This document shows positions 1-64,000 of a stretch of 64,000 nt of DNA, one piece after another. Source of the DNA: Terriglobus albidus (GTDB lineage Bacteria > Acidobacteriota > Terriglobia > Terriglobales > Acidobacteriaceae); contig NZ_CP042806.1 of NCBI RefSeq assembly GCF_008000815.1, forward strand, positions 5,518,001 through 5,582,000. Direction: 5' to 3'. Every line of letters begins with the position of its first letter. Positions within the stretch are counted from its first letter, which is position 1. Under the pieces are notes generated by a model. The model was given only the letters and a program-made list of their open reading frames with translations. It made no database searches and was not told the origin of the DNA. A program made the position numbers and the translations under genes.

Positions 1-2
1 AA

Positions 3-512
3 TCACGCCTGAACGCGGAGCAGGCGCAACAGGCTACCGCTCAGGCGCAGGACGATAGAGCGAAGATGCGTGCTCGCTTATCACAACAGCTAAACGATGT
101 GTTACAGACGCGTGACAGCGCTCGCGGACTCATCGTAAACATGTCAGATGTCTTGTTCGACACTGGCAGATATTCCCTGAAGTCCGAGGCACGCGAAAAA
201 CTCGCGAAGGTCTCGGGAATTCTTCTCTCATACACAGGGCTCAGCATTCAGGTGAGTGGCTACACGGACAATATCGGTGGCGATGTCATGAACCAGGAGC
301 TCTCAGAAAACCGTGCCGGAGCAGTCCGGGATTACCTGGTACAGGAGGGCGTAGCAACCGGCGCTGTCAGCGCGAAAGGGTTTGGCAGCACAATCCCCGT
401 TGCTTCGAATGACACTTCCGCCGGGCGCCAGCAGAACCGCCGGGTAGAGCTGCTTGTATCTGGCGATACCATCGGAGGCACTACTAGTGCAATGTTTGGC
501 GGGCCACGCTGA
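3..512 (+). CDS. OmpA-family peptidoglycan-binding protein, C-terminal part
   Basis: The reading frame is open to the left edge, so the start lies outside the window. The first ~45 visible residues are Gln/Ala/Arg-rich and look like a coiled coil. They lead into an OmpA C-terminal domain: a stretch with 'DVLFDTGRYSLK', then 'SGYTDNIGG', 'LSENRAGAVRDYL', 'AKGFGS' and 'NRRVELLV'. The Asp in TDN and the Arg in ENRA are the family's meso-diaminopimelate ligands. The domain binds peptidoglycan non-covalently in the periplasm and usually tethers an outer-membrane protein or lipoprotein. Whether the missing N-terminus is a lipoprotein signal or a barrel cannot be seen. The tail after the domain is short and Gly/Ser/Thr-rich. 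A confident family call; the exact role is unknown. Confidence 0.9.
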   Translation, partial: SRLNAEQAQQATAQAQDDRAKMRARLSQQLNDVLQTRDSARGLIVNMSDVLFDTGRYSLKSEAREKLAKVSGILLSYTGLSIQVSGYTDNIGGDVMNQELSENRAGAVRDYLVQEGVATGAVSAKGFGSTIPVASNDTSAGRQQNRRVELLVSGDTIGGTTSAMFGGPR

Positions 513-650
513 ACGCGGCACAAACACCAGGCAGTTCGACCGCCGGTATGGCTGTCGAATTGCCAGTTTTTTACTGGGGAGTAGTCAATTTTGACCATAT
601 GACCCGATGGCCGGTGGCCTATGCTGGCTAGGCCGTCAGGAGCCCTCAGT

Positions 651-1226
651 TTGAACCCAGAAACGAGACTGCCCCCGAACGACCCAACCATCCGCTTTGG
701 AGAGTACGTCATTGATCCACAATCCTTGTGCCTGCTGCGAGGGATGGACGTCATTCATACCACAGCGAAACAGATTGAATTGCTTGCGCTGCTTCTTGAA
801 GCAAAGGGGGAAGTGGTGAGTAGGATCACTCTGATGGACCGGCTATGGCGTAATGCTGAGGTGGAAGAGCACAACATTACACAAACAGTTTTTAGGCTCC
901 GCTGCGTCTTAGGCAAATTGCCCAATGGCAAGGAATACATCGAGACCATCCCTCGACGCGGCTACCGCATGTCCTCGGCTTCGCTTGCAGTGTTACCGCT
1001 TCCTTCCGACCCGACGTCCGGGAAACGAGGAGCTAGATCTGAAACAGATCAAGGTCCCGCACAGCGCAAAATCTTCACAAAGATACGATCCCATCGTGAT
1101 GCCATTGTTATTCCGCCCTCGTGGTCAAGAACTCTAAGCCAGCTCGTCTTCATTTTTGCGATCCTTGCGAGAGGTTCCCGGAAGCGTCCGAGTGCAGGAT
1201 TCAGCATCGGAGATGAAAAACGCTGA
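651..1226 (+). CDS. Short CadC/ToxR-type winged-helix protein, C-terminus possibly decayed
   Basis: About 191 residues. The N-terminal ~95 form a Trans_reg_C (OmpR/ToxR-type) winged helix: 'IRFGEYVIDPQS', 'LLALLLEAKGEVVSR', 'LMDRLW' and the wing 'YIETIPRRGYRM'. An ATG at 621 is in frame, but AGGAG at 638-642 sits eight bases before TTG at 651, so I prefer 651. Acidobacterial CadC-like relatives usually continue into a membrane helix and a long periplasmic TPR or propeller region. Here only a short hydrophobic patch ('LSQLVFIFAIL') and a basic tail follow the DNA-binding domain. It may be a soluble regulator or the remnant of a longer gene broken by a frameshift. Its target is unknown. Confidence 0.7.
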   Translation: MNPETRLPPNDPTIRFGEYVIDPQSLCLLRGMDVIHTTAKQIELLALLLEAKGEVVSRITLMDRLWRNAEVEEHNITQTVFRLRCVLGKLPNGKEYIETIPRRGYRMSSASLAVLPLPSDPTSGKRGARSETDQGPAQRKIFTKIRSHRDAIVIPPSWSRTLSQLVFIFAILARGSRKRPSAGFSIGDEKR

Positions 1227-1311
1227 AGCAAACGGACGCCTTTCAAAGGTTATTCCCATGGCACTCCAAGTCGAGAAGAATCCCGCAATCCCGGATGAGG
1301 AAACTACGTAA

Positions 1312-2133
1312 TTATGAACCGGATTGTGTTTCCGGACTCGACGGAATGGGCTGCGCTTGCCGCGAATCGACGATACCCGCTTTTGTGATCAACCCACCCA
1401 GAAGATCAAGCGGAAGCGGAAAGACGATGGTGGTGTTCTTTTCAACTCCGATCTCAACCAGCGTCCGCAAATAACGGAGCGTGATGGCGCCGGGCTCACG
1501 GCCCAAAATGGCGGCTGCTTCAGCCAGTTTGGTGGATGCTTGAAACTCACCGGCCGCCGCAATGATCTTTGCTCTTCTCTCACGCTCTGCTTCTGCCTGA
1601 GCGGCGATGGCTCGCTGCATCTCCTGAGGAAGATCTACCTGCTTTACATTGACGCGCGTTACCTTCACTCCCCATGGTTCAGTATGTTCGTCCAGGATCG
1701 ATTGGAGCTTTGTGTTCAGCGTCTCGCGCTGCGATAGAAGATCGTCCAACTCCACTTCACCGAGCACCGACCGCAGGCCCGTCTGCGCTGCCTGCTCCAC
1801 GGCAAACCGGAAGTTCTCGACTTCGATGATGGCCTGAACCGCGGCGACCACTTTGAAATAGACGACTGCATTTACCTTCAAAGAGACATTGTCTTTTGTG
1901 ATCACATCCTGGGGCGGAATCACCCAGGTCACGACACGCAGCGATACCCTGACTATCCTGTCGATCGGCCAAATAATGGCAACGATGCCCGGGCCTCTCG
2001 CATTTTTCCTCACACGGCCCAGCCGAAACACTACCCCACGTTCATACTCTGGCAGGATGTTGATCGATTTGACGATCCAAATCAGAAACACGAATCCCAA
2101 AATCACTACCGGAACAACAGTATTGCTATTCAT
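1312..2133 (-). CDS. Slipin/stomatin-like SPFH (band 7) membrane protein
   Basis: About 273 residues. One N-terminal membrane helix (residues ~7-25) is followed directly by the band-7 core: '[16 protein letters not shown]', '[14 protein letters not shown]', '[19 protein letters not shown]', '[12 protein letters not shown]' and '[16 protein letters not shown]', then a coiled, charged region ('[14 protein letters not shown]'). Slipins oligomerise on the inner membrane and are thought to organise membrane domains or regulate partner proteases and channels. The usual NfeD/ClpP-class partner gene is not next to it. The frame is open upstream to 2184, but GGAAGGA lies just before the ATG at 2133, which also gives the normal family N-terminus. 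It converges with the winged-helix gene ending at 1226. Confidence 0.9.
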
Positions 2134-2466
2134 GACATTGTCCTTCCAACGAACCTCAAACTCAGCCGTTCGTTTACCACTCACTCAAACCGGACAACAT
2201 CATAGCTCTTCTGGACAACGAGCGAAGCACTATTAAGTGCGACAGTGGTGGCGACGATTACGCAGCAATTATGCGAAGTTCTGCGGCCCGCTTGACCACC
2301 TGTCACAGGTAAGTTCCTCGACCGACGGGGAGATCCCTGGCAGGTATTTCCATGGTTGAAGGGGCGACGGCTGATCTTATGCCCTGCGATGCGGTGCTTT
2401 AGAAGCTTGACGGCCACCTATAACGAATGCTACATAGGGGGAACACCTTAACTGGAGGCGCCCTTG

Positions 2467-3456
2467 ATGCGCATGATGTCCCTGTTTTGTTTCTGCCTTT
2501 TGACCGCCGTACCAGCAAACGCTCAATCAACGCCTGATACATCCCCACATGCGGTTCAGTTTGTGACCGTGGAAACAGATACAAAACTTGAGGTTCTTGA
2601 TTGGGGCGGGCATGGACGTCCGCTGGTACTTCTGGCGGGCAAGGGGTTTACGGCGCATGCGTTTGACACCTTTGCCTCCAAACTCACCTCCGGATACCAC
2701 GTCTACGGGATCACCAGGCGCGGCTACGGCAAGTCCAGCGTTTCGCCGCCTATGGACGAGAACTACTCGGCTGCCCGGCTCGGCAAGGATGTGCTTTCGG
2801 TGATCGAACAATTGCACCTGAAACGGCCTGTACTTGCAGGACATTCCATTGCTGGAGAGGAGCTGAGCTACGTTGGAGACAACGCTCCGGATAGCGTTGC
2901 CGGCCTCGTGTATCTCGATGCTGCGTATGCATACGCCTTTTACGATCCGTCGATCGGTGATCTGACCATCGATTACAACACGCTACGCCAGCAGCTCGAG
3001 CAGTTCACCGCCCTTAAGCCGATGAAAGAACGGAAGCAACTGCTCCATGAGATTGCAGAGGGGTTACCGCGCTTCGAGAAAGACCTTGCACCTTATCGTG
3101 AACGGATGGAAGCTATTCCAGATAATGCTCCCGGGCCGCCGGATACTCCCGCGGTGCATGTCGATATTGCCATTTTCCGGGGAGAACAAAAGTTCAAGGG
3201 GGTGAAGTGTCCGGTGTTAGCGATTTACGCCGATCCCCACTCCTTCGGTGGCCAGTTCAAGAGCAATCCTGATGCCCTCAAGGCAGCACAGGCGAAAGAT
3301 CACATGGAGACATCCGCCCAGGCAGATGCCTTTCAGAGAGGCACGCCCCAGGCAACAGTCCTGCGGATCGCGAACGCCGATCATTTCGTCTTCCAGTCGA
3401 ATGAAGCAGAAGTGCTGCAAGCGATGAACACCTTCATCGCTTCCTTACCGCAGTAG
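2467..3456 (+). CDS. Secreted alpha/beta-hydrolase
   Basis: About 329 residues. A signal peptide (~20 residues, ending near 'PANAQS') indicates export. The hydrolase fold is shown by 'DWGGHGRPLVLLAGKGF' (oxyanion region), the nucleophile elbow 'LAGHSIAGEE' (Ser in GHSIAG), 'LVYLDAAYAY', 'KCPVLAIYADPHS' (acid strand) and 'NADHFVFQSN' near the C-terminus (catalytic His). It is therefore likely an esterase/lipase-type enzyme; the substrate cannot be read from sequence. The start at 2467 is fixed by GGAGG at 2454-2458; a TTG immediately upstream is less likely. The ~280 bases between the slipin start and this gene hold no other recognisable feature. Monocistronic. Confidence 0.85.
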   Translation: MRMMSLFCFCLLTAVPANAQSTPDTSPHAVQFVTVETDTKLEVLDWGGHGRPLVLLAGKGFTAHAFDTFASKLTSGYHVYGITRRGYGKSSVSPPMDENYSAARLGKDVLSVIEQLHLKRPVLAGHSIAGEELSYVGDNAPDSVAGLVYLDAAYAYAFYDPSIGDLTIDYNTLRQQLEQFTALKPMKERKQLLHEIAEGLPRFEKDLAPYRERMEAIPDNAPGPPDTPAVHVDIAIFRGEQKFKGVKCPVLAIYADPHSFGGQFKSNPDALKAAQAKDHMETSAQADAFQRGTPQATVLRIANADHFVFQSNEAEVLQAMNTFIASLPQ

Positions 3457-3488
3457 CCACAAGCGGCTGTAGCCGGCTCGCATCTCCA

Positions 3489-4409
3489 CTAATTTTCAGT
3501 AGGGCGTTGAACATGATCCACTACAAGTACATCGACAGAGCCCTTTCCAGATCGCAACTGGAGACCTAACTGCTCACGAACCGCCGTAAACAGATCGACT
3601 CCCGCATCACCATGTCTTACGTGAGGAACTGCGTAGCCATGTGTCATTGCGGATATGGCATTTCCCATATCGGAGGCCCATATCAGGTCAAAGCTATAAG
3701 AACCGGTCAAACCGGTCTGATCCGCGACCGGTTTTTGCAATTCCTTGCTCAAAAGATTCACCAGCGCTGATAGCGGCATGTTCCGTGCGTGTACTTCACC
3801 AGGTCCGTTCATGTCGAGTCGAACCGGATAGGAGGAATCTGATAAGGAAGGCAGGTTGGCTGCGCTGGAGATCTCCTTATCACTCGCCCTGAGCTTAACG
3901 CCGCCTTTGTCTGCCTGCAGAAAATAAACCGTCGATGGCTTCTTCTCGTTATGTAAAGAGAGCCCGAAGCGGCTATGCAACAGTTCCTGAACAAGCTGCC
4001 GATGCACACTCAGCCGCTTATCAGCCTCGCTATGGCTCAGTTGCTCTGCAAGCTCTGTCGAGGTGGTTGCCTGGATGCTATAACGTACCGTTTGCGCCCA
4101 TGGAGGCAGGGAGGAGATCCGATCCTTCGTCGTCGCGTAGGCAAAACAGAGCAGGTCTTCTACGGTGTGTCCTTTTGCTTCGTACCGATCCCCTTCGAAG
4201 TTGACCCGCCATTGAAACATGGATGGGAGCGGCGGCTCCTCATGGATAGAGATCACGTCGAACTGTGGCGGATTAACAGACTGCGCTCTGCATGCAGCAG
4301 CAATGACTACCAGCCCGAAACAGGCTGTCATTGACAGAAAACGACCCGAGATAGAACTCAGCTTTTTCATGGAAGTCATCACATACAACGCGCGTGCGGG
4401 GTATTCCAT
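3489..4409 (-). CDS. TIGR03435 family protein (copy 1)
   Basis: About 306 residues in the TIGR03435 family, a group expanded in acidobacteria with no assigned function. Recognition features are 'FDVISIHEEPP' near the N-terminus, the 'GDRYEAKGHTVEDLLCFAY' segment, 'LLHSRFGLSLHNEKKPSTVYFL', 'MPLSALVNLLSKELQKPVADQTGLTGSYSFDLIW', and the C-terminal 'VREQLGLQLRSGKGSVDVLVVDHVQRPTEN'. Many relatives are exported or sit at the end of BlaR/M56-type sensors. A hydrophobic signal-like stretch precedes 'AACRAQS', which could be a signal peptide or lipobox-like site. The start is ambiguous: ATG 4409 has a weak AGGA upstream, while internal ATGs at 4379 and 4370 would give a more standard signal peptide. 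Confidence 0.85.
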   Translation of the reverse strand: MEYPARALYVMTSMKKLSSISGRFLSMTACFGLVVIAAACRAQSVNPPQFDVISIHEEPPLPSMFQWRVNFEGDRYEAKGHTVEDLLCFAYATTKDRISSLPPWAQTVRYSIQATTSTELAEQLSHSEADKRLSVHRQLVQELLHSRFGLSLHNEKKPSTVYFLQADKGGVKLRASDKEISSAANLPSLSDSSYPVRLDMNGPGEVHARNMPLSALVNLLSKELQKPVADQTGLTGSYSFDLIWASDMGNAISAMTHGYAVPHVRHGDAGVDLFTAVREQLGLQLRSGKGSVDVLVVDHVQRPTEN

Positions 4410-4559
4410 ACCCAATCCTATCGTTGCGAGCGTTCACCCAGCGACCAAGTTCGCTGGGGAATCCGAACGTTCAGAATGACAACATTTACGACAAGAACTT
4501 CAGACTCAGGACACTAGGGTGCGATGGGATCGAGGTATTCCAACACGACAATGCAGAGT

Positions 4560-4650
4560 TATAGAGCGGGCCTTCAGCCCTTCGTCTTTTAATGGGCCGG
4601 AGACCTGGGGCGCTGCCCGGCTGGTATAGAGCGCGCCTTCAGCGCTTGCC
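4560..4650. repeat. R5 intergenic palindromic repeat
   Basis: Two hairpin-forming units, 'TATAGAGCGGGCCTTCAGCCC' at the left and 'TATAGAGCGCGCCTTCAGCGC' at the right, flank a GGGGCGCTGCCCGG-type stem. The same arrangement occurs in inverted orientation at about 59671-59765. No ORF of note lies here. Confidence 0.7.
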
Positions 4651-4698
4651 CTACCCGGAGCCCACTAGGCTGGGGAAGATATGTGCCGGCCTCCGTCT

Positions 4699-5781
4699 CT
4701 ATCGATTCAGCCTCGCCGCGGCTCCATCCACCAGCGCCTGCAACAGTTCATGCACATCAGCACACCGCGCGAGGTTTGCGCTCTGGCCTGCCCATAGAGC
4801 CAGCAGCTCGGCATTACCGGCTTTCTGCGCAGGGATTGCGAGATTGCGCATCAGGCTTCGCTGCAGTGGATAGGGCAGAATCTCCGTTCCCGGACGATTC
4901 ATCTGATCCATCAACTCGTTCCGGATACCGCGAGCGAGTCTTCCGGTAAATCCTCTGGTCAATCCCGTACGCGTGGCTCTTCCACTGCAGATGGCTTCAC
5001 GATGCACCGGATGCGCGCCGGACTCCTCGCAGGCCAGAAACACGGTCCCCATCTGCACACCCTCCGCACCGAGCGCGAAGGCAGCAGCAATGCCGCGTGC
5101 ATCGGCGATGCCACCAGCAGCAACGACCGGAATACTCACCGCATCGACTGTCTGCGGCACCAGCGACATCGTACCGGTCAACGAATCCTCTGAGGAACGC
5201 AGGAACGAGCCGCGATGTCCGCCTGCCTCAAAGCCGGAGGCTATCACAATATCCACGCCTGCATGCTCCAGAGCGATGGCCTCATCCACCGTCGTCGCCG
5301 TGCCCATCATCACGATCTTCTGCCGGCGGGCCTCGTCGAGAATCTCCCGGGGTGGAATGCCATAGATAAAGGAGAAGACCGGGACCTTCGCATCCAGCAC
5401 GACACGCGCCTGGTCTTCAAACCGTATCGGCCTGTACGGAGTAAACACAGGCGCAGGTCCGCCGAGACGCTCGATATGAGGCGCAATCGCCGAGGCTGCC
5501 CGCTGGAATTCAACTTCCCCAGACGTACGTGCGCCTTCATCCTCCATCGAGATCCAGAGGTTCATCGCGAATGGCTTCGATGTCAGAGAGCGAATCTCCG
5601 CGATCACATCCCTGATCGCCTCAGGCTCCATGCCGTGCGCACCGAACCCACCAAGCCCGCCGAAGTTCGAGACACCGGCGGTGAGCCGTTGCGATGAGAA
5701 TCCGCCGAGCGGTCCCTGAACGATTGGATACGCCACGCCCAACACACTGAAGACACGAGTCTGATTCCACAGCCCGGACAC
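4699..5781 (-). CDS. Nitronate monooxygenase family flavoenzyme
   Basis: About 360 residues of the NMO/2-nitropropane-dioxygenase TIM-barrel family, which uses FMN to oxidise alkyl nitronates. Visible motifs are 'YPIVQGPLGGFSS' at the start, 'SNFGGLGGFGAHGM', 'KPFAMNLW', 'IVIASGFEAGGHRGSF' (containing the phosphate-site GGHRG) and the FMN-phosphate loop 'VAAGGIADARGIAAAFALGAEGVQMGTVFL'. The start is a GTG; no ATG gives a better N-terminus. It is the last gene of a same-strand run LysR-SDR-RidA-NMO, separated from the RidA gene by a 47-base gap containing a strong hairpin. RidA proteins remove reactive enamine/imine species, so a shared role in clearing reactive nitrogen compounds is plausible but inferred. 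Confidence 0.88.
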   Translation of the reverse strand: MSGLWNQTRVFSVLGVAYPIVQGPLGGFSSQRLTAGVSNFGGLGGFGAHGMEPEAIRDVIAEIRSLTSKPFAMNLWISMEDEGARTSGEVEFQRAASAIAPHIERLGGPAPVFTPYRPIRFEDQARVVLDAKVPVFSFIYGIPPREILDEARRQKIVMMGTATTVDEAIALEHAGVDIVIASGFEAGGHRGSFLRSSEDSLTGTMSLVPQTVDAVSIPVVAAGGIADARGIAAAFALGAEGVQMGTVFLACEESGAHPVHREAICSGRATRTGLTRGFTGRLARGIRNELMDQMNRPGTEILPYPLQRSLMRNLAIPAQKAGNAELLALWAGQSANLARCADVHELLQALVDGAAARLNR

Positions 5782-5796
5782 AATGCACCTCGCAAC

Positions 5797-5825
5797 AAGA
5801 GGAGGCGGATGAACCGCCTCCTCTT
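5797..5825. promoter_or_regulatory. Perfect 12-bp intercistronic hairpin
   Basis: Arms AAGAGGAGGCGG (5797-5808) and CCGCCTCCTCTT (5814-5825) are exact reverse complements with a 5-base loop. It lies between the RidA-like gene and the nitronate monooxygenase gene on the transcribed strand, with no proper U-tract after it. It could be a weak terminator, a processing site or a transcript stabiliser. The GAGGAGG in one arm resembles a Shine-Dalgarno sequence but is too far from the GTG start to serve as one. Confidence 0.7.
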
Positions 5826-5828
5826 CCC

Positions 5829-6347
5829 TTATGCCTTTACTTCGAACAGGACTTCGACCACTACCGGAACTCCGAGCGGAAGACTGGCCACACCAAGCAC
5901 CATTCGTACCGGCAGCTTGTCTTCGCCGAAGACATCGCGTAACAACTCCGAGGCCGCATCAGCCACCTTCGCGTGTGCGGCGAACTCTCCCTCCGTGGCC
6001 AAATAGACCGTCAGCTTCACGACCCGGGTTACCTGATCGAGCGAGCCCAGGTGATCTCTCGCCGCAGAGAGTACATTCACTGCGGCGATGCGTGCCGCCT
6101 CACGGCCCTGCTCCACTTCGAGCTCCTTACCCAAGCGGCCGACAAACCTGGGCTGACCGGCAACGACCGGAAGCACACCGCTAAGGTAGAGCAGGTTGCC
6201 GGTCTGGACGCTTTCGGCATACGCGCCAATCGGCCTGGGAGCAGGCGGAAGCTCGATGCCGAGCTCCGCAAGCCGGCGTTCTGCGGTCGTCGGCTGCGGG
6301 CTAGCTGGCTGCGGGTTGGCTTTCTGTGGGTTCTGGGGGCTCACCAT
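5829..6347 (-). CDS. RidA (YjgF/UK114) family protein
   Basis: About 172 residues. A ~40-residue Pro/Gln/Ala-rich N-terminal extension precedes a normal Rid domain: 'RPIGAYAESVQTGNLLYLSGVLPV', 'GREAARIAAVNVLSAARDHLGSLDQVTRVVKLTVYL', 'DVFGEDKLPVRMVLGVASLPLGVPVVVEVLFEV'. The C-terminal Arg of RidA deaminases ('..P..aRa.vgv..LP') corresponds to 'LPVRMVLGVASLP', so the carboxylate-binding Arg is present. RidA enzymes hydrolyse reactive imines and enamines; the 'LGSLDQVTRVVKL' form resembles Rid subgroups other than archetypal RidA, whose reaction is less certain. Its ATG overlaps the stop of the upstream SDR gene by seven bases, so the two are probably translationally coupled. Confidence 0.88.
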   Translation of the reverse strand: MVSPQNPQKANPQPASPQPTTAERRLAELGIELPPAPRPIGAYAESVQTGNLLYLSGVLPVVAGQPRFVGRLGKELEVEQGREAARIAAVNVLSAARDHLGSLDQVTRVVKLTVYLATEGEFAAHAKVADAASELLRDVFGEDKLPVRMVLGVASLPLGVPVVVEVLFEVKA

Positions 6348-7069
6348 TTGCTTGCGTGCGCACCGCCGTCCACGTGCAGCACCTCCCCGGTTACGTTACG
6401 CGCTTCAGTCAGATAAACCACCGCGTCCACGATGTCACTCACGTCAGAGATGGTGCCCATCGGCGACAGCGTCTTCAGGAACTCCTTCGGGCTGTCTTTA
6501 TGCAGCGGAGTATCCACCGGCCCCGGCGCAACCGCGTTGAAGCGGATGTGCTGTTTCGCGTACTCACTTGCCAGGCTGCGAACCACCGCCTCCAGACCGC
6601 CCTTGGTGATCATGGGCACCGAAGCCGTAACACCAGCAACCGGATTCGCTACCAGCGAGGTTGTGATGTTGACCACGCTTCCGCTCGACTGCTGCGCGAG
6701 CATCTGTTTCACCGCGCCCTGTGTCACGTAGAGGAAGCCTTCAAGGTTGGTGTTCGAAAGCGCCTCGAAGTCCTCGGCCGTGTAGTCGGTGAAGGCCTTG
6801 GTAAAGAAGATACCTGCATTGTTCACCAGCGCATCAATCGCTCCGAACTTCTTGATTGCCGTTTCGACCACCTTCGTGGCCACAGCACTGTCGCCAATGT
6901 TGCCGTCTACCAGCGCAAGCTGAGCGGACTCAGTAAAGGCGCCGGACTTCGTAACATTGCGTGAGTTGGCGACCACGTTATAGCCACGATCGAGGAACGC
7001 CTGCACCACGCCTGCGCCAATACCCTGCGACGCTCCCGTAACGATGATTGTCTTCTGCTTGCTTCCCAT
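6341..7069 (-). CDS. SDR-family protein lacking the usual catalytic tyrosine
   Basis: About 242 residues with a Rossmann SDR fold: 'TGASQGIG' (residues 11-18, cofactor binding), 'LVNNAGIFF' (NNAG), 'NITTS' (Ser138) and 'APGPVDTPLH' plus 'VLHVDGGAHA' at the end. The active-site lysine is Lys156, but the position of the YxxxK tyrosine is Pro152 ('VPMITKGG'). Either catalysis is different or the protein has a non-redox role. I chose ATG 7069 because GGAGG sits about 8 bases upstream; the frame extends to 7162 without support. It is coupled to the RidA-like gene and lies 107 bases downstream of the LysR gene on the same strand, so LysR control is likely. Confidence 0.88.
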   Translation of the reverse strand: MGSKQKTIIVTGASQGIGAGVVQAFLDRGYNVVANSRNVTKSGAFTESAQLALVDGNIGDSAVATKVVETAIKKFGAIDALVNNAGIFFTKAFTDYTAEDFEALSNTNLEGFLYVTQGAVKQMLAQQSSGSVVNITTSLVANPVAGVTASVPMITKGGLEAVVRSLASEYAKQHIRFNAVAPGPVDTPLHKDSPKEFLKTLSPMGTISDVSDIVDAVVYLTEARNVTGEVLHVDGGAHASKW

Positions 7070-7176
7070 TTTTCCTGCCTCCTGGCGGCTTCCCGTTCTG
7101 CCGCCGTACATAACAGCAGATTCCGACGCACCTGATATCGATGCGTCGTAAATTTCGATCAAATGATCGGCAATAC

Positions 7177-8094
7177 CTATCGTTCTAAATATTTCATCTT
7201 CTGGCGGATCGCCGGTAGTTCCTCGTCGAGCAGCTCAAGAAACAACTTGAGCGGGACAGAAGGCTCCTGCTTCCGCCACATGGCAACAATGTCGACGCGC
7301 ACCTCATCCGGTTGCAGCCGGTAGAAGGCGACGTTGTCGGCGCGCAGATTGTGGGCCGAAGCCGAGACGATCGCCACGCCTTCCTCTGCCTCCACGGTCG
7401 ACAGCACCGAGTGCATATTGTTCAACTCGTTATGCAGCCGCGGTGAGAAGCCGTTGTCGTTGCAGACGCGGATGATGGTGTCGAAGACCTCCGGAGAGCT
7501 GGCACGCTGAAAGGTGACGATGCGCTCACCTGCCAGGTCCGCGATGCGAATACGCTTTGCCTTGACCTTGCGGCCTTTCGGGAGTGCTACCACCAGCGGC
7601 TCGCGGAAGAGCAGACGAGACTCGTAAGACGCACTTCGATCGGCCGAAGGAGGACGCGTGAATCCGATATCGATCTCGCCTCGGTCGAATGCGAGATCCT
7701 GCCCGCTGGGCACGTTCTCTTCAAGCCGCAATACCACCCCGGGATGCCGCGCCTTGTATTTGCGTAACAGGTCCGGAAGAAACTGGCAGGTGGCAAATCC
7801 CATAAAACCAATGCCCAGCCTGCCTGTCTCTCCACGGGCCGCACGCTGGGCCGTGGCAATTGCCCGCTCCGCCTGAGCCAGTGTCTTCAGCGCCTCGTCA
7901 TAGAAGACCTGTCCCTCCGGAGTAAGCCGCGCAACGCGCCCCTCACGCGAAAAGAGCTTAATGCCCAGCTCGCTTTCAAGATCGGACACGGCCTGGCTGA
8001 TGGAGGGCTGTGCTACATAAAGATGCCGTGACGCCTCGCGGTATCCCTTCCACTGGACCACCGCCGTGAAGTAACGGAGATGCCGCAATTCCAT
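7177..8094 (-). CDS. LysR-family transcriptional regulator
   Basis: About 305 residues, the standard LysR length. The N-terminal helix-turn-helix is clear: 'MELRHLRYFTAVVQWKGYREASRHLYVAQPSISQAVSDLESELGIKLFSREG'. It is followed by a linker helix and a periplasmic-binding-protein-like effector domain with 'LGIGFMGFATCQFLPDLLRKYKARHPGV' and 'IDIGFTRPP'. GGGAGC lies 9-14 bases before the ATG. Unusually for LysR regulators it is not divergent from a target; it leads a same-strand run (SDR, RidA-like, nitronate monooxygenase), so it may regulate the run including itself. The effector is unknown. Confidence 0.92.
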   Translation of the reverse strand: MELRHLRYFTAVVQWKGYREASRHLYVAQPSISQAVSDLESELGIKLFSREGRVARLTPEGQVFYDEALKTLAQAERAIATAQRAARGETGRLGIGFMGFATCQFLPDLLRKYKARHPGVVLRLEENVPSGQDLAFDRGEIDIGFTRPPSADRSASYESRLLFREPLVVALPKGRKVKAKRIRIADLAGERIVTFQRASSPEVFDTIIRVCNDNGFSPRLHNELNNMHSVLSTVEAEEGVAIVSASAHNLRADNVAFYRLQPDEVRVDIVAMWRKQEPSVPLKLFLELLDEELPAIRQKMKYLER

Positions 8095-8160
8095 CTGATA
8101 GCCGCTCCCTATCGGTTGTTATAAAGATACGGCTGGTAGTGATCGGCAGTCTCATACGCT

Positions 8161-8313
8161 GGGTGGGAGCAGCGGGCTGAAGCCCGCTGATTAGGCCATC
8201 AAAACAATGGGCTTTAGCCCTGGGCCTTCTCTGCGAATCAGAAAAAGCCCAGGGCTAAAGCCCGCTTCTTTGTTGAACCGGTAACCGTGGGCTGAAGCCC
8301 ACGGCTCCCACCC
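8161..8313. repeat. R1 nested palindromic repeat, copy 1
   Basis: Outer arms run from GGGTGGGAGC to GCTCCCACCC. Inside are four self-complementary cores: GCGGGCTGAAGCCCGC, GGGCTTTAGCCC, GGGCTAAAGCCC and GTGGGCTGAAGCCCAC. The two inner blocks (GGGCTTTAGCCCTGGGC and its complement) also pair with each other. Same design at 14367, 31919, 54397 and 59776. Confidence 0.85.
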
Positions 8314-8394
8314 GGTCCCATTCCAGCCTGGGGGATCGAACCGATAACCCGGAATCGATGCCTGGGACGATGGAGGCCGGGCCTATGTCCCCGA

Positions 8395-8500
8395 GGGACA
8401 CCACCCCAATGAACAAGTTCATTGGGGCCCCGGCCTTCAGCGCTTATATCGCCCGGGTGCCCCACCCTCGGGGTCCCCAGAGAACTTGTTCTCTGGGGTG
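8395..8500. repeat. R3-like repeat with CCCCAATGAAC/GTTCATTGGGG hairpins
   Basis: A hairpin CCCCAATGAAC-AA-GTTCATTGGGG is followed by 'GGTGCCCCACCC' and a second hairpin CCCCAGAGAAC-TT-GTTCTCTGGGG. Related pieces accompany the R3 copies at 35025, 39095 and 57531. It fills the space between R1 copy 1 and the DUF899 gene. Confidence 0.65.
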
Positions 8501-8565
8501 AACGCTCGCGACGTCAGGGTGGGTTCGGAATGCCCGGACATCCGCATGGGTTATTCCAAATCTAT

Positions 8566-9384
8566 CTACACACCTTGTTTCTGTTTCATCTCTGCGCTTT
8601 CTTTACGAAACGCCGCCTCTCCTGCATCCGACACCTGCACCCACTTCTCATTTGGCGTCGACTCGGCAGCATACGTATCGTGCCAGTTCCACCACTTATA
8701 TGTCTGAGTCTGCGGATATCCTTCGGGTGAATCCTCCCACACCTCCTGCCGGCCGAGCGGTGTGATGTCGAGATAGCTCCACACTGTTCCCATCGCCTCA
8801 TCACCGCGGTTGTTGATGTAGTAGGTGCGGAAGATCTTCTCGCCGTCGCGGATGAAGACGTTATGGCCGTGCCACTCATCGACACCGAAGTCTTTATCGA
8901 AGCTGTCGGTGATGGTGTACCAGGGCATCTCCCATTCCATGCGCTTCTTCAGGCGGGCAATATCTTCCTGTCCCGCCCGCGACGCGTAGACGAGCGTTGT
9001 GTCGCGCGCATTGAGATGCGCCAGATGGCCAACCTGATCGGCGCCCAGCGAGCAGCCGCGGCAGGCATGTTCGGGCCAGCCGAAGACTCCCGGTTCGTAG
9101 AAGGCGCGATAGACAATCAACTGCCTGCGACCCTCGAAGAGATCGAGCAGGCTCACCTTACCCTGCGGGCCTTCAAAGGTGTAGGTCTTCTCGACAGGCA
9201 TCCACGGCATCCGCCGGCGCTGGGCGGCCAGCGCATCCCGCGAACGGGTAAATTCCTTTTCCTTCACCAGGAGCTGCCGCCAGGCAGCCTCCCACTCCTG
9301 CTGGGACACGGTTGGAGGTGTCTTCATCCCGCGCAGCTCAGTCTCCCCGCTGCCGGTTGTCTGCGTTTTCACTGCGGTCGTCAT
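8566..9384 (-). CDS. DUF899 family thioredoxin-like protein
   Basis: About 272 residues matching the DUF899 (thioredoxin-like) family: 'VSQQEWEAAWRQLLVKEKEFTRSRDALAAQRRRMPWMPVEKTYTFEG', 'LFEGRRQLIVYRAFYEPGV', 'CRGCSLGADQVGHLAHLNARDTTLVYASRA', 'GHNVFIRDGEKIFRTYYINNRGDEAMGTVWSYLDITPLGRQEVWEDSPEGYPQT'. The CRGC pair sits where thioredoxin folds carry the redox motif. No reaction has been established for the family. GGAGA lies 9 bases before the ATG. It is transcribed away from the ArsR-SRPBCC-DinB operon; genes of these families often sit together, so common control by the ArsR protein is possible. Confidence 0.9.
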   Translation of the reverse strand: MTTAVKTQTTGSGETELRGMKTPPTVSQQEWEAAWRQLLVKEKEFTRSRDALAAQRRRMPWMPVEKTYTFEGPQGKVSLLDLFEGRRQLIVYRAFYEPGVFGWPEHACRGCSLGADQVGHLAHLNARDTTLVYASRAGQEDIARLKKRMEWEMPWYTITDSFDKDFGVDEWHGHNVFIRDGEKIFRTYYINNRGDEAMGTVWSYLDITPLGRQEVWEDSPEGYPQTQTYKWWNWHDTYAAESTPNEKWVQVSDAGEAAFRKESAEMKQKQGV

Positions 9385-9599
9385 CTGTATGTCTCCTTCG
9401 TTGCTTTCGTTGCGATCCTTGGAATGATCTTGATGGAAAGCGTGCCCAGGCTGAGAGTGACAAGTCTGACGTGATTCCGGCTCACGCTCATATCCGCGAT
9501 ACAGCTTCTTTTCTTTGTCATTTCGTAGCGGAGCGGAGAAATCTGCTTTTCTACTCGTTACTTTTGCCCGGGTCTCCCCCTGGGCCTGGAGAACTCAAT

Positions 9600-9627
9600 T
9601 TGACATATTCCCATATCGGAATATACC
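9600..9627 (+). promoter_or_regulatory. ArsR-gene promoter with a 7-bp dyad between -35 and -10
   Basis: TTGACA at 9600-9605, a 16-base spacer and TATACC at 9622-9627. A perfect inverted repeat ATATTCC-CATATC-GGAATAT (9605-9624) fills the spacer and touches both boxes, the expected position for an ArsR repressor operator. The predicted transcription start falls within a few bases of the ATG at 9637 and no Shine-Dalgarno sequence is present. Confidence 0.65.
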
Positions 9628-9636
9628 GTTCTCCTC

Positions 9637-10005
9637 ATGGCAAGAGCGAGCACAACCTCGGATGCATTCAACGCAATCGCTGAACCCCGTCGGCGCGAGA
9701 TTTTGAGTTATCTCGCCGGAATCGAACGGCCGGTGGGCGAGATTGCGGAGTCGCTCGGTCTGGAGCAGCCCTCGGTCTCGAAGCACCTGCGTGTGCTGAA
9801 GGATGTCGGACTGGTCCGGATGCGTTGCCAGGGCCGCCAAAAGCTGTACCGCACCAACGCCGAAGCAATCCGGCCGTTACACCAGTGGGCCGCAACCTTC
9901 GAGCGCTACTGGCAGCACCAGTTGACGCGCGTGAAGGCACGCGCCGAAGCGATGGCTCGCCAGGGATCACCGCAATTGGATTCCGCGAAATCTAAGGAGA
10001 AATAG
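9637..10005 (+). CDS. ArsR-family winged-helix repressor
   Basis: About 122 residues with an ArsR/SmtB winged helix: 'AFNAIAEPRRREILSYLAGIERPVGEIAESLGLEQPSVSKHLRVLKDVGLVRMRCQGRQKLYRTN'. No metal-binding Cys cluster of the ArsR type is present (the single Cys is in the wing), so a metal effector is unlikely. This subgroup typically precedes SRPBCC/AHSA1 genes, as here. It is the first gene of an operon with the SRPBCC and DinB genes (5- and 52-base gaps). The dyad in its own promoter suggests autoregulation. The absence of a ribosome binding site and the promoter position suggest a leaderless or nearly leaderless message. Confidence 0.92.
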   Translation: MARASTTSDAFNAIAEPRRREILSYLAGIERPVGEIAESLGLEQPSVSKHLRVLKDVGLVRMRCQGRQKLYRTNAEAIRPLHQWAATFERYWQHQLTRVKARAEAMARQGSPQLDSAKSKEK

Positions 10006-10010
10006 AGATC

Positions 10011-10469
10011 ATGATGCCCACCGAACAGGCTCTCGAAAATCTGTCAGTCACCATCAATCAGGAGATTCACGTCGAGGCTCCGATCGATGTCACCTTTGCA
10101 GCGCTGCTGGAGCAGCTCGGCCCCGGCAACGAGACTCCCGACGGCAAGTCTCTCAACATGAAGATCGAACCATGGCCCGGCGGACGCTGGTACCGCGACC
10201 TGGGCGACAACAACGGACACTTCTGGGCCAACGTGCAGGCCATCAAGCGGCCTTCCCTGCTTGAGTTTGCCGGCCCCCTCTTCGCATCGTTCCCCATGGT
10301 TTCGAACGTGCAGTATCGTTTGAGCGAAGTCGACGGCGGAACCCTGATCGCCTTCCGGCACAGCGCGCTCGGCTTCATCCCTGACGAAGTGAAGGCGGGG
10401 ATGGATAAGGGCTGGGCCGGGATGCATGAAGGCGTTCGCAAACTGGCTGAGGCCGCCGCGAGCAAATAG
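10011..10469 (+). CDS. SRPBCC (AHSA1-like) domain protein
   Basis: About 152 residues with the START/Bet v1-like fold of the AHSA1 group: 'TINQEIHVEAPIDVTFAALLEQLGP' at the start, 'MKIEPWPGGRWYRDLGDNNGHFWANVQAIKRPSLLEFAGPLF' in the middle and a C-terminal helix 'VKAGMDKGWAGMHEGVRKLAEAA'. Proteins of this class form a hydrophobic cavity for small ligands; a specific substrate is not apparent. AAGGAG lies upstream of the ATG and the gap to the ArsR gene is only 5 bases, so they are co-transcribed. Confidence 0.9.
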   Translation: MMPTEQALENLSVTINQEIHVEAPIDVTFAALLEQLGPGNETPDGKSLNMKIEPWPGGRWYRDLGDNNGHFWANVQAIKRPSLLEFAGPLFASFPMVSNVQYRLSEVDGGTLIAFRHSALGFIPDEVKAGMDKGWAGMHEGVRKLAEAAASK

Positions 10470-10521
10470 CAGCGCTCTCATCCGAATTCACCGTATCGCT
10501 ACAGACTGAAAGGAAAACACC

Positions 10522-11040
10522 ATGTCGATGGCGGAATACCTACTCGCAGAGTTTGAATCGCAGGCGCCGGTCACGCGGAAGTTCCTCGAGCGCCTTCCCG
10601 AAGATAAGCTCACCTGGAAGCCTCATAACAAATCGATGACCGCCGGCCAACTGGCTTATCATCTCGCCTTCGTTCCCGGTGGAGTTGTCCAGGGCGCGCA
10701 GAAAGACCAGATCCCGCCGCCGGGCTTCCAGTTCCCCCAACCCGCAAGTGTGCAGGAGATCCTCGAGGCCTTCGACAAGAGCATCGCCACCGTGCGCGAG
10801 GTTCTGCCGAGTTTCGATGATGCGACGATGAATGCAACCTGGCGCATCGTTGACGGCGACAAGGAGATCGCCGCCATGCCCCGCGCCGCCTTCCTGCGCA
10901 ACATCATGCTCAACCACTGGTACCAGCACCGCGGCCAGTTCTGCGTCTACCTGCGTCTGCTCGACGTTCCTGTCCCCTCAAGCTGGGGCCCCAGCGCCGA
11001 CGAACGCTCCGCACTTCAGCCTGAACTGCAGACGGCTTAA
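10522..11040 (+). CDS. DinB-family protein
   Basis: About 172 residues with the DinB four-helix fold. Visible signatures are 'EYLLAEFESQAPVTRKFLERLPEDKLTWKPHNKSMTAGQLAYHLAFVP', with the first metal-ligand His in 'LAYHLA', and 'AAFLRNIMLNHWYQHRGQFCVYLRLLDVPVPSSWGPSADE', carrying the NHWYQHRGQ motif with the other two His ligands. DinB/YfiT proteins are often metal-dependent thiol transferases or hydrolases. It is the last gene of the ArsR-SRPBCC operon, preceded by AAAGGA. Confidence 0.92.
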   Translation: MSMAEYLLAEFESQAPVTRKFLERLPEDKLTWKPHNKSMTAGQLAYHLAFVPGGVVQGAQKDQIPPPGFQFPQPASVQEILEAFDKSIATVREVLPSFDDATMNATWRIVDGDKEIAAMPRAAFLRNIMLNHWYQHRGQFCVYLRLLDVPVPSSWGPSADERSALQPELQTA

Positions 11041-11051
11041 ATCCTGGGCTT

Positions 11052-11087
11052 CGGCAGTGATTCGGAATGGACCTCGAATCACTGCCG
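11052..11087. terminator. 13-bp hairpin between convergent genes
   Basis: Arms CGGCAGTGATTCG (11052-11064) and CGAATCACTGCCG (11075-11087) are exact complements with a 10-base loop. It lies between the DinB stop and the stop of the convergent TIGR03435 gene. No U-tract on either strand, so if it terminates it does so without the classical signal. Confidence 0.6.
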
Positions 11088-11119
11088 CGCAGGCCTAGTT
11101 GCCGTTACCAGTGTTGCGG

Positions 11120-11998
11120 TTAGTTCTCTGTCAAATCGCCAATGTGGTCAACGATGGGGATATTCAGCATCGCTTTCTGGGGAGTAAGTTTCACTCCAAG
11201 CTGATTTTTGAGGGCTGATTCCAACGGCTCGCTGGAACTGTTTGCGTCTTCTCCCCCGGCACTCAGACGGGCCTTTGCATACTCCATTCCAAAGTCAATC
11301 GCATTGGAAAGGCCGCTTCCGTCCACAACGATGCGCCCAAGGCCGCCGACATTGGAGAGGAAAGCGCATAGCTGTTGCATGGTTGTATCGCGAGCAGCAA
11401 CAAACACGCTTCCTCCCGGCCTATCTAGGGCAAAATACACATTGCATGGCAGCCAATCGAGAACGGTAATCGCCTCACCGGATTTCGGAGGCGCGCCTTC
11501 AACCGCGCAGGATTGGTGAAGATGGAGTCGGGGTCCCGGATGATCGGGCCGGATGAGGGTTAATACAAAGACTGGTTTCTCCTGCTTTTCAAAATGCATG
11601 GCCAGGTGAAACCTCTCTGCCAGCAGAGACTTCATCATCTCCCGGACTTGATCTTTGGTGGGGCTCCCTGGAACCCGTGCCCGGACGTTGTAGCTCTGAG
11701 TACTGGCCCATTTGGGCAGGTTCGTCAGCATCGAATTCTGCAGATCCAGCTTGTAGGCAAAAGCAATCAACGTACTCAAAGAAGCATCAGCAGCAAAGAA
11801 CTCTTTCCCTGCGACAAAACTGTCATCGGAATCGAGTGAATAATCGGAAGTGAATCTCCACTTCTCATTCGGTCTTACGGACGCGACTTCGAAGCTCAGC
11901 TTTGTTGTCGAAGGTTCCGTCTGCGCCAAGCTTCGACCAGGAAATGCAAATGTCAATGTCAGGACGAGCGCCAAACTCCACATACCGATACGCTGCAT
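11120..11998 (-). CDS. TIGR03435 family protein (copy 2)
   Basis: About 292 residues with a clear signal peptide (residues 1-~26, ending 'GRSLAQ') and the TIGR03435 pattern: 'LSFEVASVRPNEKW', 'DASLSTLIAFAYKLDLQNSMLTNLPKWASTQSYNVRARVPGSPTKDQVREMMKSLLAERFHLAMHFEKQEKPVFVLTL', 'TMQQLCAFLSNVGGLGRIVVDGSGLSNAIDFGMEY' and the closing 'ALKNQLGVKLTPQKAMLNIPIVDHIGDLTEN'. The function of the family is unknown. Start chosen at 11998, where GGAG sits six bases upstream and the signal peptide begins; the frame runs on to 12040. Only distantly similar to copy 1, so not a recent duplication. Confidence 0.88.
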   Translation of the reverse strand: MQRIGMWSLALVLTLTFAFPGRSLAQTEPSTTKLSFEVASVRPNEKWRFTSDYSLDSDDSFVAGKEFFAADASLSTLIAFAYKLDLQNSMLTNLPKWASTQSYNVRARVPGSPTKDQVREMMKSLLAERFHLAMHFEKQEKPVFVLTLIRPDHPGPRLHLHQSCAVEGAPPKSGEAITVLDWLPCNVYFALDRPGGSVFVAARDTTMQQLCAFLSNVGGLGRIVVDGSGLSNAIDFGMEYAKARLSAGGEDANSSSEPLESALKNQLGVKLTPQKAMLNIPIVDHIGDLTEN

Positions 11999-12211
11999 AC
12001 CAGTCTCCGATTTCCAGCTTCTTATCAGGCGAGTCTGCATTTGAGACGTGTTAGTCGAGGAATCGAAAGCACAGGGGCCCCCTCCTGAAATGCGCTGCTA
12101 TGCCTCGCTTTCCTGCCCGACATCACGCTCTATAAAAAAACTGCGACGATAGCAGTACGATCATAATCCTATAAGTGATACTCGAACTCTCGACCTCCTA
12201 AAGGACTTTGT

Positions 12212-12982
12212 ATGAAACTCACTGGTCGCACCATTCTCATCACCGGAGGTTCTGCCGGTATTGGGCTGGCCTTCGCTCTCAAGTTCTTAGAACTTGGCAA
12301 TCAGGTCATCGTCACCGGCCGGCGCCAGTCGGTGCTTGACGAGGTAAAAGCGAAGTACCCAAACCTTCACACCATTCAAAGCGACGTCGCCGACCCGGCC
12401 CAGATTGCCGCGCTCGGATCACGCATCAAGAAGGACTTTCCCAGGCTCGACGTATTGATGAATAACGCCGGCATCTTCCTGCCCAGGAACCTCAAGGCTC
12501 CGACATCGGACCTCGATGGCTTGATGACGGAAGTGAACATTAATGTCGGTGGAGTGATTCGGACGACCTCGGCGCTTATTGACGTCCTGACGGCGAATAA
12601 GGGTACGGTCATCAACGTATCCTCCGGTCTGGCCTTCGTGCCGTTGCCCGCTGCGCCAATCTACTGTGCCACCAAGGCGGCTATCCACTCGTATACGATC
12701 TCGCTTCGGTTTCAATTGGAAGCGACCGGCGTGGAGGTTATCGAACTCATGCCGCCTGCCGTGAAAACAGATATGACGACAGAGCTTGTGGAGGGCGGTG
12801 CAAGTGCGATAACCACCGACGACCTGGTGAAGCAGTCCTTTTCGGCCCTGCGGTCTGGTTCCCTTGAGATTCATCCGGGACAGTCCAGAATGCTGGCGCT
12901 CCTGAGCCGCCTTGCCCCTAGTTTCATTAACAGGCAACTCTGGAAGGCGTCGAAGCCTCTCGTGCCGGCCAGGGCGTCGTGA
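12212..12982 (+). CDS. SDR-family oxidoreductase (DltE-like)
   Basis: About 256 residues with an intact classical SDR active site: 'TGGSAGIG' (residues 11-18), 'NNAG' (84-87), 'NVSSGLAF' (Ser137/138), Tyr151 and Lys155 in 'IYCATKAAIH', and 'MPPAVKTDMT' after it. The 'LELGNQVIVTGRRQSVLDEVKAKYP' segment, with an Arg-Arg pair after strand 2, favours NADP(H). The style resembles DltE-like short-chain dehydrogenases. AAAGGA lies upstream of the ATG. A TetR regulator follows 75 bases downstream on the same strand, and an SDR-TetR pairing of this kind usually means the regulator controls the enzyme gene. The upstream gap (12041-12211) is AT-rich near 12130-12180 and probably holds the promoter. Confidence 0.9.
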   Translation: MKLTGRTILITGGSAGIGLAFALKFLELGNQVIVTGRRQSVLDEVKAKYPNLHTIQSDVADPAQIAALGSRIKKDFPRLDVLMNNAGIFLPRNLKAPTSDLDGLMTEVNINVGGVIRTTSALIDVLTANKGTVINVSSGLAFVPLPAAPIYCATKAAIHSYTISLRFQLEATGVEVIELMPPAVKTDMTTELVEGGASAITTDDLVKQSFSALRSGSLEIHPGQSRMLALLSRLAPSFINRQLWKASKPLVPARAS

Positions 12983-13057
12983 CTCCGTGGCGCGCTTGCG
13001 TCACACTCCAGGTCTTCTCTTACGTTCGTAATATGAACAGTAGGGACAGTGAAGAGA

Positions 13058-13651
13058 ATGAGATACGAAAAGGGACACAAAGATGCCACGCGCGATCGCA
13101 TCCTGGACGTTGCTGCACGCCGATTCCGCCAACAGGGTATCGCGGCATCAGGCGTTGCGGGCATCATGTCCGATGCCGGTCTGACAAATGGGGCCTTTTT
13201 TGCCCATTTCGCGTCCAAGAACGACCTGATCGCGAAGAGCCTCGAACGGACCACCGACGAACAGTGGCAGCAGTTCGAGAAAGCTCTGGAGGCGGGACGC
13301 CTGATGGAGATCGTACATGCTTATCTGTCCGAGGGACATCGGGATCATGCCGATGCCGGGTGTCCTTCGGCTGCGCTTCTTCCTGAAATCTCGCGCCAGG
13401 ATCGTGCCACACGACGCAGCTACACTGCTTCGGTGAAAAGACTGTTGAGCTCAGTGGAGAAGCAATTACCCAGTATTCCGAAGGGGCCAAAGGGGCGCGA
13501 AATCGCCATCGGCCTCTTCGGCCTGCTCGTTGGCACGATCCAACTCTCCCGGGCCGTGGATGACCCTTCCCTTTCAAAAGCAATTTTGACCGCCGGCGCG
13601 CGTGTGGCCACCATGCTGATCGAATCATCCTTGCAAGCTGCAAAGACTTAA
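13058..13651 (+). CDS. TetR/AcrR-family repressor
   Basis: About 197 residues. The N-terminal HTH reads 'KGHKDATRDRILDVAARRFRQQGIAASGVAGIMSDAGLTNGAFFAHFASKNDLIAKSL', standard for TetR/AcrR. The C-terminal part resembles the TetR_C subgroup with 'GCPSAALLPEISRQDRATRRSYTASVKRLLSSVEKQLP', where a conserved 'GC..A.L..E' motif follows the ligand helix. GTG at 13049 and ATG at 13058 are both possible; I use the ATG because family members usually begin just before 'KGHK'. It follows the SDR gene at 12212. Confidence 0.9.
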   Translation: MRYEKGHKDATRDRILDVAARRFRQQGIAASGVAGIMSDAGLTNGAFFAHFASKNDLIAKSLERTTDEQWQQFEKALEAGRLMEIVHAYLSEGHRDHADAGCPSAALLPEISRQDRATRRSYTASVKRLLSSVEKQLPSIPKGPKGREIAIGLFGLLVGTIQLSRAVDDPSLSKAILTAGARVATMLIESSLQAAKT

Positions 13652-13668
13652 TGAATGACCTTGCGGAA

Positions 13669-13690
13669 TCTAGAGCATTTTCCCTGTACT
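13669..13690. repeat. R4 terminus, isolated
   Basis: TCTAGAGCATTTTCCCTGT matches the end of the R4 elements. Its first 14 bases (13669-13682) are a perfect inverted copy of 14545-14558, so the cupin gene and the composite repeat behind it are bracketed by these ends. The body of the element is missing here. Confidence 0.65.
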
Positions 13691-13744
13691 TGCGGCTCGC
13701 TCAACAGTAAAAGTATTCTGGGTCCCCGCTCTGGAAGGGTGACT

Positions 13745-14206
13745 ATGCCGAAAATTGTCTGTGGCTTCGCAGCACTGTTGTTTGGATGTGGGATCGTGAA
13801 TGCGCAAACAGCACCGGCTGCGGCATCAACCCCTGCAACGACCCAGAACCCGTTGGCGAGGGCCGGTATATTTCCGTACGACCAGATGGCGGTAAGGAAA
13901 ACTGCCAACGGAACTGAAAGCCGAAACGCCTTCACGGGAACCCTGGCTACAGGAGAAACGGTGGCCGTGCATGAATCCATGCAACCAGCGGGGACGGCGC
14001 CGGTGGAGCTTCACAGAATCGGCCATTCCGAGCTGATCGTAGTGCAGGAAGGCACCGTGGCATTCGAGCATGACGGCAAAGAGGAGCGGGTAGGGCCTGG
14101 CGGTTTAGTGTACGTCGCCCTGGGAACCGTTCACAGAATTAAGAACGTTGGCGATGTGCCTGCCAAATATGTGGTCATTGCGATCGGTGGCGACGCGAAG
14201 AAGTAG
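13745..14206 (+). CDS. Secreted cupin-domain protein
   Basis: About 153 residues: a signal peptide (to about 'GIVNAQ'), a short Ala/Thr/Pro linker and one cupin barrel. The barrel reads 'LATGETVAVHESMQPAGTAP', 'VELHRIGHSELIVVQEGTVAFEHDGKEERVGPGGLVYVALGTVHRIKNVGDVPAKYVVIAIGG'. Metal ligands in the first cupin motif appear as His ('ELHRIGHSE', with Glu) and the second-motif His is in 'GTVHRI'. The frame is open back to 13655, but GGAAGGG lies before ATG 13745, and the region upstream is repeat R4. Substrate unknown; such exported cupins may bind or isomerise small sugars or phenolics. Confidence 0.85.
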   Translation: MPKIVCGFAALLFGCGIVNAQTAPAAASTPATTQNPLARAGIFPYDQMAVRKTANGTESRNAFTGTLATGETVAVHESMQPAGTAPVELHRIGHSELIVVQEGTVAFEHDGKEERVGPGGLVYVALGTVHRIKNVGDVPAKYVVIAIGGDAKK

Positions 14207-14212
14207 CGGCTG

Positions 14213-14558
14213 GAGCTTTTTCCCTGTAGGTGTAGTGCAGGGCTTCCGCATCTATGGGCGTTTTCCGCAATGAAAACGCCGCTGCAGAGCCTTTCCGGGC
14301 TAAGGGTTGCAGTCTTCTGGGCAACACAAGTCGGGTGAGCCGGCGAGCTCACAGGCAGCTCGAACCGGGTGGGAGCCGTGGGCTTCAGCCCGCGGTTTAC
14401 AGGCTCTAAAAATGAACGGGCTTTAGCCCTGGGTTCTCTTGATGGGAAGCAAAAGGCCCAGGGCTAAAGCCCGACATTTTTTGTGGCCCAAATCAGCGGG
14501 CTGAAGCCCGCTGCTCCCACCCAGTCAATCAAACAGCAACAGGCGAAAATGCTCTAGA
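14213..14558. repeat. R4 MITE-like element, interrupted by R1
   Basis: The left part (14213 to about 14312) matches the R4 body: 'TTTTTCCCTGTAGGTGTAGTG', 'ATCTATGGGCGTTTTCCGCAATGAAAACGCC' and 'CCTTTCCGGG' in separate blocks. The right end reappears only after R1 copy 2, as 'CAGCAACAGG' plus 'GAAAATGCTCTAG' (14531-14558). The intervening 14367-14522 is a complete R1 element, so R1 entered, or arose within, an R4 copy. Confidence 0.7.
14367..14522. repeat. R1 nested palindromic repeat, copy 2
   Basis: GGGTGGGAGCCGTGGGCTTC at the left, GGGCTTTAGCCCTGGG and its complement in the middle, and AGCGGGCTGAAGCCCGCTGC-TCCCACCC at the right. Located inside the R4 element at 14213-14558. Confidence 0.85.
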
Positions 14559-14664
14559 TCGCTTCCCCTTCGCCGCACGGATTTGGCCTGCGGGAATCAC
14601 AGAATCGATCGTGGTCGGTCGCAGGCAACGATAACCTCGATTGCGTCATCACACAAAAAGCGTC

Positions 14665-14889
14665 ATGTCTCCCTTGTCTCCGAAGGCCATCGAAATGCTG
14701 CGCACTGCCCTGACACAAGTGGAGGGCCAGGCGGGCTTAACTTCCGATGATCCCGCACTTCTCGAGTTCAAGCGTTCGGTCATGCTCAATGTCGCGGCCT
14801 TGGAGATCGCAGAGACGGAGGGGATCGCCTCTTCCAAAACTGCGGATGCGTCCAAAGCGAGCGATTCTCCATCCAATAACGCGGCTTAG
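14665..14889 (+). CDS. Small hypothetical protein
   Basis: About 74 residues: an amphipathic N-terminal half ('SPLSPKAIEMLRTALTQVEGQAGL', 'DDPALLEFKRSVMLNVAALEIAE') and a Ser/Ala/Lys-rich tail. No known domain and no signal peptide. Start chosen at ATG 14665; the frame extends to a TTG at 14641. No good ribosome binding site is seen. A reverse-strand ORF covers the same stretch, but the + strand composition is more protein-like. It is isolated between two R4 copies. Moderate confidence that it is expressed. Confidence 0.45.
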   Translation: MSPLSPKAIEMLRTALTQVEGQAGLTSDDPALLEFKRSVMLNVAALEIAETEGIASSKTADASKASDSPSNNAA

Positions 14890-14985
14890 AGCCTTCTGCA
14901 TCCAATCGGGCGTTTTTCGCAATGAAAACGCCGCGGCACGCCATTTTTGGAATACCCAGCTACCTTCGCACCCGTTCTCGGAACG
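14890..14985. repeat. R4 remnant
   Basis: Contains 'GGGCGTTTTTCGCAATGAAA', 'ACGCCGCGGCACG' and 'GGAATACCCAGCTACC', matching the central part of R4, but lacks both termini. It lies between the small hypothetical gene and the end of the ADOP permease gene. Confidence 0.6.
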
Positions 14986-15013
14986 CTTTCCTGGATTCAC
15001 TGGGCTTTCACAA

Positions 15014-17566
15014 TCACTCCATACGCAGCGCGCGTATCGGATCGGTGTTGGATGCCATCCTGGCCGGAATCATGCTGGCGACGAAGGCGCTCAGGATCAG
15101 GGCTACGGATGCGAGCAGGAAGATCGCCGGATCATACCCGCTTACCTGATAAAGCTGCGATTGCAGATAGTGTCCGCTCATGAATGCAATCGGAGCGCCT
15201 AACAGGAGACCGGCTGCGGTTTGCAGCAGGGCTCCTCGCAGGATCATCCGCATCACCTGACCGCGGTTCGCGCCGAGAGCAATCCGCAGACCGATCTCCG
15301 GGATTCTGCGCGCGACGGCATAAGCCGTAACTCCGTAGAGACCAACCGACGCAAGCAACAGTGCCAGTCCCCCAAAGATGGCCGTCAACCGGACGACCAG
15401 TTGTCTCTGTGTAAAGGAGTTGCTGATCTGATCCTGATAGGTCGTGACACGCGTGATCGGGATCCCCGCATCGACCTGTTCGATCGAGTGACGCATGGCC
15501 ATCGCCGCGGCTGCGGGGTCTCCCTCATACCGGACGATGATGTTGGTCGCAAAGTGCTTGAACTCTGCCGCTTTATTCGACTGGTCAATGATCGCCGCGG
15601 TATATGGCTCGCTATTGAAGGTCGTAGTCTGTGACATCGGGATGAAGTACATTGGCTGGGGGCCCCTCGACGGGTCGCCGTACTTGGCGTCGTCGACCAC
15701 ACCTACAATCTCATACTCCTGGGTCATATCTACGCCGGGACCGAAGTGCATGCCGAGCGCCGGCGCGTCCTGCAGTACCCGGCGAACAAACTCACGATTC
15801 ACGATCGCCACATGCCTGCTGCCGGCGTTGTCATGTTCCGTGAATGTTCTGCCCAGCAGCAAAGGGGTGCCTATCGCGCTGAAGTATCGAGTGCTGATCA
15901 GGCTGTAGCCGGCGCTTACCGTACGCTCAGGATGCGGCCCGGCGGCGTTTACCCCCGTTGCCCATCCATTGAAGGTCATGGGGCCGTAGGTCGCATAGGC
16001 CATGTCATGCAATGCTGGAACCGACGCGAAGGTTTGTTCAAGATGACGATAGAGCCCTTCGAGCTGCGGATAGGTGTATCCGGCGGCAGGCAGATCGATG
16101 AAGGCAATCAGCCGGCCCGTTGTCTCGAAATGTAGATCCTGTTGTTCAAGGCGCTGTAGGCTGCGGAGGAACAGACCCGCCATGCTGAGCAGCGCCACCG
16201 AAAGTGCCGTTTGCAGGATCACGAGCGCTCGCTGCAGCCCTCCGGAGTTGCCGGTGGCGCGATTGGCTGCGCGCAACGCATCCGCGGGATCCGCATTCGA
16301 GGCGATGAAAGCCGGCGCGATGCCGAATAGGATGCCGGTCATCGCCGATGCGATGATGGAGAAGGCCAGCACCGGCAACGAGGGCAGCGGAGAGAGCGGC
16401 ACGATCGTCACGCCGCGCATCGCCAGCGCCAGCATTCCCTTCACACCGAGATAGGCGACGCCGATTCCCATGACTCCTCCCATGAGCGCGAGGAGCATGG
16501 CCTCGATCAGCATCTCTCGCACCAGGCGCACACGCGAGGCGCCCAGGGCGGCGCGGACACTCAGCTCCTGCCTGCGGGCTACACCTCGCACCAGCATCAG
16601 GTTTGCCAGATTCGCACAGGCAATCAACAGCACGAACGCCGCGGTTAGCTGCAGCATCAGCAGGCTTGTCTCATAGCTGTCGCGCAGTTCGTTAACGCCA
16701 TCGGCTGCTGGAGCAAGCTCTGTCGACTCTCGCGCGATCTCCGCAATCGTGTGACCTGAACGAACATCAGGATTGGACATCAGCCAGGCGGTCAATCCGC
16801 CGCGAACGGCGCTCTCCACCGTGGCCACATTCTTTTTCTCGGGAATGCGCAGCATGATCCGCAGCCACTGGCCGTTCGGCGCTTTGTAAAGCTTCCGCGT
16901 GGGATTGAAGATGGGTTCCTGCGCCAGCGGAATCCACACTCCCGGCGGGTCGCTCATATTCCGCTCGCCAAGAAAGTCCTTCTGCGCAATGCCGACGATC
17001 GTGACCGGATGTCCGGTCATGATTACGGTGTCTCCCACAATGCCTGGATCGCTATGGAACTTCGACTTCCAGATCGCATAGCTGATGACGGCGACAATGG
17101 GAGCTCCCTCGCGGTCGTCCTCTGCGGTCAGCATCCTTCCCGCATAGGGAGCTACCCCAAGAACCTCGAAGTAGTTGCCCGCCACATGCCGTATGTCGAG
17201 TGGCTGAGCGTCAGTATCGCCCTTGCGATGCGCACTTACCTTAGCAGCGCCCGCCTGCATAGCCGTCATCTCGGCCATGCCGCCGACACGCTCGCGCATG
17301 GTCCGGTAGATGTCGTAGGAGAAGATGCTCCAGTGGCCCTGGTCTCCGCCACCGATGCAGCACTCGCTCTCCTTCCCGACCTTATAGAGCTGTTCCGGAT
17401 GCTGCACCGGTATCGCTTTGAGAATGATCTGATAGGCCAGCGTGAAGATTGCCGTCGTTGCGCCGATCCCTAAAGCCAGGGTCAACAGGGCTGTAGCCAT
17501 AAACCCAGGCGAACGCCTGAGTCTCCTGATCCCATAACGCACGTCCGCAACGATGTTGATCATCAT
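15014..17566 (-). CDS. ADOP-family (MacB/FtsX-like) permease, orphan copy
   Basis: About 850 residues with the ADOP architecture: an N-terminal membrane helix ('SPGFMATALLTLALGIGATTAIF'), a periplasmic MacB_PCD domain (residues ~50-280), an FtsX block with 'LIACANLANLMLVRGVARRQELSVRAALGASRVRLVREML', a second periplasmic domain (~460-690) and a second FtsX block ending 'DPIRALRME'. These are acidobacterial duplicated permeases without a fused ATPase; transport substrate unknown. The usual PadR partner is not adjacent, and this copy lacks the N-terminal prefix domain seen in the 21030 and 38653 copies. The frame is open to 17704; I start at ATG 17566, just behind GGAGAGG. It is divergent from the DUF1801 gene. 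Confidence 0.9.
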   Translation of the reverse strand: MMINIVADVRYGIRRLRRSPGFMATALLTLALGIGATTAIFTLAYQIILKAIPVQHPEQLYKVGKESECCIGGGDQGHWSIFSYDIYRTMRERVGGMAEMTAMQAGAAKVSAHRKGDTDAQPLDIRHVAGNYFEVLGVAPYAGRMLTAEDDREGAPIVAVISYAIWKSKFHSDPGIVGDTVIMTGHPVTIVGIAQKDFLGERNMSDPPGVWIPLAQEPIFNPTRKLYKAPNGQWLRIMLRIPEKKNVATVESAVRGGLTAWLMSNPDVRSGHTIAEIARESTELAPAADGVNELRDSYETSLLMLQLTAAFVLLIACANLANLMLVRGVARRQELSVRAALGASRVRLVREMLIEAMLLALMGGVMGIGVAYLGVKGMLALAMRGVTIVPLSPLPSLPVLAFSIIASAMTGILFGIAPAFIASNADPADALRAANRATGNSGGLQRALVILQTALSVALLSMAGLFLRSLQRLEQQDLHFETTGRLIAFIDLPAAGYTYPQLEGLYRHLEQTFASVPALHDMAYATYGPMTFNGWATGVNAAGPHPERTVSAGYSLISTRYFSAIGTPLLLGRTFTEHDNAGSRHVAIVNREFVRRVLQDAPALGMHFGPGVDMTQEYEIVGVVDDAKYGDPSRGPQPMYFIPMSQTTTFNSEPYTAAIIDQSNKAAEFKHFATNIIVRYEGDPAAAAMAMRHSIEQVDAGIPITRVTTYQDQISNSFTQRQLVVRLTAIFGGLALLLASVGLYGVTAYAVARRIPEIGLRIALGANRGQVMRMILRGALLQTAAGLLLGAPIAFMSGHYLQSQLYQVSGYDPAIFLLASVALILSAFVASMIPARMASNTDPIRALRME

Positions 17567-17697
17567 CCTCTCCACTTGAAACCGAATCAGACTCTCCAGA
17601 AAGCGACTAGCAAGGGAAAGACCATCCGTCGGCCTCAATTTAATCCCAGAAGCAGCCTGTTTGCCGATGCCTGCAAGTACAGGGAGGAATCTCCATG

Positions 17698-17733
17698 TGT
17701 CCACTATCGAAAACGGTGTCCGCTAGTGAACAC
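17698..17733. promoter_or_regulatory. Candidate tandem operator upstream of the orphan ADOP gene
   Basis: TGTCCACTA (17698) and TGTCCGCTA (17717) are direct repeats 19 bases apart, and the second forms an imperfect dyad TGTCCGCT-AGTGAACA. Spacing near two helical turns suits a dimeric regulator. It lies in the divergent gap between the ADOP permease and DUF1801 genes. Function inferred. Confidence 0.4.
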
Positions 17734-17790
17734 CGGGCCCGGCCCAAATGAACTGGTGAAACCCGACGGCTAGACGTAGAATGGCGCGGC

Positions 17791-18207
17791 ATGAAACAAA
17801 GCGCTCCCAAATCGGTGGACGAGTACATCGCCGCGCAGCCCGAGGCGGTTCGGCCGAAGCTTGAACAGGTACGCAGTGCGATCCGGACGACGGTGCCGGA
17901 GGCTATGGAGGGCATAGGGTATGGCATGCCCGGATACAAGCTACATGGGAAGGCGATGCTGTATTTCGCCGGCTTCAAAGGGCACTACTCCCTGTTCGCA
18001 GCGTCAGGAACCTTCTTCGCGGTAATCGGAGATGAGCTTAAAGGCTATGAACTGCGAAAAGGGACGATTCATTTCCCTCTCGACCAGCCGGTTCCGGTAA
18101 AACTCATCCGCCGGATTGCAAAGCTGCGTGCGGATGGAATCGCCGCCACGATCAAGAAAACGCCGGCGGAGGGGAAAAAGCGCAAACCGGCATCTGTCAG
18201 GAGTTGA
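17791..18207 (+). CDS. DUF1801 (YdhG-like) family protein
   Basis: About 138 residues with the DUF1801 pattern: 'SVDEYIAAQPEAVRPKLEQVRSAIRTTVPEAMEGIGYGMPGYKLHGKAMLYFAGFKGHYSLFAASG' followed by 'YELRKGTIHFPLDQPVPVKLIRRIAKLRADGI' and a Lys-rich tail. It is a small cytosolic alpha/beta protein of the frataxin-like YdhG/YyhG group; a role in iron handling has been proposed for relatives such as Bacillus Fra, but is not proven for this branch. Its 3' end overlaps the convergent small membrane-protein gene by 11 bases. Confidence 0.9.
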   Translation: MKQSAPKSVDEYIAAQPEAVRPKLEQVRSAIRTTVPEAMEGIGYGMPGYKLHGKAMLYFAGFKGHYSLFAASGTFFAVIGDELKGYELRKGTIHFPLDQPVPVKLIRRIAKLRADGIAATIKKTPAEGKKRKPASVRS

Positions 18208-18538
18208 GGGTCTGTTTGGCAGGCGCTAGTGCGAGAAGCGCTACACCTATAAGGATAAGAACAGCCACACCGATCAGTTCACCACGCGCGACCATGTGAC
18301 GCATTGCCTGAGTCCCCATCAACGCAGCATGGGCCAGGCTCGACCAGGCGGTGAACGCGATCAGGCTGCGATGCGCAGAGGGATTGCGAGCAGCAATCAG
18401 AAGGAAGATCCCAAGGGTGACGTAGAGGGACAGCATCATGGAGAGCGCCGGCTCCTCCCGCACAAAGAGCACCATGGGATAGGCCAGCGCCACAAAAATT
18501 ATTCCGACCACGACCAGCACAACCTTGAGCGCTTTCAT
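18197..18538 (-). CDS. Small four-helix membrane protein (DUF6632-like)
   Basis: About 113 residues with four hydrophobic helices: 'LKVVLVVVGIIFVALAYPMVLFV', 'LSMMLSLYVTLGIFLLIAA', 'SLIAFTAWSSLAHAALM' and 'ELIGVAVLILIGVALLAL'. The pattern, with 'YPMVLF' in helix 1 and 'NPSAHRSLIAFTAWSSLAHA', matches small inner-membrane proteins I associate with DUF6632; that name is from memory. Function unknown. It starts 5 bases after the VOC gene stop, so the two form an operon. Confidence 0.75.
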   Translation of the reverse strand: MKALKVVLVVVGIIFVALAYPMVLFVREEPALSMMLSLYVTLGIFLLIAARNPSAHRSLIAFTAWSSLAHAALMGTQAMRHMVARGELIGVAVLILIGVALLALAPAKQTLNS

Positions 18539-18543
18539 ACCTG

Positions 18544-19011
18544 TCAGTTGCCGCGTGCCGCGGCTTCCAACGCGGGGATATCCAGTTTAATCATCCCCAT
18601 CATTGCCTCCATGGCTTTGGGGTGATTGATCAACTCGCCGATATGGCTCGGAACGATCTGCCAACACAGCCCGAAACGGTCTGTCAGCCAGCCGCATGCC
18701 ATGGTCTTCCCGCCGCCTTCCAGCAACTTATCCCAGTAGGCATCGATCTCCGCCTGGGTCTCGCAGCGGACAAAGAACGAGATCGCGGGCGTGAGTTGAT
18801 GCGCGGGACCGCCGTTCAGAAAGACCATCTCCTGCCCTTCGAGCTCGATGGTGATGGTGGCGGTCTTCCCCTCGGGCCAGGGGCCTACTCCTTTCGAACG
18901 CACCTCGTCGATCTTGCGCGCGTGGGGGAAGACACTCAGATAAAACGCGGCTGCTTCTTCAGCGTTGTCATTGAACCAGAGGAAAGGCGCAACTTTGTTC
19001 ATGGCAGGCAT
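18544..19011 (-). CDS. VOC-family (PhnB-like) protein
   Basis: About 155 residues of the PhnB/3-demethylubiquinone-9 3-methyltransferase-like branch of the VOC superfamily: 'VAPFLWFNDNAEEAAAFYLSVFPHARKIDEVRSKGVGPWPEGKTATITIELEGQEMVFLNGGP', 'PAISFFVRCETQAEIDAYWDKLLEGGGKTMACGWLTDRFGLCWQIVPSHIGELI', then 'AMEAMMGMIKLDIPALEAAA'. Despite the name these are usually not methyltransferases; function unknown. The frame runs on to 19221, but everything upstream of ATG 19011 is repeat R4, so that part is not coding. No clear ribosome binding site precedes 19011 or 19002. Operon with the small membrane-protein gene. Confidence 0.88.
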   Translation of the reverse strand: MPAMNKVAPFLWFNDNAEEAAAFYLSVFPHARKIDEVRSKGVGPWPEGKTATITIELEGQEMVFLNGGPAHQLTPAISFFVRCETQAEIDAYWDKLLEGGGKTMACGWLTDRFGLCWQIVPSHIGELINHPKAMEAMMGMIKLDIPALEAAARGN

Positions 19012-19014
19012 ATT

Positions 19015-19126
19015 AGAGCATTTTCCCTGTTGCTGGGTATCCCGGAAGGGAGTGCAGCGGCGGTTCCTCGCGGAAAACGCCCATAGATACGGTAGCCCTA
19101 CACTACACCTACAGAGAGAATGCTCT
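19015..19126. repeat. R4 MITE-like element, full-length
   Basis: About 112 bp. Left end AGAGCATTTTCCCTGT and right end ACAGAGAGAATGCTCT form terminal inverted repeats (with mismatches). The interior has 'GGGTATCCCGGAAGGGAGTG', 'GCAGCGGCG' and 'GGAAAACGCCCATAGAT'. No coding capacity. The element abuts the VOC start codon, so it forms the promoter-proximal region of that gene. Confidence 0.75.
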
Positions 19127-19255
19127 GGCCTGACAGCGTCGATTGAACCGTAATATTCCGTCAGCCTGGACGGTGAGCGGAGTTGCCGTTTGCGTCGGCT
19201 GCGGCCGCGACAAGGGATCAATCAAAAGGCTCAGGTTTTCAAGGATATTGTGCCA

Positions 19256-20608
19256 ATGACGAGCATCGCGATTCCCTTTGTTCAATCGGGTTCTTATCCA
19301 ACACGCTCCGGGAATTTGGTACGGCCGTTGATTGACGGGGAACCTGCATTTCGGCGCATTTGCGAAGTGATGGAGACAGCCCGACGGAGCATCTGGGTAA
19401 CGGTGACTTTCATGTGGCAAGCCTGCGAGATGCCGGACGGCCGCGGAACCCCATTCGATGTCCTTGATCGTGCGGCGGCCCAAGGCATCGATGTGCGGAT
19501 CATCTTCTGGCGTCCGGATGAGGAGACCGCGTGGCTACGGCAAAACGCGTTCTGGGGGTCGACGACGCACACCGACCTGCTCTCTCGGCGTCGATCTGGT
19601 GTGAAGATCCGCTGGGATCGGGCCGAACCAGGTTTCTGCCAACATCAGAAGAGCTGGCTTGTCGATGCCGGCGCCGCGGATGGAACGGCGTTCGTGGGCG
19701 GGATCAACCTCAATCCACATTCTATGGTTGCGCCTGGCCATCGCGGTGAAGGGCACAATCATGACGTGTACCTGGAGCTTGCAGGTCCATCCGTGGTGGA
19801 CGTTCATCACAATTTTGTACAGCGCTGGAACGAAGCAAGCGAGCGATTGACCGAAGAAGGCCGCTGGGGGACAGGCAGCGAAGTAAATTTGCAGTTTCCA
19901 AATCGTGTTCCAGCAGAACGCGGCGCGGCGTTTGTGCAGATACAAAGAACGATGCATTCGGGACGTTATGCCGACGGACAAGCAACGCCGGACGGAGCAC
20001 CGTACGACATTGCGTCGGGTGAGCGATCAAACTTCGAACAGTATTGTGCTGCCATCCTCGCTGCGCGCCGCTCCATCTATATTGAAAACCAGCAGATCGA
20101 CGTGCCCGAAATTCTGGATTGTCTGCATCGGGCGCTTACGCGAGGCGTCGAAGTTGTTTTACTCGTACCTTCCGATCCGGAAGTCGCTGTGCAGACTCCG
20201 CTAGAGCTGCCGGCTTCTCTTAGACCTCTGGCAAAGTTCCGCATTTTCGATAACTTTATGGTGGCCGGTATTGCGGGAACAGGCGCTGACGGTCATCGAA
20301 AATCAGTCTATGTTCACTCCAAACTGATGTTAGTTGACGACGCATGGGCTACCGTCGGATCGTGCAACCTGCACCGCTTCTCACTGTTCGGAAACAGTGA
20401 AATGAATGCTGCCTTCTCAGATCCACGTACTGTTCGCACCTTCCGCTGCGAGCTCTTGCAGGAACACCTGGATCAGGACACATCCGGCGTCGATGATCGG
20501 AGCGCGCTCCGTCTATTCCGAGAGATCGCCAGGCAGAACCGTAAAAAATTAGAAGCAGGTGATTATGCCTGGCAGGGGCTGGCGTTCGAGCTTGAGTTAG
20601 CTCCCTGA
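19256..20608 (+). CDS. Phospholipase D-like protein with two HKD motifs
   Basis: About 450 residues. Two HxKxxxxD motifs are intact: His130-Lys132-Asp137 in 'HQKSWLVD' and His354-Lys356-Asp361 in 'HSKLMLVDD', each followed by the Gly-Ser/Gly-Gly and Asn pattern ('GGINLN', 'GSCNLH'). No signal peptide or membrane helix precedes 'VRPLIDGEPAFRRICEVMETARRSIWVTVTF', so it is probably cytosolic or peripheral; bacterial relatives include phospholipases and cardiolipin synthase-like transferases. Start at ATG 19256, behind AAGGA; upstream sequence in frame is not supported. The next gene, PadR, has its own promoter region. Confidence 0.9.
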   Translation: MTSIAIPFVQSGSYPTRSGNLVRPLIDGEPAFRRICEVMETARRSIWVTVTFMWQACEMPDGRGTPFDVLDRAAAQGIDVRIIFWRPDEETAWLRQNAFWGSTTHTDLLSRRRSGVKIRWDRAEPGFCQHQKSWLVDAGAADGTAFVGGINLNPHSMVAPGHRGEGHNHDVYLELAGPSVVDVHHNFVQRWNEASERLTEEGRWGTGSEVNLQFPNRVPAERGAAFVQIQRTMHSGRYADGQATPDGAPYDIASGERSNFEQYCAAILAARRSIYIENQQIDVPEILDCLHRALTRGVEVVLLVPSDPEVAVQTPLELPASLRPLAKFRIFDNFMVAGIAGTGADGHRKSVYVHSKLMLVDDAWATVGSCNLHRFSLFGNSEMNAAFSDPRTVRTFRCELLQEHLDQDTSGVDDRSALRLFREIARQNRKKLEAGDYAWQGLAFELELAP

Positions 20609-20656
20609 ACCGAAACTTCCATTCCTCGTATGGACATCGCAAAGGAGTAGTGGTAT

Positions 20657-20677
20657 TCCTTTGGTGTATCCAAAGGA
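20657..20677 (+). promoter_or_regulatory. Inverted repeat overlapping the PadR Shine-Dalgarno sequence
   Basis: Perfect dyad TCCTTTGG-TGTAT-CCAAAGGA. The right arm contains AAAGGAG, the ribosome binding site of the PadR gene (ATG 20683). A third half-site, CAAAGGAG, lies at 20640-20647. Position suggests autoregulation by PadR, or an RNA hairpin that hides the ribosome binding site. Confidence 0.6.
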
Positions 20678-20682
20678 GCGAC

Positions 20683-21033
20683 ATGGCCGCGGACAAATCG
20701 GAAGTTCTTCAGGGAACCCTGGATCTCATGATCCTCAAGACTCTGCATGCCCTGGGCCCGTTGCATGGTTTTGGCATTGCGCGGCGTATCGAGCAACTCA
20801 GCGATGACGTCCTTACGTTGAACGAAGGGACCGTCTACACGTCGCTGCTCCGGCTGCAGCAGAAGAGCTGGATCGCCAGCGAATGGGGTGTCTCGGAAAA
20901 CAACCGCCGCGCCCGCTTCTACCGGATCACCAAACGAGGCCTGAAGCAACTCGCCATCGAGACCGAAAACTGGGAGAGAATCTCCGGCGTAATCGGCCGC
21001 GTGCTCGCGCTTGAGACGAAGGTCGAGCCATGA
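20683..21033 (+). CDS. PadR-family regulator of the adjacent ADOP permease
   Basis: About 116 residues with the PadR winged helix: 'VLQGTLDLMILKTLHALGPLHGFGIARRIEQLSDDVLTLNEGTVYTSLLRLQQKSWIASEWGVSENNRRARFYRITKRGLKQLAIETENW'. The 'GTVYTSLLRLQQKSWI' segment is the recognition helix region. Start ATG 20683 follows AAAGGAG by four bases; the frame is open to 20650. Its stop codon overlaps the ATG of the ADOP permease (ATGA), so regulator and permease are translated together. In this family the PadR protein normally represses its own operon; the effector is unknown. Confidence 0.92.
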   Translation: MAADKSEVLQGTLDLMILKTLHALGPLHGFGIARRIEQLSDDVLTLNEGTVYTSLLRLQQKSWIASEWGVSENNRRARFYRITKRGLKQLAIETENWERISGVIGRVLALETKVEP

Positions 21034-23741
21034 TGGACCGCGCGCTCGTCTTCCTCGCCAGGCTCAAGGCGCTCTTTCTGCGGTCATCCGACGATGCTGC
21101 CTTCGACAACGAAGTGGAAGCTCATCTCGAGATGCTGGCCGAACGCTACCAGAGCCAGGGCATGGATGCGGCAGAAGCGAAGCGAGCGGCGCGGCGGCAG
21201 TTCGGGAACGTAACCCTGCTCACTCAGAAGAGAAAGGAAGCGAGAACGACCATGTTCTTCTCCAACGTTGCGCGTGATCTGCGATATGGCGTGCGTCAGC
21301 TTGTAAAGACGCCTGTATTCACCCTCGTCTGCGTCCTGACCCTGGCTCTTGGGGTGGGAGCGAACACGGCCGTCTTCAGCGTGATGCATGCCGTCCTTAC
21401 GAAGATGCTGCCGGTGCATGATGCCTCCCGGGTTGTTTACGTGCACACCAGCGATCTCCCCGACGGCGCCCATAACACAGGCGACTTCAACACCTCCTTC
21501 TCCTATGCCGCCTATCGTGAGTTCCGCGAGCACAGCGGTTTGCAGGAGGTCATCGGTTATATTCCGATGTCCTCAAGCGGAAAGGCGCCTGTCCGCGTTG
21601 GCGTTCTTCCCGAGGAGGCAGCGGGAGACATGGTGAGCGGGAACTACTTCAGCGGCTTAGGCGTTGGTGTGGAGCAGGGACGCGGATTCGTTCAGAAGGA
21701 TGAAGACGACCACGCGGCCGTCACCGTGATCAGCGAGAACTTCTGGACGTCACACTATGCCCACAGTCCCGACGTGATCGGAAAGACGCTCTTGATCAAA
21801 TCACACCCCTTCACCATTGTCGGTGTCGCAGCAAAAGGATTCGAAGGCACGGAAGGCCGTATTCCGCTGGATTTCTGGATTCCGCTGCAGAGCGATCCGG
21901 AGTTCAATGCATGGGGCAATCCAGCGGTCGACGGAACCTATCTCACGCTTCCCACCTTCTGGTGCATCCGCCTGCTGGCGCGTATACCTGATGGCGTCAC
22001 TCAGGAGCAGGCGCTCGCCAAGGCGCAGGGCATCTTCCAGCAGGTGGCTTATCTTGGCATCGCGCAGAAACGCGCGGGAGAACGAGTCCCACAGCTCTCG
22101 TTCTTCCCGGCAAAGCAGTTCGATGGACAGGACGAGTCCTTTGCCCGCTCCCTTAAGACACTGATGGCGATGGTCGGTCTGGTTCTATTGATCGCTATGT
22201 GCAACATCGTAATGCTGCTGATGGCGCGCAACGCCAATCGCCAACGGGAGTTCAGCATTCGCCTGGCCATCGGTGCGGGCCGCAAGGAGATTGCGCGGCA
22301 ATTGCTGACTGAAAGTTTTCTGCTGGTCACGTTGGGCGGAGTCACAGCGTGGATCTTCGCACTGGGTGCAACACGCGCTCTCGGAGCCTGGGCACAGATC
22401 GACTCCAATCTTCAACCCGACTCGGTCGTGCTTTGGTTCACCTTATGTGTGCTGATGCTCTCGGCGCTGGTCTTTGGTCTCGCGCCGCTACGTGCGGCTA
22501 TTTCTTCAGGACCGGAGATGGCGTTACGCAGCTCTGCCACTGCTTCACAGGTAACGACTCGCAACGTACGCACGGGCAATATCGTGATCGTCATGCAGGT
22601 GGCCATGTGTGTCGTGCTCCTGGTAGGAGCCGCGCTGTTGATGGGAACGCTGCGCAACCTGATGAATATCCCCCTGGGGCAGAAGCCGGAGGGAGTCCTC
22701 GTCTTTGGTGTTCGACCGCAACACATTCAATCGAAAGAGGAGAGTATCGCATTCTTCGGCAATCTGCAGCAGAGGCTGCGGACGATACCTGGCGTCGAAG
22801 CCGTCTCCTTCGCCGCCAATCGCCCAGGCTCAGGCTGGTCCAGCAACAACGGAGGTCTCCGCGTCGACGGCCATAAACCGAATGGGGTTGAGCCTAAAGA
22901 GGCTTACTACAGACATAACACCGTTGGTAGTGACTACTTCCGCACCATGGGCGTGCCTGTACTGCAGGGTAGAGACTTCTCCGATGCCGACTCTGCCACT
23001 GCTCCCCCGACCGTCATCGTGAATGAGACCTTTGCGAAGAAGTATCTCGGCACCGTAAACGCGGTCGGCCATGTCCTGTCGAACTCGAAGGGGCTTCGCC
23101 CGAGACTGATCGTCGGGGTTGTGAAGGATCACAAATATACCGGCATCACCGAAGAGACAAGGCCCATGCACTGGACCGTCTTCATGCAGGAGGATCTTGA
23201 AAATCAACTGAATGTTGAGATGCGCGTACAAGGTGATCCCATGGCGATGCTGCCTACCGTGCGCAGGTTCATGCACGAGATTGATCCGGATATGCCACTG
23301 CTCGAGCCAATGGCGCAGAGCGAGGTCTTCCGGCTGTCCATCTCGCAGCAGATCATGTTTGCCCGGCTCGCGGGATGCTTTGGCGTGCTTGCAGTTGTGT
23401 TGATCTCTACCGGTCTGTACGGAACACTCTCGTACCGGGTGAACAGACGCAACGCGGAGATCGGGGTGCGGATGGCGCTGGGCGCACAGCGCAGACAGAT
23501 CGTGTGGATGGTCCTGCGCGGAAGCCTGTTGCTTACGGCAGTCGGTGTAGTTATAGGAGTTCCAGCTGCAATCGCTGCTTCTAAAGGAATCGAAAGCTCG
23601 TTGTATGGCGTTAAAGCCCTGGACGTCGTCAGCTACCTCTTTGCGATCGCCGGGGTGACCATCGTTGCGCTGGCAGCCAGTGGCCTGCCAGCGGGACGTG
23701 CAGGCAGTGTTGATCCTTCTACCGCTCTTCGTGCGGACTAA
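21030..23741 (+). CDS. ADOP-family permease with N-terminal prefix domain (PadR-linked copy 1)
   Basis: About 903 residues. Residues ~1-65 form the 'permease prefix' region ('DNEVEAHLEMLAERYQSQGMDAAEAKRAARRQFGN'). Then come a membrane helix ('TPVFTLVCVLTLALGVGANTAVFSVMHAVL'), a MacB_PCD domain, an FtsX block ('LLIAMCNIVMLLMARNANRQREFSIRLAIGAGRKEIARQLLTES'), a second periplasmic domain ('GVEAVSFAANRPGSGWSSNNGGLRVDG') and a C-terminal FtsX block ('AEIGVRMALGAQRRQIVWMVLRG') ending 'DPSTALRAD'. No ATPase is encoded nearby. ADOP proteins are thought to export peptides, lipids or toxic compounds with shared ATPases. Translationally coupled to PadR. Confidence 0.93.
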   Translation: MMDRALVFLARLKALFLRSSDDAAFDNEVEAHLEMLAERYQSQGMDAAEAKRAARRQFGNVTLLTQKRKEARTTMFFSNVARDLRYGVRQLVKTPVFTLVCVLTLALGVGANTAVFSVMHAVLTKMLPVHDASRVVYVHTSDLPDGAHNTGDFNTSFSYAAYREFREHSGLQEVIGYIPMSSSGKAPVRVGVLPEEAAGDMVSGNYFSGLGVGVEQGRGFVQKDEDDHAAVTVISENFWTSHYAHSPDVIGKTLLIKSHPFTIVGVAAKGFEGTEGRIPLDFWIPLQSDPEFNAWGNPAVDGTYLTLPTFWCIRLLARIPDGVTQEQALAKAQGIFQQVAYLGIAQKRAGERVPQLSFFPAKQFDGQDESFARSLKTLMAMVGLVLLIAMCNIVMLLMARNANRQREFSIRLAIGAGRKEIARQLLTESFLLVTLGGVTAWIFALGATRALGAWAQIDSNLQPDSVVLWFTLCVLMLSALVFGLAPLRAAISSGPEMALRSSATASQVTTRNVRTGNIVIVMQVAMCVVLLVGAALLMGTLRNLMNIPLGQKPEGVLVFGVRPQHIQSKEESIAFFGNLQQRLRTIPGVEAVSFAANRPGSGWSSNNGGLRVDGHKPNGVEPKEAYYRHNTVGSDYFRTMGVPVLQGRDFSDADSATAPPTVIVNETFAKKYLGTVNAVGHVLSNSKGLRPRLIVGVVKDHKYTGITEETRPMHWTVFMQEDLENQLNVEMRVQGDPMAMLPTVRRFMHEIDPDMPLLEPMAQSEVFRLSISQQIMFARLAGCFGVLAVVLISTGLYGTLSYRVNRRNAEIGVRMALGAQRRQIVWMVLRGSLLLTAVGVVIGVPAAIAASKGIESSLYGVKALDVVSYLFAIAGVTIVALAASGLPAGRAGSVDPSTALRAD

Positions 23742-23874
23742 TCCCGGTTCAGAGGAGAGCAACACGATAAAAATTGGTGACCACCGTCGCAGTTAGCCGT
23801 CAAAACCACATTGCAGGCAGTTTGGGCTCGGCAGAAACTCGCCCCGGCTTGGGGTGAGAATCCGGGGTGTTTTC

Positions 23875-25614
23875 ATGGCTATGAAGATCCGTGGTTTCTT
23901 TCTATTCGGTGCAAGCTTAATGTTTTCAGCGGCAGCCGCAAGACCGGTTGCCAACGCCCAGGAAGCTCCATCCGGTGATGGCAACGGCGCAGCCGCTAAG
24001 CCGCAGGTCGTGGAGCATCCTAACCCACTGAAGCGCCGACTCTCAGACAGTGAGCGCATCCGGCAGCAAAAAGATCTCCATAAAGAGATCAAAAGCGACT
24101 ACAGGAAGTGGGTGGAACAGGACGTCATCTGGATCATCACAGACGAAGAACTGCAGGCATTCAAAAATCTCTCAAACAATGAAGAGCGTGACGCCTTCAT
24201 TGAAGCCTTCTGGCAGCGCCGTAATCCGAATCCCGACTCACCCGACAATGAATATCGCGAAGAGCACTACCAGCGCATCGCCTATGCGAACGAGCACTTT
24301 GCCGCCGGTAAGCCTGGCTGGAAGACCGACCGCGGCCATATTTATATTGCCTACGGCAAGCCGGACAGTATCGATTCGCATCCCTCGGGTGGACAGTATG
24401 AGCGTCCCATCGATGAAGGCGGCGGATCCACGTCGACCTACCCGTTTGAGATCTGGCACTACCGCTATCTTGAAGGCGTCAGCGATAACATCGATATCGA
24501 ATTTGTCGACACCTGCATGTGCGGCGACTACCACATGACCATCGACCGTTCTGAAAAGGACGCGTTGAAGATGGTTCCCGGCGCCGGCCCTACGCTCTAC
24601 GAGCAGTGGGGGCAGGGCAACAAAACCGACCGCTTTACCCAGGGAGGCCTGGAACAGCTCGGTCTTGGGCCGCGCAGCTCCATGAACCAGTCCAAGCAGT
24701 TCGATCGCCTGAACACCTACGCAAAGCTGATGGCCGCTCCGCAGATCAAGTTCAAAGATCTGGAGCAGTATCTGACCACATCGACCATTCTGAATGGACC
24801 TCCGTTCCTCTTCGATGTCCGTATGGACTATGTGAAAGTCACAAACGAGACGGTGCTTGTTCCCATAACCCTTCAGGTGAAGAACCGTGATGTCACCTTC
24901 TCAAACAAAGATGGAGTGGCGACAGGTACGGTCAACATTCTGGGCCGCGTGAGCAACCTGAACCATAAGGTGGTGCAGACCTTTGAGAACACCGTCAACA
25001 TCCAGGTTCCGAGTGAACTGCTCCCGAAAACGCAGGACAACGTTTCGGTGTATTGGAAGTCGCTGCCACTGAAGCCGGGTCTGTATAAGGTGGACATCGC
25101 CGTCAAAGACGTCAACAATCCTGACCACATCGGGACCTGGAAGAGCAGCGTGAACGTGCCAAAGTTTGATGACGACCGTCTCGCGGCCTCCAGCCTGATT
25201 CTGGCCGACAAGATGGACCGCGTGAGCACACACGAGATCGGTGCGGACAACTTCGTGATCGGCAATACTCGCATCCGTCCGCGTGTTTCGGCTGGCTCGG
25301 GAGTCCCGGTCACCTTCAAGCGTGACCAGAACCTGAACTTCTGGATGCAGGTTTACAACCTGGGCATCGACGAGAAGAGCAAGGTCAACCGCGCCAGGAT
25401 CGAGTACCAGATCACTGATCTATCCAACAACAAAGCTTTTCTGGATGCGACAGAAGAGACAGCGAAACTAAATCCTCATTCCGACCAGGTAACGTTGGAA
25501 AAGAGCGTCCCGCTTGCCGGCCTTCAGCCAGGCAAGTATCAGGTGACCATCAAGGTGGACGATAGCGTCTCGAAGCAGGAAATTGCCGAATCAGCACCGT
25601 TCGTCGTGGAATAG
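23875..25614 (+). CDS. Secreted GWxTD-domain protein
   Basis: About 579 residues. A signal peptide (to about 'VANAQ') is followed by a GWxTD domain (residues ~70-230): 'WVEQDVIWIITDEELQAFKNLSNNEERDAFIEAFWQRRNPNPDSPDNEYREEHYQRIAYANEHF' and the name motif 'GKPGWKTDRGHIYIAYGKPDSID'. The remaining ~350 residues look like two beta-sandwich domains ('VLVPITLQVKNRDVTF', 'LKPGLYKVDIAVKDV', 'LQPGKYQVTIKVDD'). GWxTD proteins are abundant in acidobacteria and related phyla; the function is unknown and a periplasmic or surface role is likely. Start at ATG 23875, behind CGGGGTG; the frame is open from a GTG at 23854. Confidence 0.9.
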   Translation: MAMKIRGFFLFGASLMFSAAAARPVANAQEAPSGDGNGAAAKPQVVEHPNPLKRRLSDSERIRQQKDLHKEIKSDYRKWVEQDVIWIITDEELQAFKNLSNNEERDAFIEAFWQRRNPNPDSPDNEYREEHYQRIAYANEHFAAGKPGWKTDRGHIYIAYGKPDSIDSHPSGGQYERPIDEGGGSTSTYPFEIWHYRYLEGVSDNIDIEFVDTCMCGDYHMTIDRSEKDALKMVPGAGPTLYEQWGQGNKTDRFTQGGLEQLGLGPRSSMNQSKQFDRLNTYAKLMAAPQIKFKDLEQYLTTSTILNGPPFLFDVRMDYVKVTNETVLVPITLQVKNRDVTFSNKDGVATGTVNILGRVSNLNHKVVQTFENTVNIQVPSELLPKTQDNVSVYWKSLPLKPGLYKVDIAVKDVNNPDHIGTWKSSVNVPKFDDDRLAASSLILADKMDRVSTHEIGADNFVIGNTRIRPRVSAGSGVPVTFKRDQNLNFWMQVYNLGIDEKSKVNRARIEYQITDLSNNKAFLDATEETAKLNPHSDQVTLEKSVPLAGLQPGKYQVTIKVDDSVSKQEIAESAPFVVE

Positions 25615-25720
25615 GCAAATTAGCACGGAGCACCGGATAAGCAAATTGTCCTATGAAGCGCTTTTCCCCGATGTTGCATACTTGCAGGGTTGCGATTTCG
25701 ACTTGATGAGGTTGCCCCAT

Positions 25721-27763
25721 ATGCGAGTGAAGTGGATGTGTCTGTCGTTGCTTGGTGTTCTTTCTGTGATCGCGCAGGCGCAGGGAACGGTTCCGGTCTT
25801 TCAGTACACAGCAGGCGACCAGGCCTTCACCCTTGCCGGGGGCGATCCCGCGAAGGCAACAACGACACGCATTCCGGTCACGCTGGTGCCGCTGAAGCTG
25901 AGCTTTCCCAACAGCCGGCCGGGGTTGCCGCCGCGTGTACTTGACGCCACGGCCGACGTTCCCTCGATCACCTCCTCGCCCATCTTCCAGAGCTTTGCAT
26001 TTCCCGCAGGCGGCAACACGCAGTACACCGATGCCCTTCTGCGCAGCACAGCCGGCAGCACGGCTACTGGTCACACGCTGCTGGAGAAGCCGGTCGTGAA
26101 GGCCGTATCGATCGAGATCCCCGCCGGCCATGGATATCTACTGTCCTCGAAGAAAGATGGTGGCAAGATCGCTGTCGTCGATATGCAGTATGTGCAGCAC
26201 GAACTATTCAAGCAACTCCCGAAACAGGATGGCCGCCTGGTACTGGCCGTGACCCACAACGTGACCTTCTTTGCAGAGGCAGATGACACCATCTGCTGCG
26301 CGACCGGAACACATGGTGTCGATAAGGCAACCGGAACCTCGTTTGTCCTTGGATCGTACTTTGCCAAGACGCCTGCCATCGTGCGTGAGCGCGATATCCA
26401 GCCGTTGACGCAGCAACTTGCGGAGTTCTTCAACGATCCGCTGCACGATCCTCTGATGCAGGGCAACAAGCCAACTGGCAATGTCGTACAGACCGGCTGG
26501 GCCATGGCGACAGGAGCCTGCGGAGGACGCGGTATCGGTTCGGCCTACTTCCTGCTGCAGCCAACGAACACGAATCACAAGAACAACTTTCCCTTCGCCG
26601 AACCATTTACAGCGAAGCAATACCATCTGAGCAATGTGGCGCTCGTGCCCTGGTACACAGGCGGAAGTGGAACCTATAGCTTTCCTGACAAGAACGCTCT
26701 GCCGGCTCCGGCAAAGCCATGCGGCGCCCGGCGTCCGGATAACTCCACCAGCGGCAGCGTCCCTACGAGCGCTGGGATACCGAACGATCAGCGGGGCGCG
26801 CATCGGCTGATCGGTTACTGGAATGGCTCGCGCGATTTCAAACTGACCGATGTGGCGCCGCAGTGGGACATCATCATTGAGGCATTCGCCGTGCCGGACC
26901 ACTCCGCTCCTGAGGGCACGCTGCGGTTCACACCGCCGAACGGCTACACCCCGGAACAGTTGCAGGCCGATATCGCCCAGATGAAGTCGAAGAGCAAGAA
27001 GGTGATGATCTCGCTGGGTGGCGGCGGCCAGTTCTTCTCCATGGAAAAGCCCGAGAGCGTGCCTACCTTTGTAGATGCGGTTTCAAAGATCGTCTCGCAG
27101 TATGGCTTTGATGGTGTGGACATCGACTTTGAGACGCCGTCGCTGGATATCGATGCCAACGACCACGACTTCCGTCATCCCACCACGCCTTCGATTGTGC
27201 ATCTGATCGAAGGCCTGCGGCAGCTGCACGATAAGTTTGGATCGGGGTTCATGATCAGCCTTGTACCCGAGGGCACACAGATTCCCGCCGCAGCCGTTGT
27301 CTATGGCGGGCAGTTCGGCAGCTATCTGCCACTGGCCTATGGGCTGCGCGACATCCTCTCGTTTGTCGATGTACAGGACTACAACACTCCTCCTCTGCAA
27401 GGCCTTGATGGCGAGATCTATCAGGCTGCGACGACCGACTATCACGCCATGATGACAGAGCTGGTGTTACGTGGCTTCGCCGTGGCCGGAAACCCGAGCC
27501 TGATGTTTCCTCCCATTCCGGCAGACAAGGTGGCCGTTGGCTTCCTGACCGGATATGAAGAGCCCGCAACCATGCGCGCGGGAGTTGAGTATCTGCTCAC
27601 CGGCAAAAAGCCCGCAGATGCGACCTATAAGCTCGTGCATCCGGCAGGCTATCCAGACTTGCTGGGCGCGATGTATTGGACGATCGATGCGGACCGGCGC
27701 GAGAACTATAAATACTCGAACGTGCTGGGGCCGCTGCTGCACACCGCTACCGAAAAACGATAA
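25721..27763 (+). CDS. Secreted protein with C-terminal GH18 (chitinase-like) domain
   Basis: About 680 residues. After a signal peptide ('SLLGVLSVIAQAQG') comes a ~340-residue region I cannot assign ('TRIPVTLVPLKLSFPNSRPG', 'VLAVTHNVTFFAEADDTICCATGTHGVDKATGTSFVLGSYF', 'TGWAMATGACGGRGIGSAYFLLQP'), then a GH18 barrel from about residue 365: 'RLIGYWNGSRDFKLTDVAPQWDIIIEAFAVPD', 'KVMISLGGGGQFFS' (~431) and the catalytic 'DGVDIDFE' (~463-470), with 'YWTIDADRRENY' near the end. The DxxDxDxE pattern is complete, so it is probably an active chitinase/endo-glucosaminidase. ATG 25721, behind GAGG, gives the best signal peptide; in-frame upstream starts reach into the preceding gene. Confidence 0.88.
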   Translation: MRVKWMCLSLLGVLSVIAQAQGTVPVFQYTAGDQAFTLAGGDPAKATTTRIPVTLVPLKLSFPNSRPGLPPRVLDATADVPSITSSPIFQSFAFPAGGNTQYTDALLRSTAGSTATGHTLLEKPVVKAVSIEIPAGHGYLLSSKKDGGKIAVVDMQYVQHELFKQLPKQDGRLVLAVTHNVTFFAEADDTICCATGTHGVDKATGTSFVLGSYFAKTPAIVRERDIQPLTQQLAEFFNDPLHDPLMQGNKPTGNVVQTGWAMATGACGGRGIGSAYFLLQPTNTNHKNNFPFAEPFTAKQYHLSNVALVPWYTGGSGTYSFPDKNALPAPAKPCGARRPDNSTSGSVPTSAGIPNDQRGAHRLIGYWNGSRDFKLTDVAPQWDIIIEAFAVPDHSAPEGTLRFTPPNGYTPEQLQADIAQMKSKSKKVMISLGGGGQFFSMEKPESVPTFVDAVSKIVSQYGFDGVDIDFETPSLDIDANDHDFRHPTTPSIVHLIEGLRQLHDKFGSGFMISLVPEGTQIPAAAVVYGGQFGSYLPLAYGLRDILSFVDVQDYNTPPLQGLDGEIYQAATTDYHAMMTELVLRGFAVAGNPSLMFPPIPADKVAVGFLTGYEEPATMRAGVEYLLTGKKPADATYKLVHPAGYPDLLGAMYWTIDADRRENYKYSNVLGPLLHTATEKR

Positions 27764-27919
27764 GGCGCACTTTTGGATCCCGTCTGAGTTGAATGGAAGC
27801 GCTGCAGTTCATTGCCGAAAATATTGACTTAGCCTCACTTATCGATCTCTACGGGCACAAGTTGACCGATGAAAGCTCGCCAGAACCCAACCAGCCGTTG
27901 CGCGGAGGCGCAACCATTT

Positions 27920-28010
27920 CGCACCCAAGGTGCGAACGCCTTGCTTAAGGGCATGGCTTCAGCCATGCCGTAGCGACGCTACAAAAACTGCGGCTTTAGC
28001 CGCTGAGGGC
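27920..28010. repeat. R2 palindromic repeat, single unit
   Basis: TTCGCACC-CAA-GGTGCGAA hairpin, then 'GCTTAAGGGCATGGCTTCAG' with its CCATGCC partner, and 'GCGGCTTTAGCCGCTGAGG'. It lies between the GH18 gene and the convergent alcohol dehydrogenase gene; the bases before it (27764-27919) show nothing I can name. Confidence 0.7.
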
Positions 28011-28030
28011 ATTGCTTGAACAGGCCCCCA

Positions 28031-29053
28031 TCAACTCCCCATCGTCAATACAGCACGGAAGCGCGCCTTGCCGCTGTGCATCTGTTCATACGCCGCCGCA
28101 ACCTCGCTCAGCGGATACTTTTCAATCATCGGATGCACGTCGCTCAGAGCACTGAACTTCAACGTGTCCTGCGAGTCGCGCCCCGTGCCGGAGTACCAAC
28201 CGGATACCTGGCGGCGTCCCATAATCAACGGAAACACACCGATATTGAGTGGATCGCTCGGCGCAGCCGGAACGAGCAGGTTCCCATTGACGCCCAGCCC
28301 CTCCACCACCGAAGAGATCGCTTTCGCGCTGGGAGCGGTTGCCAGAATAATGCGCGCTCCGCCGAGCTTCTGTAGCTCCGCAACCGTGTCCGAAACGTCG
28401 GAATCGATATAGTGATGGGCGCCCAGCTTTTTCGCGAGCGCTTCCTTGTCTTTGCCCCGGCCCAGCGCCACCGTCTCAAATCCCATCCTGCGTGCGTATT
28501 GCACACCCAGATGACCAAGCCCTCCAATGCCCTGCACCGCGACAACATCGCCGGCGCGCGCGCCCGCATTGCGTAAGGCATTGAAGACTGTGACTCCCGC
28601 GCACATAAACGGGCCGGCCTCTTCCGCCGGGAGCCCGTCGGGAATCGCGGCCAGCGACTCCACGGGTGCGACCATGTACTCGCCATAGCCGCCATCGAAG
28701 TCGATGCCCGTAATCTTGCGGTTGGCGCACATGGTGAAATCGCCGCGCCGGCATTGGTCGCAGGAAAAGTCGTGTCCACCGTGCCAGCCGACACCGACGC
28801 GATCCCCAACCTTCCAGGTCGTGACGCGATCCCCGACAGCATCAATACGGCCGGCGACCTCGTGTCCCGGCACACGGGGATACTGCAGCCCGGGCCAGGC
28901 CCCGTCCTTCACCAGGACGTCACTGTGGCAAACACCGCAGGCCTCGACCTTCACGCGGACCTGCCCTGCGCCTGGCTGCGGAATCTCACGCTCTACAAGT
29001 TCAAAATCCCCACCCGGCTTACTGATTTGCGCAACCTTCATTGTGTTTGCCAT
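28031..29053 (-). CDS. Zinc-dependent alcohol dehydrogenase, MDR family
   Basis: About 340 residues. Catalytic-zinc ligands are Cys39 ('CGVCHSD') and His64-Glu65 ('PGHEVAG'). The structural-zinc lobe shows Cys98, Cys101 and Cys109 ('CDQCRRGDFTMC'), but the expected first Cys is Asp95 ('GGHDFSC'). The Rossmann part has 'GDVVAVQGIGGLGHLGVQYARRMGFETVALGRGKDK', with no Asp after strand 2, which points to NADP(H). Related to class III/AdhP-like enzymes. The ATG at 29053 has CAGGAG at a proper distance; an ATG six bases upstream is too close to it. Probably monocistronic; it converges with the GH18 gene across an R2 repeat. Confidence 0.9.
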   Translation of the reverse strand: MANTMKVAQISKPGGDFELVEREIPQPGAGQVRVKVEACGVCHSDVLVKDGAWPGLQYPRVPGHEVAGRIDAVGDRVTTWKVGDRVGVGWHGGHDFSCDQCRRGDFTMCANRKITGIDFDGGYGEYMVAPVESLAAIPDGLPAEEAGPFMCAGVTVFNALRNAGARAGDVVAVQGIGGLGHLGVQYARRMGFETVALGRGKDKEALAKKLGAHHYIDSDVSDTVAELQKLGGARIILATAPSAKAISSVVEGLGVNGNLLVPAAPSDPLNIGVFPLIMGRRQVSGWYSGTGRDSQDTLKFSALSDVHPMIEKYPLSEVAAAYEQMHSGKARFRAVLTMGS

Positions 29054-29360
29054 GGACATGCTCCTGGTATGTTTTGCGAATCGGCTGGAACAGCAGAATG
29101 GCCTAACAGCATGGCAAGAACCGTGCGGAAGTTCAAGGTTGCCGCCCTGTAGCCGCCACGATAGACCACTGTTTCACAGGTTTGATGCCGGCTGGATATA
29201 GGTGGTGTCAACCTTTATCGAAGCTTCACGAAAACATCTTTGTTCGCCTTGCATGCTTTGTGACAGAATGGCGGCTCCTGCTTTTCTGCTCGGCTCATCC
29301 CTCTGCGGTTTGCTCCCATGGGATGCAGTACCACCACGTTGTTACAGGAGATGATCGACC

Positions 29361-30374
29361 ATGAGTACGACACCTGCACCCGTTACGCCCGAACGCATCA
29401 TGCAGTTTGGCTGGGGATACGCCCCGACACTTGCGATCGAAGCTGCCATTCATCACCACGTCTTTGACGTCCTCGATGGCGAACCCAAAACGCTCGCCGA
29501 AACGGCAGCTGCCACCGGAGCCTCAGAACGCGGGCTGCGCAGCATCATGAATCTCCTCGTCGGTCTGGGCTTTCTGGCGCGTAATGGAGACAAGTTCACG
29601 CTTACACCGGAGAGCGAAGCCTTTCTCGTAAGTACCAAGCCCAGCTTCCAGGGCGGCATGTTCAAACACATCAGCCGGCAGCTTCTCCCGAAGTGGCTGG
29701 GGCTGAATGAGGTGGTCGCCTCCGGCAAGCCGGCATACTCCGTGAACGTTGAGGGTGATGGCACCGCCTTCTTTCAAGCCTTTGTGCATGACATCTTTCC
29801 GATGAGCTATCCGGCGACGCAGGTGCTGGCCGCGCATCTCGCCCTGGGCAAACGTGAGGGAACGGTACGCATCCTCGACCTGGCCGCCGGCTCCGGCGTG
29901 TGGAGCATTGGACTGACGCAGAGCGCGCCGAACGTGGAAGCAACAGCCTTCGACTGGGAGGGTGTGCTGCCCGCCACACGCGCCATGGTGGAGCGCTTCG
30001 GACTTACCGCGCGCTACAACTTTATTGCCGGCGACCTGAACACGACTCCCTTCGGCAGCGGCTACGACGTTGCGACTCTGGGGCACATCCTGCACAGCGA
30101 AGGCGCAGCTCACAGCCAAACGCTGCTGAAGAAGACCTTCGACGCCCTGAAGCCGGGCGGCACCATCGTCATCGCCGAGTTCCTGGTCAACGCCGATCGC
30201 ACCGGACCTCCGGGATCGCTGATCTTCGCCGTCAACATGCTGGTCAACACAGAGGACGGTGACGCCTTCTCATTCGAAGAGATCAGCGAGTGGCTTAAGG
30301 CAGCGGGCTTCGTCGATGCCCGCACGCTCGACGCTCCAGGACCATCGCCGCTGATACTGGCGACGAAGCCTTAG
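29361..30374 (+). CDS. O-methyltransferase-like SAM enzyme with dimerisation domain
   Basis: About 337 residues of the plant-type/acetylserotonin O-methyltransferase-like family. Residues ~1-100 are the winged-helix dimerisation domain ('IMQFGWGYAPTLAIEAAIHHHVFDVLDGEPKTLAETAAATGASERGLRSIMNLLVGLGFLARNGDKFTLTPESEAFL'). The SAM-binding domain has motif I 'RILDLAAGSGVWSIGLTQSAPNVEATAFDWEGVLP' and 'YDVATLGHILHSEGAAHSQTLLKKTFDALKPGGTIVIAEFLVN'. The His of 'GHILHS' is the usual catalytic-base region. Substrate unknown; such enzymes often act on aromatic or polyketide hydroxyls. A 15-bp hairpin follows the stop. Confidence 0.88.
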   Translation: MSTTPAPVTPERIMQFGWGYAPTLAIEAAIHHHVFDVLDGEPKTLAETAAATGASERGLRSIMNLLVGLGFLARNGDKFTLTPESEAFLVSTKPSFQGGMFKHISRQLLPKWLGLNEVVASGKPAYSVNVEGDGTAFFQAFVHDIFPMSYPATQVLAAHLALGKREGTVRILDLAAGSGVWSIGLTQSAPNVEATAFDWEGVLPATRAMVERFGLTARYNFIAGDLNTTPFGSGYDVATLGHILHSEGAAHSQTLLKKTFDALKPGGTIVIAEFLVNADRTGPPGSLIFAVNMLVNTEDGDAFSFEEISEWLKAAGFVDARTLDAPGPSPLILATKP

Positions 30375-30393
30375 TCTCTACGACTTCTCACGA

Positions 30394-30433
30394 GGGATAG
30401 ATCGAGCCGGAAGCCTAAGGCTCGATCTATCCC
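30394..30433 (+). terminator. 15-bp hairpin after the methyltransferase gene
   Basis: Arms GGGATAGATCGAGCC (30394-30408) and GGCTCGATCTATCCC (30419-30433) are exact complements; the loop is 10 bases. No T-run follows, so it may be a terminator lacking a U-tract or an mRNA-stabilising end. Confidence 0.65.
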
Positions 30434-30515
30434 TGGCCGCCATCTGATAAGGCCAAGACCGTTGCGGCGGAGTGCATGGCATGGTACCTTCAAACTGCCT
30501 CGGAGAAGCTGAGTC

Positions 30516-30848
30516 ATGGATGCGCATCGATACCGCCGCTTGCACGCCGCACTGAGCTTATCGCTGTTTGTCGGTTACTTGACGAGCCGATTCTCAGAGT
30601 CTGCGGTCAGCGGACTGGTAGCATTTGCCGGCTTCCTGATCTTCTCAAGCCTGGTCCTCTTCATCGTTAGTTCCTCCTCGTCGATCCATGAAGCAATTGC
30701 CACAAGCCTTAGTAATCGGCTTGGCGTGCTGGTTGCACCTGGGCTCTATCGACGCGTGGTGAGACAGCCGGTCGCTGTCTGTCTGGCCACAACCACTCTG
30801 GTTCTTCCCTTCCGCTTCCAGCTTCCTCCTCCAAGCTCCTCTCGTTAG
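30516..30848 (+). CDS. Small hypothetical membrane protein
   Basis: About 110 residues with one or two hydrophobic stretches ('AALSLSLFVGYLT', 'VSGLVAFAGFLIFSSLVLFIVSS') and a hydrophobic, Pro/Ser-rich end ('LVLPFRFQLPPPSSSR'). No known domain. The nearest ribosome-binding-like sequence, GAGAAG, is weak. Reverse-strand ORFs overlap it. It may be a real small membrane protein upstream of the YidC-like gene, or a decayed ORF; low confidence. Confidence 0.35.
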   Translation: MDAHRYRRLHAALSLSLFVGYLTSRFSESAVSGLVAFAGFLIFSSLVLFIVSSSSSIHEAIATSLSNRLGVLVAPGLYRRVVRQPVAVCLATTTLVLPFRFQLPPPSSSR

Positions 30849-31029
30849 CGCTGCAGCAGTAATGACCGTTCTGGTGTAGATGACCAGCCCGGTGCCGTGT
30901 TGTCTGCCAGGGCAGATCTGCATACTTCTGCCTTCGCCTGACATGCGGACGCGAATACCCACAGAGCATCAACGCGCATACGGCCGTGGCACGTGCCAAC
31001 CGTCCGTGTGTCCGCGAGAGGAGAAGTTT

Positions 31030-31890
31030 ATGGCGGAGTTTAAAGACCCGCGCCAGGACAATGGCGTGCGGTTGTTCGTAATCCTGTTCGTCTTTGTAGC
31101 AGCAATGTTTTTCACCTTTCAGCGGCGTCCTGCACCGTTGACGCAGCAACAGCGGGTCCCGAACAAGAGCTTCCGGGAAGCAGTTTCTCCTGCTCCGGTG
31201 CCGATGAATATCGTTGAGCAGGAGCTTTTTGTTGTGTTGGCGTTCGCTCAATCCCATGTAGCTGCGAAGTGGCAGGGCTCATGGGGCTGGGCAATCGTAT
31301 TGCTTACCGTTGGGGTCAACCTGCTGATACTGCCATTGCGTATCGCCAGTATGCGGAACGGCCTTAAGATGCGGCGCATACAGCCAGAGATCGAGATCAT
31401 CAAGGCACGATACAAAGGCATTAAACTGACGGACCCGCGACACAATGACATGGCCGCTGAGATCGCAAAGCTACAAAAAGACAACGGCGTCAACGTCTTT
31501 GGTGGATGCATCCCTCTGCTTATCCAAATGCCGCTTTTATTTGCCTTCTTCGGAATGTTACGAAAAGCGGTCGCGCTGCGTGGCGCAGGGTGGCTCTGGC
31601 TACATGATCTTTCCACTGCTGACCCGCATCACATCCTGCCGATTCTTATGGTTGTCTTCCAACTCCTGATGCAGTGGTATATGCCGTCGCCTGGAGTCGA
31701 TGCGAAACAGCAGAAGATCATGGCGTGCATGATGACGATAGGGTTCGGCTATGTCAGTTGGCATTACGCATCGGGACTGGCGCTGTATGCCCTGACAGGC
31801 AGTATCTTCTCGATTGCGACGCAGGCGGCAATTAACCTCTCACCTTTAGGGAAAGAGATGAGAGCACTACCGGCGAACCAGATGGGCTAA
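31030..31890 (+). CDS. YidC/Oxa1-type membrane insertase, short paralog
   Basis: About 286 residues. One N-terminal helix ('VRLFVILFVFVAAMFFTF') and a short linker lead to the 60KD_IMP insertase core: 'WGWAIVLLTVGVNLLILPLRIASMRNGLKMRRIQPEIEIIKARY', 'NVFGGCIPLLIQMPLLFAFFGMLRKAVAL', 'LWLHDLSTADPHHILPILMVVFQLLMQWYMP', 'IMACMMTIGFGYVSWHYASGLALYALTGSIFSIATQAAI'. The conserved Arg of helix 2 ('LPLRIASM') is present. The ~250-residue periplasmic P1 domain of a Gram-negative YidC is missing, so this is probably an accessory insertase rather than the essential one. Start ATG 31030 is set by GAGAGGAG; the frame extends to 30880. Confidence 0.88.
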   Translation: MAEFKDPRQDNGVRLFVILFVFVAAMFFTFQRRPAPLTQQQRVPNKSFREAVSPAPVPMNIVEQELFVVLAFAQSHVAAKWQGSWGWAIVLLTVGVNLLILPLRIASMRNGLKMRRIQPEIEIIKARYKGIKLTDPRHNDMAAEIAKLQKDNGVNVFGGCIPLLIQMPLLFAFFGMLRKAVALRGAGWLWLHDLSTADPHHILPILMVVFQLLMQWYMPSPGVDAKQQKIMACMMTIGFGYVSWHYASGLALYALTGSIFSIATQAAINLSPLGKEMRALPANQMG

Positions 31891-31918
31891 AGTGGATTTT
31901 CGAGTGTAGCCCGAACTA

Positions 31919-32106
31919 GGTGGGAGCCGTGGGCTTCAGCCCACGGTTTATCGACGCAAAAGTGAACGGGCTTTAGCCCTGGGCTTTCCCTGATAAACAG
32001 AGAAGGCCCAGGGCTAAAGCCCATTTCCTTTTTATGCTTCATCAGCGGGCTGAAGCCCGTTGAACACCCCAGCCAGCAAAGCTGGCCGGGGACCCGCTGC
32101 TCCCAC
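31919..32106. repeat. R1 nested palindromic repeat, copy 3, with an insert
   Basis: Starts GGTGGGAGCCGTGGGCTTC, contains GGGCTTTAGCCC and GGGCTAAAGCCC, and ends 'GCTCCCACC'. Between 'GCGGGCTGAAGCCCG' and the last arm is an extra ~34 bp with an 'AGCCAGCAAAGCTGGC' hairpin, a unit also seen at 50727-50745 and related to 54330-54350. Confidence 0.8.
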
Positions 32107-32189
32107 CATTCGAGCTACGCTCGAGTGCCTGCTCCAGACTCCTTAGCCACGATCGTGCAATACTGGCGCTTCATTACCATGGAGTTCCA

Positions 32190-33110
32190 ATGAAGCGTTT
32201 TGTCTTTGTTGCCGTATTGCTCGTGCTTACCTGTGCCGCACCCGCGCAGGTCACCACCTCGCGAGAGCGCATTCTGTTCTACACCGGTGAGTGGCATGGC
32301 GAGCGCTTTCCTGATGGCCGGCCGAAGGTACCCGATGCATTGCTCTCCCGCGCGCTCGACGTCACCATCGAGGATGTGTGGGACTTCCTGCAGGGGCATG
32401 GCTACAAGAACCAGTTCGAAGGCGGCTGGCAGTCGCTTCACGCCGAACGTCCCTTCGCCGGACGCGCGCTGACCGCGCAATACATGCCATCGCGGCCGGA
32501 CATGATTGCCGCCATCAAGGCCGAAGGCAAAGCTGAGGGACGCGTCGGCGATACCAATAGCTGGCCTATCAAACAGCTCGAGCAGGGCGATGTGTATGTC
32601 GCCGATGGCTTCAGCAAAATCGTCGAGGGAACGCTGATCGGCTCGAATCTCGGCAGCGGCATCGCAGCCCACACTCACGGAGGATTCGTCTTCGACGCCG
32701 GCATCCGCGACCAGGAAGAGAATCGTGAGATTTCCGGACTCAACGGCGTCTACCGCGGCTACGATCCATCGGCCTGGGCGCAGATGACGCTGACCGCCAT
32801 CAATGCTCCCCTGCGCATCGGCAGAGCCGTAGTACTTCCCGGAGATCTGGTAATGGCACGAGCAGATGGCGTCGTCTTTGTTCCCGCGCAGCTTGCGGAA
32901 GAAGCCATCAGCAGCGCCGAGTTCACCAAACTGAAGGACGAGTTCAACTTCGAGCAGAACGCGAAAGGCTCCAACGGCGGTCAGTTTGAAGGCGGATGGA
33001 CAGCAGCAAAGTACCAGGCCTTCCGCGCCTGGGTGAACAGTCACCCTGAGAAGCTGAAGATGTCACAGGAAGAGTTTCAGAAGCTTCTCGCAGCGGCGAG
33101 ACAGGATTAG
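32190..33110 (+). CDS. Secreted RraA-family protein
   Basis: About 306 residues with a signal peptide ('MKRFVFVAVLLVLTCAAPAQ'). The core matches the RraA/HMG-CHA aldolase fold: 'IEDVWDFLQGHGY', 'FAGRALTAQYMPSRPDMI', 'LEQGDVYVADGFSKIVEGTLIGSNLGSGIAAHTHGGFVFDAGIRDQEENREI' (the G..hG.V.DG..RD signature) and 'PLRIGRAVVLPGDLVMARADGVVFVPAQLAEEAI'. Cytosolic RraA modulates RNase E and relatives are metal-dependent aldolases or decarboxylases; an exported version is more likely a metal-dependent lyase. The His in 'HTHGG' and the Asp of 'GIRD' suggest a metal/substrate pocket. Unknown substrate. Confidence 0.82.
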   Translation: MKRFVFVAVLLVLTCAAPAQVTTSRERILFYTGEWHGERFPDGRPKVPDALLSRALDVTIEDVWDFLQGHGYKNQFEGGWQSLHAERPFAGRALTAQYMPSRPDMIAAIKAEGKAEGRVGDTNSWPIKQLEQGDVYVADGFSKIVEGTLIGSNLGSGIAAHTHGGFVFDAGIRDQEENREISGLNGVYRGYDPSAWAQMTLTAINAPLRIGRAVVLPGDLVMARADGVVFVPAQLAEEAISSAEFTKLKDEFNFEQNAKGSNGGQFEGGWTAAKYQAFRAWVNSHPEKLKMSQEEFQKLLAAARQD

Positions 33111-33164
33111 GGTGCAGCAACGAACTAGGATTGCTTCTACATCCATCACTGCTTTTGCCCTTGC

Positions 33165-33392
33165 CCTCAGCGGCTAAAGCCGCCTTCCTTCTGGAGCTCT
33201 GTACGGCACGGCTGAAGCCGTGCCCTTAAGCAAAACCATCCTGTGGCATCAATAAGAAACGCGACCCTTGCGAGAGAGTTTCACATCGCATGCTCAACCA
33301 GTTCGCGCCGCAGGTGCGAATGCCTTGCTTAAGGGCACGGCTTTAGCCGTGCCGTTCCAGCTTCGAAAGATACGCGGCTTTAGCCGCTGAGG
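33165..33392. repeat. R2 palindromic repeat, two facing units
   Basis: 'CCTCAGCGGCTAAAGCCGCC' and 'GGCACGGCTGAAGCCGTGCC' at the left face 'GGCACGGCTTTAGCCGTGCC' and 'GCGGCTTTAGCCGCTGAGG' at the right, so the whole region is an inverted pair around ~60 bp of ordinary sequence. It occupies the gap between the RraA-like and GK-rich genes. Confidence 0.75.
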
Positions 33393-33415
33393 TACGAGGA
33401 CTCAACGGCATTCAC

Positions 33416-33853
33416 CTACTGCGGCGGCTCTGCCGGGGGCGGTGTCGCATCTTTGCTCTCGCTCTTCTTCGAATGATGGAACGGCTTCGCCACAGCTCTT
33501 CCCGTGCCTTTGGCGATCTTGCCAGTTCCCTTCACTGTTCCTACGCCGACATCCTTACCGGCTTCTCCGGCGCCTTTGCCTACATTCTCAGCCGCACCGA
33601 TTGGATGCAGCGTCACCAGATCTCCAGCGCCTTTGCCAACACCTTCGGCAGCATGGCCTGCGCCCTTGCCTGCACCTTTGCCGATGTCACCACTGCCGCT
33701 GCCCACGTCTCCCCCGGCACTTCGTTGATGAGGCTGAGACTGTGACTGAGCAGGCTTGGGCGGCGGAGCCTGCGACGAAGAAGAGTTCTGTCCCATGGCG
33801 GCAAGACCAAAGACCAGCGGAGTCACAGACAACAATACGACAGGAGTTCTCAT
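33416..33853 (-). CDS. Secreted Gly/Lys-rich low-complexity protein
   Basis: About 145 residues. A signal peptide ('MRTPVVLLSVTPLVFGLAAMGQ') is followed by a Ser/Gln/Pro stretch, then roughly 60 residues built of Gly-Lys-Gly-Ala/Thr-Gly units ('GKGAGKGAG', 'GVGKGAGDL', 'NVGKGAGEAGKDVG', 'VKGTGKIAKGTG') and a Lys/Ser/Pro tail. No known domain. The repeats could form amphipathic, glycine-zipper-like helices that touch membranes, or an extended cell-surface segment. Start ATG 33853 is set by GAGGAGG; the frame extends to 33934. Confidence 0.7.
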   Translation of the reverse strand: MRTPVVLLSVTPLVFGLAAMGQNSSSSQAPPPKPAQSQSQPHQRSAGGDVGSGSGDIGKGAGKGAGHAAEGVGKGAGDLVTLHPIGAAENVGKGAGEAGKDVGVGTVKGTGKIAKGTGRAVAKPFHHSKKSESKDATPPPAEPPQ

Positions 33854-33966
33854 AGCAACCCTCCTCGGGCATTGGATGCGGAACAGCACATATCTGGCTA
33901 TACCAAGTCCAAAAGCATCGAACTCTGCCGCCAAGCATCAGATTTCATGGGAGATCACTACGCTGC

Positions 33967-34989
33967 ATGAAAAAACTGGGCTTCCTCTCGTTCGGTCATT
34001 GGACACCTTCCCCGCAGTCAGGAACACAGTCGGCTGCCGACGCGCTGCTGCAATCCATTGACCTCGCCATTGAGGCTGAGCGTCTTGGAATGGACGGCGC
34101 CTATTTCCGCGTCCATCACTTCGCACGGCAACTGGCATCGCCGTTCCCGCTGCTTGCGGCCGTGGGAGCGAAGACCAGCAAGATCGAAATCGGCACAGCC
34201 GTGATCGACATGCGGTATGAGAACCCTCACTACATGGCGGAGGACGCCGGTGCTGCCGATCTGATCTCCGGTGGACGCCTGCAGTTAGGCCTCAGCCGCG
34301 GATCGCCCGAACAGGTCATCGACGGCTGGCGCTACTTTGGTTATCAACCGGCTGAAGGTGAAACCGATGAAGATATGGGCCGCCAGCATACCGAAGTCTT
34401 TCTCGATGCGCTCAGCGGCAAAGGCTTCGCGCAGCCGAACCCGCGGCCGATGTTTCCCAATCCGCCGGGATTACTGCGGCTTGAACCACACTCCGATGGT
34501 CTGCGCGACCGCATCTGGTGGGGATCAGCCACGAATGCAACGGCCGTCTGGGCTGCGAAGCTCGGCATGAATATGCAGACCTCAACACTCAAATTCGACG
34601 AGACCGGTGAACCACTCCACATCCAGCAAGCCGCGCAGATTCGCGCCTTCCGCGATGCATGGAAAGAAGCGGGCCACTCCCGTACTCCGCGTGTCTCTGT
34701 CAGCCGCAGCATCTTTGCCCTGGTCAATGGCCTTGACCGCGCTTACTTCGGATCCGGCAGAGATGAAGAGGACAAGGTCGGCTTTATTGATGCAAATACA
34801 CGAGCGATCTTCGGCCGCAGCTACGCCGCCGAACCCGACGTCCTGATCGAACAGCTTAGGAAGGATGAGGCGATCACAGAAGCCGACACGCTGCTGCTCA
34901 CCGTCCCCAACCAGCTCGGCGTTGCCTATAACGCGCATGTACTGGAAGCGATTCTGACGCATGTCGCACCGGCGCTGGGTTGGCGATAA
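33967..34989 (+). CDS. LLM-class flavin-dependent monooxygenase
   Basis: About 340 residues of the luciferase-like monooxygenase family: 'KLGFLSFGHW' (strand 1), 'LAIEAERLGMDGAYFRVHHFARQLASPFPLLAAVGAKTSKIEIGTAVIDMRYENPHYMAEDAGAADLISGGRLQLGLSRGSPEQVIDGWRYFGY' and 'DGLRDRIWWGSATNATAVWAAKLGMNM'. The His-His in 'RVHHF' and 'GTAVI' are typical FMN-cavity residues of the group. It uses FMNH2 or F420-type reduced cofactors; the substrate cannot be predicted. Its ATG lies 113 bases from the divergent GK-rich gene. R3 follows it. Confidence 0.9.
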   Translation: MKKLGFLSFGHWTPSPQSGTQSAADALLQSIDLAIEAERLGMDGAYFRVHHFARQLASPFPLLAAVGAKTSKIEIGTAVIDMRYENPHYMAEDAGAADLISGGRLQLGLSRGSPEQVIDGWRYFGYQPAEGETDEDMGRQHTEVFLDALSGKGFAQPNPRPMFPNPPGLLRLEPHSDGLRDRIWWGSATNATAVWAAKLGMNMQTSTLKFDETGEPLHIQQAAQIRAFRDAWKEAGHSRTPRVSVSRSIFALVNGLDRAYFGSGRDEEDKVGFIDANTRAIFGRSYAAEPDVLIEQLRKDEAITEADTLLLTVPNQLGVAYNAHVLEAILTHVAPALGWR

Positions 34990-35024
34990 GGCGGGTCATC
35001 AGGTTTGACGTAATCCACAGACTG

Positions 35025-35166
35025 GGTGGCCCATATCCGGGGTCCCCAGCGAGCTTGCTCGTTGGGGTGGTGTCTCGGCATAGCCGAGATGTGGGTTTAC
35101 AGAAACTACCGTGGCACCCATTCCCACATCTGGCGAAAATGCCGCCAGATATGGGGCACCCCTTAC
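35025..35166. repeat. R3 repeat
   Basis: Units: 'GGGGTCCCCAGCGAGCTTGC' with GGGG partner, 'GTCTCGGCATAGCCGAGA', 'CCCACATCTGGCG' facing 'GCCAGATATGGGGCACC'. Found again at 39095, 44238 and 57531; it separates the LLM and MOSC genes. Confidence 0.75.
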
Positions 35167-35172
35167 TCGATG

Positions 35173-35832
35173 TCACATAGCTGAGGAGAACTCGCTCCGC
35201 AGAATCTGCTTCTTCCAGAACCCCGGTAACAACTCCAGCGCGCGTACGCGCTGCTGCGTCTCCAGGTCAGCATCTTCAACCAGGCTGTACCGCCAGATAT
35301 CGGCAACGCTGATCTGTTCCGGCGCTCTGCTCACGATCGTGATCTCATCCCCTGCCGTCAGCGAGCCTTCCTGCACAACCGAGGCATACCAGCCAGGACG
35401 ATTCTGATGAACAAACAACGCAACCATATCCGGACGCTGGAACTTGATCTGCAGCTTGTAGCAGGGGCTTCTCGGCTGCAGCACCTGCAGCAATGTACTT
35501 CCAATCTGAATCACATCGCCGATACAAAGATCAGCTTCTGAAAATCCTTCGGAAGTAATGTTCTCTCCGAAGGCTCCGGGAGCGAGCGGCCCTATGCCCA
35601 GCAGCTTCTCCCACATCGCATAATGTTCCCGCGGATAGAAGTACACGGCTTTCTGCGGGCCGCCGTGAACCGTCAGGTCGGCTTGCTTATCGCCCTCCAG
35701 TCCCAGGTGGCGGGCAGTCACGGCGCCGGATACCGACTCCTTGAAGATGGCGGTACTCACAACCTTCCCGAAGAACTCAACCTCACGCGGCTTGCCAACA
35801 TTGACCGAGTACACCTTGCCTACACCTGACAC
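35173..35832 (-). CDS. MOSC-domain protein (YiiM-like)
   Basis: About 219 residues with a MOSC beta-barrel: 'GKVYSVNVGKPREVEFFGKVVSTAIFKESVSGAVTARHLGLEGDKQADLTVHGGPQKAVYFYPREHYAMWEKLL', 'PGAFGENITSEGFSEADLCIGDVIQIGSTLLQVLQPRSPCYKLQIKF' (the conserved Cys in 'SPCYKL', the Mo-cofactor sulfur ligand in relatives), then a YiiM-type C-terminal part. It probably hydroxylates, or reduces N-hydroxylated, substrates with a molybdenum cofactor. The start is GTG 35832, with AAAGGA upstream; the longer frame to 36162 would run into the ADOP gene. The window also encodes a molybdenum hydroxylase (54568-57437), so the cell has the cofactor. Confidence 0.85.
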   Translation of the reverse strand: MSGVGKVYSVNVGKPREVEFFGKVVSTAIFKESVSGAVTARHLGLEGDKQADLTVHGGPQKAVYFYPREHYAMWEKLLGIGPLAPGAFGENITSEGFSEADLCIGDVIQIGSTLLQVLQPRSPCYKLQIKFQRPDMVALFVHQNRPGWYASVVQEGSLTAGDEITIVSRAPEQISVADIWRYSLVEDADLETQQRVRALELLPGFWKKQILRSEFSSAM

Positions 35833-35899
35833 CGAACACCGTCCTTTCGATCTATCAAAAAGGTTAGATGTTTCTGGGGCATCGCTGGAAGCAACAAAA

Positions 35900-38653
35900 T
35901 CAATCGTGGCGGAGCGCCTCCATTGGCTCAATGCGAGACGCACGCGCAGCAGGGATCCATGCGGCCGTAACTGCAATGGCCAACAGCAGCAAACCGGCGC
36001 CGGTGAGTGAGATCGGGTCATTGGGCCCGAGGCCAAAGAGCATGGATTTGACCAGCCTGCCAAGCGCGACTGCGGAGACGAGCCCGGCGGCAATGCCGAT
36101 GACCGTAAGCCAAATGCTCTCCCGTAGCACCATGGCGCGGACGCGTGCACGCTGCGCTCCAAGGGCGAGACGGATGCCGATCTCGCTGGTACGCTGAGCC
36201 ACGGTGTACGTCATGATCCCATAGATGCCGACACAGGCCAGCGCCAGGGCGAGGACGCCGAAGCCAACCGTGAGCGAGGCGAAGATGCGCTCCTGCTGGG
36301 TGGTGGCGTCGATCTGTTCCTGCTGCGTACGGATGTCGATCAGAGGGAGATCTTTGTCGATGCGCTGCACCGCGGCACGGAGCGACGGAACGATGGCTTC
36401 GGGTGGCATTGCAGTACGGACGATATAACTAGCTCCGCCGATCTCGTGCTGCTGGCGGTAGAGGTCGAAGTGCAACGCTTCAGGCTTGCGGCGGAGGCTG
36501 TTGTAGTGGACGTCGGCACAGACGCCGACGATCTCGTACCAGATCATGCGACCCGGATCATCGTCGGTGCTGAAGCGTTTGCCGATTGGATTTTCTCCCG
36601 GGAAAAACTTCTTTGCGGCTGATTGCGTGATGACAGCCGTAGCGCGCGGCGACTCAGCATCCTGCTGGGTGAAGGCGCGTCCTGAAACGATAGGGATACG
36701 CATCACCTGAAAGAAATCCGGGCCGACATTGGCGAGGTCAGAGTTTTCGTCGGAACCGTTATGCCGAGACCTGCCTTCGACGTTAAAGTTTGCGTTGGAA
36801 CGAGAGTTGGCAATGAGGACGACGTCTGAGAGCGCTACATCTTCAACGCCTGGAACAACACGGATGGCATCTTCAAGACGATGGTGCAGGGCGATATCCT
36901 GCGGCGCCGGGTAACTCTTCGACGGAGGACTGATCTCGAAGAGAAGTAGATGGTCGGCGCGGAAGCCAGGGTCGATGTTATTGAGATGAATCAGCGTGCG
37001 GATGAAGAGACCGGCCCCTGCAAGCAGCAGCGTGGAGAGCGCGACCTGGAAGGCAACAATCGCACGTCCGCTTAGCGCTTTGCGATGACGCGTAGCTGTA
37101 CCCGCGCCTTCTTTGAGGGAAGAGTTAATCTCCGCCCGCGTGGCCGCCCAGGCTGGAAGCGCGGCGAAGAGGATTCCCGACAACAGCGTCAGCACCGCGG
37201 TAAAAGCAAAGATCTTCCAGTCGAAGGGGATGTGAAGATCCTGACTCTCCCATACGTTGAAAAGAAACCTGGGAAGCGTCGAGTGTCCAAAGTATGCGGC
37301 GACAAGACCGAGCGTGCCTCCAGCCGCGGAGAGCAGCATGCCCTCGGTGATGACCTGGCGGAGGATGCGCGAACGGCCTGCGCCAAGAGCCAGACGGACA
37401 GACATCTCGCGCTGCCGTGCGAGCGTACGCGCCAACATAAGATTGGCGACATTGGCACAGGCAAGCACAAGCACCAGGCCGACAAACACCAGGAGCACGT
37501 TGAGCGGCTTCGCCAAATGCTTTCCGGAGAAGTTCAGGCCCCGGCTTCCGTCGGTAACCTCGAGGGTAGGCAGGGTCTCGTCGGCCTCTGGTGACATCGT
37601 GGAACGGATGGCGGCATCCAGTGAGACCTGTAACGCCGCACGTGCCTTCTCGTCGGAGATGCCCGGTTTGGTACGCGCCATCACGTTGATCCAGAAGAGT
37701 AGCCGACTGGAGAGAATAGGACCCAGACGTGCAGATTCCGCCCGCAACACCGGTATCATCGAGATCGGCATAAAAATGTCAGGCGAGACCTGAACTGATT
37801 TGGCCCCGGTGAAGGATGGCGGATTCACCCCGATGACCGTAATCGGCAGGGTGTTTACCGTGATGACCTTGCCGACGACGTTGGGGTCGCTTCCGAAGGA
37901 GTGTCTCCAGAGAGCGTTGCTGATGACGGCAACGGCGCCCGTCCCCGGAGCTCCATCATCAGAGGACACGATAGGACGGCCCACCACAGGACGAATGCCG
38001 ATCTGTTCATAGAGATTTCCGGAGACGAGCTCGACCTGGACGACTCGAGCCTGGCCATCAATCGTCGCATTGGCCTGCCCGAGATTCTTAAAGGCAAAGA
38101 TCTCGCTAAGGACGGTGTTATCGCGGCGAAGCTGCTGATAGACCGGATAAGAAAAAGAGTCGAACTCCGAACGGCCGCCATCATCCTTGTCCCACTCTCC
38201 CCAGGAGGCATGGACGACAACATTCTTATCTCCTGTCAGGTGAAGCAGACGAAGCTGCTCCGGATGCGGAACCCCGAGCCGCTCATAGAGCGCCGCATTG
38301 GCGACGGAGAAGATCGTCGTGTTCGCTCCGATGGCGAGCGCAAGAGAACCGGCAGCAATCGCAGTGAACGACGGATTCTTGCGAAGAATACGGGCGGCGT
38401 AGCGAAGATCGGCGAGTAGATCATCGAACCAGCGCACGCCGAGCGAGCGGCGAACCTCATCGTGATGAGTATTCGCAGAGCCTAGCTCCATGCGGGCCTG
38501 GCGAGCGGCTTCGGCAGGCGACAGGCCCTGGCGAACCAGGTCATCAGCGCGGGCCTCGAGATGGAAACGAAGCTCCTCCTCAATCTGCGAGGCAAGCTCC
38601 GAACGGCGGAAGAGTGAAACGACCGTAGACCGCAGACGCGCGAAGAACTTCAT
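35900..38653 (-). CDS. ADOP-family permease with N-terminal prefix domain (PadR-linked copy 2)
   Basis: About 917 residues. The prefix region ('ASQIEEELRFHLEARADDLVRQGLSPAEAARQARMELGS') leads into a membrane helix ('SFTAIAAGSLALAIGANTTIFSVANAALYERL'), a MacB_PCD domain, an FtsX block ('VLACANVANLMLARTLARQREMSVRLALGAGRSRILRQVITEGMLLSAAGGT'), a second periplasmic domain ('GVEDVALSDVVLIANSRSN') and a final FtsX block ('SEIGIRLALGAQRARVRAMVLRESIWLTVIGIAAGLVSAVALG') ending 'EPMEALRHD'. It follows PadR by 9 bases and is not directly overlapping as in the 21030 operon. Substrate and partner ATPase unknown. The family expands strongly in these genomes, so three copies in 64 kb is in keeping. Confidence 0.93.
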   Translation of the reverse strand: MKFFARLRSTVVSLFRRSELASQIEEELRFHLEARADDLVRQGLSPAEAARQARMELGSANTHHDEVRRSLGVRWFDDLLADLRYAARILRKNPSFTAIAAGSLALAIGANTTIFSVANAALYERLGVPHPEQLRLLHLTGDKNVVVHASWGEWDKDDGGRSEFDSFSYPVYQQLRRDNTVLSEIFAFKNLGQANATIDGQARVVQVELVSGNLYEQIGIRPVVGRPIVSSDDGAPGTGAVAVISNALWRHSFGSDPNVVGKVITVNTLPITVIGVNPPSFTGAKSVQVSPDIFMPISMIPVLRAESARLGPILSSRLLFWINVMARTKPGISDEKARAALQVSLDAAIRSTMSPEADETLPTLEVTDGSRGLNFSGKHLAKPLNVLLVFVGLVLVLACANVANLMLARTLARQREMSVRLALGAGRSRILRQVITEGMLLSAAGGTLGLVAAYFGHSTLPRFLFNVWESQDLHIPFDWKIFAFTAVLTLLSGILFAALPAWAATRAEINSSLKEGAGTATRHRKALSGRAIVAFQVALSTLLLAGAGLFIRTLIHLNNIDPGFRADHLLLFEISPPSKSYPAPQDIALHHRLEDAIRVVPGVEDVALSDVVLIANSRSNANFNVEGRSRHNGSDENSDLANVGPDFFQVMRIPIVSGRAFTQQDAESPRATAVITQSAAKKFFPGENPIGKRFSTDDDPGRMIWYEIVGVCADVHYNSLRRKPEALHFDLYRQQHEIGGASYIVRTAMPPEAIVPSLRAAVQRIDKDLPLIDIRTQQEQIDATTQQERIFASLTVGFGVLALALACVGIYGIMTYTVAQRTSEIGIRLALGAQRARVRAMVLRESIWLTVIGIAAGLVSAVALGRLVKSMLFGLGPNDPISLTGAGLLLLAIAVTAAWIPAARASRIEPMEALRHD

Positions 38654-38662
38654 TCACCCCTC

Positions 38663-39013
38663 CTATTCGTTTGCCGGCACTGACGTAAGACTCAGGATCG
38701 ATCCCATGATGCCGGCCATACGATTCCATTTCTCCGTCTCGGCAGCCAGACGCTTGCGGCCCTGGGGCGTGAGCGAGTAATAGCGGGCGCGGCGGTTGTT
38801 CTCGCTCTCGCCCCACTCACCGCGGAGGTCCCCATCATGCTCCAGCCGATAGAGGGCGGGATACAGCGACCCCTGCTGGATCACAAGCTGATCGCCGGAG
38901 ATCTGCTGAATACGGAGCAGAACGCCATAGCCATGCAGCTTGCCGAGCGAGACCGCCTTGAGAATCAGCAGGTCAAGTGTTCCCTGGAGCAGGTCGGCGG
39001 GTTTGGGTGGCAT
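38663..39013 (-). CDS. PadR-family regulator of the second ADOP operon
   Basis: About 116 residues: 'LLQGTLDLLILKAVSLGKLHGYGVLLRIQQISGDQLVIQQGSLYPALYRLEHDGDLRGEWGESENNRRARYYSLTPQGRKRLAAETEKWNRM'. The 'GSLYPALYRLE' segment is the canonical PadR recognition-helix motif, slightly different from the first PadR ('GTVYTSLLRL'). ATG 39013 follows AAGGAG by five bases, and that AAGGAG is part of a long inverted repeat upstream. First gene of the PadR-ADOP operon. Confidence 0.92.
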   Translation of the reverse strand: MPPKPADLLQGTLDLLILKAVSLGKLHGYGVLLRIQQISGDQLVIQQGSLYPALYRLEHDGDLRGEWGESENNRRARYYSLTPQGRKRLAAETEKWNRMAGIMGSILSLTSVPANE

Positions 39014-39018
39014 ACACT

Positions 39019-39069
39019 CTCCTTGATTGTCTAGGAGAGTAGAACGGACTCTCCTAGATCGTCAAGGAG
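39019..39069 (-). promoter_or_regulatory. Long inverted repeat overlapping the second PadR ribosome binding site
   Basis: Two 22-base arms (39019-39040 and 39048-39069) match at 19 of 22 positions around a 7-base spacer; the inner ten, CTAGGAGAGT and ACTCTCCTAG, match perfectly. On the transcribed strand the last bases of the element carry AAGGAG, the ribosome binding site of PadR. Likely operator for self-repression; it could also act in RNA form. Confidence 0.65.
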
Positions 39070-39094
39070 AAGATTCTTCGGTCCCAATGAACTG

Positions 39095-39243
39095 GTGCCC
39101 CCACACCCGGGGTCCCAATGAGCTTGCTCGTTGGGGTGGTGTCTCGGCTATGCCGAGATGTGGGTTTTCAGAGCGCTGGATAACTTCAACTGCCGTGGTA
39201 CTTTCCCACATCTGGCGATGATGCCGCCAGATATGGGGCACCC
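39095..39243. repeat. R3 repeat, second copy
   Basis: 'GGTGCCCCCACACCCGGGGTC', 'AGCTTGCTCGTTGGGGTGG', 'GTCTCGGCTATGCCGAGA', 'CCCACATCTGGCG' and 'GCCAGATATGGGGCACCC'. Located just upstream of the leader of the LRR gene. Confidence 0.75.
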
Positions 39244-39270
39244 GATTTCCTGCGAAGACAGAAGAGATTA

Positions 39271-39438
39271 TTGACATCACCATCCGCCCTGTGACACCGT
39301 ACCGGTAGCGCGCTCTGGGGCGCCTCCTGTCCGCGGCAAGGGAGAGTACTCCCACCCACCTTCAACCTGTGTTTCTGCAAGGACCTTTCATCCGGCCCTG
39401 AGCTCAGCGGACCTGGGCAATTACGGAAGGAAGGTACT
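39271..39438 (+). promoter_or_regulatory. Promoter region and candidate structured leader A of the LRR gene
   Basis: TTGACA at 39271-39276 may be the -35 box; the -10 box is poor. From 39317 the leader has GGGGCGC, GTCCGC (39329-39334), a GGGAG-AGTA-CTCCC hairpin (39340-39353) immediately followed by ACCCA, AAGGAC, and GCGGAC (39407-39412), which pairs with GTCCGC. The order matches leader B before the ankyrin gene, with compensatory changes in the hairpin. Possible cis-regulatory RNA. Inference from two copies only. Confidence 0.5.
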
Positions 39439-41355
39439 ATGTCCCGCCAGATCACGCCCTCTACCTCACTCGACAATCTGCGCCGCGAAGCCAAACGCTG
39501 GCTTGCCGCTCTGCGCGCAGAGGACCCCGTTGCGCGCGAACGTTTCACCCACGCTTATCCAAAACACACTGGAACAATGGTCCTGCGCGATGTGCAGCAT
39601 GCCCTTGCCCGCGAGTTCGATTTCGCAAGCTGGAACGAGTTGAAGCTTGCCATTCAGGAGACAGCAAAGTCCCGGACACTCGCGATGCATCAACAGGCCG
39701 CAGTGGATTTTGTCGCTGCCTACAAGGGCGACGCCGAAGCCCTGCAACGCCTGAACCGCTACTACCATCGCGAGTTCACGATGGCGGATCTCAAGGCAGA
39801 GATCTGGCGGCGCGATTATGCCTATCGCCAGCGTGCCTGGAAACGTGCCGAGGGGAAGGGGACCGACAACGAGTTCCCCCTCGAAGAAGCGCAGCTCCTG
39901 CTGGCGCAGGATGCAGGCTTCGGCAGTTGGGAGAAACTGGTCGCCGCGGTCAGCACAGGCCAGCCTCCACAAGGTGAACCGTACGCGATCGATACCAAAG
40001 ACAACCGCATCGGCCCACGCCGCCGCATGTCCGCCGCCGATTGGGACGCGCTCATTGTGGTTATGCGGGAGCAGCGCATTTCGACGCTCGACGCCAACGG
40101 ACACATGACCGACGACGCGCTCGCGAAGATCGCCTCACTCGACTTCGTCACCCGCCTGAACCTCGGCGGGTCGCGCGAGCTCACCGACGATGGCCTGCTG
40201 CACCTCGCACGTATGCCGCAGCTGGAACAACTCGACTTGAGCGAATATCCCGGCGGCAAGCTGACCGACCGCGGCCTCGAGGTATTGCGCCATCTCCCTA
40301 ACCTCCGCAAGTTCGAGATGACGTGGCAGTCGGCCATCACGGATCGCGGCGCAGCCAACCTGCGTTTCTGCGAGCTGCTGGAAGAGGTCGACCTGATGGG
40401 CTCGCCCACCGGAGATGGCGTTATTGAAGCGCTGCAGGGCAAGCCGCATCTTCGCCGCTTCAGTACTGGAAGATACGTGACCGATGCGGGCATTCCGCTG
40501 CTTCACAACTTCCCTCTGCTCAAGACACACACCGGCGAGCGGGCAAAGCTGGTGCTTGATGGGCCTTTCACCAACGCGGGCCTGCAGGCACTCGCCGGGC
40601 TCGATGGCTTGCTGGAACTCGATCTCTTCTGGCACGTCGACCGCATCACCACTGACGGCTTTGCACACCTGCTCAAGCTGCCCCATCTCGAATCGCTCGG
40701 CTGCGATGGACGACTCAGCGACAACGTCGCGCTGCAACACATCGGAACCATGCCCCGGCTGAAGCGCCTGCGGATTCAGGAGGCTGCCGCCGATGATGAT
40801 GGCTTTATGGCTCTGGCACGGTCGCAGAGCATTGAACAGATCTGGGGACGCATCTGCGAACACTTCGGCAACCGCGGCTTTCTCGCTTTCTCCAAAATGC
40901 CGGCGCTACGCAACCTCGGCATCGGCTGCAGGAATGTCGACGACGCCACGCTTGCCTCGCTGCCTGACTTCCCTGCATTGCGCGAGCTGACGCCGATCGA
41001 CTTCACCGACAGCGGCTTCCGCCACATCGGTCGGTGTCGCCTGCTAGAACACCTGAGCTGCATGTACTGCCGCGAGACCGGCGACGCCGCTACTGAAGCG
41101 ATCCAGATGCTGCCGCTGAAGCACTACTATGCCGGCCTGACACAGATCACCGACAGCAGCATGGAGTTTCTCAGCAGGATAGAAACGTTAGAGAAGATCG
41201 AGTTCTACGAGTGCCTAAAGATCACCGATGGCGGTCTGCCATTCCTCGCGAAGCTACCACGGCTGCGCGAAATCCATCTCGACCACTTACCCGGAGTCAC
41301 GCTGGATGGAACCAAAGTGTTCGGACCCGAGGTCAACGTCTACTACTCCACGTAG
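39439..41355 (+). CDS. Leucine-rich-repeat protein with ankyrin-family-type N-terminal module
   Basis: About 638 residues. N-terminal ~210 residues: 'SLDNLRREAKRWLAALRAEDPVARERFTHAYPKHTGTMVLRDVQHALAREFDFASWNELKLAI' and a second 'LAQDAGFGSWEKLVAAV'. This [ARE/Q.GF.SW..L] motif is the short head found on many acidobacterial ankyrin and LRR proteins. From ~230 onwards come repeated LRRs with the 'LTDDGLLHLARMPQLEQLDLSEY', 'LTDRGLEVLRHLPNLRKFEM', 'DAGIPLLHNFPLLKTH', 'TTDGFAHLLKLPHLESLG' pattern, giving about a dozen units. No catalytic motif, signal peptide or helix. Probably a cytosolic protein-binding scaffold. Its leader resembles that of the ankyrin gene downstream. Confidence 0.82.
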   Translation: MSRQITPSTSLDNLRREAKRWLAALRAEDPVARERFTHAYPKHTGTMVLRDVQHALAREFDFASWNELKLAIQETAKSRTLAMHQQAAVDFVAAYKGDAEALQRLNRYYHREFTMADLKAEIWRRDYAYRQRAWKRAEGKGTDNEFPLEEAQLLLAQDAGFGSWEKLVAAVSTGQPPQGEPYAIDTKDNRIGPRRRMSAADWDALIVVMREQRISTLDANGHMTDDALAKIASLDFVTRLNLGGSRELTDDGLLHLARMPQLEQLDLSEYPGGKLTDRGLEVLRHLPNLRKFEMTWQSAITDRGAANLRFCELLEEVDLMGSPTGDGVIEALQGKPHLRRFSTGRYVTDAGIPLLHNFPLLKTHTGERAKLVLDGPFTNAGLQALAGLDGLLELDLFWHVDRITTDGFAHLLKLPHLESLGCDGRLSDNVALQHIGTMPRLKRLRIQEAAADDDGFMALARSQSIEQIWGRICEHFGNRGFLAFSKMPALRNLGIGCRNVDDATLASLPDFPALRELTPIDFTDSGFRHIGRCRLLEHLSCMYCRETGDAATEAIQMLPLKHYYAGLTQITDSSMEFLSRIETLEKIEFYECLKITDGGLPFLAKLPRLREIHLDHLPGVTLDGTKVFGPEVNVYYST

Positions 41356-41368
41356 TGTTCTATAGACA

Positions 41369-41560
41369 TCGAGCGAAGCTCGAGCTGTTTTGCTTAAGGG
41401 CACGGCTTCAGCCGTGCCGTATGTGGACCAGAAAGCTCGCGGCTTTAGCCGCTGAGGGCATGGTCTGCGTACCTCAGCGGCTAAAGCCGCATCTCTTTTT
41501 GCTTTTGTGCGGCACGGCTGAAGCCGTGCCCTTAAGCAATACACTCGAGCGAAGCTCGAA
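41369..41560. repeat. R2 palindromic repeat, two facing units
   Basis: 'TCGAGCGAAGCTCGA', then 'GCTTAAGGGCACGGCTTCAG' and its CCGTGCC partner, 'GCGGCTTTAGCCGCTGAGG' and the mirror set ending 'CCTTAAGC' and 'TCGAGCGAAGCTCGA' again. The long inverted pair lies downstream of the LRR gene and could act as a bidirectional terminator. Confidence 0.8.
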
Positions 41561-41599
41561 CGCCTACTCATGCTTCGCATGAGTAGGCACTAAGCTTAC

Positions 41600-42328
41600 T
41601 TACTTGTGTGCAGTCAACGGGCGAATCTTGATGTTGCGGAAGTAAACGACGTCGCCGTGGTCCTGCAGCAGGATGTGCCCATCGGAAGCATCGCCAAAGC
41701 CTTTGAAGTCCTTGAACTTGCTCTGCGCCAGGGCCTCCCGGAAGGTCGGCGAGGTGCGGTCATACTCCAGCACCTTCACCCCGTTGAGCCAGTGTTCAGC
41801 GTGATTGCCGCGCACCACGATGCGCGCTGTGTTCCACTCACCGATGGGACGCGTTGGCTTGTTCTCTGCCGCCGGCAGAATGTCATAGAGCGAGGCCGTC
41901 TTGCGATCGCCGTTACGTCCGAGCTTGGCATCGGGGTGCACATCGTCATCCAGCAGCTGGTACTCAAAGCCAATGACGGAGTGCGCCGCCTCATTCACCT
42001 TGTCGTTGACGAAGTACTTCACGCCGCTGTTGGCGCCGCGCGTCAGCTTGAAGTCAACGGTAAGTTCGAAGTCGCCGAAGATATCGTCCGAAACGACATC
42101 GCCCTGGTGCGACTCCGAGGACCGCAGATGCAGCACGCCGTCCTTGATCTCTGCGCCGTCCACCGGCACGTTCGTACCCTTGGCGCTATGCCATCCCTGC
42201 ATCGAGGCGCCATCCCACAGCAGCCGCCAACCGGCAGCCTTTTCCTTGGGAGAGAGGGTGTTGTTCTGCGCGTAGACGGCAGGCACGAGAAGAAGCAACA
42301 GGGCAGGAGCGGTAAATAGCGATTTCAT
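41600..42328 (-). CDS. Secreted DUF1080 (3-keto-disaccharide hydrolase-like) protein
   Basis: About 242 residues. A signal peptide ('LFTAPALLLLLVPAVYAQ') and one DUF1080 lectin-like beta-sandwich: 'GWRLLWDGASMQGWHSA', 'VDGAEIKDGVLHLRSSESHQGDVVSDDIFGDFELTVDFKLTRGANSGVKYFV', 'GFEYQLLDDDVHPDAK', 'SLYDILPAAENKPTRPIGEWNTARIVVRGNHAEHWLNGVKVLEYDRTSPTFREALAQSKF', 'GHILLQDHGDVVYFRNIKIRPL'. Related proteins cleave 3-keto-glycosides or bind carbohydrate. Start ATG 42328 gives the signal peptide. It lies between the LRR and ankyrin genes in the opposite direction. Confidence 0.9.
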   Translation of the reverse strand: MKSLFTAPALLLLLVPAVYAQNNTLSPKEKAAGWRLLWDGASMQGWHSAKGTNVPVDGAEIKDGVLHLRSSESHQGDVVSDDIFGDFELTVDFKLTRGANSGVKYFVNDKVNEAAHSVIGFEYQLLDDDVHPDAKLGRNGDRKTASLYDILPAAENKPTRPIGEWNTARIVVRGNHAEHWLNGVKVLEYDRTSPTFREALAQSKFKDFKGFGDASDGHILLQDHGDVVYFRNIKIRPLTAHK

Positions 42329-42372
42329 AGGAATCCAATGGTACACGCACTCAACTATCCCTTTGCAAACGC

Positions 42373-42529
42373 TTGACGCCCGCCGGCTCCCGCACTACGC
42401 TGATGCCAGCGCGAGGGGCGCATCCAGTCCGCGGAAAGGGCCGTGCCCACCCATTTACACAACTGAAGGACGAACCTTCTTTCAGCCTGATCTGTGCGGA
42501 CTCCAGGCACGCCGTGAAAGGAGATTCGC
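42373..42529 (+). promoter_or_regulatory. Promoter and candidate structured leader B of the ankyrin gene
   Basis: TTGACG (42373-42378), a 17-base spacer and TACGCT (42396-42401) form a reasonable promoter. The leader then has GGGGCGC, AGTCCGC (42426-42432), GGGC-CGT-GCCC (42438-42448) followed by ACCCA, an AAGG-ACGAA-CCTT hairpin and GCGGACT (42496-42502), pairing with AGTCCGC. The order and several sequences match leader A upstream of the LRR gene. Confidence 0.5.
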
Positions 42530-43873
42530 ATGTTTCCCAATCCGCAGGACGCCCTTCCGCAACCCGCCCGCCTCAGCCTGGAACAATACCGCAAGCTCGC
42601 CAAGGACCTGGTTAAGGTCTGCAAAACCGGAGACCCAGAAGCCATCCACAACCGCATCACCCTATGGATTCGCGACCTGGTAAGCCATAGCGGCCTCGAC
42701 CTCACACCCACCCTTCCGGTTGCCGTCGAAGGTTGGATCGACGAGATCACAATCTTCACCACACAAACACTGCTCAACGGCAAGCGCACCTGCGCGCTGA
42801 CCGATGCGCAGTTCGTGATTGCGCGTTCCCATGGATTCGCAAGCTGGCCAAAGTTCATGCAACACATCGAGCAGGCCAGTGTCGTTACGTCTGCGGTCGC
42901 AGAGTTTGAGGCAGCCGCTGACGCCATCATCTGCGGCGACCTGGCAACGCTGAAACGGCTGATCGAGAAAAACCCCAGTCTGGTGGGGCAACACTCCACT
43001 CGCGAACATCACGCGACTCTGCTGCACTACACCTCTGCCAATGGAGTGGAAGGCTATCGCCAGCGAACCCCGGCCAATATTGTTGCCATCGCGGAGTTCC
43101 TTCTGGAAGCCGGTGCGCAGATCGATGCCGAGGCCGATGTATATGGCGGCGGATGCACCACGCTTGGCCTGGCAGCCACGAGTGTTCATCCTGAAACAGC
43201 AGGCGTGCAGGAGGCACTACTGCAGCTCCTGCTCGATCACGGCGCGCAGATCGAAAAGCCAAACCTCGCCGGCAATGGCACAGGCGCTGTCGTCTCCTGC
43301 CTGGCGAATGGACGGTTGCAGGCTGCTGTCTTTCTTGCCTCGCGAGGCGCGCACCTCGATCTTGAAGGCGCAGCTGGTGTGGGCAGGCTCGATACAGTGA
43401 AGACTTTCTTCGACACATCCGGACAATTGCTGGCGCCTGCAACCAAACGCCAACTGCAGAAGGGATTTCTCTGGGCCTGCATGTACGGATGGAACGATGT
43501 CGTTGTCTTTCTGCTGGATCATGGCGCGAACGTGCGCGATCCCGCAGAGACCGGCGCCACCGGCCTGCACTGGGCCGCCGGCGGAGCGCATCTTGGCATC
43601 GTCAAACATCTGCTGCTTGCCGGCTCTTCACTGGAGGACCTCAACCGCTGGGGAGGCACGGTTCTGGAACATGCGGGATACGGCCTCGAACACAACACCG
43701 CAAACGCCGACTTCGCTGCAACCTTTGAAGCATTGCTGGCAGCAGGCGCAGCAATACGCGGTCCGGAAGTTCCGGGATCCTGGCTGCGATGGATCGACCG
43801 GCTGAAAGATCTCCCTGCTGCGCAGAAAAATAGGATTGCCGAGATTTTTCGCCGCTATGCGTCAACTCGATAA
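42530..43873 (+). CDS. Ankyrin-repeat protein
   Basis: About 447 residues. The N-terminal part ('LSLEQYRKLAKDLVKVCKTGDPEAIHNRITLWIRDL', 'LTDAQFVIARSHGFASWPKFMQHIE') carries the same [AR..GF.SW] motif as the LRR protein. From ~130 it has ankyrin repeats: 'ADAIICGDLATLKRLIEKNPSLV', 'HHATLLHYTSANGVEGYRQ', 'IVAIAEFLLEAGAQIDAEADVYGGGCTTLGLAA', 'LLQLLLDHGAQIEK', 'DVVVFLLDHGANVRDPAETGATGLHWAAGGAHLGIVKHLLLAGSSLED', 'GTVLEHAGYGL'. No signal peptide: likely a cytosolic binding protein. AAAGGAG lies before the ATG. No neighbouring catalytic gene explains its role. Confidence 0.88.
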   Translation: MFPNPQDALPQPARLSLEQYRKLAKDLVKVCKTGDPEAIHNRITLWIRDLVSHSGLDLTPTLPVAVEGWIDEITIFTTQTLLNGKRTCALTDAQFVIARSHGFASWPKFMQHIEQASVVTSAVAEFEAAADAIICGDLATLKRLIEKNPSLVGQHSTREHHATLLHYTSANGVEGYRQRTPANIVAIAEFLLEAGAQIDAEADVYGGGCTTLGLAATSVHPETAGVQEALLQLLLDHGAQIEKPNLAGNGTGAVVSCLANGRLQAAVFLASRGAHLDLEGAAGVGRLDTVKTFFDTSGQLLAPATKRQLQKGFLWACMYGWNDVVVFLLDHGANVRDPAETGATGLHWAAGGAHLGIVKHLLLAGSSLEDLNRWGGTVLEHAGYGLEHNTANADFAATFEALLAAGAAIRGPEVPGSWLRWIDRLKDLPAAQKNRIAEIFRRYASTR

Positions 43874-44052
43874 ATCATCGCCCGTCTTATGTAAACACGA
43901 GAACATTCAGGCTCCGCGCAGGCAGATAAAGATGCCGTACGTCGGTGCGGGGATGGTGTTTTCACTCGGCTGGAATCAATCCGTGCTACAGTGCACGTAC
44001 TAAAGCAAAAAAATCTGTCTTCTTTTTTCCCGCAAGGGGTAGGGGTTCTGCC

Positions 44053-44208
44053 ATGTCGCTCTTTCCGTATCGGTGTCCCCAATGCTTGTCATCCCACGCG
44101 GTGCGTGAATCGCATCCGCGCCTCTTTGACCTGCTTTCGCGTTTTCTTCTGCTGCGTCCCTATCGCTGCGAAAGCTGCCAGAGACGCTTTTATGCGTGGA
44201 AGAAGTAG
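44053..44208 (+). CDS. 51-residue zinc-ribbon-like protein
   Basis: Residues 8-11 'CPQC' and ~40-43 'CESC' form a two-CxxC pattern ('YRCPQCLSSHAVRESHPRL...LRPYRCESCQRRFYAW') with a basic, hydrophobic middle ('LFDLLSRFLLLRP'). It is therefore a tiny zinc-ribbon/membrane-edge type protein of unknown function. AGGGGTAGGGG lies upstream of the ATG; the frame continues to 43945, but that part is unlike coding. A TTTTCA / TACAGT promoter-like pair occurs 40-90 bases upstream. Short but convincing. Confidence 0.6.
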   Translation: MSLFPYRCPQCLSSHAVRESHPRLFDLLSRFLLLRPYRCESCQRRFYAWKK

Positions 44209-44237
44209 AGCTAGAGATATGTTCAACAACCCGGAAT

Positions 44238-44340
44238 CTGGGTGCCCCATATCTGGCGGCATTATCGCCAGATGTGGGAATGGCCACGACAATCGCTGCA
44301 AACCCACATCTCGGCTATGCCGAGATATGGGGCACCCGCA
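44238..44340. repeat. R3 repeat, third copy, reverse orientation
   Basis: 'GGTGCCCCATATCTGGC' faces 'GCCAGATGTGGG', then 'CCCACATCTCGGC' and 'GCCGAGATATGGGGCACCC'. Compared with the others it lacks the GCTTGC hairpin. Confidence 0.75.
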
Positions 44341-44387
44341 CCCGATTCTCGTTACGAAATGACAAACAAAAGAGCAGTATTCCCGGC

Positions 44388-47318
44388 TTAGTTCCTCATT
44401 GCCGCCATATCGGGCACATCCTCATCAGCGAAGACGATGCGATTTCTGCCTTCATCCTTCGCACGATAGAGAGCGTCGTCAGCCAGATCGATCAGACGTT
44501 GCGCCGTGCTGCGTCCAAGCTCATACCAGCTCACTCCGATCGAGCAGGTGATATTGATGTAGTGTCCGCTGCAGCCAATCGGCTCCGCACAAAGCTCCGC
44601 ATGCAGTTCAGGCAGGCGCGTGCTTGCTGTCAACCGGGTCAGACCGGGAAGCAGCATCATCATCTCTTCACCGCCATAGCGGCCCACTACGTCGTACGGG
44701 CGTGCCAGCGCACCCAGGCGCCGCGCATATTCACGCAGCACATAGTCACCTGCCGAGTGTCCCCAGGTATCGTTCACTCGCTTGAAGTGATCGATATCCA
44801 ATAGAAGCAGAGCAAAGGTGGCGCCCTCGCGGCGGGCCCGCTCGACCTCCTGCTCCAGGTGCTCCATGATCGCGCCGCGATTGAGAAGCCCGGTCAGTGA
44901 GTCGTGTGTCGCCTGAATCTGCAGCTCCTGCCGCGCCTTGAGCAGCTCACGTTTCTCCTGCTCCAGCTCGCGTGTGCGTTCCTGCACAATCGCTTCCAGA
45001 TGGCGCTGCCGCTGGACGAAGAAACGCACGCTCCAGCGCCACACCAGCAGGCATAGCAATAGCGGCGACAGGATATAGACCGCCCACATCGTCCGCGTCT
45101 TCCACCATGGCGGAAGAATGCGAAACTCAGCCGACGCCGTCTCGGACTTGCGTCCGGTTCCTTCATCCACCGCGACAACCTCAAGACGATACTTACCCGC
45201 CGGCAGTGCCGGATAACGCAGGTCGTGCTGCGGCGTATCCTGCCAGTCTTCTTCCAGACCTACCATGCGATAGCGGAAGGTGATCGAGCTCTCGCGCTGA
45301 AAGTCAGTGGAGACAAGATGCGCCGTCAAGGAGTCGCGGCCCCACGGGACTTCTCCTTCATGAAAGAGCGTCAGCGGCTTCTCGCCGATCTTCACCTCGG
45401 CAATCTGCGCCGTCAGCTGTTCCTGCGTGAAAAGGTGTTCCGGATGCACGAAGTGCGTCATGCCTCCGCTGGTGCCGATCCAGACCGTACCATCCTTATC
45501 TTCGTAGAAGCTGTTGCTGTTAATGTCGTTCCAAACCAGACCGTCTTCTACACCGCAGTGGCTCCATCGGCTGCCGTTGAAGAGGTAGAGGCCTTCTCCT
45601 GTCCCGGCCCAGATCCAGCCGCGGCTGTCGGTCTTTACCAGGAAGACTTTGGCATCGCCGCTGGCCCACGGTATCGGCTCCAGCAGCTCTGCCTTGTTGC
45701 CGCGCACGCGAAGATGCACAAGGTTGGGCTCGTTGCCTGAGATCCAGAAGGTGCCGTCGTTGCCAATGCTGAGCTGTGCAGAAAGCGTGGGATGGTATGC
45801 GGCCGGAAGCTCGATCTTTGTCCACGTCCCGCCCGTCAGCCGGAACAGGCCGCCCCCAGCAATAAACCAGAGAGCGTTGTGCTTGTCCTCCACACCGACA
45901 TAGACCTGCCCTGATGGAGCTTCGTTGCCGGTGATCATCTGTACGCTCCGCGAAGGATTATCGGGCGCCACAACATAGAGTCCGTTCAGCGTGCAGATCC
46001 ACATACGTCCCGAGCTGTCGCGAAGGATCTGGAAGACTCCTGTGAGCTGAGCCACCTTGTGTCCCTCGCCGGTAGCCGGATCGTAGTCAAAGACACTGCC
46101 GTCGTCGCTTCCTGTCCAGAAGTGTCCATCGGCTGCCATCGCAATCGACTGCACGCGGTGAAGCGGAATTCTGCTGGATGCGGCTCGCTGTCTGATCGAT
46201 CGGCTTCCCGCTTCAATCATCTCGAGACCGCTCTCGGTTGCAACCCACATGCGGTCTCTGCGATCGCGGGCAAAGTTCCACACGATGTCCGATCGCAAGC
46301 CGTTCATCGTTGTCCAGTTCACGGTGTCGTCGTATCCAAGCCACCGCCCCAGACCTTTGCCGTTCCAGCCCACCCAGACGGAACCCTGCCGATCGACGAA
46401 GAGTGTATCGATCATGCGGACGGGGAGATCCTCGCCGCCTTGCAGCACGTTCCAGTTGCCGCCTTCCAGACGCGCCAGGCCCTCGCCCAGATTGATAAGG
46501 ATGCGGCCCTGCTTGTCCTCGACGATTGCAGTTCCGCGCGCGGCAAGAGCTCCACTCGGCAGACTCAGTCCTGCAGGAACAAATGCTTTCGCATCACGGT
46601 CCAGCCGGTAGAGCGATGCCTCACTCCTTACCCACAGCCGGTGTTTGCTGTCTGCAAATGCCACGCGCCAGCGCTGCTGCGGCAGGTTCTCCGCGGCTCC
46701 GTAGATATGCAGTCCCGCCGCAGCCGAGAAAGAACAGATCTCGAATCCGCAACCGACCCAGAGGCGGTCGTCCTGGCCGGCGACAAACGTGATGTCCTTC
46801 AACTGCGGATGCTCACGGACAAGCTCAGGAGAAAATCCCGGAACAACGATCCATCCGGCGGAGCGCTGTTCTGCGACGTAAAGCGTTCTCCGGCTGACGA
46901 AGTAAAGCCGGCCATGCTCGCTGGGCAGCGCGGTCAGCGTTGCGTGCAGATCGAAGTCGAAACCGGCCGGCGGTTCGGGGATGGCATGCACCCCGGTACG
47001 ATCCATCGTGTAGAGCCCGCGTAGCGTCGAGAACCAGACGCGGCCCTCATTGTCGCGAGCCGCGCCGGTAACGTACTGCTCGTCCGATGCGTTGAATACG
47101 ATTCGTTTGAAGTCGGCTCCGTCGTACCGGTACACGCCTCCCTCGGTGCAGATGATCAGCGACCCCTCGGCATCCTGCACGATGTAGCGAACGCTTAAAC
47201 TCTTCAGCCCCTCAGAGAGCCCGTAGGTGCGAAACGCAAAATGCTGCGCCGCCGCCATCGTGGCCAACACGCCCAAAAGGCATGCGCACAGTGCAGCGAC
47301 GATAGATTTTCGCGTCAT
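44388..47318 (-). CDS. Reg_prop / Y_Y_Y sensor with C-terminal GGDEF diguanylate cyclase
   Basis: About 976 residues. A signal peptide (to 'MAAAQ') is followed by ~600 residues of two-component-regulator propeller repeats ('GLSEGLKSLSVRYIVQDAEGSLIICTEGGVYRYDG', 'VWFSTLRGLYTMDR', 'RDRMWVATESGLEMIE' and others; two seven-bladed propellers), a Y_Y_Y domain (~670-735), one membrane helix (~745-770), a short coiled coil and a GGDEF domain. Active site 'RYGGEEM' (~880) is intact, with 'RPYD' five residues before it (the c-di-GMP feedback site). It most likely senses a carbohydrate outside the cytoplasm and makes c-di-GMP. Monocistronic, facing away from the TonB-receptor promoter. Confidence 0.93.
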   Translation of the reverse strand: MTRKSIVAALCACLLGVLATMAAAQHFAFRTYGLSEGLKSLSVRYIVQDAEGSLIICTEGGVYRYDGADFKRIVFNASDEQYVTGAARDNEGRVWFSTLRGLYTMDRTGVHAIPEPPAGFDFDLHATLTALPSEHGRLYFVSRRTLYVAEQRSAGWIVVPGFSPELVREHPQLKDITFVAGQDDRLWVGCGFEICSFSAAAGLHIYGAAENLPQQRWRVAFADSKHRLWVRSEASLYRLDRDAKAFVPAGLSLPSGALAARGTAIVEDKQGRILINLGEGLARLEGGNWNVLQGGEDLPVRMIDTLFVDRQGSVWVGWNGKGLGRWLGYDDTVNWTTMNGLRSDIVWNFARDRRDRMWVATESGLEMIEAGSRSIRQRAASSRIPLHRVQSIAMAADGHFWTGSDDGSVFDYDPATGEGHKVAQLTGVFQILRDSSGRMWICTLNGLYVVAPDNPSRSVQMITGNEAPSGQVYVGVEDKHNALWFIAGGGLFRLTGGTWTKIELPAAYHPTLSAQLSIGNDGTFWISGNEPNLVHLRVRGNKAELLEPIPWASGDAKVFLVKTDSRGWIWAGTGEGLYLFNGSRWSHCGVEDGLVWNDINSNSFYEDKDGTVWIGTSGGMTHFVHPEHLFTQEQLTAQIAEVKIGEKPLTLFHEGEVPWGRDSLTAHLVSTDFQRESSITFRYRMVGLEEDWQDTPQHDLRYPALPAGKYRLEVVAVDEGTGRKSETASAEFRILPPWWKTRTMWAVYILSPLLLCLLVWRWSVRFFVQRQRHLEAIVQERTRELEQEKRELLKARQELQIQATHDSLTGLLNRGAIMEHLEQEVERARREGATFALLLLDIDHFKRVNDTWGHSAGDYVLREYARRLGALARPYDVVGRYGGEEMMMLLPGLTRLTASTRLPELHAELCAEPIGCSGHYINITCSIGVSWYELGRSTAQRLIDLADDALYRAKDEGRNRIVFADEDVPDMAAMRN

Positions 47319-47380
47319 CCCGGGAACCCTTAAACGGCATATCGGCAGCCACCGGGAAAGATTGATCTGTGACGTAAAAA

Positions 47381-47437
47381 TTGACTAGGACCGATTCAGT
47401 CCTATATTAATAGGACCAGATGAGTCTTATATAGACT
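47381..47437 (+). promoter_or_regulatory. Promoter with three overlapping/adjacent dyads upstream of the TonB receptor
   Basis: TTGACT (47381-47386), a 16-base spacer and TATATT (47403-47408). Dyad 1 TAGGAC-CGATTCA-GTCCTA (47386-47404), dyad 2 GTCCTAT-ATTA-ATAGGAC (47399-47416) and dyad 3 AGTCT-TATAT-AGACT (47423-47437). The first two share an arm and cover the -10 region, as expected for a repressor. The half-site GGACT/AGTCC resembles Rrf2/IscR-type sites more than a Fur box; this is an inference. Confidence 0.6.
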
Positions 47438-47540
47438 GTCCTGCTCTGCCCTGGCGCAGAGGCAGGCAAACAAAGGAGTACAGTCTCGGTTTTCGTGTGT
47501 GGGCCGGTCTGGATCTGAACAGAACTAGAAAGGTAAGTCC

Positions 47541-49952
47541 ATGCATCTAAACCGGTTTCTGACCAGGGCATACACCTGCGCCTTGTTGCTTCTTCTCTGC
47601 TCCGCCGCGATTGCGGAAGACAAGAGTACGACACCCGATACAACCGAGGATGAGAATCCGCCGGTCGCCTGCGCCCAGACGCCGGGCAGCCCTTCCCGAA
47701 TCCTTTCAGGCGTCGTCACCGATCCCTCCGGCGCAGGTGTCGCCCACGCGCAGCTCACCCTAACCTGCGACAGCTTCCGGGTGACCGCCACGACCGATTC
47801 CGCCGGAACATACACACTCACCGCACCTGCCGGAAACTATCGCCTGCTGGTCGAAGCTGCGACCTTCGGCAATGCCAGCCAGGACGTCACGCTGACCGAC
47901 GCCTCCACGGTCGTGAACCCGGTGGTGCGTCTTGGCCAGGTACATAGCGTGGTCACGGTCACGGGAGAGAACGAGTACTCGGTCTCGGTCGCCAGCGGCG
48001 GCACCAAGACCGACCTTCCGCTCAGCGAAGTCCCGCAAGCCATCACCGTCATCAATCGCGATCTGATGAACGCACAGAATGTCGTCAAGCTGGATGACGC
48101 GCTCAGGAATGTTGCCGGTGTGATGGCCGGCGGCTACTACGACGGCTGGGATTACTACCGCATCCGCGGCTTCGATGCCTCGTTCAACACCTACATCGAT
48201 GGCCTGCGCGGCGGCAACGGCATGTCAGAAGAGACCTGGGGACTGGAGTCCGTCGAAGTGCTCAAAGGGCCATCGTCCGCTCTGTATGGACAGAGCGTTC
48301 TCGGCGGCCTGGTCAACATCGTTACCCGCAAGCCCATACCCGATCGCTTTGCGCATGTGCAGCTGACCGCCGGCTCCTTCAACTTCCTCGATCCTGCTAT
48401 TGATGTAGGCGGATCACTGAACTCGTCGCGCACCGTGTACGGCCGGCTTGCAGCGCTGTATCACTCGGCGAATACGTTTGTGGACCACACTTATCGCCAT
48501 CGCTACTACCTGGCTCCGTCGCTGACATGGCGTCCTACAGCGGCAACCTCGCTGACACTGATCGGCCGCGTGCAGCGCGACAACGGCCGCCAGGGCATGC
48601 CGCTGCCTGCAGTCGGCACCGTGCTTCCCAATCCCAACGGACTGCTTCCGATCAATGTCTACAACGGCGAGCTGGACGCGCACGCTAACCAGCTCGCGCA
48701 GGCTAACCAGCAGTTCGGCTACCAGTTCCGCCATACCTTCAGCGATCGCCTTTTGCTGCGGCAGAACTCCCGCTTCGCCTGGTATCAGCAGCATTGGAAC
48801 CGCATCTACTATCCATCGTTCCTCGGCGCCGATCAGCGGACACTCTATCGCTATCCGCTGGACTGGGATGGGCCCTGGCAGACGCACGACATCGACACCA
48901 ACATGGAAGCCAAAGGCAGCTTCTGGGGCATGGAGCACAGCGCTCTGCTCGGTGTGGACTTCTACCGCAACCCTGCAAACTCACGCGGCTGGTCCATCGA
49001 CTTCAGCGACCTTTCGCAGTATGAGCCGCTGGATCTCTACGCCCCCAAATATGGAGCGAACCCTTATCGCGCACTGCAGCTCTACACCAGCAGCAATACG
49101 GTGACGCAGTATACCGGCATCTATCTGCAGGACCACATCCGTCTGCCGCGGCACGTCACCATCACCGGCGGTGGACGCGTGGACTTCGCTAAGAACGAAT
49201 CGAAGGGATCGCCCAACCAGAACTCCACCGGCCTGACGCCGCGCCTTGGTGTCACCTGGCAGTTCATTCCATCCACATCGATCTACGGCAGCTTCAGCAA
49301 GAGCTTCATGCCGCAGTCGGGCATGGTCTATGACGGCAGCACCAGCGGACACTTCATCGCTCCGGAGCGCGGACAGCAGTGGGAGGGCGGTGCGAAGTCG
49401 ACCTTCTTCGGTGGCCGCCTGCTCACCACGCTGGCCATCTTCCAGTTGAACCGCAACAACGTTGCCACCAGCGACCCCGCACACGCGAACTTCTATCTCG
49501 TCACCGGCCAGCAGCGCAGCCGCGGCGTCGAGCTGGAAGCGACCCTGCATCCGCTCGCGGGCTGGAACGTCACCTCTGCCTACTCCTATATCAATGCTGA
49601 GGTTACGCACGACACGACCCTGCCCGCGGGCACACCGACGCTGAACGCTCCAAAGCATCTGTTCAACCTCTGGACGACCTATGAGATTCCGCGCGGCAAG
49701 ATTCGCGGACTCACCTTCGGCGCAGGCGGCCGCCACTTCACCAACCAGTCCGGAGATCTGGCTAACACCTTCCAGCTTCCCGGCTACGGCTTGGTTGATG
49801 CATCGATCAGCTATCGCCGCGGACCCGCGATGTGGCAGCTCAACGCGAACAACATCGGCAACAAGCGCTACTACAGCGGTTCGTACAACGACCTCTACGT
49901 CAAACCCGGCGAGCCCCGCGTCATTCGCGGCACCGTCTCGTGGAATTTCTAA
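47541..49952 (+). CDS. TonB-dependent siderophore receptor with CarboxypepD_reg N-terminus
   Basis: About 803 residues. After a signal peptide and linker, residues ~50-130 form a carboxypeptidase-regulatory-like domain ('SRILSGVVTDPSGAGVAHAQLTLTC', 'YTLTAPAGNYRLLVEAATF'). Next comes a plug ('LPLSEVPQAITVINRDLMNAQNVVKLDDALRNVAGVMAGGYYDGWDYYRIRGFDASFNTYIDGLRGGNG', 'SVEVLKGPSSALYGQSVLGGLVNIVTRKP') and a ~550-residue beta-barrel ending 'GEPRVIRGTVSWNF' with a C-terminal Phe. Plug and barrel follow the TonB-siderophor family. AGAAAGG lies before the ATG. The PepSY-TM gene downstream supports a role in iron-siderophore uptake. Confidence 0.92.
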   Translation: MHLNRFLTRAYTCALLLLLCSAAIAEDKSTTPDTTEDENPPVACAQTPGSPSRILSGVVTDPSGAGVAHAQLTLTCDSFRVTATTDSAGTYTLTAPAGNYRLLVEAATFGNASQDVTLTDASTVVNPVVRLGQVHSVVTVTGENEYSVSVASGGTKTDLPLSEVPQAITVINRDLMNAQNVVKLDDALRNVAGVMAGGYYDGWDYYRIRGFDASFNTYIDGLRGGNGMSEETWGLESVEVLKGPSSALYGQSVLGGLVNIVTRKPIPDRFAHVQLTAGSFNFLDPAIDVGGSLNSSRTVYGRLAALYHSANTFVDHTYRHRYYLAPSLTWRPTAATSLTLIGRVQRDNGRQGMPLPAVGTVLPNPNGLLPINVYNGELDAHANQLAQANQQFGYQFRHTFSDRLLLRQNSRFAWYQQHWNRIYYPSFLGADQRTLYRYPLDWDGPWQTHDIDTNMEAKGSFWGMEHSALLGVDFYRNPANSRGWSIDFSDLSQYEPLDLYAPKYGANPYRALQLYTSSNTVTQYTGIYLQDHIRLPRHVTITGGGRVDFAKNESKGSPNQNSTGLTPRLGVTWQFIPSTSIYGSFSKSFMPQSGMVYDGSTSGHFIAPERGQQWEGGAKSTFFGGRLLTTLAIFQLNRNNVATSDPAHANFYLVTGQQRSRGVELEATLHPLAGWNVTSAYSYINAEVTHDTTLPAGTPTLNAPKHLFNLWTTYEIPRGKIRGLTFGAGGRHFTNQSGDLANTFQLPGYGLVDASISYRRGPAMWQLNANNIGNKRYYSGSYNDLYVKPGEPRVIRGTVSWNF

Positions 49953-49966
49953 CGAACCGGGAATGT

Positions 49967-50825
49967 ATCGAGCGAAGCTCGATCTGGTTTTACTTAAGGG
50001 CACCGCTTAAGCCACTGAGGTCAAAAATGCAGGTCGTTAGTTGTAGGGCAAAGCATTCGAAAGCACAGACGAAATGCGTACCTCAGCGGCTGAAGCCGCG
50101 TCTCTTTTTCCGTTGGTACGGGACGGCTGAAGCCGTCCCCTTAAGCAAGACAAAGCCCCTTTGGCGCTTGCCCTGCCGTCGGAGCTGGCTCGGGACAACT
50201 CAAGCAATGCGGCGAGTCTTGCTCATATATCTCCGTGAATTTTGTTCTGGAATGCGCGCTTATATCGAAGTATCGCTGTCCTGCAAATGAACTTGGTTCT
50301 CCGGCGTTGATGTATCGAGCGAAGCTCGATCTGGTCTTGCTTAAGGGCACGGCTTTAGCCGTGCCGAACAGGAGCAGAAAACAGGCGGCTTTAGCCGCTG
50401 AGGTCACAAATGCAAGTCGCTAGTTGCAACGAAAAACATCGAAAGCAAAAAGAAGATGTTGTAACTCAGCGGGATGATGCATTCGAGCGAAGCTCGATCT
50501 GGTCTTGCTTAAGGGCACGGCTTTAGCCGTGCCGAACAGGGAGCAGAAAACACGCGGCTTTAGCCGCTGAGGTCAAAATGCAAGTCGTTCGTTGTGGGGA
50601 ACAACTTCGGAAGCAAGAAGATGGTGCCGTACCTCAGCGGCTGAAGCCGCGTCTCTTTTTCCGTTGGTACGCGACGGCTAAAGCCGTCCCCTTAAGCAAA
50701 ACGGGGCGCCTTTGGCGCTTGTCCCAACCAGCAAAGCTGGCTGGGGGACATCTTCAGCAATACCAATACCGCTTGCTCACATATAGAGCCTCACCGAACT
50801 TCGTTCGCTGGAGTGAATCAACCAG
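49967..50825. repeat. R2 repeat array between the TonB receptor and PepSY genes
   Basis: Three units, starting near 49967, 50313 and 50483, each beginning 'TCGAGCGAAGCTCGATCTGG' and containing R2 inverted arms such as 'GGCACGGCTTTAGCCGTGCC', 'GCGGCTTTAGCCGCTGAGG' and a reversed 'CCTCAGCGGCTGAAGCCGCG' with 'CCTTAAGCAA'. The middle unit is truncated after about 158 bp. The first and third continue into a related ~115-bp tail ('GGCGCTTG', 'TTGCTCA'), so the layout is a ~340-bp duplicated block. No gene is convincing here. Confidence 0.75.
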
Positions 50826-50837
50826 GTGCGGCCTCAG

Positions 50838-51959
50838 ATGATCGCTACGCTTCTTCACCATCCACGAAAGCTCTGGCTGCGCCGGGCGCTCTTCCAGGTG
50901 CATCTCTGGCTGGGCGTTCTGCTCTCGCTGTATGTCATCGTCATCGGCCTGAGCGGAGCGACGCTGGTCTTTCAGGATGAGATCCGCAAAGCCAGCATGC
51001 GGCATGTCTCCTTCGATAAGGACCACGTCGCACCCGTCAGTGCCGTCATCGCTACTGCGCAGCAATTCTTCCCCGCATGGCGGCTGACCTTTATCTCACC
51101 ACCGCAGCCGCAGAACCCACGCTGGACGCTCTACTTCGAAGACACGCGCAAGAAAGACCACACCATCTTCGCGGATGCGGCCACAGGTGCTCCTTATCAA
51201 AGTCAGCGCAAGCTCTTCATCGACTACGTACTGGACCTGCACGTCAACCTGCTGATGGGCGAGACCGGCTTCATCCTGAACTGCTCGGCCGGCATCGGCC
51301 TGCTGGTGCTCGCCATCACCGGAGCCGTTCTGTGGTGGCCTGGCATCAAGCTGTGGACGCGCGGTCTCTTCGTCTCGCTTCGCCGTGGATGGAAGCGCAT
51401 CAACTACGACGCGCATAACGCCATCGGCATATGGACGCTGTTGATTGTGAGCTGGTGGGGCGTCACCGCCGTCTACTTCCTCTTCCCTCTCAAGATCGCC
51501 GCTGTGGTGAATGTTGTCTCGCCGTTGATCGGGATGAAGCAGCCGCAAGCGCCGGAGCCTTCAGCAGGCACGTCAATTGCGAAGATGGAAGACATCCTCA
51601 TCCATCAGCAGGAGGTCTCCCCCGGATACCTGACCGGCATCGGCCTGCCGGAGAAGCCCGGCGGCAATGTCACCCTCTATATTGACCGCCGTAGCCCCGG
51701 CGACTTCAGCCTGCGCGACATCGACACCTTCGACGGCCACACCGGCAAACTTCTTACCGTCTGGCACTACGGGGAGAACAAGTCTCTCGGTGACTGGTTC
51801 CTGTGGCTGATGTATCCGCTGCACTTCGGCACACTGTGGGGTCTTCCGGTAAAGATTCTGTGGTGTCTGCTGGGGCTTTGTCTGCCGGTACTGAGCATCA
51901 CCGGTCTGCTGATGTACTGGAACCGGTATCTGCGAACACGCTGGCGGGCTTTGCTTTAA
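50838..51959 (+). CDS. PepSY-associated TM-helix protein (iron-linked)
   Basis: About 373 residues in the PepSY_TM family: N-terminal membrane helix 'LRRALFQVHLWLGVLLSLYVIVIGLSGATLVFQDEIRKA', then a PepSY-type stretch with 'WTLYFEDTRKKDHTIFADAATGAPYQSQRKLFIDYVLDLHVNLLMGETGFILNCSAGIGLLVLAITGAVLWWPGIKLWTRG', a further TM helix ('NAIGIWTLLIVSWWGVTAVYFLF') and a final pair ('DWFLWLMYPLHFGTLWGLPVKILWCLLGLCLPVLSITGLLMYWNRYLR'). The His-containing 'QVHLWLG' and 'LHVNLL' are typical of ferric-siderophore reductase-like members. It follows the TonB receptor, so reduction or release of iron in the periplasm is likely. Start 50838 preferred over GTG 50826. Confidence 0.88.
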   Translation: MIATLLHHPRKLWLRRALFQVHLWLGVLLSLYVIVIGLSGATLVFQDEIRKASMRHVSFDKDHVAPVSAVIATAQQFFPAWRLTFISPPQPQNPRWTLYFEDTRKKDHTIFADAATGAPYQSQRKLFIDYVLDLHVNLLMGETGFILNCSAGIGLLVLAITGAVLWWPGIKLWTRGLFVSLRRGWKRINYDAHNAIGIWTLLIVSWWGVTAVYFLFPLKIAAVVNVVSPLIGMKQPQAPEPSAGTSIAKMEDILIHQQEVSPGYLTGIGLPEKPGGNVTLYIDRRSPGDFSLRDIDTFDGHTGKLLTVWHYGENKSLGDWFLWLMYPLHFGTLWGLPVKILWCLLGLCLPVLSITGLLMYWNRYLRTRWRALL

Positions 51960-52256
51960 AAACCCCTACGAATTGCTGCAGATTCATCCAGGGATCGGCA
52001 CGATATTTTCATCCCATATTGGCATTTGCCTGCCTGTCAGAGGCGTTGCAGGCTCCTCCGCTCACGCACTAACCCGAGGGGCTCGCCGTTGGGCCTCCCA
52101 CCATACATCCCAAAATGGGACCACCCAGAGATTTTGCGCTTTGATCTCAAAAATCATTTTTTGGTTGCCTGCGATACTGATTTTGCCCAGGCGAGCACTC
52201 CTGGGCACTCCCTTAGAATGATGGCCCGCAAATGGGCTGTTTTGAGACTTTGCACC

Positions 52257-53537
52257 ATGAGATCCTTGCTCCTGGCGTCTTTGCTTCTCTGTGTCGTCTA
52301 TGTTGTACCCGCCTCCGCGACAGTCGCGGTTTCTTCTCCCATCAATAATTCGACCGTCAGCTCATCTGCCCGTGTAGCTGCCACAGCGACCACTCCGTGC
52401 GCGAAAGGCGTTGCGTCGATGGGCGTGTACGTCGATAACAGCCTGAGATATACAGTAGTGGGCATTAAACTCGACACCTCCGTGGCACTGACACCCGGAT
52501 CTCATCTCATCGTGGTCACTGAATGGAATTACTGCGGCGGTTCGAGCACTGCTTCCATCAACGTGACCTACCCTCCGACCGCGGGCGTCACCGTCACCTC
52601 CCCCGCGAACAACAGCACCGTCGGAACCCCCGCGATGTTTGTGGCCAGCGCAACCACAAATTGCCCGACGGGCATCGCCGCCATCGGCGTCTATGCCAAC
52701 GACAAGCTGCTCTATACGGCTGCGGGCTCCACCTTGAATGCGCCGATTACCCTTGGCCTGGGTCAGCAAAATACCGTCGTTCAGGAGTGGGACAACTGCG
52801 GCGGCTATACCAAAACGCCCGTCAAGGTTACAGTGACGGGTACAACGCTCAAGAACCTGCAGGCTGCCCCAGGATGGAATCAGTGGGGGCAATTGCCGCC
52901 CATTTATGACATCTGCGATGCTCCTTGTGCCGGAGTCACCTGGTCGATGAAGCAGCATCTGATCACACCATCGAAGAGCGGTAACGCCACCCAGTTCAAT
53001 CTTGGCGGTACAGTTCCATACTCCGCCGTCCTCTTCTCCAATCCCGTACTTGGCCAGGGCAATAAGATGGGGCTTACGGACGACAGCCACACGCTGCTTC
53101 CGACACTCAACAACTTCATCTATGACGCAGATGTCTACATCACCAACTGGGACATTACGCAGTTACAAGAGTTCGACGTCAACATGTATGCCGCCGGGCT
53201 GGGGATGGAATGGGGAACGGAGTGCAATCACCTCAATGGCAACGTATGGGATTACTGGAATAACGTCGAGGCCAAATGGGTTCCGACGTCTATTCCATGC
53301 ACCATGAAGACGGGCTGGAACCATGTCACGCTCCAGGTGCAAAGAAAGCCTAACAACGATCTCCTCTATCAGTCCGTAACCGTCAATGGAGTTGTATATC
53401 CCATGAACATCACAGTAGCTCCGAAAAAGATCCCTGTCGGCTGGTGGGGCATGACGATCAACTATCAGATTGGTGGGAACTACAAAATCGCAGCCAACAC
53501 TACCTATATCGACAATCTGCACTTTACGTACTGGTAG
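52257..53537 (+). CDS. Secreted protein with two Ig-like repeats and a lectin-like C-terminal domain
   Basis: About 426 residues. Signal peptide ('SLLLASLLLCVVYVVPASA'), then two ~85-residue Ig-like repeats ('VAVSSPINNSTVSSSARVAATATTPCAKGVASMGVYVDNSLRYTV' and 'VTVTSPANNSTVGTPAMFVASATTNCPTGIAAIGVYANDKLLYTA'), each with a Cys pair ('TTPCAKG...YCGG' and 'TTNCPTG...NCGG') likely to form a disulfide. The C-terminal ~230 residues are a Trp/Tyr-rich beta domain ('WNQWGQLPPIYDICDAPCAGVTWSMKQHLITP', 'GWWGMTINYQIGGNYKIAANTTYIDNLHFTYW'). Probably a carbohydrate-binding or surface protein of unknown partner. An in-frame ORF reaches 52026 without support. The 297 bases upstream contain no other gene. Confidence 0.8.
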   Translation: MRSLLLASLLLCVVYVVPASATVAVSSPINNSTVSSSARVAATATTPCAKGVASMGVYVDNSLRYTVVGIKLDTSVALTPGSHLIVVTEWNYCGGSSTASINVTYPPTAGVTVTSPANNSTVGTPAMFVASATTNCPTGIAAIGVYANDKLLYTAAGSTLNAPITLGLGQQNTVVQEWDNCGGYTKTPVKVTVTGTTLKNLQAAPGWNQWGQLPPIYDICDAPCAGVTWSMKQHLITPSKSGNATQFNLGGTVPYSAVLFSNPVLGQGNKMGLTDDSHTLLPTLNNFIYDADVYITNWDITQLQEFDVNMYAAGLGMEWGTECNHLNGNVWDYWNNVEAKWVPTSIPCTMKTGWNHVTLQVQRKPNNDLLYQSVTVNGVVYPMNITVAPKKIPVGWWGMTINYQIGGNYKIAANTTYIDNLHFTYW

Positions 53538-53589
53538 CTCAGGGGAATTGCCGCCGCGCCAGATCACCGATTGTATTTCCGTAACGCGA

Positions 53590-53631
53590 GACTTCGAGGT
53601 TCGGGCAACGTCCTGAACCTCGAAGTCTTTT
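53590..53631 (+). terminator. Rho-independent terminator of the secreted Ig-like gene
   Basis: GACTTCGAGGTTC (53590-53602) pairs perfectly with GAACCTCGAAGTC (53615-53627), followed by TTTT. On the minus strand it also faces the HNH gene stop, so it may serve both convergent transcripts. Confidence 0.85.
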
Positions 53632-53663
53632 ACCAACAAGCAGACCGCAAGCCAGGCGATGCT

Positions 53664-54194
53664 CTATGTGGTAGGGTGCATGATGCTGGAGGCGCCGCTC
53701 GAAACGACGACGGGATGTCGCTCGATGGCCGATTTTGCCTGCCGCCGGCGCTCCCGGAGTTTCCCAGTGGCGATCCGATGACAGCGCAGGCAAAGTGTGC
53801 GGATATTGTCGAGGTCGCATTCGCCCCCGCCCTCGCTCACCGGCAGAATATGGTCAGCATCCCAAAGACTCTTACGAGAGCGGGTGCGAAGCCCCCAGTG
53901 CTGCAACAGCTCCTGCCGGCGGCTTCCGCGCGAGTACCGGAGAGTCCGGGCAGCAGCGATAGTATCTACCTCGCATCGCGCACAGATGCCTTTGTCTCTC
54001 AGAAAAACCTGCTCCCGCAGATAGCCAGGCTGCGATCGCAACTTCCATTCATGCACGCAGAACTCCGAACAGAACGTGAAGCGTCCGCGAGGGACTTCTA
54101 AATTGCACCAGCGGCACAGACCGCGACCATTCGCGCCTTTGGGTACCGATTTTCGGTCGACCCAACCTCCAACCATGATGCGTGCGGTGCTCAT
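53664..54194 (-). CDS. HNH endonuclease-like protein
   Basis: About 176 residues. N-terminal 'LCRWCNLEVPRGRFTFCSEFCVHEW' (Cys27, 30, 42, 46) looks like a zinc ribbon. The HNH motif is 'LWDADHILPVSEGGGECDLDNIRTLCLRCHR', with His115, Asn130 and His139 and a second set of zinc Cys (71/74, 135/138). The 'LREQVFLRDKGICARCEVDT' block before it is the typical start of the family's core. The target could be DNA of mobile elements or phage, as in defence or homing nucleases, or a house-keeping role; it has no partner gene nearby. The second-strand ORF (53571-54101) is its shadow. ATG 54194 has only a poor ribosome binding site. Confidence 0.88.
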   Translation of the reverse strand: MSTARIMVGGWVDRKSVPKGANGRGLCRWCNLEVPRGRFTFCSEFCVHEWKLRSQPGYLREQVFLRDKGICARCEVDTIAAARTLRYSRGSRRQELLQHWGLRTRSRKSLWDADHILPVSEGGGECDLDNIRTLCLRCHRIATGKLRERRRQAKSAIERHPVVVSSGASSIMHPTT

Positions 54195-54307
54195 CTCGTA
54201 TGACTATTTTCGCCCAACAAGACCGGAATCCCATATGAGAGAAAGGTGCTGGAATCATGAATGACATCGATGGTTGATTACCCCGGACAAACTTAAAAGC
54301 CAACACT

Positions 54308-54377
54308 CCGGGTGCCCCACATACGCGCCGCGAGCCCTGGCCAGCTTCGCTGGCTGGGTGCAAGCTTATGTGGGAGA
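54308..54377. repeat. R3-like degenerate repeat
   Basis: 'GGGTGCCCCACATACGC', then 'TGGCCAGCTTCGCTGGCTGGG' and 'TATGTGGGAGATTC', a weaker copy of the R3 theme with a CCAGC-TTC-GCTGG hairpin. It lies just before R1 copy 4. Confidence 0.5.
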
Positions 54378-54396
54378 TTCGAGCTATGCTCGAACC

Positions 54397-54552
54397 GGGT
54401 GGGAGCCGTGGGCTTCAGCCTAATGTCTATCGGCTCAATATAGAAATGGGCTTTAGCCCTGGGCCTTTTCCTGACGGGTTGACAAAGGCCCAGGGCTAAA
54501 GCCCATTTACTTCTACGTCTTATCAGCGGGCTGAAGCCCGCTGCTCCCACCC
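54397..54552. repeat. R1 nested palindromic repeat, copy 4
   Basis: 'GGGTGGGAGCCGTGGGCTTC', GGGCTTTAGCCCTGGGCCTT with its complement, and 'AGCGGGCTGAAGCCCGCTGC' before TCCCACCC. The left half-site is damaged ('GGCTTCAGCCTAATG'). Confidence 0.85.
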
Positions 54553-54567
54553 GTCTGCCGTTCTTCG

Positions 54568-56907
54568 CTATGAAACTCTTGCTACCTTCAACAACCCACT
54601 AACATAAGCAGGCGTAAGCGGAATTCGCCTGGGATGAATGCCTGTAGCGTCGTGGAAGGCCGCCGCTACGGCGGCTGGGCACACCGCATTTGCAGCCTCG
54701 GAACCGCCGCCATAGCCTTTGTCATCGCGAGAGATCTGCACGGTCTTGATCTCCGGCATCTCGGCCATGGTCAGGATCTTGTAGCTGCTCCAGTTGGTGC
54801 TGGTGATCTTGCCGGTGTCGAAGGTGACCTCTTCTTTCAGGGCTTCACTGATACCCATGACAACACCGCTGAGCATGCAGCGTTCGAGCTGGCGAGGATT
54901 GATGATCTTGCCCGGTTCTGCGCCGATGGTGAACCGCGTCACCTGGATCACTCCCGTCGATGGCGTAACGATGATCTCTGCGATACCGACCCAGTAGCCG
55001 TTCTGACGCATCATCAGGCACATTCCCCGCCCATACAGTTCCTTCCCATCTTTACTGCGGACCTTGGGATTGGGTGACGGCCGCGGTTGCCATTCCGCTG
55101 CCTTCGCCGTGGCCTGTACGAGTTCGATAAGACGCTGGTCAGATGTGAGGGAGAGACGAAACGCGATCGGATCTAGGCCCGCCGACGCAGCCGCCTCATT
55201 GAGAAGCGCTTCAATGGCGAAGTTCTGCTGTCGCTGTCCGGGAGTGCGCATGATGAGTCCGCGCATGCCGACGCCGCTCGGTGCATCGCTGCCAAGGTTA
55301 GGCGTGCCGTAGACCTCTTCCCGGCGATGCGGAATGCCATCATAGGGCCACTCGGTCGCAATCCAATAACCCGGCTTCGGATCGCTGGTGGGCATGCCGG
55401 CAAGGATCGCTCCAACGATGCGTGCGTCGTTCGATTGCGTTGAATAGAACGAGCTTTTGAGAGCGGTGATCCGGTTGTTCGCATCGAGGCCACAGGTGAT
55501 CTCTTCCACCCAGCCGGGAGAGCTGGCGGACCAGGCGAAGTCGTCCTGCAACATCCATTGCACACACACCGGCCGTTGCAGCATCTGGGAGAGGATCGCT
55601 GCGTCACCTTCGGCGCCGTCTCCGCCGAAGGTCGTGCGGCCGAACTGCGCGGCATGATCGAGCCAGCGCACCACGACCTTATCGACGGTGGTTGAAAGCG
55701 TATTGGCGATCTGCGCGCGCAGCCCCTGGACATTGGCTGAGTGGGACCATACGATCGCCGAGCCGTCCGTATGAACGTCGGCCACGGCTACGAAAGGGCC
55801 GATGGGGGCATGTTTGATAAAGGGCTGCTCGTAGGTGGCGGAGACCTGCTTTACGGATGTGCTGAGTGCGGCTGCTGTCTCCTCAATGCTGCCTTTCGCT
55901 TCCGAGGGAGCCTTCCATGGATAACTGCGCAGAAAGGCGGTGAGCTTGTCACTGCCAGGCAGGCCTGCCCACTCTGTCCACTTCGTCGCAGAGGCAACAG
56001 CGCGCGAGGCCCGGACGGCCTCCCACTCATTGGGCGAGACCACGGCAACCAGGTTCTTCTTCACGACAACCTGTGCACTGGGGAACTTCGTCTTGTCGAG
56101 CGTGCCTGCCGCGATCAGCGTCGAGCCCAGCGTTGGAGGACGCACGACGCGTGCATGCAGCATGTTCGGCAGTGTGACATCGCACGTCCACTGCGTGCGG
56201 CCGGTCACCTTGTCGGGGATGCCGGGCATCGGGTAGGAGCTCCCTACGACCCCATACCCGCTCAACGGCCGCATCGGCGGATTGCCCAGCACGACAAGTC
56301 CGTCGAGCCCGGAGAGACCGTTCCACGCCTTCGGATCGACGCGAGCGGCTTCGCCGGAGACAGGGATGGTGAGATCGAGTTGCTGATTGCGGACAAGCTC
56401 GGCATAGCTGATCGTTCGCCCATCGCCGGAGACGACACCATCGCTAACCGTAAGTAGATCCGCGGACAGATTCAGCTTCTTCGATGCCAGGCTCAACAGC
56501 GCCTGATAGGTATAGGCAGCCACTTTGCGGAGATTCTCGGCTCCGGTAAGAAAGCCGGCGGAATAACCACCGTCGGGCGTACGGTCGGTATCGCCCATGA
56601 TGAGGGAGATGGTTTCGGGCCGGATGCAGAGCTCCTCGGCGACGATCTGCGTATAGAAACCGCTCATGCCGGTGCCGATCTCAGCGCGCCCGGTGCGCAC
56701 GATGACTTTGCCGTCATCGTGCAGCTCAAGCCAGGAGGTGACCGGCATCTCGCGCTGCGATACAGCCTGCGATGCTTGTGCCGTAAGTCGCGGCGTTGCC
56801 AGGGAGACGAACAGTGCGCCTCCGGTCTTGAGAAAACCGCGACGGGTAAGCTGCGGCAGAAACTCTTGAGAGGACGCGGGGCTCGAAGCCGGAAGCATGA
56901 TCTTCAT
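54568..56907 (-). CDS. Molybdenum hydroxylase, large (molybdopterin-binding) subunit
   Basis: About 779 residues of the xanthine dehydrogenase/isoquinoline 1-oxidoreductase beta-type family. A twin-arginine signal ('TRRGFLKTGGALFV', residues ~21-34) indicates Tat export. The catalytic part shows 'WLELHDDGKVIVRTGRAEIGTGMSGFYTQIVAEEL', 'YAPRP..'-like 'KVTGRTQWTCDVTLPNMLHARVVRPP', 'VVRWLDHAAQFGRTTFGGDGAEGDAAILSQMLQRPVCVQWMLQDDFAW', 'GMRGLIMRTPGQRQQNFAIEALLNEAAASAGLDPIAFRLS' and the C-terminal 'YGGGSEAANAVCPAAVAAAFHDATG'. It oxidises an aldehyde or N-heterocycle. Its ATG overlaps the stop of the iron-sulfur subunit gene (ATGA), and the two form the enzyme; no electron-acceptor cytochrome or maturation gene lies next to them. 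Confidence 0.9.
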   Translation of the reverse strand: MKIMLPASSPASSQEFLPQLTRRGFLKTGGALFVSLATPRLTAQASQAVSQREMPVTSWLELHDDGKVIVRTGRAEIGTGMSGFYTQIVAEELCIRPETISLIMGDTDRTPDGGYSAGFLTGAENLRKVAAYTYQALLSLASKKLNLSADLLTVSDGVVSGDGRTISYAELVRNQQLDLTIPVSGEAARVDPKAWNGLSGLDGLVVLGNPPMRPLSGYGVVGSSYPMPGIPDKVTGRTQWTCDVTLPNMLHARVVRPPTLGSTLIAAGTLDKTKFPSAQVVVKKNLVAVVSPNEWEAVRASRAVASATKWTEWAGLPGSDKLTAFLRSYPWKAPSEAKGSIEETAAALSTSVKQVSATYEQPFIKHAPIGPFVAVADVHTDGSAIVWSHSANVQGLRAQIANTLSTTVDKVVVRWLDHAAQFGRTTFGGDGAEGDAAILSQMLQRPVCVQWMLQDDFAWSASSPGWVEEITCGLDANNRITALKSSFYSTQSNDARIVGAILAGMPTSDPKPGYWIATEWPYDGIPHRREEVYGTPNLGSDAPSGVGMRGLIMRTPGQRQQNFAIEALLNEAAASAGLDPIAFRLSLTSDQRLIELVQATAKAAEWQPRPSPNPKVRSKDGKELYGRGMCLMMRQNGYWVGIAEIIVTPSTGVIQVTRFTIGAEPGKIINPRQLERCMLSGVVMGISEALKEEVTFDTGKITSTNWSSYKILTMAEMPEIKTVQISRDDKGYGGGSEAANAVCPAAVAAAFHDATGIHPRRIPLTPAYVSGLLKVARVS

Positions 56908-57437
56908 GCGGGCCTCCCGTTTGACGTCATCACCGTCGAGGCTCGCTGCACCGCGCGAATGATCGCGGCATAGGTTCCGCAACGGCAGAGGTGTGGCGAT
57001 GGAGGCTTGTTCGTGTACGCATCCTTGATCTGGGCCACGCTCGGCGTGGGATGCGTAGCCAGCAGCTCAACGGCAGCAATCATCATGCCACTCTGACAAT
57101 AACCGCACTGCGGAACCTGTTCGTCGATCCAGGCCTGCTGCACCGGGTGAAGCGTCTCCGCATCGGCGGCCGCGCCTTTACTCTGCGCCCAGAGAGCAGG
57201 AAGCCCTTCGATGGTGACGATCTTCTTTCCGGCCGTGGCAGACACAGGCGTGATGCAGGAGCGGACCTCTGTCCCGTCGACCAGAACAGCGCAGGCGCCG
57301 CATTGCGCCATGCCGCAGCCGTAACGCGGACCGGTACAACGCAGCTCATTCCGAAGCACATAAAGCAGGGGCGTCTCCGCCGTGGCGTGGACGGGATGCT
57401 CCCGTCCGTTGACGTTGAGGATGAGCTGATCTGCCAT
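56904..57437 (-). CDS. Molybdenum hydroxylase, [2Fe-2S] subunit
   Basis: About 177 residues. Residues 1-75 form a ferredoxin-like domain with Cys41, Cys46, Cys49 and Cys61 ('CGMAQCGACAVLVDGTEVRSC'), the plant-type [2Fe-2S] site. Residues ~100-165 carry the second cluster: 'CGYCQSGMM' (Cys111/114) and 'CRCGTY' (Cys151/153). 'QLILNVNGREHPVHATAETPLLYVLRNELRCTGPRYGCGMAQCGAC' is characteristic of IorA-like proteins. It passes electrons from the molybdenum site to an unknown acceptor. GGAGC precedes the ATG. Confidence 0.92.
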   Translation of the reverse strand: MADQLILNVNGREHPVHATAETPLLYVLRNELRCTGPRYGCGMAQCGACAVLVDGTEVRSCITPVSATAGKKIVTIEGLPALWAQSKGAAADAETLHPVQQAWIDEQVPQCGYCQSGMMIAAVELLATHPTPSVAQIKDAYTNKPPSPHLCRCGTYAAIIRAVQRASTVMTSNGRPA

Positions 57438-57530
57438 GGGTGAGGCTCCTTCAGGGCCGTATTCAAACCCGGCCGCCGATAAGAACTACATTGTGATACT
57501 AATCAAAACACCCTGTCAAACCAATGATTC

Positions 57531-57679
57531 TGGGTGCCCCATATCTGGGGTCCCCAACGAGCTTGTTCGTTGGGGTGGTATCTCGGCACAGCCGAGATGT
57601 GGGCTTTGCAGGAATACTGTCTAGCTCCTGAATAAAGAAACCCACATCTGGCGATAAAACTGCCAGATATGGGGCACCC
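57531..57679. repeat. R3 repeat, fourth copy
   Basis: 'GGGTGCCCCATATCTGGGGTC', 'CCCCAACGAGCTTGTTCGTTGGGG', 'ATCTCGGCACAGCCGAGAT', 'CCCACATCTGGCG' and 'GCCAGATATGGGGCACCC'. It is the most complete copy and lies upstream of the iron-sulfur subunit gene. Confidence 0.8.
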
Positions 57680-57838
57680 AAACTGTGGGCAGCATGCCAC
57701 TCTGTTGCGTCTCAGACGCAGATTCGATAGGTTTGTCCCATTACAACAATTTGAAAATCGTCCCGCGACAGCATGCCGGCTGGACTTGCAGGGGATTTCT
57801 CCAGCTTCTGTCCCTCGGATTCCTTTTTGTCCGCTTAA

Positions 57839-57950
57839 AAGCATTTTCCCTGTTGCCGGGTATCCCGGAAGGGGCGTGCAGCGGCGTTTTCATTGCGGAA
57901 AACGCCCATAGATGTGAATGCCCTGGTCTAGACCTACAGGGAAAACGCTT
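57839..57950. repeat. R4 MITE-like element, full-length
   Basis: Left end AAGCATTTTCCCTGT and right end ACAGGGAAAACGCTT are inverted repeats. The interior has 'GGGTATCCCGGAAGGGGCGTG', 'GCAGCGGCGTTTTCATTGCGG' and 'AAAACGCCCATAGAT'. It lies just upstream of the M28 peptidase start and may affect its expression. Confidence 0.75.
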
Positions 57951-57982
57951 AATCAGATTTCTCTTCGAAAGCGAGAAGCTCC

Positions 57983-59611
57983 ATGAATCTGTATCGCATC
58001 ACGCAGGCCGCCGCCCTGGCCGCGGCGCTGCTGGTTATTCCGCCCGCAGCCGCGCAGGAACAAGCAGGTGACAAGGTTGATCTGGACGTCCTGGCACAGA
58101 TCAAGCACGAGGCCTTCCAAAACTCGCAGGTGATGGAAAACCTCTACTACATCTCCGAGGTGTACGGCCCGCGCGTCAACAACAGCCGCAATCATCGCGC
58201 AGCCGCCGAGTGGGCCATGCAGCAGATGAAGGCGTGGGGACTGAAGAATGTCCACATGGAAGCATGGGGTCCCTTCGGCTATGGCTGGCAGATCAAGAAG
58301 TACTATGGCGCGCTGGAGTCTCCGGCCTATGCCGCGCTGACCGGCTTTCCGCTGGCATGGACACCTGGCACCGATGGTCCCATTACCGCCGATGCGGTAT
58401 GGGCTCCCATTCATTCGAAGGACGACTTCGCCAAGTACAAGGGCAAGCTGAAGGGCAAGATCGTACTGATCTTCGATCCGCCTCAGCTCAAGCTGCACTC
58501 CACAGCAGAAGCGGCGCCGAGCCCGACCGATGAGGAGGTCGAGACACGCGCCAAGACGCCTCCGACTGGGCCTCGCGGTGGCGGCGGCCGCGGACGCGGC
58601 GGTGAGGGAGAGTGGGATTACACGCCGACCTCTCTTGCCTTGTCAGGACCGAAGGGCCACACTCTTCGCAACGAGGTCAACGCCTTCCTCAAAGAAGAGG
58701 GCGCGGCTGTCGTGCTGACACCGGGCTACAACGGCGATGGCGGCACGGTCTTCTCAACCTACGGCGGATCCGAAGATCCGAAGGACCCAGTCCCGCCGCC
58801 GATGGTGGCGGTTACGCCTGAACAGTACAACCGCGTCGTGCGCCTGCTGCAGCATGGCACCACACCGAAGCTGACCTTCGACATCCAGGTCGACTATCAG
58901 AAGACGGACCAGATGGCCTTCAACGTCGTCGGCGAGATTCCGGGTACAACCAAGGCCGACGAAGTAGTGATGGTGGGCGGCCACTTCGATAGCTGGCAGG
59001 GCGGTACCGGCGCTACTGACAACGGCACCGGCTCGTCGGTTGCACTGGAAGCGGTACGCATCCTGGCCACGATGCATAAGCCCATGGCGCGCACGGTCCG
59101 CGTTGCCCTGTGGGGCGGCGAGGAAGAGGGTCTCTACGGCTCCATCGCTTATGTGCAGCAGCACTTCGCACAGCGCGAGACCATGAAGAAGACACCGGAG
59201 TACGACAAGCTGGACGTCTACTTCAACGACGACTCTGGCTCGGGCCGCTTCCGCGCCGTGTCGGCGCTGGGTAATCCGCAGCTTGCGACGATCTTCAAGT
59301 CCTGGATTGAGCCCATCAAGGATCAGCACATTGTTGCCGTGACCGGCGGTACTGAGTTCAGGCCCACGGCACAACCCGGCGGCACTGATTCCACCAGCTT
59401 CTCGTGGATCGGGTTGAACGGCATCGGCTTCCAGCAGGACTCGCTGGAGTACGGCACCCGCACCCACCACTCCAACGCAGATCTCTATGACCGCGTACAG
59501 AAAGACGATGTGATGCAGGGCTCCCTGGTCGAAGCCTGGTTTGCCTACAACGCAGCCACCCGCGCGGAGATGCTGCCCCGCATCCCAACACCGGAACCGC
59601 TGAAGAAGTAA
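57983..59611 (+). CDS. Secreted M28-family zinc peptidase
   Basis: About 542 residues. A signal peptide ('QAAALAAALLVIPPAAAQ') and a PA-like insertion with a Gly/Arg-rich loop ('GPRGGGGRGRGGEGEW') precede the M28 core: 'MVGGHFDSWQGGTGATDNGTGSSVALEAVRIL' (zinc ligands His and Asp), 'VALWGGEEEGLYGS' (catalytic Glu plus ligand), 'NDDSGSGRFRAV' and 'EYGTRTHHSNADLYDRV' with the last His ligand. All ligands are present, so it should be an active aminopeptidase or carboxypeptidase. The ribosome binding site before ATG 57983 is weak; R4 lies upstream and a clean terminator follows. Confidence 0.9.
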   Translation: MNLYRITQAAALAAALLVIPPAAAQEQAGDKVDLDVLAQIKHEAFQNSQVMENLYYISEVYGPRVNNSRNHRAAAEWAMQQMKAWGLKNVHMEAWGPFGYGWQIKKYYGALESPAYAALTGFPLAWTPGTDGPITADAVWAPIHSKDDFAKYKGKLKGKIVLIFDPPQLKLHSTAEAAPSPTDEEVETRAKTPPTGPRGGGGRGRGGEGEWDYTPTSLALSGPKGHTLRNEVNAFLKEEGAAVVLTPGYNGDGGTVFSTYGGSEDPKDPVPPPMVAVTPEQYNRVVRLLQHGTTPKLTFDIQVDYQKTDQMAFNVVGEIPGTTKADEVVMVGGHFDSWQGGTGATDNGTGSSVALEAVRILATMHKPMARTVRVALWGGEEEGLYGSIAYVQQHFAQRETMKKTPEYDKLDVYFNDDSGSGRFRAVSALGNPQLATIFKSWIEPIKDQHIVAVTGGTEFRPTAQPGGTDSTSFSWIGLNGIGFQQDSLEYGTRTHHSNADLYDRVQKDDVMQGSLVEAWFAYNAATRAEMLPRIPTPEPLKK

Positions 59612-59627
59612 CCGAAGTAGAAAAGCG

Positions 59628-59654
59628 AAGGGTGAGGCGAAGCCTCACCCTTTT
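59628..59654 (+). terminator. Terminator of the M28 peptidase gene
   Basis: AAGGGTGAGGC (59628-59638), GAA loop and GCCTCACCCTT (59642-59652) form an 11-bp hairpin, followed by a T-rich stretch. Confidence 0.85.
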
Positions 59655-59670
59655 GTTATTGCAGTCGGTG

Positions 59671-59765
59671 TATTAGCGCTGAAGGCGCGTTCTATACCAG
59701 CCTGGGGCAACGCCCCAGGTACAGCGCGCACAAGATGTTAAAGGGCTGAAGGCCCGCTCTATATT
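59671..59765. repeat. R5 repeat, second copy (inverted)
   Basis: 'GCGCTGAAGGCGCGTTCTATA', 'CTGGGGCAACGCCCCAG' and 'GGGCTGAAGGCCCGCTCTATA' match the R5 copy at 4560-4650 on the other strand. Confidence 0.75.
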
Positions 59766-59775
59766 TCTTCGAAAT

Positions 59776-59928
59776 GGGTGGGAGCAGCGGGCTTCAGCCC
59801 GCTGATAAAAGCGTAAAAATAAATGGGCTTTTAGCCCTGGCCTTTTGCTTATGGAAACAGAAGGCCCAGGGCTAAAGCCCATTCCTTCTAGAGCTAACAA
59901 CGGTGGGCTGAAGCCCACCGCTCCCACC
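59776..59928. repeat. R1 nested palindromic repeat, copy 5
   Basis: 'GGGTGGGAGCAGCGGGCTTC', then GGGCTTTTAGCCC (one extra T), 'GGCCCAGGGCTAAAGCCC' and 'GTGGGCTGAAGCCCACCGCT'. The extra T breaks the inner palindrome slightly. Confidence 0.85.
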
Positions 59929-59935
59929 GGTTTGA

Positions 59936-60018
59936 GCTTCGCTCGAATGTCCCACTCACGCTTCGCGTGACCACCCCAACGAACACGTTCGTTGGGACCC
60001 CGTGAATGGGGCACCCGG
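59936..60018. repeat. R3-like degenerate repeat
   Basis: 'GAGCTTCGCTCGAATGTCCC', 'CACGCTTCGCGTG', 'CCCCAACGAACACGTTCGTTGGG' and 'GGGGCACCC'. It contains the same GAAC/GTTC hairpin type as 8395-8500. Confidence 0.55.
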
Positions 60019-60069
60019 TGTATGGGTTCCAAATCTGTCGATGAGCCTATTCAATGGACACCCCTATGA

Positions 60070-60510
60070 CTAGAGGTCACCGTTACTGGCGGTTCTGTCC
60101 GCTTCGGCCCGAACGTCATAGAAGACATCATGGAGCATCTCACCGTTTTCTGGATTGACCACGGTCCGGCTCCCTTTCGCGTCCATCGCAACCAGCCGGA
60201 ATGAGCCCTCGTACGATCCGATTCCGTCCAGCACGTTAAGGAACGTAACGGCGGAGAGTTCGGCGCATTCCTGCAAGAGTTCTTTCACAAACTCGCGGCC
60301 ATTGTCGTCGAGATCATGGAACCAGCGTGCCCGACGCTCTTCAATCTCTGCTCGAGCATGCAGAGACACGCCTACGCTTTTGTCGACCTCAGAGGTCCAG
60401 GCCTCCATCGGGATGGTAGGTTTCGGCTGCAGCAGTTGCTTCAGTATTTGCTTGTACGGATAGTCAATCGCGTCGCGCTGTATGACTTCAATAAACTCAC
60501 GTGCATCCAT
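60070..60510 (-). CDS. Hypothetical acidic protein
   Basis: About 146 residues ('MDAREFIEVIQRDAIDYPYKQILKQLLQPKPTIPMEAWTSEVDKSVGVSLHARAEIEERRARWFHDLDDNGREFVKELLQECAELSAVTFLNVLDGIGSY'), largely helical, with no signal peptide. I do not recognise the family. It may be an immunity- or SMI1-like small protein, as the order of two small genes (this and the DUF6869-like gene) suggests, but no motif proves it. AAGGGA lies 8 bases before ATG 60510; a TTG two codons upstream is less likely. Confidence 0.6.
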   Translation of the reverse strand: MDAREFIEVIQRDAIDYPYKQILKQLLQPKPTIPMEAWTSEVDKSVGVSLHARAEIEERRARWFHDLDDNGREFVKELLQECAELSAVTFLNVLDGIGSYEGSFRLVAMDAKGSRTVVNPENGEMLHDVFYDVRAEADRTASNGDL

Positions 60511-60566
60511 CGTCAAAATCCCTTAGCGTAATTACCGTTTTGCAGCATTCGAGAGTCTCGCCACAC

Positions 60567-61034
60567 CTACCCAGGTAGCCCATCCCATCCGCGTCTATCC
60601 CGAACTTTACACATCCGTTCCCAGATGTCGTCGTTCATCCTGTTCTTCCATACTCCACCTAACATACGCGCGAAAGTCGGATCCGCTTTGGCTTGCCGTT
60701 CGACATTCTCAATAAACAGAGGTCCATGCTTCACCAGCAGGTCCTCCATTGGCCCGGCTGAAAGGTTCTCCATGATCGTGTTGGATCGATCTCTCGCCAG
60801 CACCGCAAGAATCAATCCCCAGAGGGTGTCCGGCTCGCCGTCAACCAAATCGAACGCCATTTGGACGGCATACCAGGTCTCTTCTCGCTCAGACGAACCT
60901 TTTGCTGCGACTTGGTAGCGTATCCAATCCTGGGCGAGTGTGTTGAGCTCCTCAGGGAACATGCCGTCAGCATAACGCGCTTCATTCACATCGGTCTCGG
61001 CAAATGTGCGACCAACTTTATGCGCAGTCCTCAT
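60567..61034 (-). CDS. DUF6869-like protein
   Basis: About 155 residues. The C-terminal half ('AQDWIRYQVAAKGSSEREETWYAVQMAFDLVDGEPDTLWGLILAVLARD', 'LSAGPMEDLLVKHGPLFIENVERQAKADPTFARMLGGVWKNRMNDDIWERMCKVRD') matches the pattern I associate with DUF6869, a family of helical proteins often found near toxin or immunity genes. The identification is from memory of the family. The ORF is open to 61316, but ATG 61034 is the only sensible start. It is 57 bases upstream of the 60070 gene on the same strand. Confidence 0.65.
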   Translation of the reverse strand: MRTAHKVGRTFAETDVNEARYADGMFPEELNTLAQDWIRYQVAAKGSSEREETWYAVQMAFDLVDGEPDTLWGLILAVLARDRSNTIMENLSAGPMEDLLVKHGPLFIENVERQAKADPTFARMLGGVWKNRMNDDIWERMCKVRDRRGWDGLPG

Positions 61035-61078
61035 TTTGCAGTATTCCAGATCCCTCGTAGAATTCTGCCGGAGTAGAC

Positions 61079-61933
61079 ATGCGCCTCTACGTTGCGTTTC
61101 AGCTTGGCATCTCCGCCTGCCTGGTTTTAGGGCCAGGCCCAATCCTGTCGCAGGATAGCTCTCAATCACTGGACGAGATCCTGAACAGAGCCCAGGCGAA
61201 CATTGAGAGTTATCGCACCTCCGTGCCCAATGTGTACTGCACGGAACACGCAATTGCCAACCGAAAAATCCCGAACTCTTCCCCAGTATCCGGAGGGGCT
61301 GCTCCTGGAGGCTCAACCCCAGCCCCTCGCGAAGCCACCATCGAAGACTCCTCAGAGAGCTCGGCCATATTCCGGCTGAAACGACTGCCGGAACCTTCTG
61401 ACAAAGGCATCTTTGAGGAGTCGCGCATCTCCCAGCACGTTACCTACACCTCAGACGCTCCTGGATACGAACAGTTCGGAATCCCGGCGCTTCTTTATGG
61501 AGTATTCAGCAATGGCCTGAACATCCTGTCGCCTGAAGGCAGACAGTGTTTCTCGTTTAATCTTCGCAAGGTAAAGCAAGGCAAGCCCATTGTGGTCGAG
61601 TTCGCTGATCTGCCATCCGATCAACGAGCCGCGGCTTGCCTTGCCTTCCAGGACGGAAAAGGCACCATCCAGATCGATCCAGAGAGCATGCACGTCACCC
61701 AGATAGAGAGAAACGTTCCTCATCACCTGCTTGTCGGCAACATCAAAGGAGACTGGACATGGAAAGAAAAGTACTCTCCAGTCACTCTTATGGGGAAAAC
61801 CTTCTGGCTGCCCAGTTCGATTACATCGCGAAGCGTCTCAGCAGACCAGAGGAGCATTTGGACCTTCGATGCCACGTATAAGGACTACCACCTCTTCTAT
61901 TCCACGACCCGCATTCTGCCTGACCAGCCATGA
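61079..61933 (+). CDS. Secreted hypothetical protein
   Basis: About 284 residues. A signal peptide ('LYVAFQLGISACLVLGPGPILSQ') is followed by an N-terminal helix ('SLDEILNRAQANIESYRTSVPNVYCTEHAIANRK') and a mostly beta-type region ('TIEDSSESSAIFRLKRLPEPSDKGIFEESRISQHVTYTSDAPGYEQFGIPALLYGVFSNGLNILSP', 'GNIKGDWTWKEKYSPVTLMGKTFWLPSSITSRSVS'). Two Cys at 'CFSFN' and 'ACLAF' could form a disulfide. No family recognised; similar acidobacterial secreted proteins exist. GGAG precedes the ATG, and the gene is divergent from the DUF6869-like gene by 44 bases. Confidence 0.75.
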   Translation: MRLYVAFQLGISACLVLGPGPILSQDSSQSLDEILNRAQANIESYRTSVPNVYCTEHAIANRKIPNSSPVSGGAAPGGSTPAPREATIEDSSESSAIFRLKRLPEPSDKGIFEESRISQHVTYTSDAPGYEQFGIPALLYGVFSNGLNILSPEGRQCFSFNLRKVKQGKPIVVEFADLPSDQRAAACLAFQDGKGTIQIDPESMHVTQIERNVPHHLLVGNIKGDWTWKEKYSPVTLMGKTFWLPSSITSRSVSADQRSIWTFDATYKDYHLFYSTTRILPDQP

Positions 61934-62026
61934 GCCGTAAGTCAGACACTGCCTCCGTTGCCAGGAGGCTGCAAGGGCAAAGGAAGCTGCTGCGCTCTCG
62001 ATCCCGCACCTAATGCACAGCCGTCT

Positions 62027-64000
62027 TCAACCGGCCGTGCGTCGCTCATTCAACCATCGATACAACGCCGGCAGGACCAGCAACGTCAGGAAGGTTGATG
62101 TGACAAGCCCTCCAATCACCACGGTTGCAAGTGGCCTTTGCACCTCCGCTCCGGCGCCTGTAGAAATTGCCATCGGGATGAATCCGAGACTGGCTACAAG
62201 CGCAGTGGTAGCTACAGGCCGGAGACGAGTCTCCGAGCCTTCGATCACCGCATCTGCCACCGATCGGCCCTTCGACGTCAACTCACGGATATAGCTAAGC
62301 AGAACGATGCCGTTGAGTACCGCAATACCGAACAGAGCGATGAACCCGACTCCCGCTGAAATGCTGAACGGCATCCCGCGCAAAAGCAGCGCAACGATTC
62401 CACCGGTAGCCGCCAACGGGATATTGAGGAAGATCAGTAAAGCGGGCATGACAGTCCCGAAGTTCATGAAGAGCAATACAAAGATAAGAATCAGCGCGCA
62501 TGGCACCACAATCATCAGGCGTTTGCTGGCGCTGGTCAGTTGCTCGAATTGGCCGCCCCACTGTAGTTCATAGCCGCTTGGAATCCTGACCCGGTCCGCT
62601 ACGGCTCTCTGCGCCTCGGAAACGAACCCTGCGAGATCACGGCCGCGGACATTGACCTCCACGCTGATGCGCCGCTGGCCGCCCTCACGGCTGACCTGGG
62701 CCGGCCCCTCCTCATCGGCGATGTCAGCCAGTTGGGCAAGCGGGATGAAGTGGCCATCCTTGTCGCCGACCCGGAGATTGGCGATCGCATCGTTGCTATT
62801 GCGCTGAGCTTCAGGAAAGCGCACCTGGATCGCGAAGCGGCTGTTGCCTTCCAGTACTTCTCCAACCGGTTTGCCCCCAACCGCCTGAATGGTATCCAGA
62901 ACATCGGAGGCATCAAGGCCGTGCCGCGCAAGGTCTTCCCTGCGGAGCTTGATGCGGAGATATGGCAGCCCGGCGATGCGTTCGGGACGGACATCGCCTG
63001 CTCCCTTCACCTTGCTGACGACCTTCGCAATCTCGTCAGCCTTGGTCTTCAGCACGTTCAGATCGTCACCAAAGATCTTGATGGCCAGGTCGCTGCGTGA
63101 ACCGCCTTCCATCAGTTCCTGCACGCGCATCTGGATAGGCTGAGAGAAGCTGTAGCCCGAACCCGGCGCCTCTGCCTCCAGCCTCTCCTTCATCGCAGCG
63201 ATCAGTTCGTTCTTGGTGCGCTTCTTCGGCCATTCGTCCATTGGCTTAAGCGAAATGTAGACATCGCTCACGTCGATGGACATAGGATCAGTGGCTACTT
63301 CAGGACTGCCTGTCCGTGTGACCACGCGATCGACTTCGGGAAACTCCCGCAGGACGCTTTCGATGATCTGATTGCCGTGCAGAGACTCATCGATGGAGAT
63401 GCCTGGAACGCGGAACATCTCAATCAGGATGGAGCCTTCATCCAGCGATGGAATGAACTCAGCGCCGAGAAACGGAATCGCCGTGAGTGACAGAAGAAAC
63501 AGGCCCAGGGCAATACCTCCGGTGATCTTTGGATGTGCAACGGCGCGAAGCAGCATCGGACGGTAGGCGCGATCCAGTTTGCGCATCACCCATGTCGGCA
63601 TCTCTTCTTTTTCTTTCCGCAGCAGATACCAGCTCAGCACGGGCATCAGCAGAAGGGCCAGCAATAGCGATGCGAACAATGCGAAAAGCACTGTCGCCGC
63701 CATCGGCTTGAACATCTTGCCCTCAACCCCGCTGAGCGCCAGGATCGGAACATAGACAAGAAAGATAATCGCAACACCGAAGAAGATCGGCTTTGCCACT
63801 TCCATTCCGGCAAGCCGTATGGTGTCTTCTACCGGCTCTTCCGGATCGCGGTAGTGGAGGCGACGCAGTACGTTCTCGATCATCACGACGGAGCCATCCA
63901 CGATAAGCCCGAAGTCAATAGCGCCGAGGCTCATCAGGTTGCCGGAGATCTTTGCCTGCACCATACCCGTAACCGCGATGAGCATCGAGATCGGAATCGC
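62027..64000 (-). CDS. CusA/CzcA-family heavy-metal efflux RND pump, partial
   Basis: The C-terminal ~658 residues are visible; the frame runs off the right edge, so the start is missing. Features: 'SMLIAVTGMV' and 'GAIDFGLIVDGSVVMIENVLRRL' (TM4 region with the proton-relay Asp), 'GKMFKPMAATVLFALFASLLLALLLMPVL', 'IPFLGAEFIPSLDEGSILIEMFRVPGISIDES', 'VVTRTGSPEVATDPMSIDVSDVYISLKP' and C-terminal 'FGIAVLNGIVLLSYIRELTSKGR', 'STFLTLLVLPALYRWL'. Those mark the HME-RND group (CusA/CzcA), which exports Cu, Ag, Zn, Co or Cd with CusB/CusC partners. The metal cannot be assigned from the C-terminus. It converges with the secreted gene ending at 61933. Confidence 0.92.
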   Translation of the reverse strand, partial: AIPISMLIAVTGMVQAKISGNLMSLGAIDFGLIVDGSVVMIENVLRRLHYRDPEEPVEDTIRLAGMEVAKPIFFGVAIIFLVYVPILALSGVEGKMFKPMAATVLFALFASLLLALLLMPVLSWYLLRKEKEEMPTWVMRKLDRAYRPMLLRAVAHPKITGGIALGLFLLSLTAIPFLGAEFIPSLDEGSILIEMFRVPGISIDESLHGNQIIESVLREFPEVDRVVTRTGSPEVATDPMSIDVSDVYISLKPMDEWPKKRTKNELIAAMKERLEAEAPGSGYSFSQPIQMRVQELMEGGSRSDLAIKIFGDDLNVLKTKADEIAKVVSKVKGAGDVRPERIAGLPYLRIKLRREDLARHGLDASDVLDTIQAVGGKPVGEVLEGNSRFAIQVRFPEAQRNSNDAIANLRVGDKDGHFIPLAQLADIADEEGPAQVSREGGQRRISVEVNVRGRDLAGFVSEAQRAVADRVRIPSGYELQWGGQFEQLTSASKRLMIVVPCALILIFVLLFMNFGTVMPALLIFLNIPLAATGGIVALLLRGMPFSISAGVGFIALFGIAVLNGIVLLSYIRELTSKGRSVADAVIEGSETRLRPVATTALVASLGFIPMAISTGAGAEVQRPLATVVIGGLVTSTFLTLLVLPALYRWLNERRTAG

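What the first reader, a model, noticed from the sequence alone, without database searches (positions are those of the whole stretch)
39271..42529. Shared, apparently structured leader in front of the LRR gene and the ankyrin gene
The leaders of the genes at 39439 and 42530 share, in the same order, GGGGCGC, GTCCGC, a hairpin (GGGAG-AGTA-CTCCC in one, GGGC-CGT-GCCC in the other) followed by ACCCA, AAGGAC, and GCGGAC, which pairs with the early GTCCGC to close the structure. The hairpin stems differ in sequence but keep pairing, which is what a conserved RNA would show. Distance from GGGGCGC to the start codon is 122 and 115 bases. The encoded proteins share a short N-terminal motif too, so the leader and the head may have moved as one unit. 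It could be an undescribed cis-regulatory RNA.
Basis: partly seen in the sequence, partly recalled or inferred. Interest (0 to 1): 0.72.

Follow-up and report, generated by a model that had tools for sequence, protein, structure and literature searches.

The report
Widespread RNA switch preceding ankyrin genes
Two neighbouring soil-bacterium genes begin with the same folded RNA, which turns out to sit in front of one small protein domain in many bacterial phyla and looks like an undescribed on/off switch for making the protein that follows.

Summary
A covariance model from 29 leaders finds it in 34 of 396 Acidobacteriota genomes; a pattern scan adds about ten phyla. It is a ~125-nt 5' leader: a 5' hairpin (P1) whose loop pairs behind a second hairpin (P3), a pseudoknot GUCCGC/GCGGAC, and a helix hiding the Shine-Dalgarno sequence just before the AUG. 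In 70 matches, 22 of 34 pairs change on both sides. No Rfam 15 family matches it. A -10-like box usually lies just before P1, so the transcript probably starts there. The leader tracks one ~85-aa 'head' domain (QAK...SW), not the body: 165 of 176 RNAs precede a head, and in 197 genomes of one actinobacterial class 16 RNAs and 16 head genes match one to one. Bodies are mostly ankyrin (72 of 84). Shown: conserved RNA and pairing. Inferred: translational OFF switch. Likeliest effector: the head itself (about 0.5); an unknown metabolite is the main rival.

The parts
39271..39276 (+). -35-like TTGACA of leader A; no clear -10 box
   Evidence: sequence; 54 of 61 TTGAC matches in 163 upstream regions lie at -40..-35 from P1
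39310..39323 (+). Leader A, P1 hairpin GCGC-TCTGGG-GCGC
   Evidence: parse; covarying pairs
39316..39319 (+). Leader A, PK2 5' strand UGGG in the P1 loop (pairs 39355-39358)
39329..39334 (+). Leader A, PK1 5' strand GUCCGC (pairs 39407-39412)
   Evidence: compensated variants L057, L083, L085, L315, L320 read by eye
39340..39353 (+). Leader A, P3 hairpin GGGAG-AGUA-CUCCC
39355..39358 (+). Leader A, PK2 3' strand CCCA
39384..39394 (+). Leader A, anti-SD strand CCUUUCAUCCG (P4 5')
   Evidence: P4 duplex test
39395..39418 (+). Leader A, P5 hairpin GCCC..GGGC carrying GCGGAC (39407-39412) in its loop
39424..39434 (+). Leader A, SD-containing strand CGGAAGGAAGG (P4 3'), just before the ATG at 39439
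39439..41355 (+). LRR gene: head domain (39439-39669), second weaker head copy (39697-39957), then leucine-rich repeats
42373..42401 (+). Promoter-like sequence of leader B: TTGACG, 17-nt spacer, TACGCT; -10 starts 13 nt before P1
42409..42421 (+). Leader B, P1 hairpin GCGC-GAGGG-GCGC; the GGG of the loop can pair with CCC at 42450-42452 (PK2)
42427..42432 (+). Leader B, PK1 5' strand GUCCGC (pairs 42496-42501)
42438..42448 (+). Leader B, P3 hairpin GGGC-CGU-GCCC
42463..42485 (+). Leader B, alternative hairpin CUGAAGG/CCUUCUUUCAG that would free the SD (sub-group feature)
   Evidence: Fold; family-wide support weak
42471..42483 (+). Leader B, anti-SD strand CGAACCUUCUUUC (P4 5')
42485..42508 (+). 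Leader B, P5 hairpin GCCUG..CAGGC with GCGGAC (42496-42501) in the loop
42516..42528 (+). Leader B, SD strand GAAAGGAGAUUCG (P4 3'), directly before the ATG at 42530
42530..43873 (+). Ankyrin gene: head domain (match at 42560-42880), then ankyrin repeats

Best explanation
The leader is a conserved cis-regulatory RNA that controls translation of the gene it belongs to. Shown by comparison: the P1 loop pairs with the nucleotides behind P3 (PK2), making a compact core; the strand between P1 and P3 (GUCCGC) can pair with the loop of hairpin P5 (PK1); P5 caps helix P4, whose 3' strand is the Shine-Dalgarno sequence immediately before the AUG. Inferred from promoter position: the RNA begins at or just before P1. 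Inferred: when the core is stabilised, PK1 holds P5/P4 closed and translation is off; when PK1 opens, the SD is free. Inferred, most likely effector: the head domain made by the gene itself binds the core (autogenous repression), so that promoter + RNA + head form a portable self-regulating cassette fused to ankyrin, LRR, VOC-like and other bodies. The compact sister leaders of the head-VOC genes keep the P3/PK2 core and pair their upstream strand with the nucleotides directly before the AUG.
For: Homologues in 34 of 396 Acidobacteriota genomes, 48 places, 7 of them seeds of the model. Double-sided changes in 22 of 34 pairs, 310 cells against 94.6 in shuffles. PK2 position 3 paired in 148 of 154 and position 4 in 115 of 154, against maxima of 123 and 77 in 2000 shuffles; loop and tail positions were fixed by P1 and P3 without regard to PK2. 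P4 duplexes are stronger with their own partner (mean -15.05) than swapped (mean -11.0, best of 100 swaps -11.62; n = 150). PK1 changes on both sides in diverged leaders: ACCCGC/GCGGGU (L057), GGUUCGC/GCGAACC (L083, L085), GACUCGC/GCGAGUC (L315), GCCCGC/GCGGGU (L320). The in-frame start nearest the model end lies exactly there in 120 of 163. The leader follows the head, not the body: 165 of 176 RNAs have a head just downstream, 0 in the upstream or reverse-strand frames tested; 16 of 16 both ways in 197 genomes; three own-genome ankyrin genes without a head have no leader. A second, compact leader with the same core was seen before the head-VOC genes inspected.
Against: Nothing here shows that the head binds RNA: its predicted four-helix fold matches no solved structure (best Foldseek E 5), and its net charge averages only +3.8. 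Single-sequence folding of the window leaders is unremarkable. A two-state switch is not demonstrated: an anti-anti-SD hairpin has only weak family-wide support. PK2 positions 5 and 6 do not exceed the best shuffles (74 against 76; 33 against a mean of 34). The head models A4 and A8 were built from RNA-linked heads, so the association is partly conditioned. Counting all head matches at E <= 1e-6, only 45 of 73 genes in Acidobacteriota and 37 of 45 in 30 other genomes have an R1 leader; weaker heads mostly lack it (2 of 11 at 45-65 bits and 4 of 17 at 30-45 bits in Acidobacteriota; 1 of 6 and 4 of 6 in the others).
Confidence: 0.5

Rival explanations
1. An orphan metabolite riboswitch: the P1/P3/PK2 core binds an unknown small molecule or ion, and the head proteins act on or respond to that compound.
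For: Many nearly invariant core letters (GUCCGCGG, AGG..CC.CC; partly imposed by the search patterns), a pseudoknotted core and an SD-hiding platform are typical of riboswitches. Near-exclusive association with one gene type has precedent in the yjdF motif (start of the abstract of PMC4793209 in the listing).
Against: I found no leader before an intact gene lacking a head, though what follows L113, L221 and the 33-bit hit G592:C343 was not resolved. Bodies share no pathway: ankyrin in 72 of 84, plus single cases of RibB-like, Lon-like, beta-lactamase-like, SnoaL-like and methyltransferase-like proteins.
Confidence: 0.35
2. An RNA thermometer or static translation attenuator: the SD helix merely limits or heat-gates translation, with no specific effector.
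For: SD pairing is strongly conserved, and P4 alone would suffice for this.
Against: It does not need two pseudoknots and a core with nearly invariant letters kept across many phyla, nor linkage to one protein domain.
Confidence: 0.08
3. Not an RNA element but a mobile or duplicated DNA unit, so that the similarity between the two leaders reflects recent copying of the promoter region.
For: Promoter, leader and head co-occur as a unit, with patchy distribution across phyla and some copies on plasmids.
Against: Linkers and sequence outside the leader do not align; helices keep pairing while letters change.
Confidence: 0.03

Closest known systems
yjdF motif RNA / riboswitch (PMC4793209; start of abstract seen listing only)
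   Same: Orphan cis-regulatory RNA associated almost exclusively with one gene family of unknown function.
   Different: Our leaders match no Rfam family; here the associated unit is a small N-terminal domain fused to several kinds of body.
Ribosomal-protein autogenous leaders (general knowledge, recalled)
   Same: Structured 5' leader tied to one protein, with the gene product as suspected effector.
   Different: The head has no match to a ribosomal or other RNA-binding fold; the genes are accessory and patchy.
SAM-II, preQ1-II and SAM/SAH riboswitches (general knowledge, recalled)
   Same: Pseudoknot-based control of Shine-Dalgarno access.
   Different: No Rfam match at the window leaders at E <= 5.
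Acido-1 and Acido-Lenti-1 motifs (PMC2864571, passages seen)
   Same: Structured RNAs found in Acidobacteria.
   Different: Marked 'n' for cis-regulatory in that paper's table; Acido-Lenti-1 occurs elsewhere in this window, not at the leaders.
Glyoxalase_8 (Pfam PF20066) and PRK05973 (NCBIfam NF004629)
   Same: Weak similarity of some heads: 6 and 7 of 24 members, best E 0.0015 and 2.7e-6.
   Different: Only weak matches to any named family were found for the head.

Membership tests
Any Rfam 15 RNA family | Covariance-model match at or above the family's gathering score | tested here: not met
   Window: the only gathering hit is Acido-Lenti-1 at 59675-59719; no hit at either leader at E <= 5; none at the leader position in 34 homologue loci at E <= 1
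cis-regulatory structured RNA | Conserved secondary structure with compensatory changes | tested here: met
   22 of 34 pairs with double changes; slid controls fall from 93.4% to 42-50% paired
cis-regulatory structured RNA | Consistent position upstream of genes, overlapping the ribosome-binding site | tested here: met
   Start codon at model end in 120 of 163; SD strand in P4
Riboswitch | Specific binding of a metabolite or ion by the RNA alone | not testable with these tools
   Needs in-line probing or SHAPE with ligands
Riboswitch | Associated genes share a metabolic or transport theme (usual, not strictly required) | tested here: not met
   Bodies are diverse; the common part is the head
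Autogenous (protein-binding) leader | RNA strictly linked to genes for one protein or domain | tested here: met
   16 of 16 both ways in 197 genomes; 165 of 176 overall; weaker heads often lack it
Autogenous (protein-binding) leader | The protein binds its own leader and represses | not testable with these tools
   Needs binding and reporter assays
RNA thermometer | Simple SD-hiding helix with little conservation elsewhere (recalled definition) | tested here: not met
   Conserved P1/P3/PK2 core with near-invariant letters; heat response itself not testable
Known RNA-binding fold (head domain) | Structural match of the head to a solved RNA-binding protein | tested here: inconclusive
   Four-helix model, mean pLDDT 83; 14 Foldseek hits, none at E <= 0.001

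The most novel reading that the evidence does not exclude
A portable regulatory cassette (promoter + pseudoknotted leader RNA + small head domain) in which the head domain recognises its own leader, so that any protein body fused behind it (ankyrin, LRR, VOC-like, enzyme-like domains) becomes self-regulated at translation, possibly tuned by what the body senses. The cassette has spread through more than ten bacterial phyla and has at least two leader architectures sharing one core.
Probability: 0.42. Interest if true: 0.93.

Novelty: new variant of a known kind. Interest (0 to 1): 0.87.

Why it matters
A cis-regulatory RNA class this widespread, absent from Rfam 15 and tied closely to a protein domain with no name of its own, gives a direct handle on a large set of bacterial ankyrin and LRR proteins of unknown function. 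If the head binds the leader, it would be an RNA-protein pair shuffled between unrelated proteins as a control module; if not, it is a new orphan riboswitch candidate with a clear gene set to guide ligand discovery. Either outcome can be tested with one short RNA and one 85-residue domain.

Tried and rejected
Tried with no gain: single-sequence folding (z near 0); RNAalifold on a plain MAFFT alignment, which finds P1 and PK1 but pairs P3's 5' strand with P5; a first, too greedy structure parser, replaced; PDB sequence searches with the head, whose few hits include designed proteins, ribosomal L17 and apolipophorin; defence-system models, where the frequent hits look like generic ankyrin models; an anti-anti-SD hairpin as a family-wide second state (own -4.79, swapped mean -4.11, best swap -4.46, mean z -0.44), kept only as a sub-group feature. 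For the compact leaders the competing CUACG/CGUAG helix is weak (69% paired).

Considered and rejected: recent promoter duplication; a repeat or coding artefact (start codon position; synonymous codon variety at conserved head residues); leader linked to ankyrin rather than head.

Rows dropped: L015, L023, L026 of 32 pattern loci (no rest of leader); 8 of the 40 places were not fetched. Of 176 RNA hits, 165 were parsed; then 2 weak ones (L162, L077) were removed and duplicates merged to 154, with 150 parsed at the 3' side. P1, P3 and P5 are 100% paired only because the parser selects pairing; that is not used as evidence. The 11 of 176 without a head: three 13-bit chance hits (L141:2842, L162, L159:2809), one contig end (L142), L074 and L077 (damaged or weak RNA), L115 and L222 (frames that look broken), and L108, L113, L221 (unresolved). 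Of 19 head-VOC loci with a compact leader read by eye, 13 were aligned; L090, L092 and L321/L326 escaped my regular expression or were not given, L093 and L307 are duplicates.
Full report
1. The observation. The two leaders align in blocks (GGGGCGC, TCC, GTCCGCGG, AAGGG, ACC, ACCTT, CCTGA, GCGGAC), with unrelated linkers and flanks. On their own they do not fold better than shuffled sequence. The pattern GTCCGCGGNAAGGGN{0,25}CCACC occurs 3 times in the host genome and the reversed pattern 0 times. It occurs in 30 of 200 genomes (own and relatives; 40 places), with the reversed control in 3. Of the 32 loci fetched, 29 show the whole leader, and 3 (L015, L023, L026) are chance.

2. The family. 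A covariance model (R1) was built from those 29 leaders with P1, P3, P4 and P5, without pseudoknots. It finds 48 places in 34 of 396 Acidobacteriota genomes, in many families; 7 of the 48 are seeds. They come from Acidobacteriota and, by record title as I read it, Actinomycetota, Pseudomonadota, Gemmatimonadota, Verrucomicrobiota, Planctomycetota, Armatimonadota, Chloroflexota (one), Latescibacterota (one), Bdellovibrionota (one), Eisenbacteria (one) and myxobacterial/deltaproteobacterial records (two).

3. The structure. From 5' to 3': P1 hairpin (GCNN..NNGC); PK1 5' strand GUCCGC; GG-NNA; P3 hairpin; A-CC(U/C); variable linker; anti-SD strand; P5 hairpin with GCGGAC in its loop; SD strand; AUG. 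PK2 pairs the last loop bases of P1 (NAGG, NGGG) with the bases after P3. It was not used for the parse, yet position 3 is paired in 148 of 154 (AU, GC, GU, CG, UA) and position 4 in 115 of 154, against maxima of 123 and 77 in 2000 shuffles; slid by one base these positions fall to 45 and 49 of 154. Positions 1 and 2 hardly vary, position 5 (74 against a shuffled maximum of 76) and 6 (33 of 83, mean 34) give no support. On A5 (70 matches from 80 stretches of the named-genome scan, three of them 13-bit chance hits), the seven helices give 93.4% paired cells, 22 of 34 pairs with double changes and 310 double-change cells against 94.6 in shuffles, with 0 of 500 shuffles as high on any of five measures. 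That control does not remove relatedness, but the changes recur across phyla; A5 is fitted to the model's own helices, PK1 and PK2 excepted. P4 own duplexes average -15.05 kcal/mol, swapped ones -11.0 with a best of -11.62 in 100 swaps, n = 150. PK1 is invariant in A5 by design of the scan. In leaders not selected for it, PK1 changes on both sides: ACCCGC/GCGGGU (L057), GGUUCGC/GCGAACC (L083, L085), GACUCGC/GCGAGUC (L315), GCCCGC/GCGGGU (L320). These were read by eye.

4. The transcript. In 163 upstream regions, 121 TANNNT matches start 15 to 12 bases before P1, and only 61 start at the other 71 positions scanned; 54 of 61 TTGAC matches start at -40 to -35 (matches, not regions, were counted). 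So the RNA very likely begins at or just before P1. Leader B has TTGACG-17-TACGCT at the expected distance, leader A only a clear -35. The in-frame start codon nearest the model end lies exactly there in 120 of 163.

5. What follows the leader. The common feature is an ~85-residue N-terminal head (LPxRPxLexLkkQAKxLL...LxDAQxxiAReyGFxSWpxLkxhV; A4, A8). Of 176 distinct RNA hits, 165 have the head immediately downstream on the same strand; none was found in the upstream or reverse-strand frames tested. The host genome has 3 head genes, all with the leader, and one of them (LRR) carries a second head copy. Its three ankyrin genes without a head have no leader. In 396 Acidobacteriota genomes, 45 of 48 RNAs have a head gene at E <= 1e-6 and 45 of 73 head genes have the RNA; for heads of 80 bits or more it is 31 of 35. 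In 30 genomes of other phyla, chosen because they hold the pattern, the numbers are 37 of 42, 37 of 45 and 20 of 20. In 197 genomes of the class of Nonomuraea typhae the 13 genomes with an RNA are the 13 with a head, and 16 RNAs and 16 head genes are adjacent one to one (Fisher p 1.4e-20, relatedness ignored). The caveat is that the head models were built from RNA-linked heads. Weaker head relatives mostly lack this leader; several of the heads without an R1 hit have a diverged or compact version. Bodies: 72 of 84 have ankyrin repeats; others include LRR, RibB-like, Lon substrate-binding, beta-lactamase-like, SnoaL-like and methyltransferase-like domains, and a TIGR03067 domain. Leader and head distances correlate (Mantel r 0.226, permuted maximum 0.10, n = 78). 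The head is conserved as protein: codons at its most conserved residues vary synonymously.

6. A compact sister leader. Genes with a head plus a VOC-like domain have a ~75-nt leader: GUAGG, GCGC, hairpin CGGC..GCCG, P3 GGGC..GCCC, A/G-CC-UAC, then GCGC-like bases directly before the AUG. It was read by eye in 19 loci, some near-identical. In 13 aligned examples (A9) GUAGG/CCUAC and both hairpins are 100% paired and the GCGC pairing to the start region 96%, with a few double changes; P3 never varies. They include genes on plasmids of Bosea, Phyllobacterium, Rhizobium and Sinorhizobium; the label 'VOC family protein' is annotated in three plasmid records and is otherwise my reading of the sequence. 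This class shares the P3/PK2 core with the main class, and in both the strand upstream of P3 reaches down to the ribosome-binding region. A third look-alike stands before L308, L309 and L311 and was not analysed. On plasmids the main leader is found in Methylosinus (62.7 bits), Gemmatirosa (59.1) and Variovorax (48.5).

7. How it works. Shown: the pairings above. Inferred: OFF state = core + PK1 + P4/P5 closed; ON state = PK1 lost and SD free. In leader B an alternative hairpin could hold the anti-SD, but this is not a family-wide feature. Effector: the leader tracks the head and not the body or a pathway, and two leader architectures do so, which favours autogenous control by the head. The head's predicted four-helix fold has no match to a solved RNA binder, so this step is unproven (about 0.5). 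A metabolite riboswitch remains the main rival (0.35).

8. Known or new. No Rfam 15 family matches the window leaders or the leader position in 34 homologue loci. Full-text searches for ankyrin with riboswitch, leader RNA, candidate structured RNAs, or for cis-regulatory RNA or candidate motifs with Acidobacteria showed no description in the titles and abstract starts listed, which were only part of the hits in some searches (12 of 27, 15 of 44). 'Ankyrin' does not occur in the main text of PMC11109978, PMC2864571, PMC8632094 or PMC7266159 (find in main text only). The 224-motif paper of 2017 is not held, and supplements were not searched. So it is new to Rfam and to what could be searched.

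Noticed in passing
L089, L093, L099, L305, L306, L312-L314, L317, L318, L321-L325: Compact (~75 nt) sister leader before head-VOC (glyoxalase-like) genes, including rhizobial plasmids; shares the P3/PK2 core and pairs a GCGC strand with the bases just before the AUG.
   Followed up: partly
L308, L309, L311 upstream of the head-like genes: A possible third leader type with AGGG...AAGAG..CACCCU before ~200-300-aa genes with a head-like stretch.
   Followed up: no
L328 (Pseudomonas sp. plasmid, DUF1835-domain gene): A weak copy of the leader (23 bits) with GGUCCGC...GCGGACC before a DUF1835-domain protein with a head-like stretch, near an integrase gene.
   Followed up: no
window 39697-39957: The LRR protein carries a second, weaker copy of the head domain directly after the first (34.6 bits); a similar doubling is seen in two Nonomuraea proteins.
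   Followed up: partly
window 39018-39070: A long imperfect inverted repeat (TCTCCTTGATTGTCTAGGAGAG / CTCTCCTAGATCGTCAAGGAGA) just upstream of a PadR-family regulator gene (38663-39013, minus strand); seen by eye, it may be that regulator's operator.
   Followed up: no
window 41377-41560: Large intergenic inverted repeats (GGGCACGGCTTCAGCCGTGCC and relatives) after the LRR gene, giving chance microRNA hits in Rfam below their cut-offs.
   Followed up: no
window 59675-59719, minus strand: An Acido-Lenti-1 RNA (RF01687) above its gathering score (39.7 bits).
   Followed up: no
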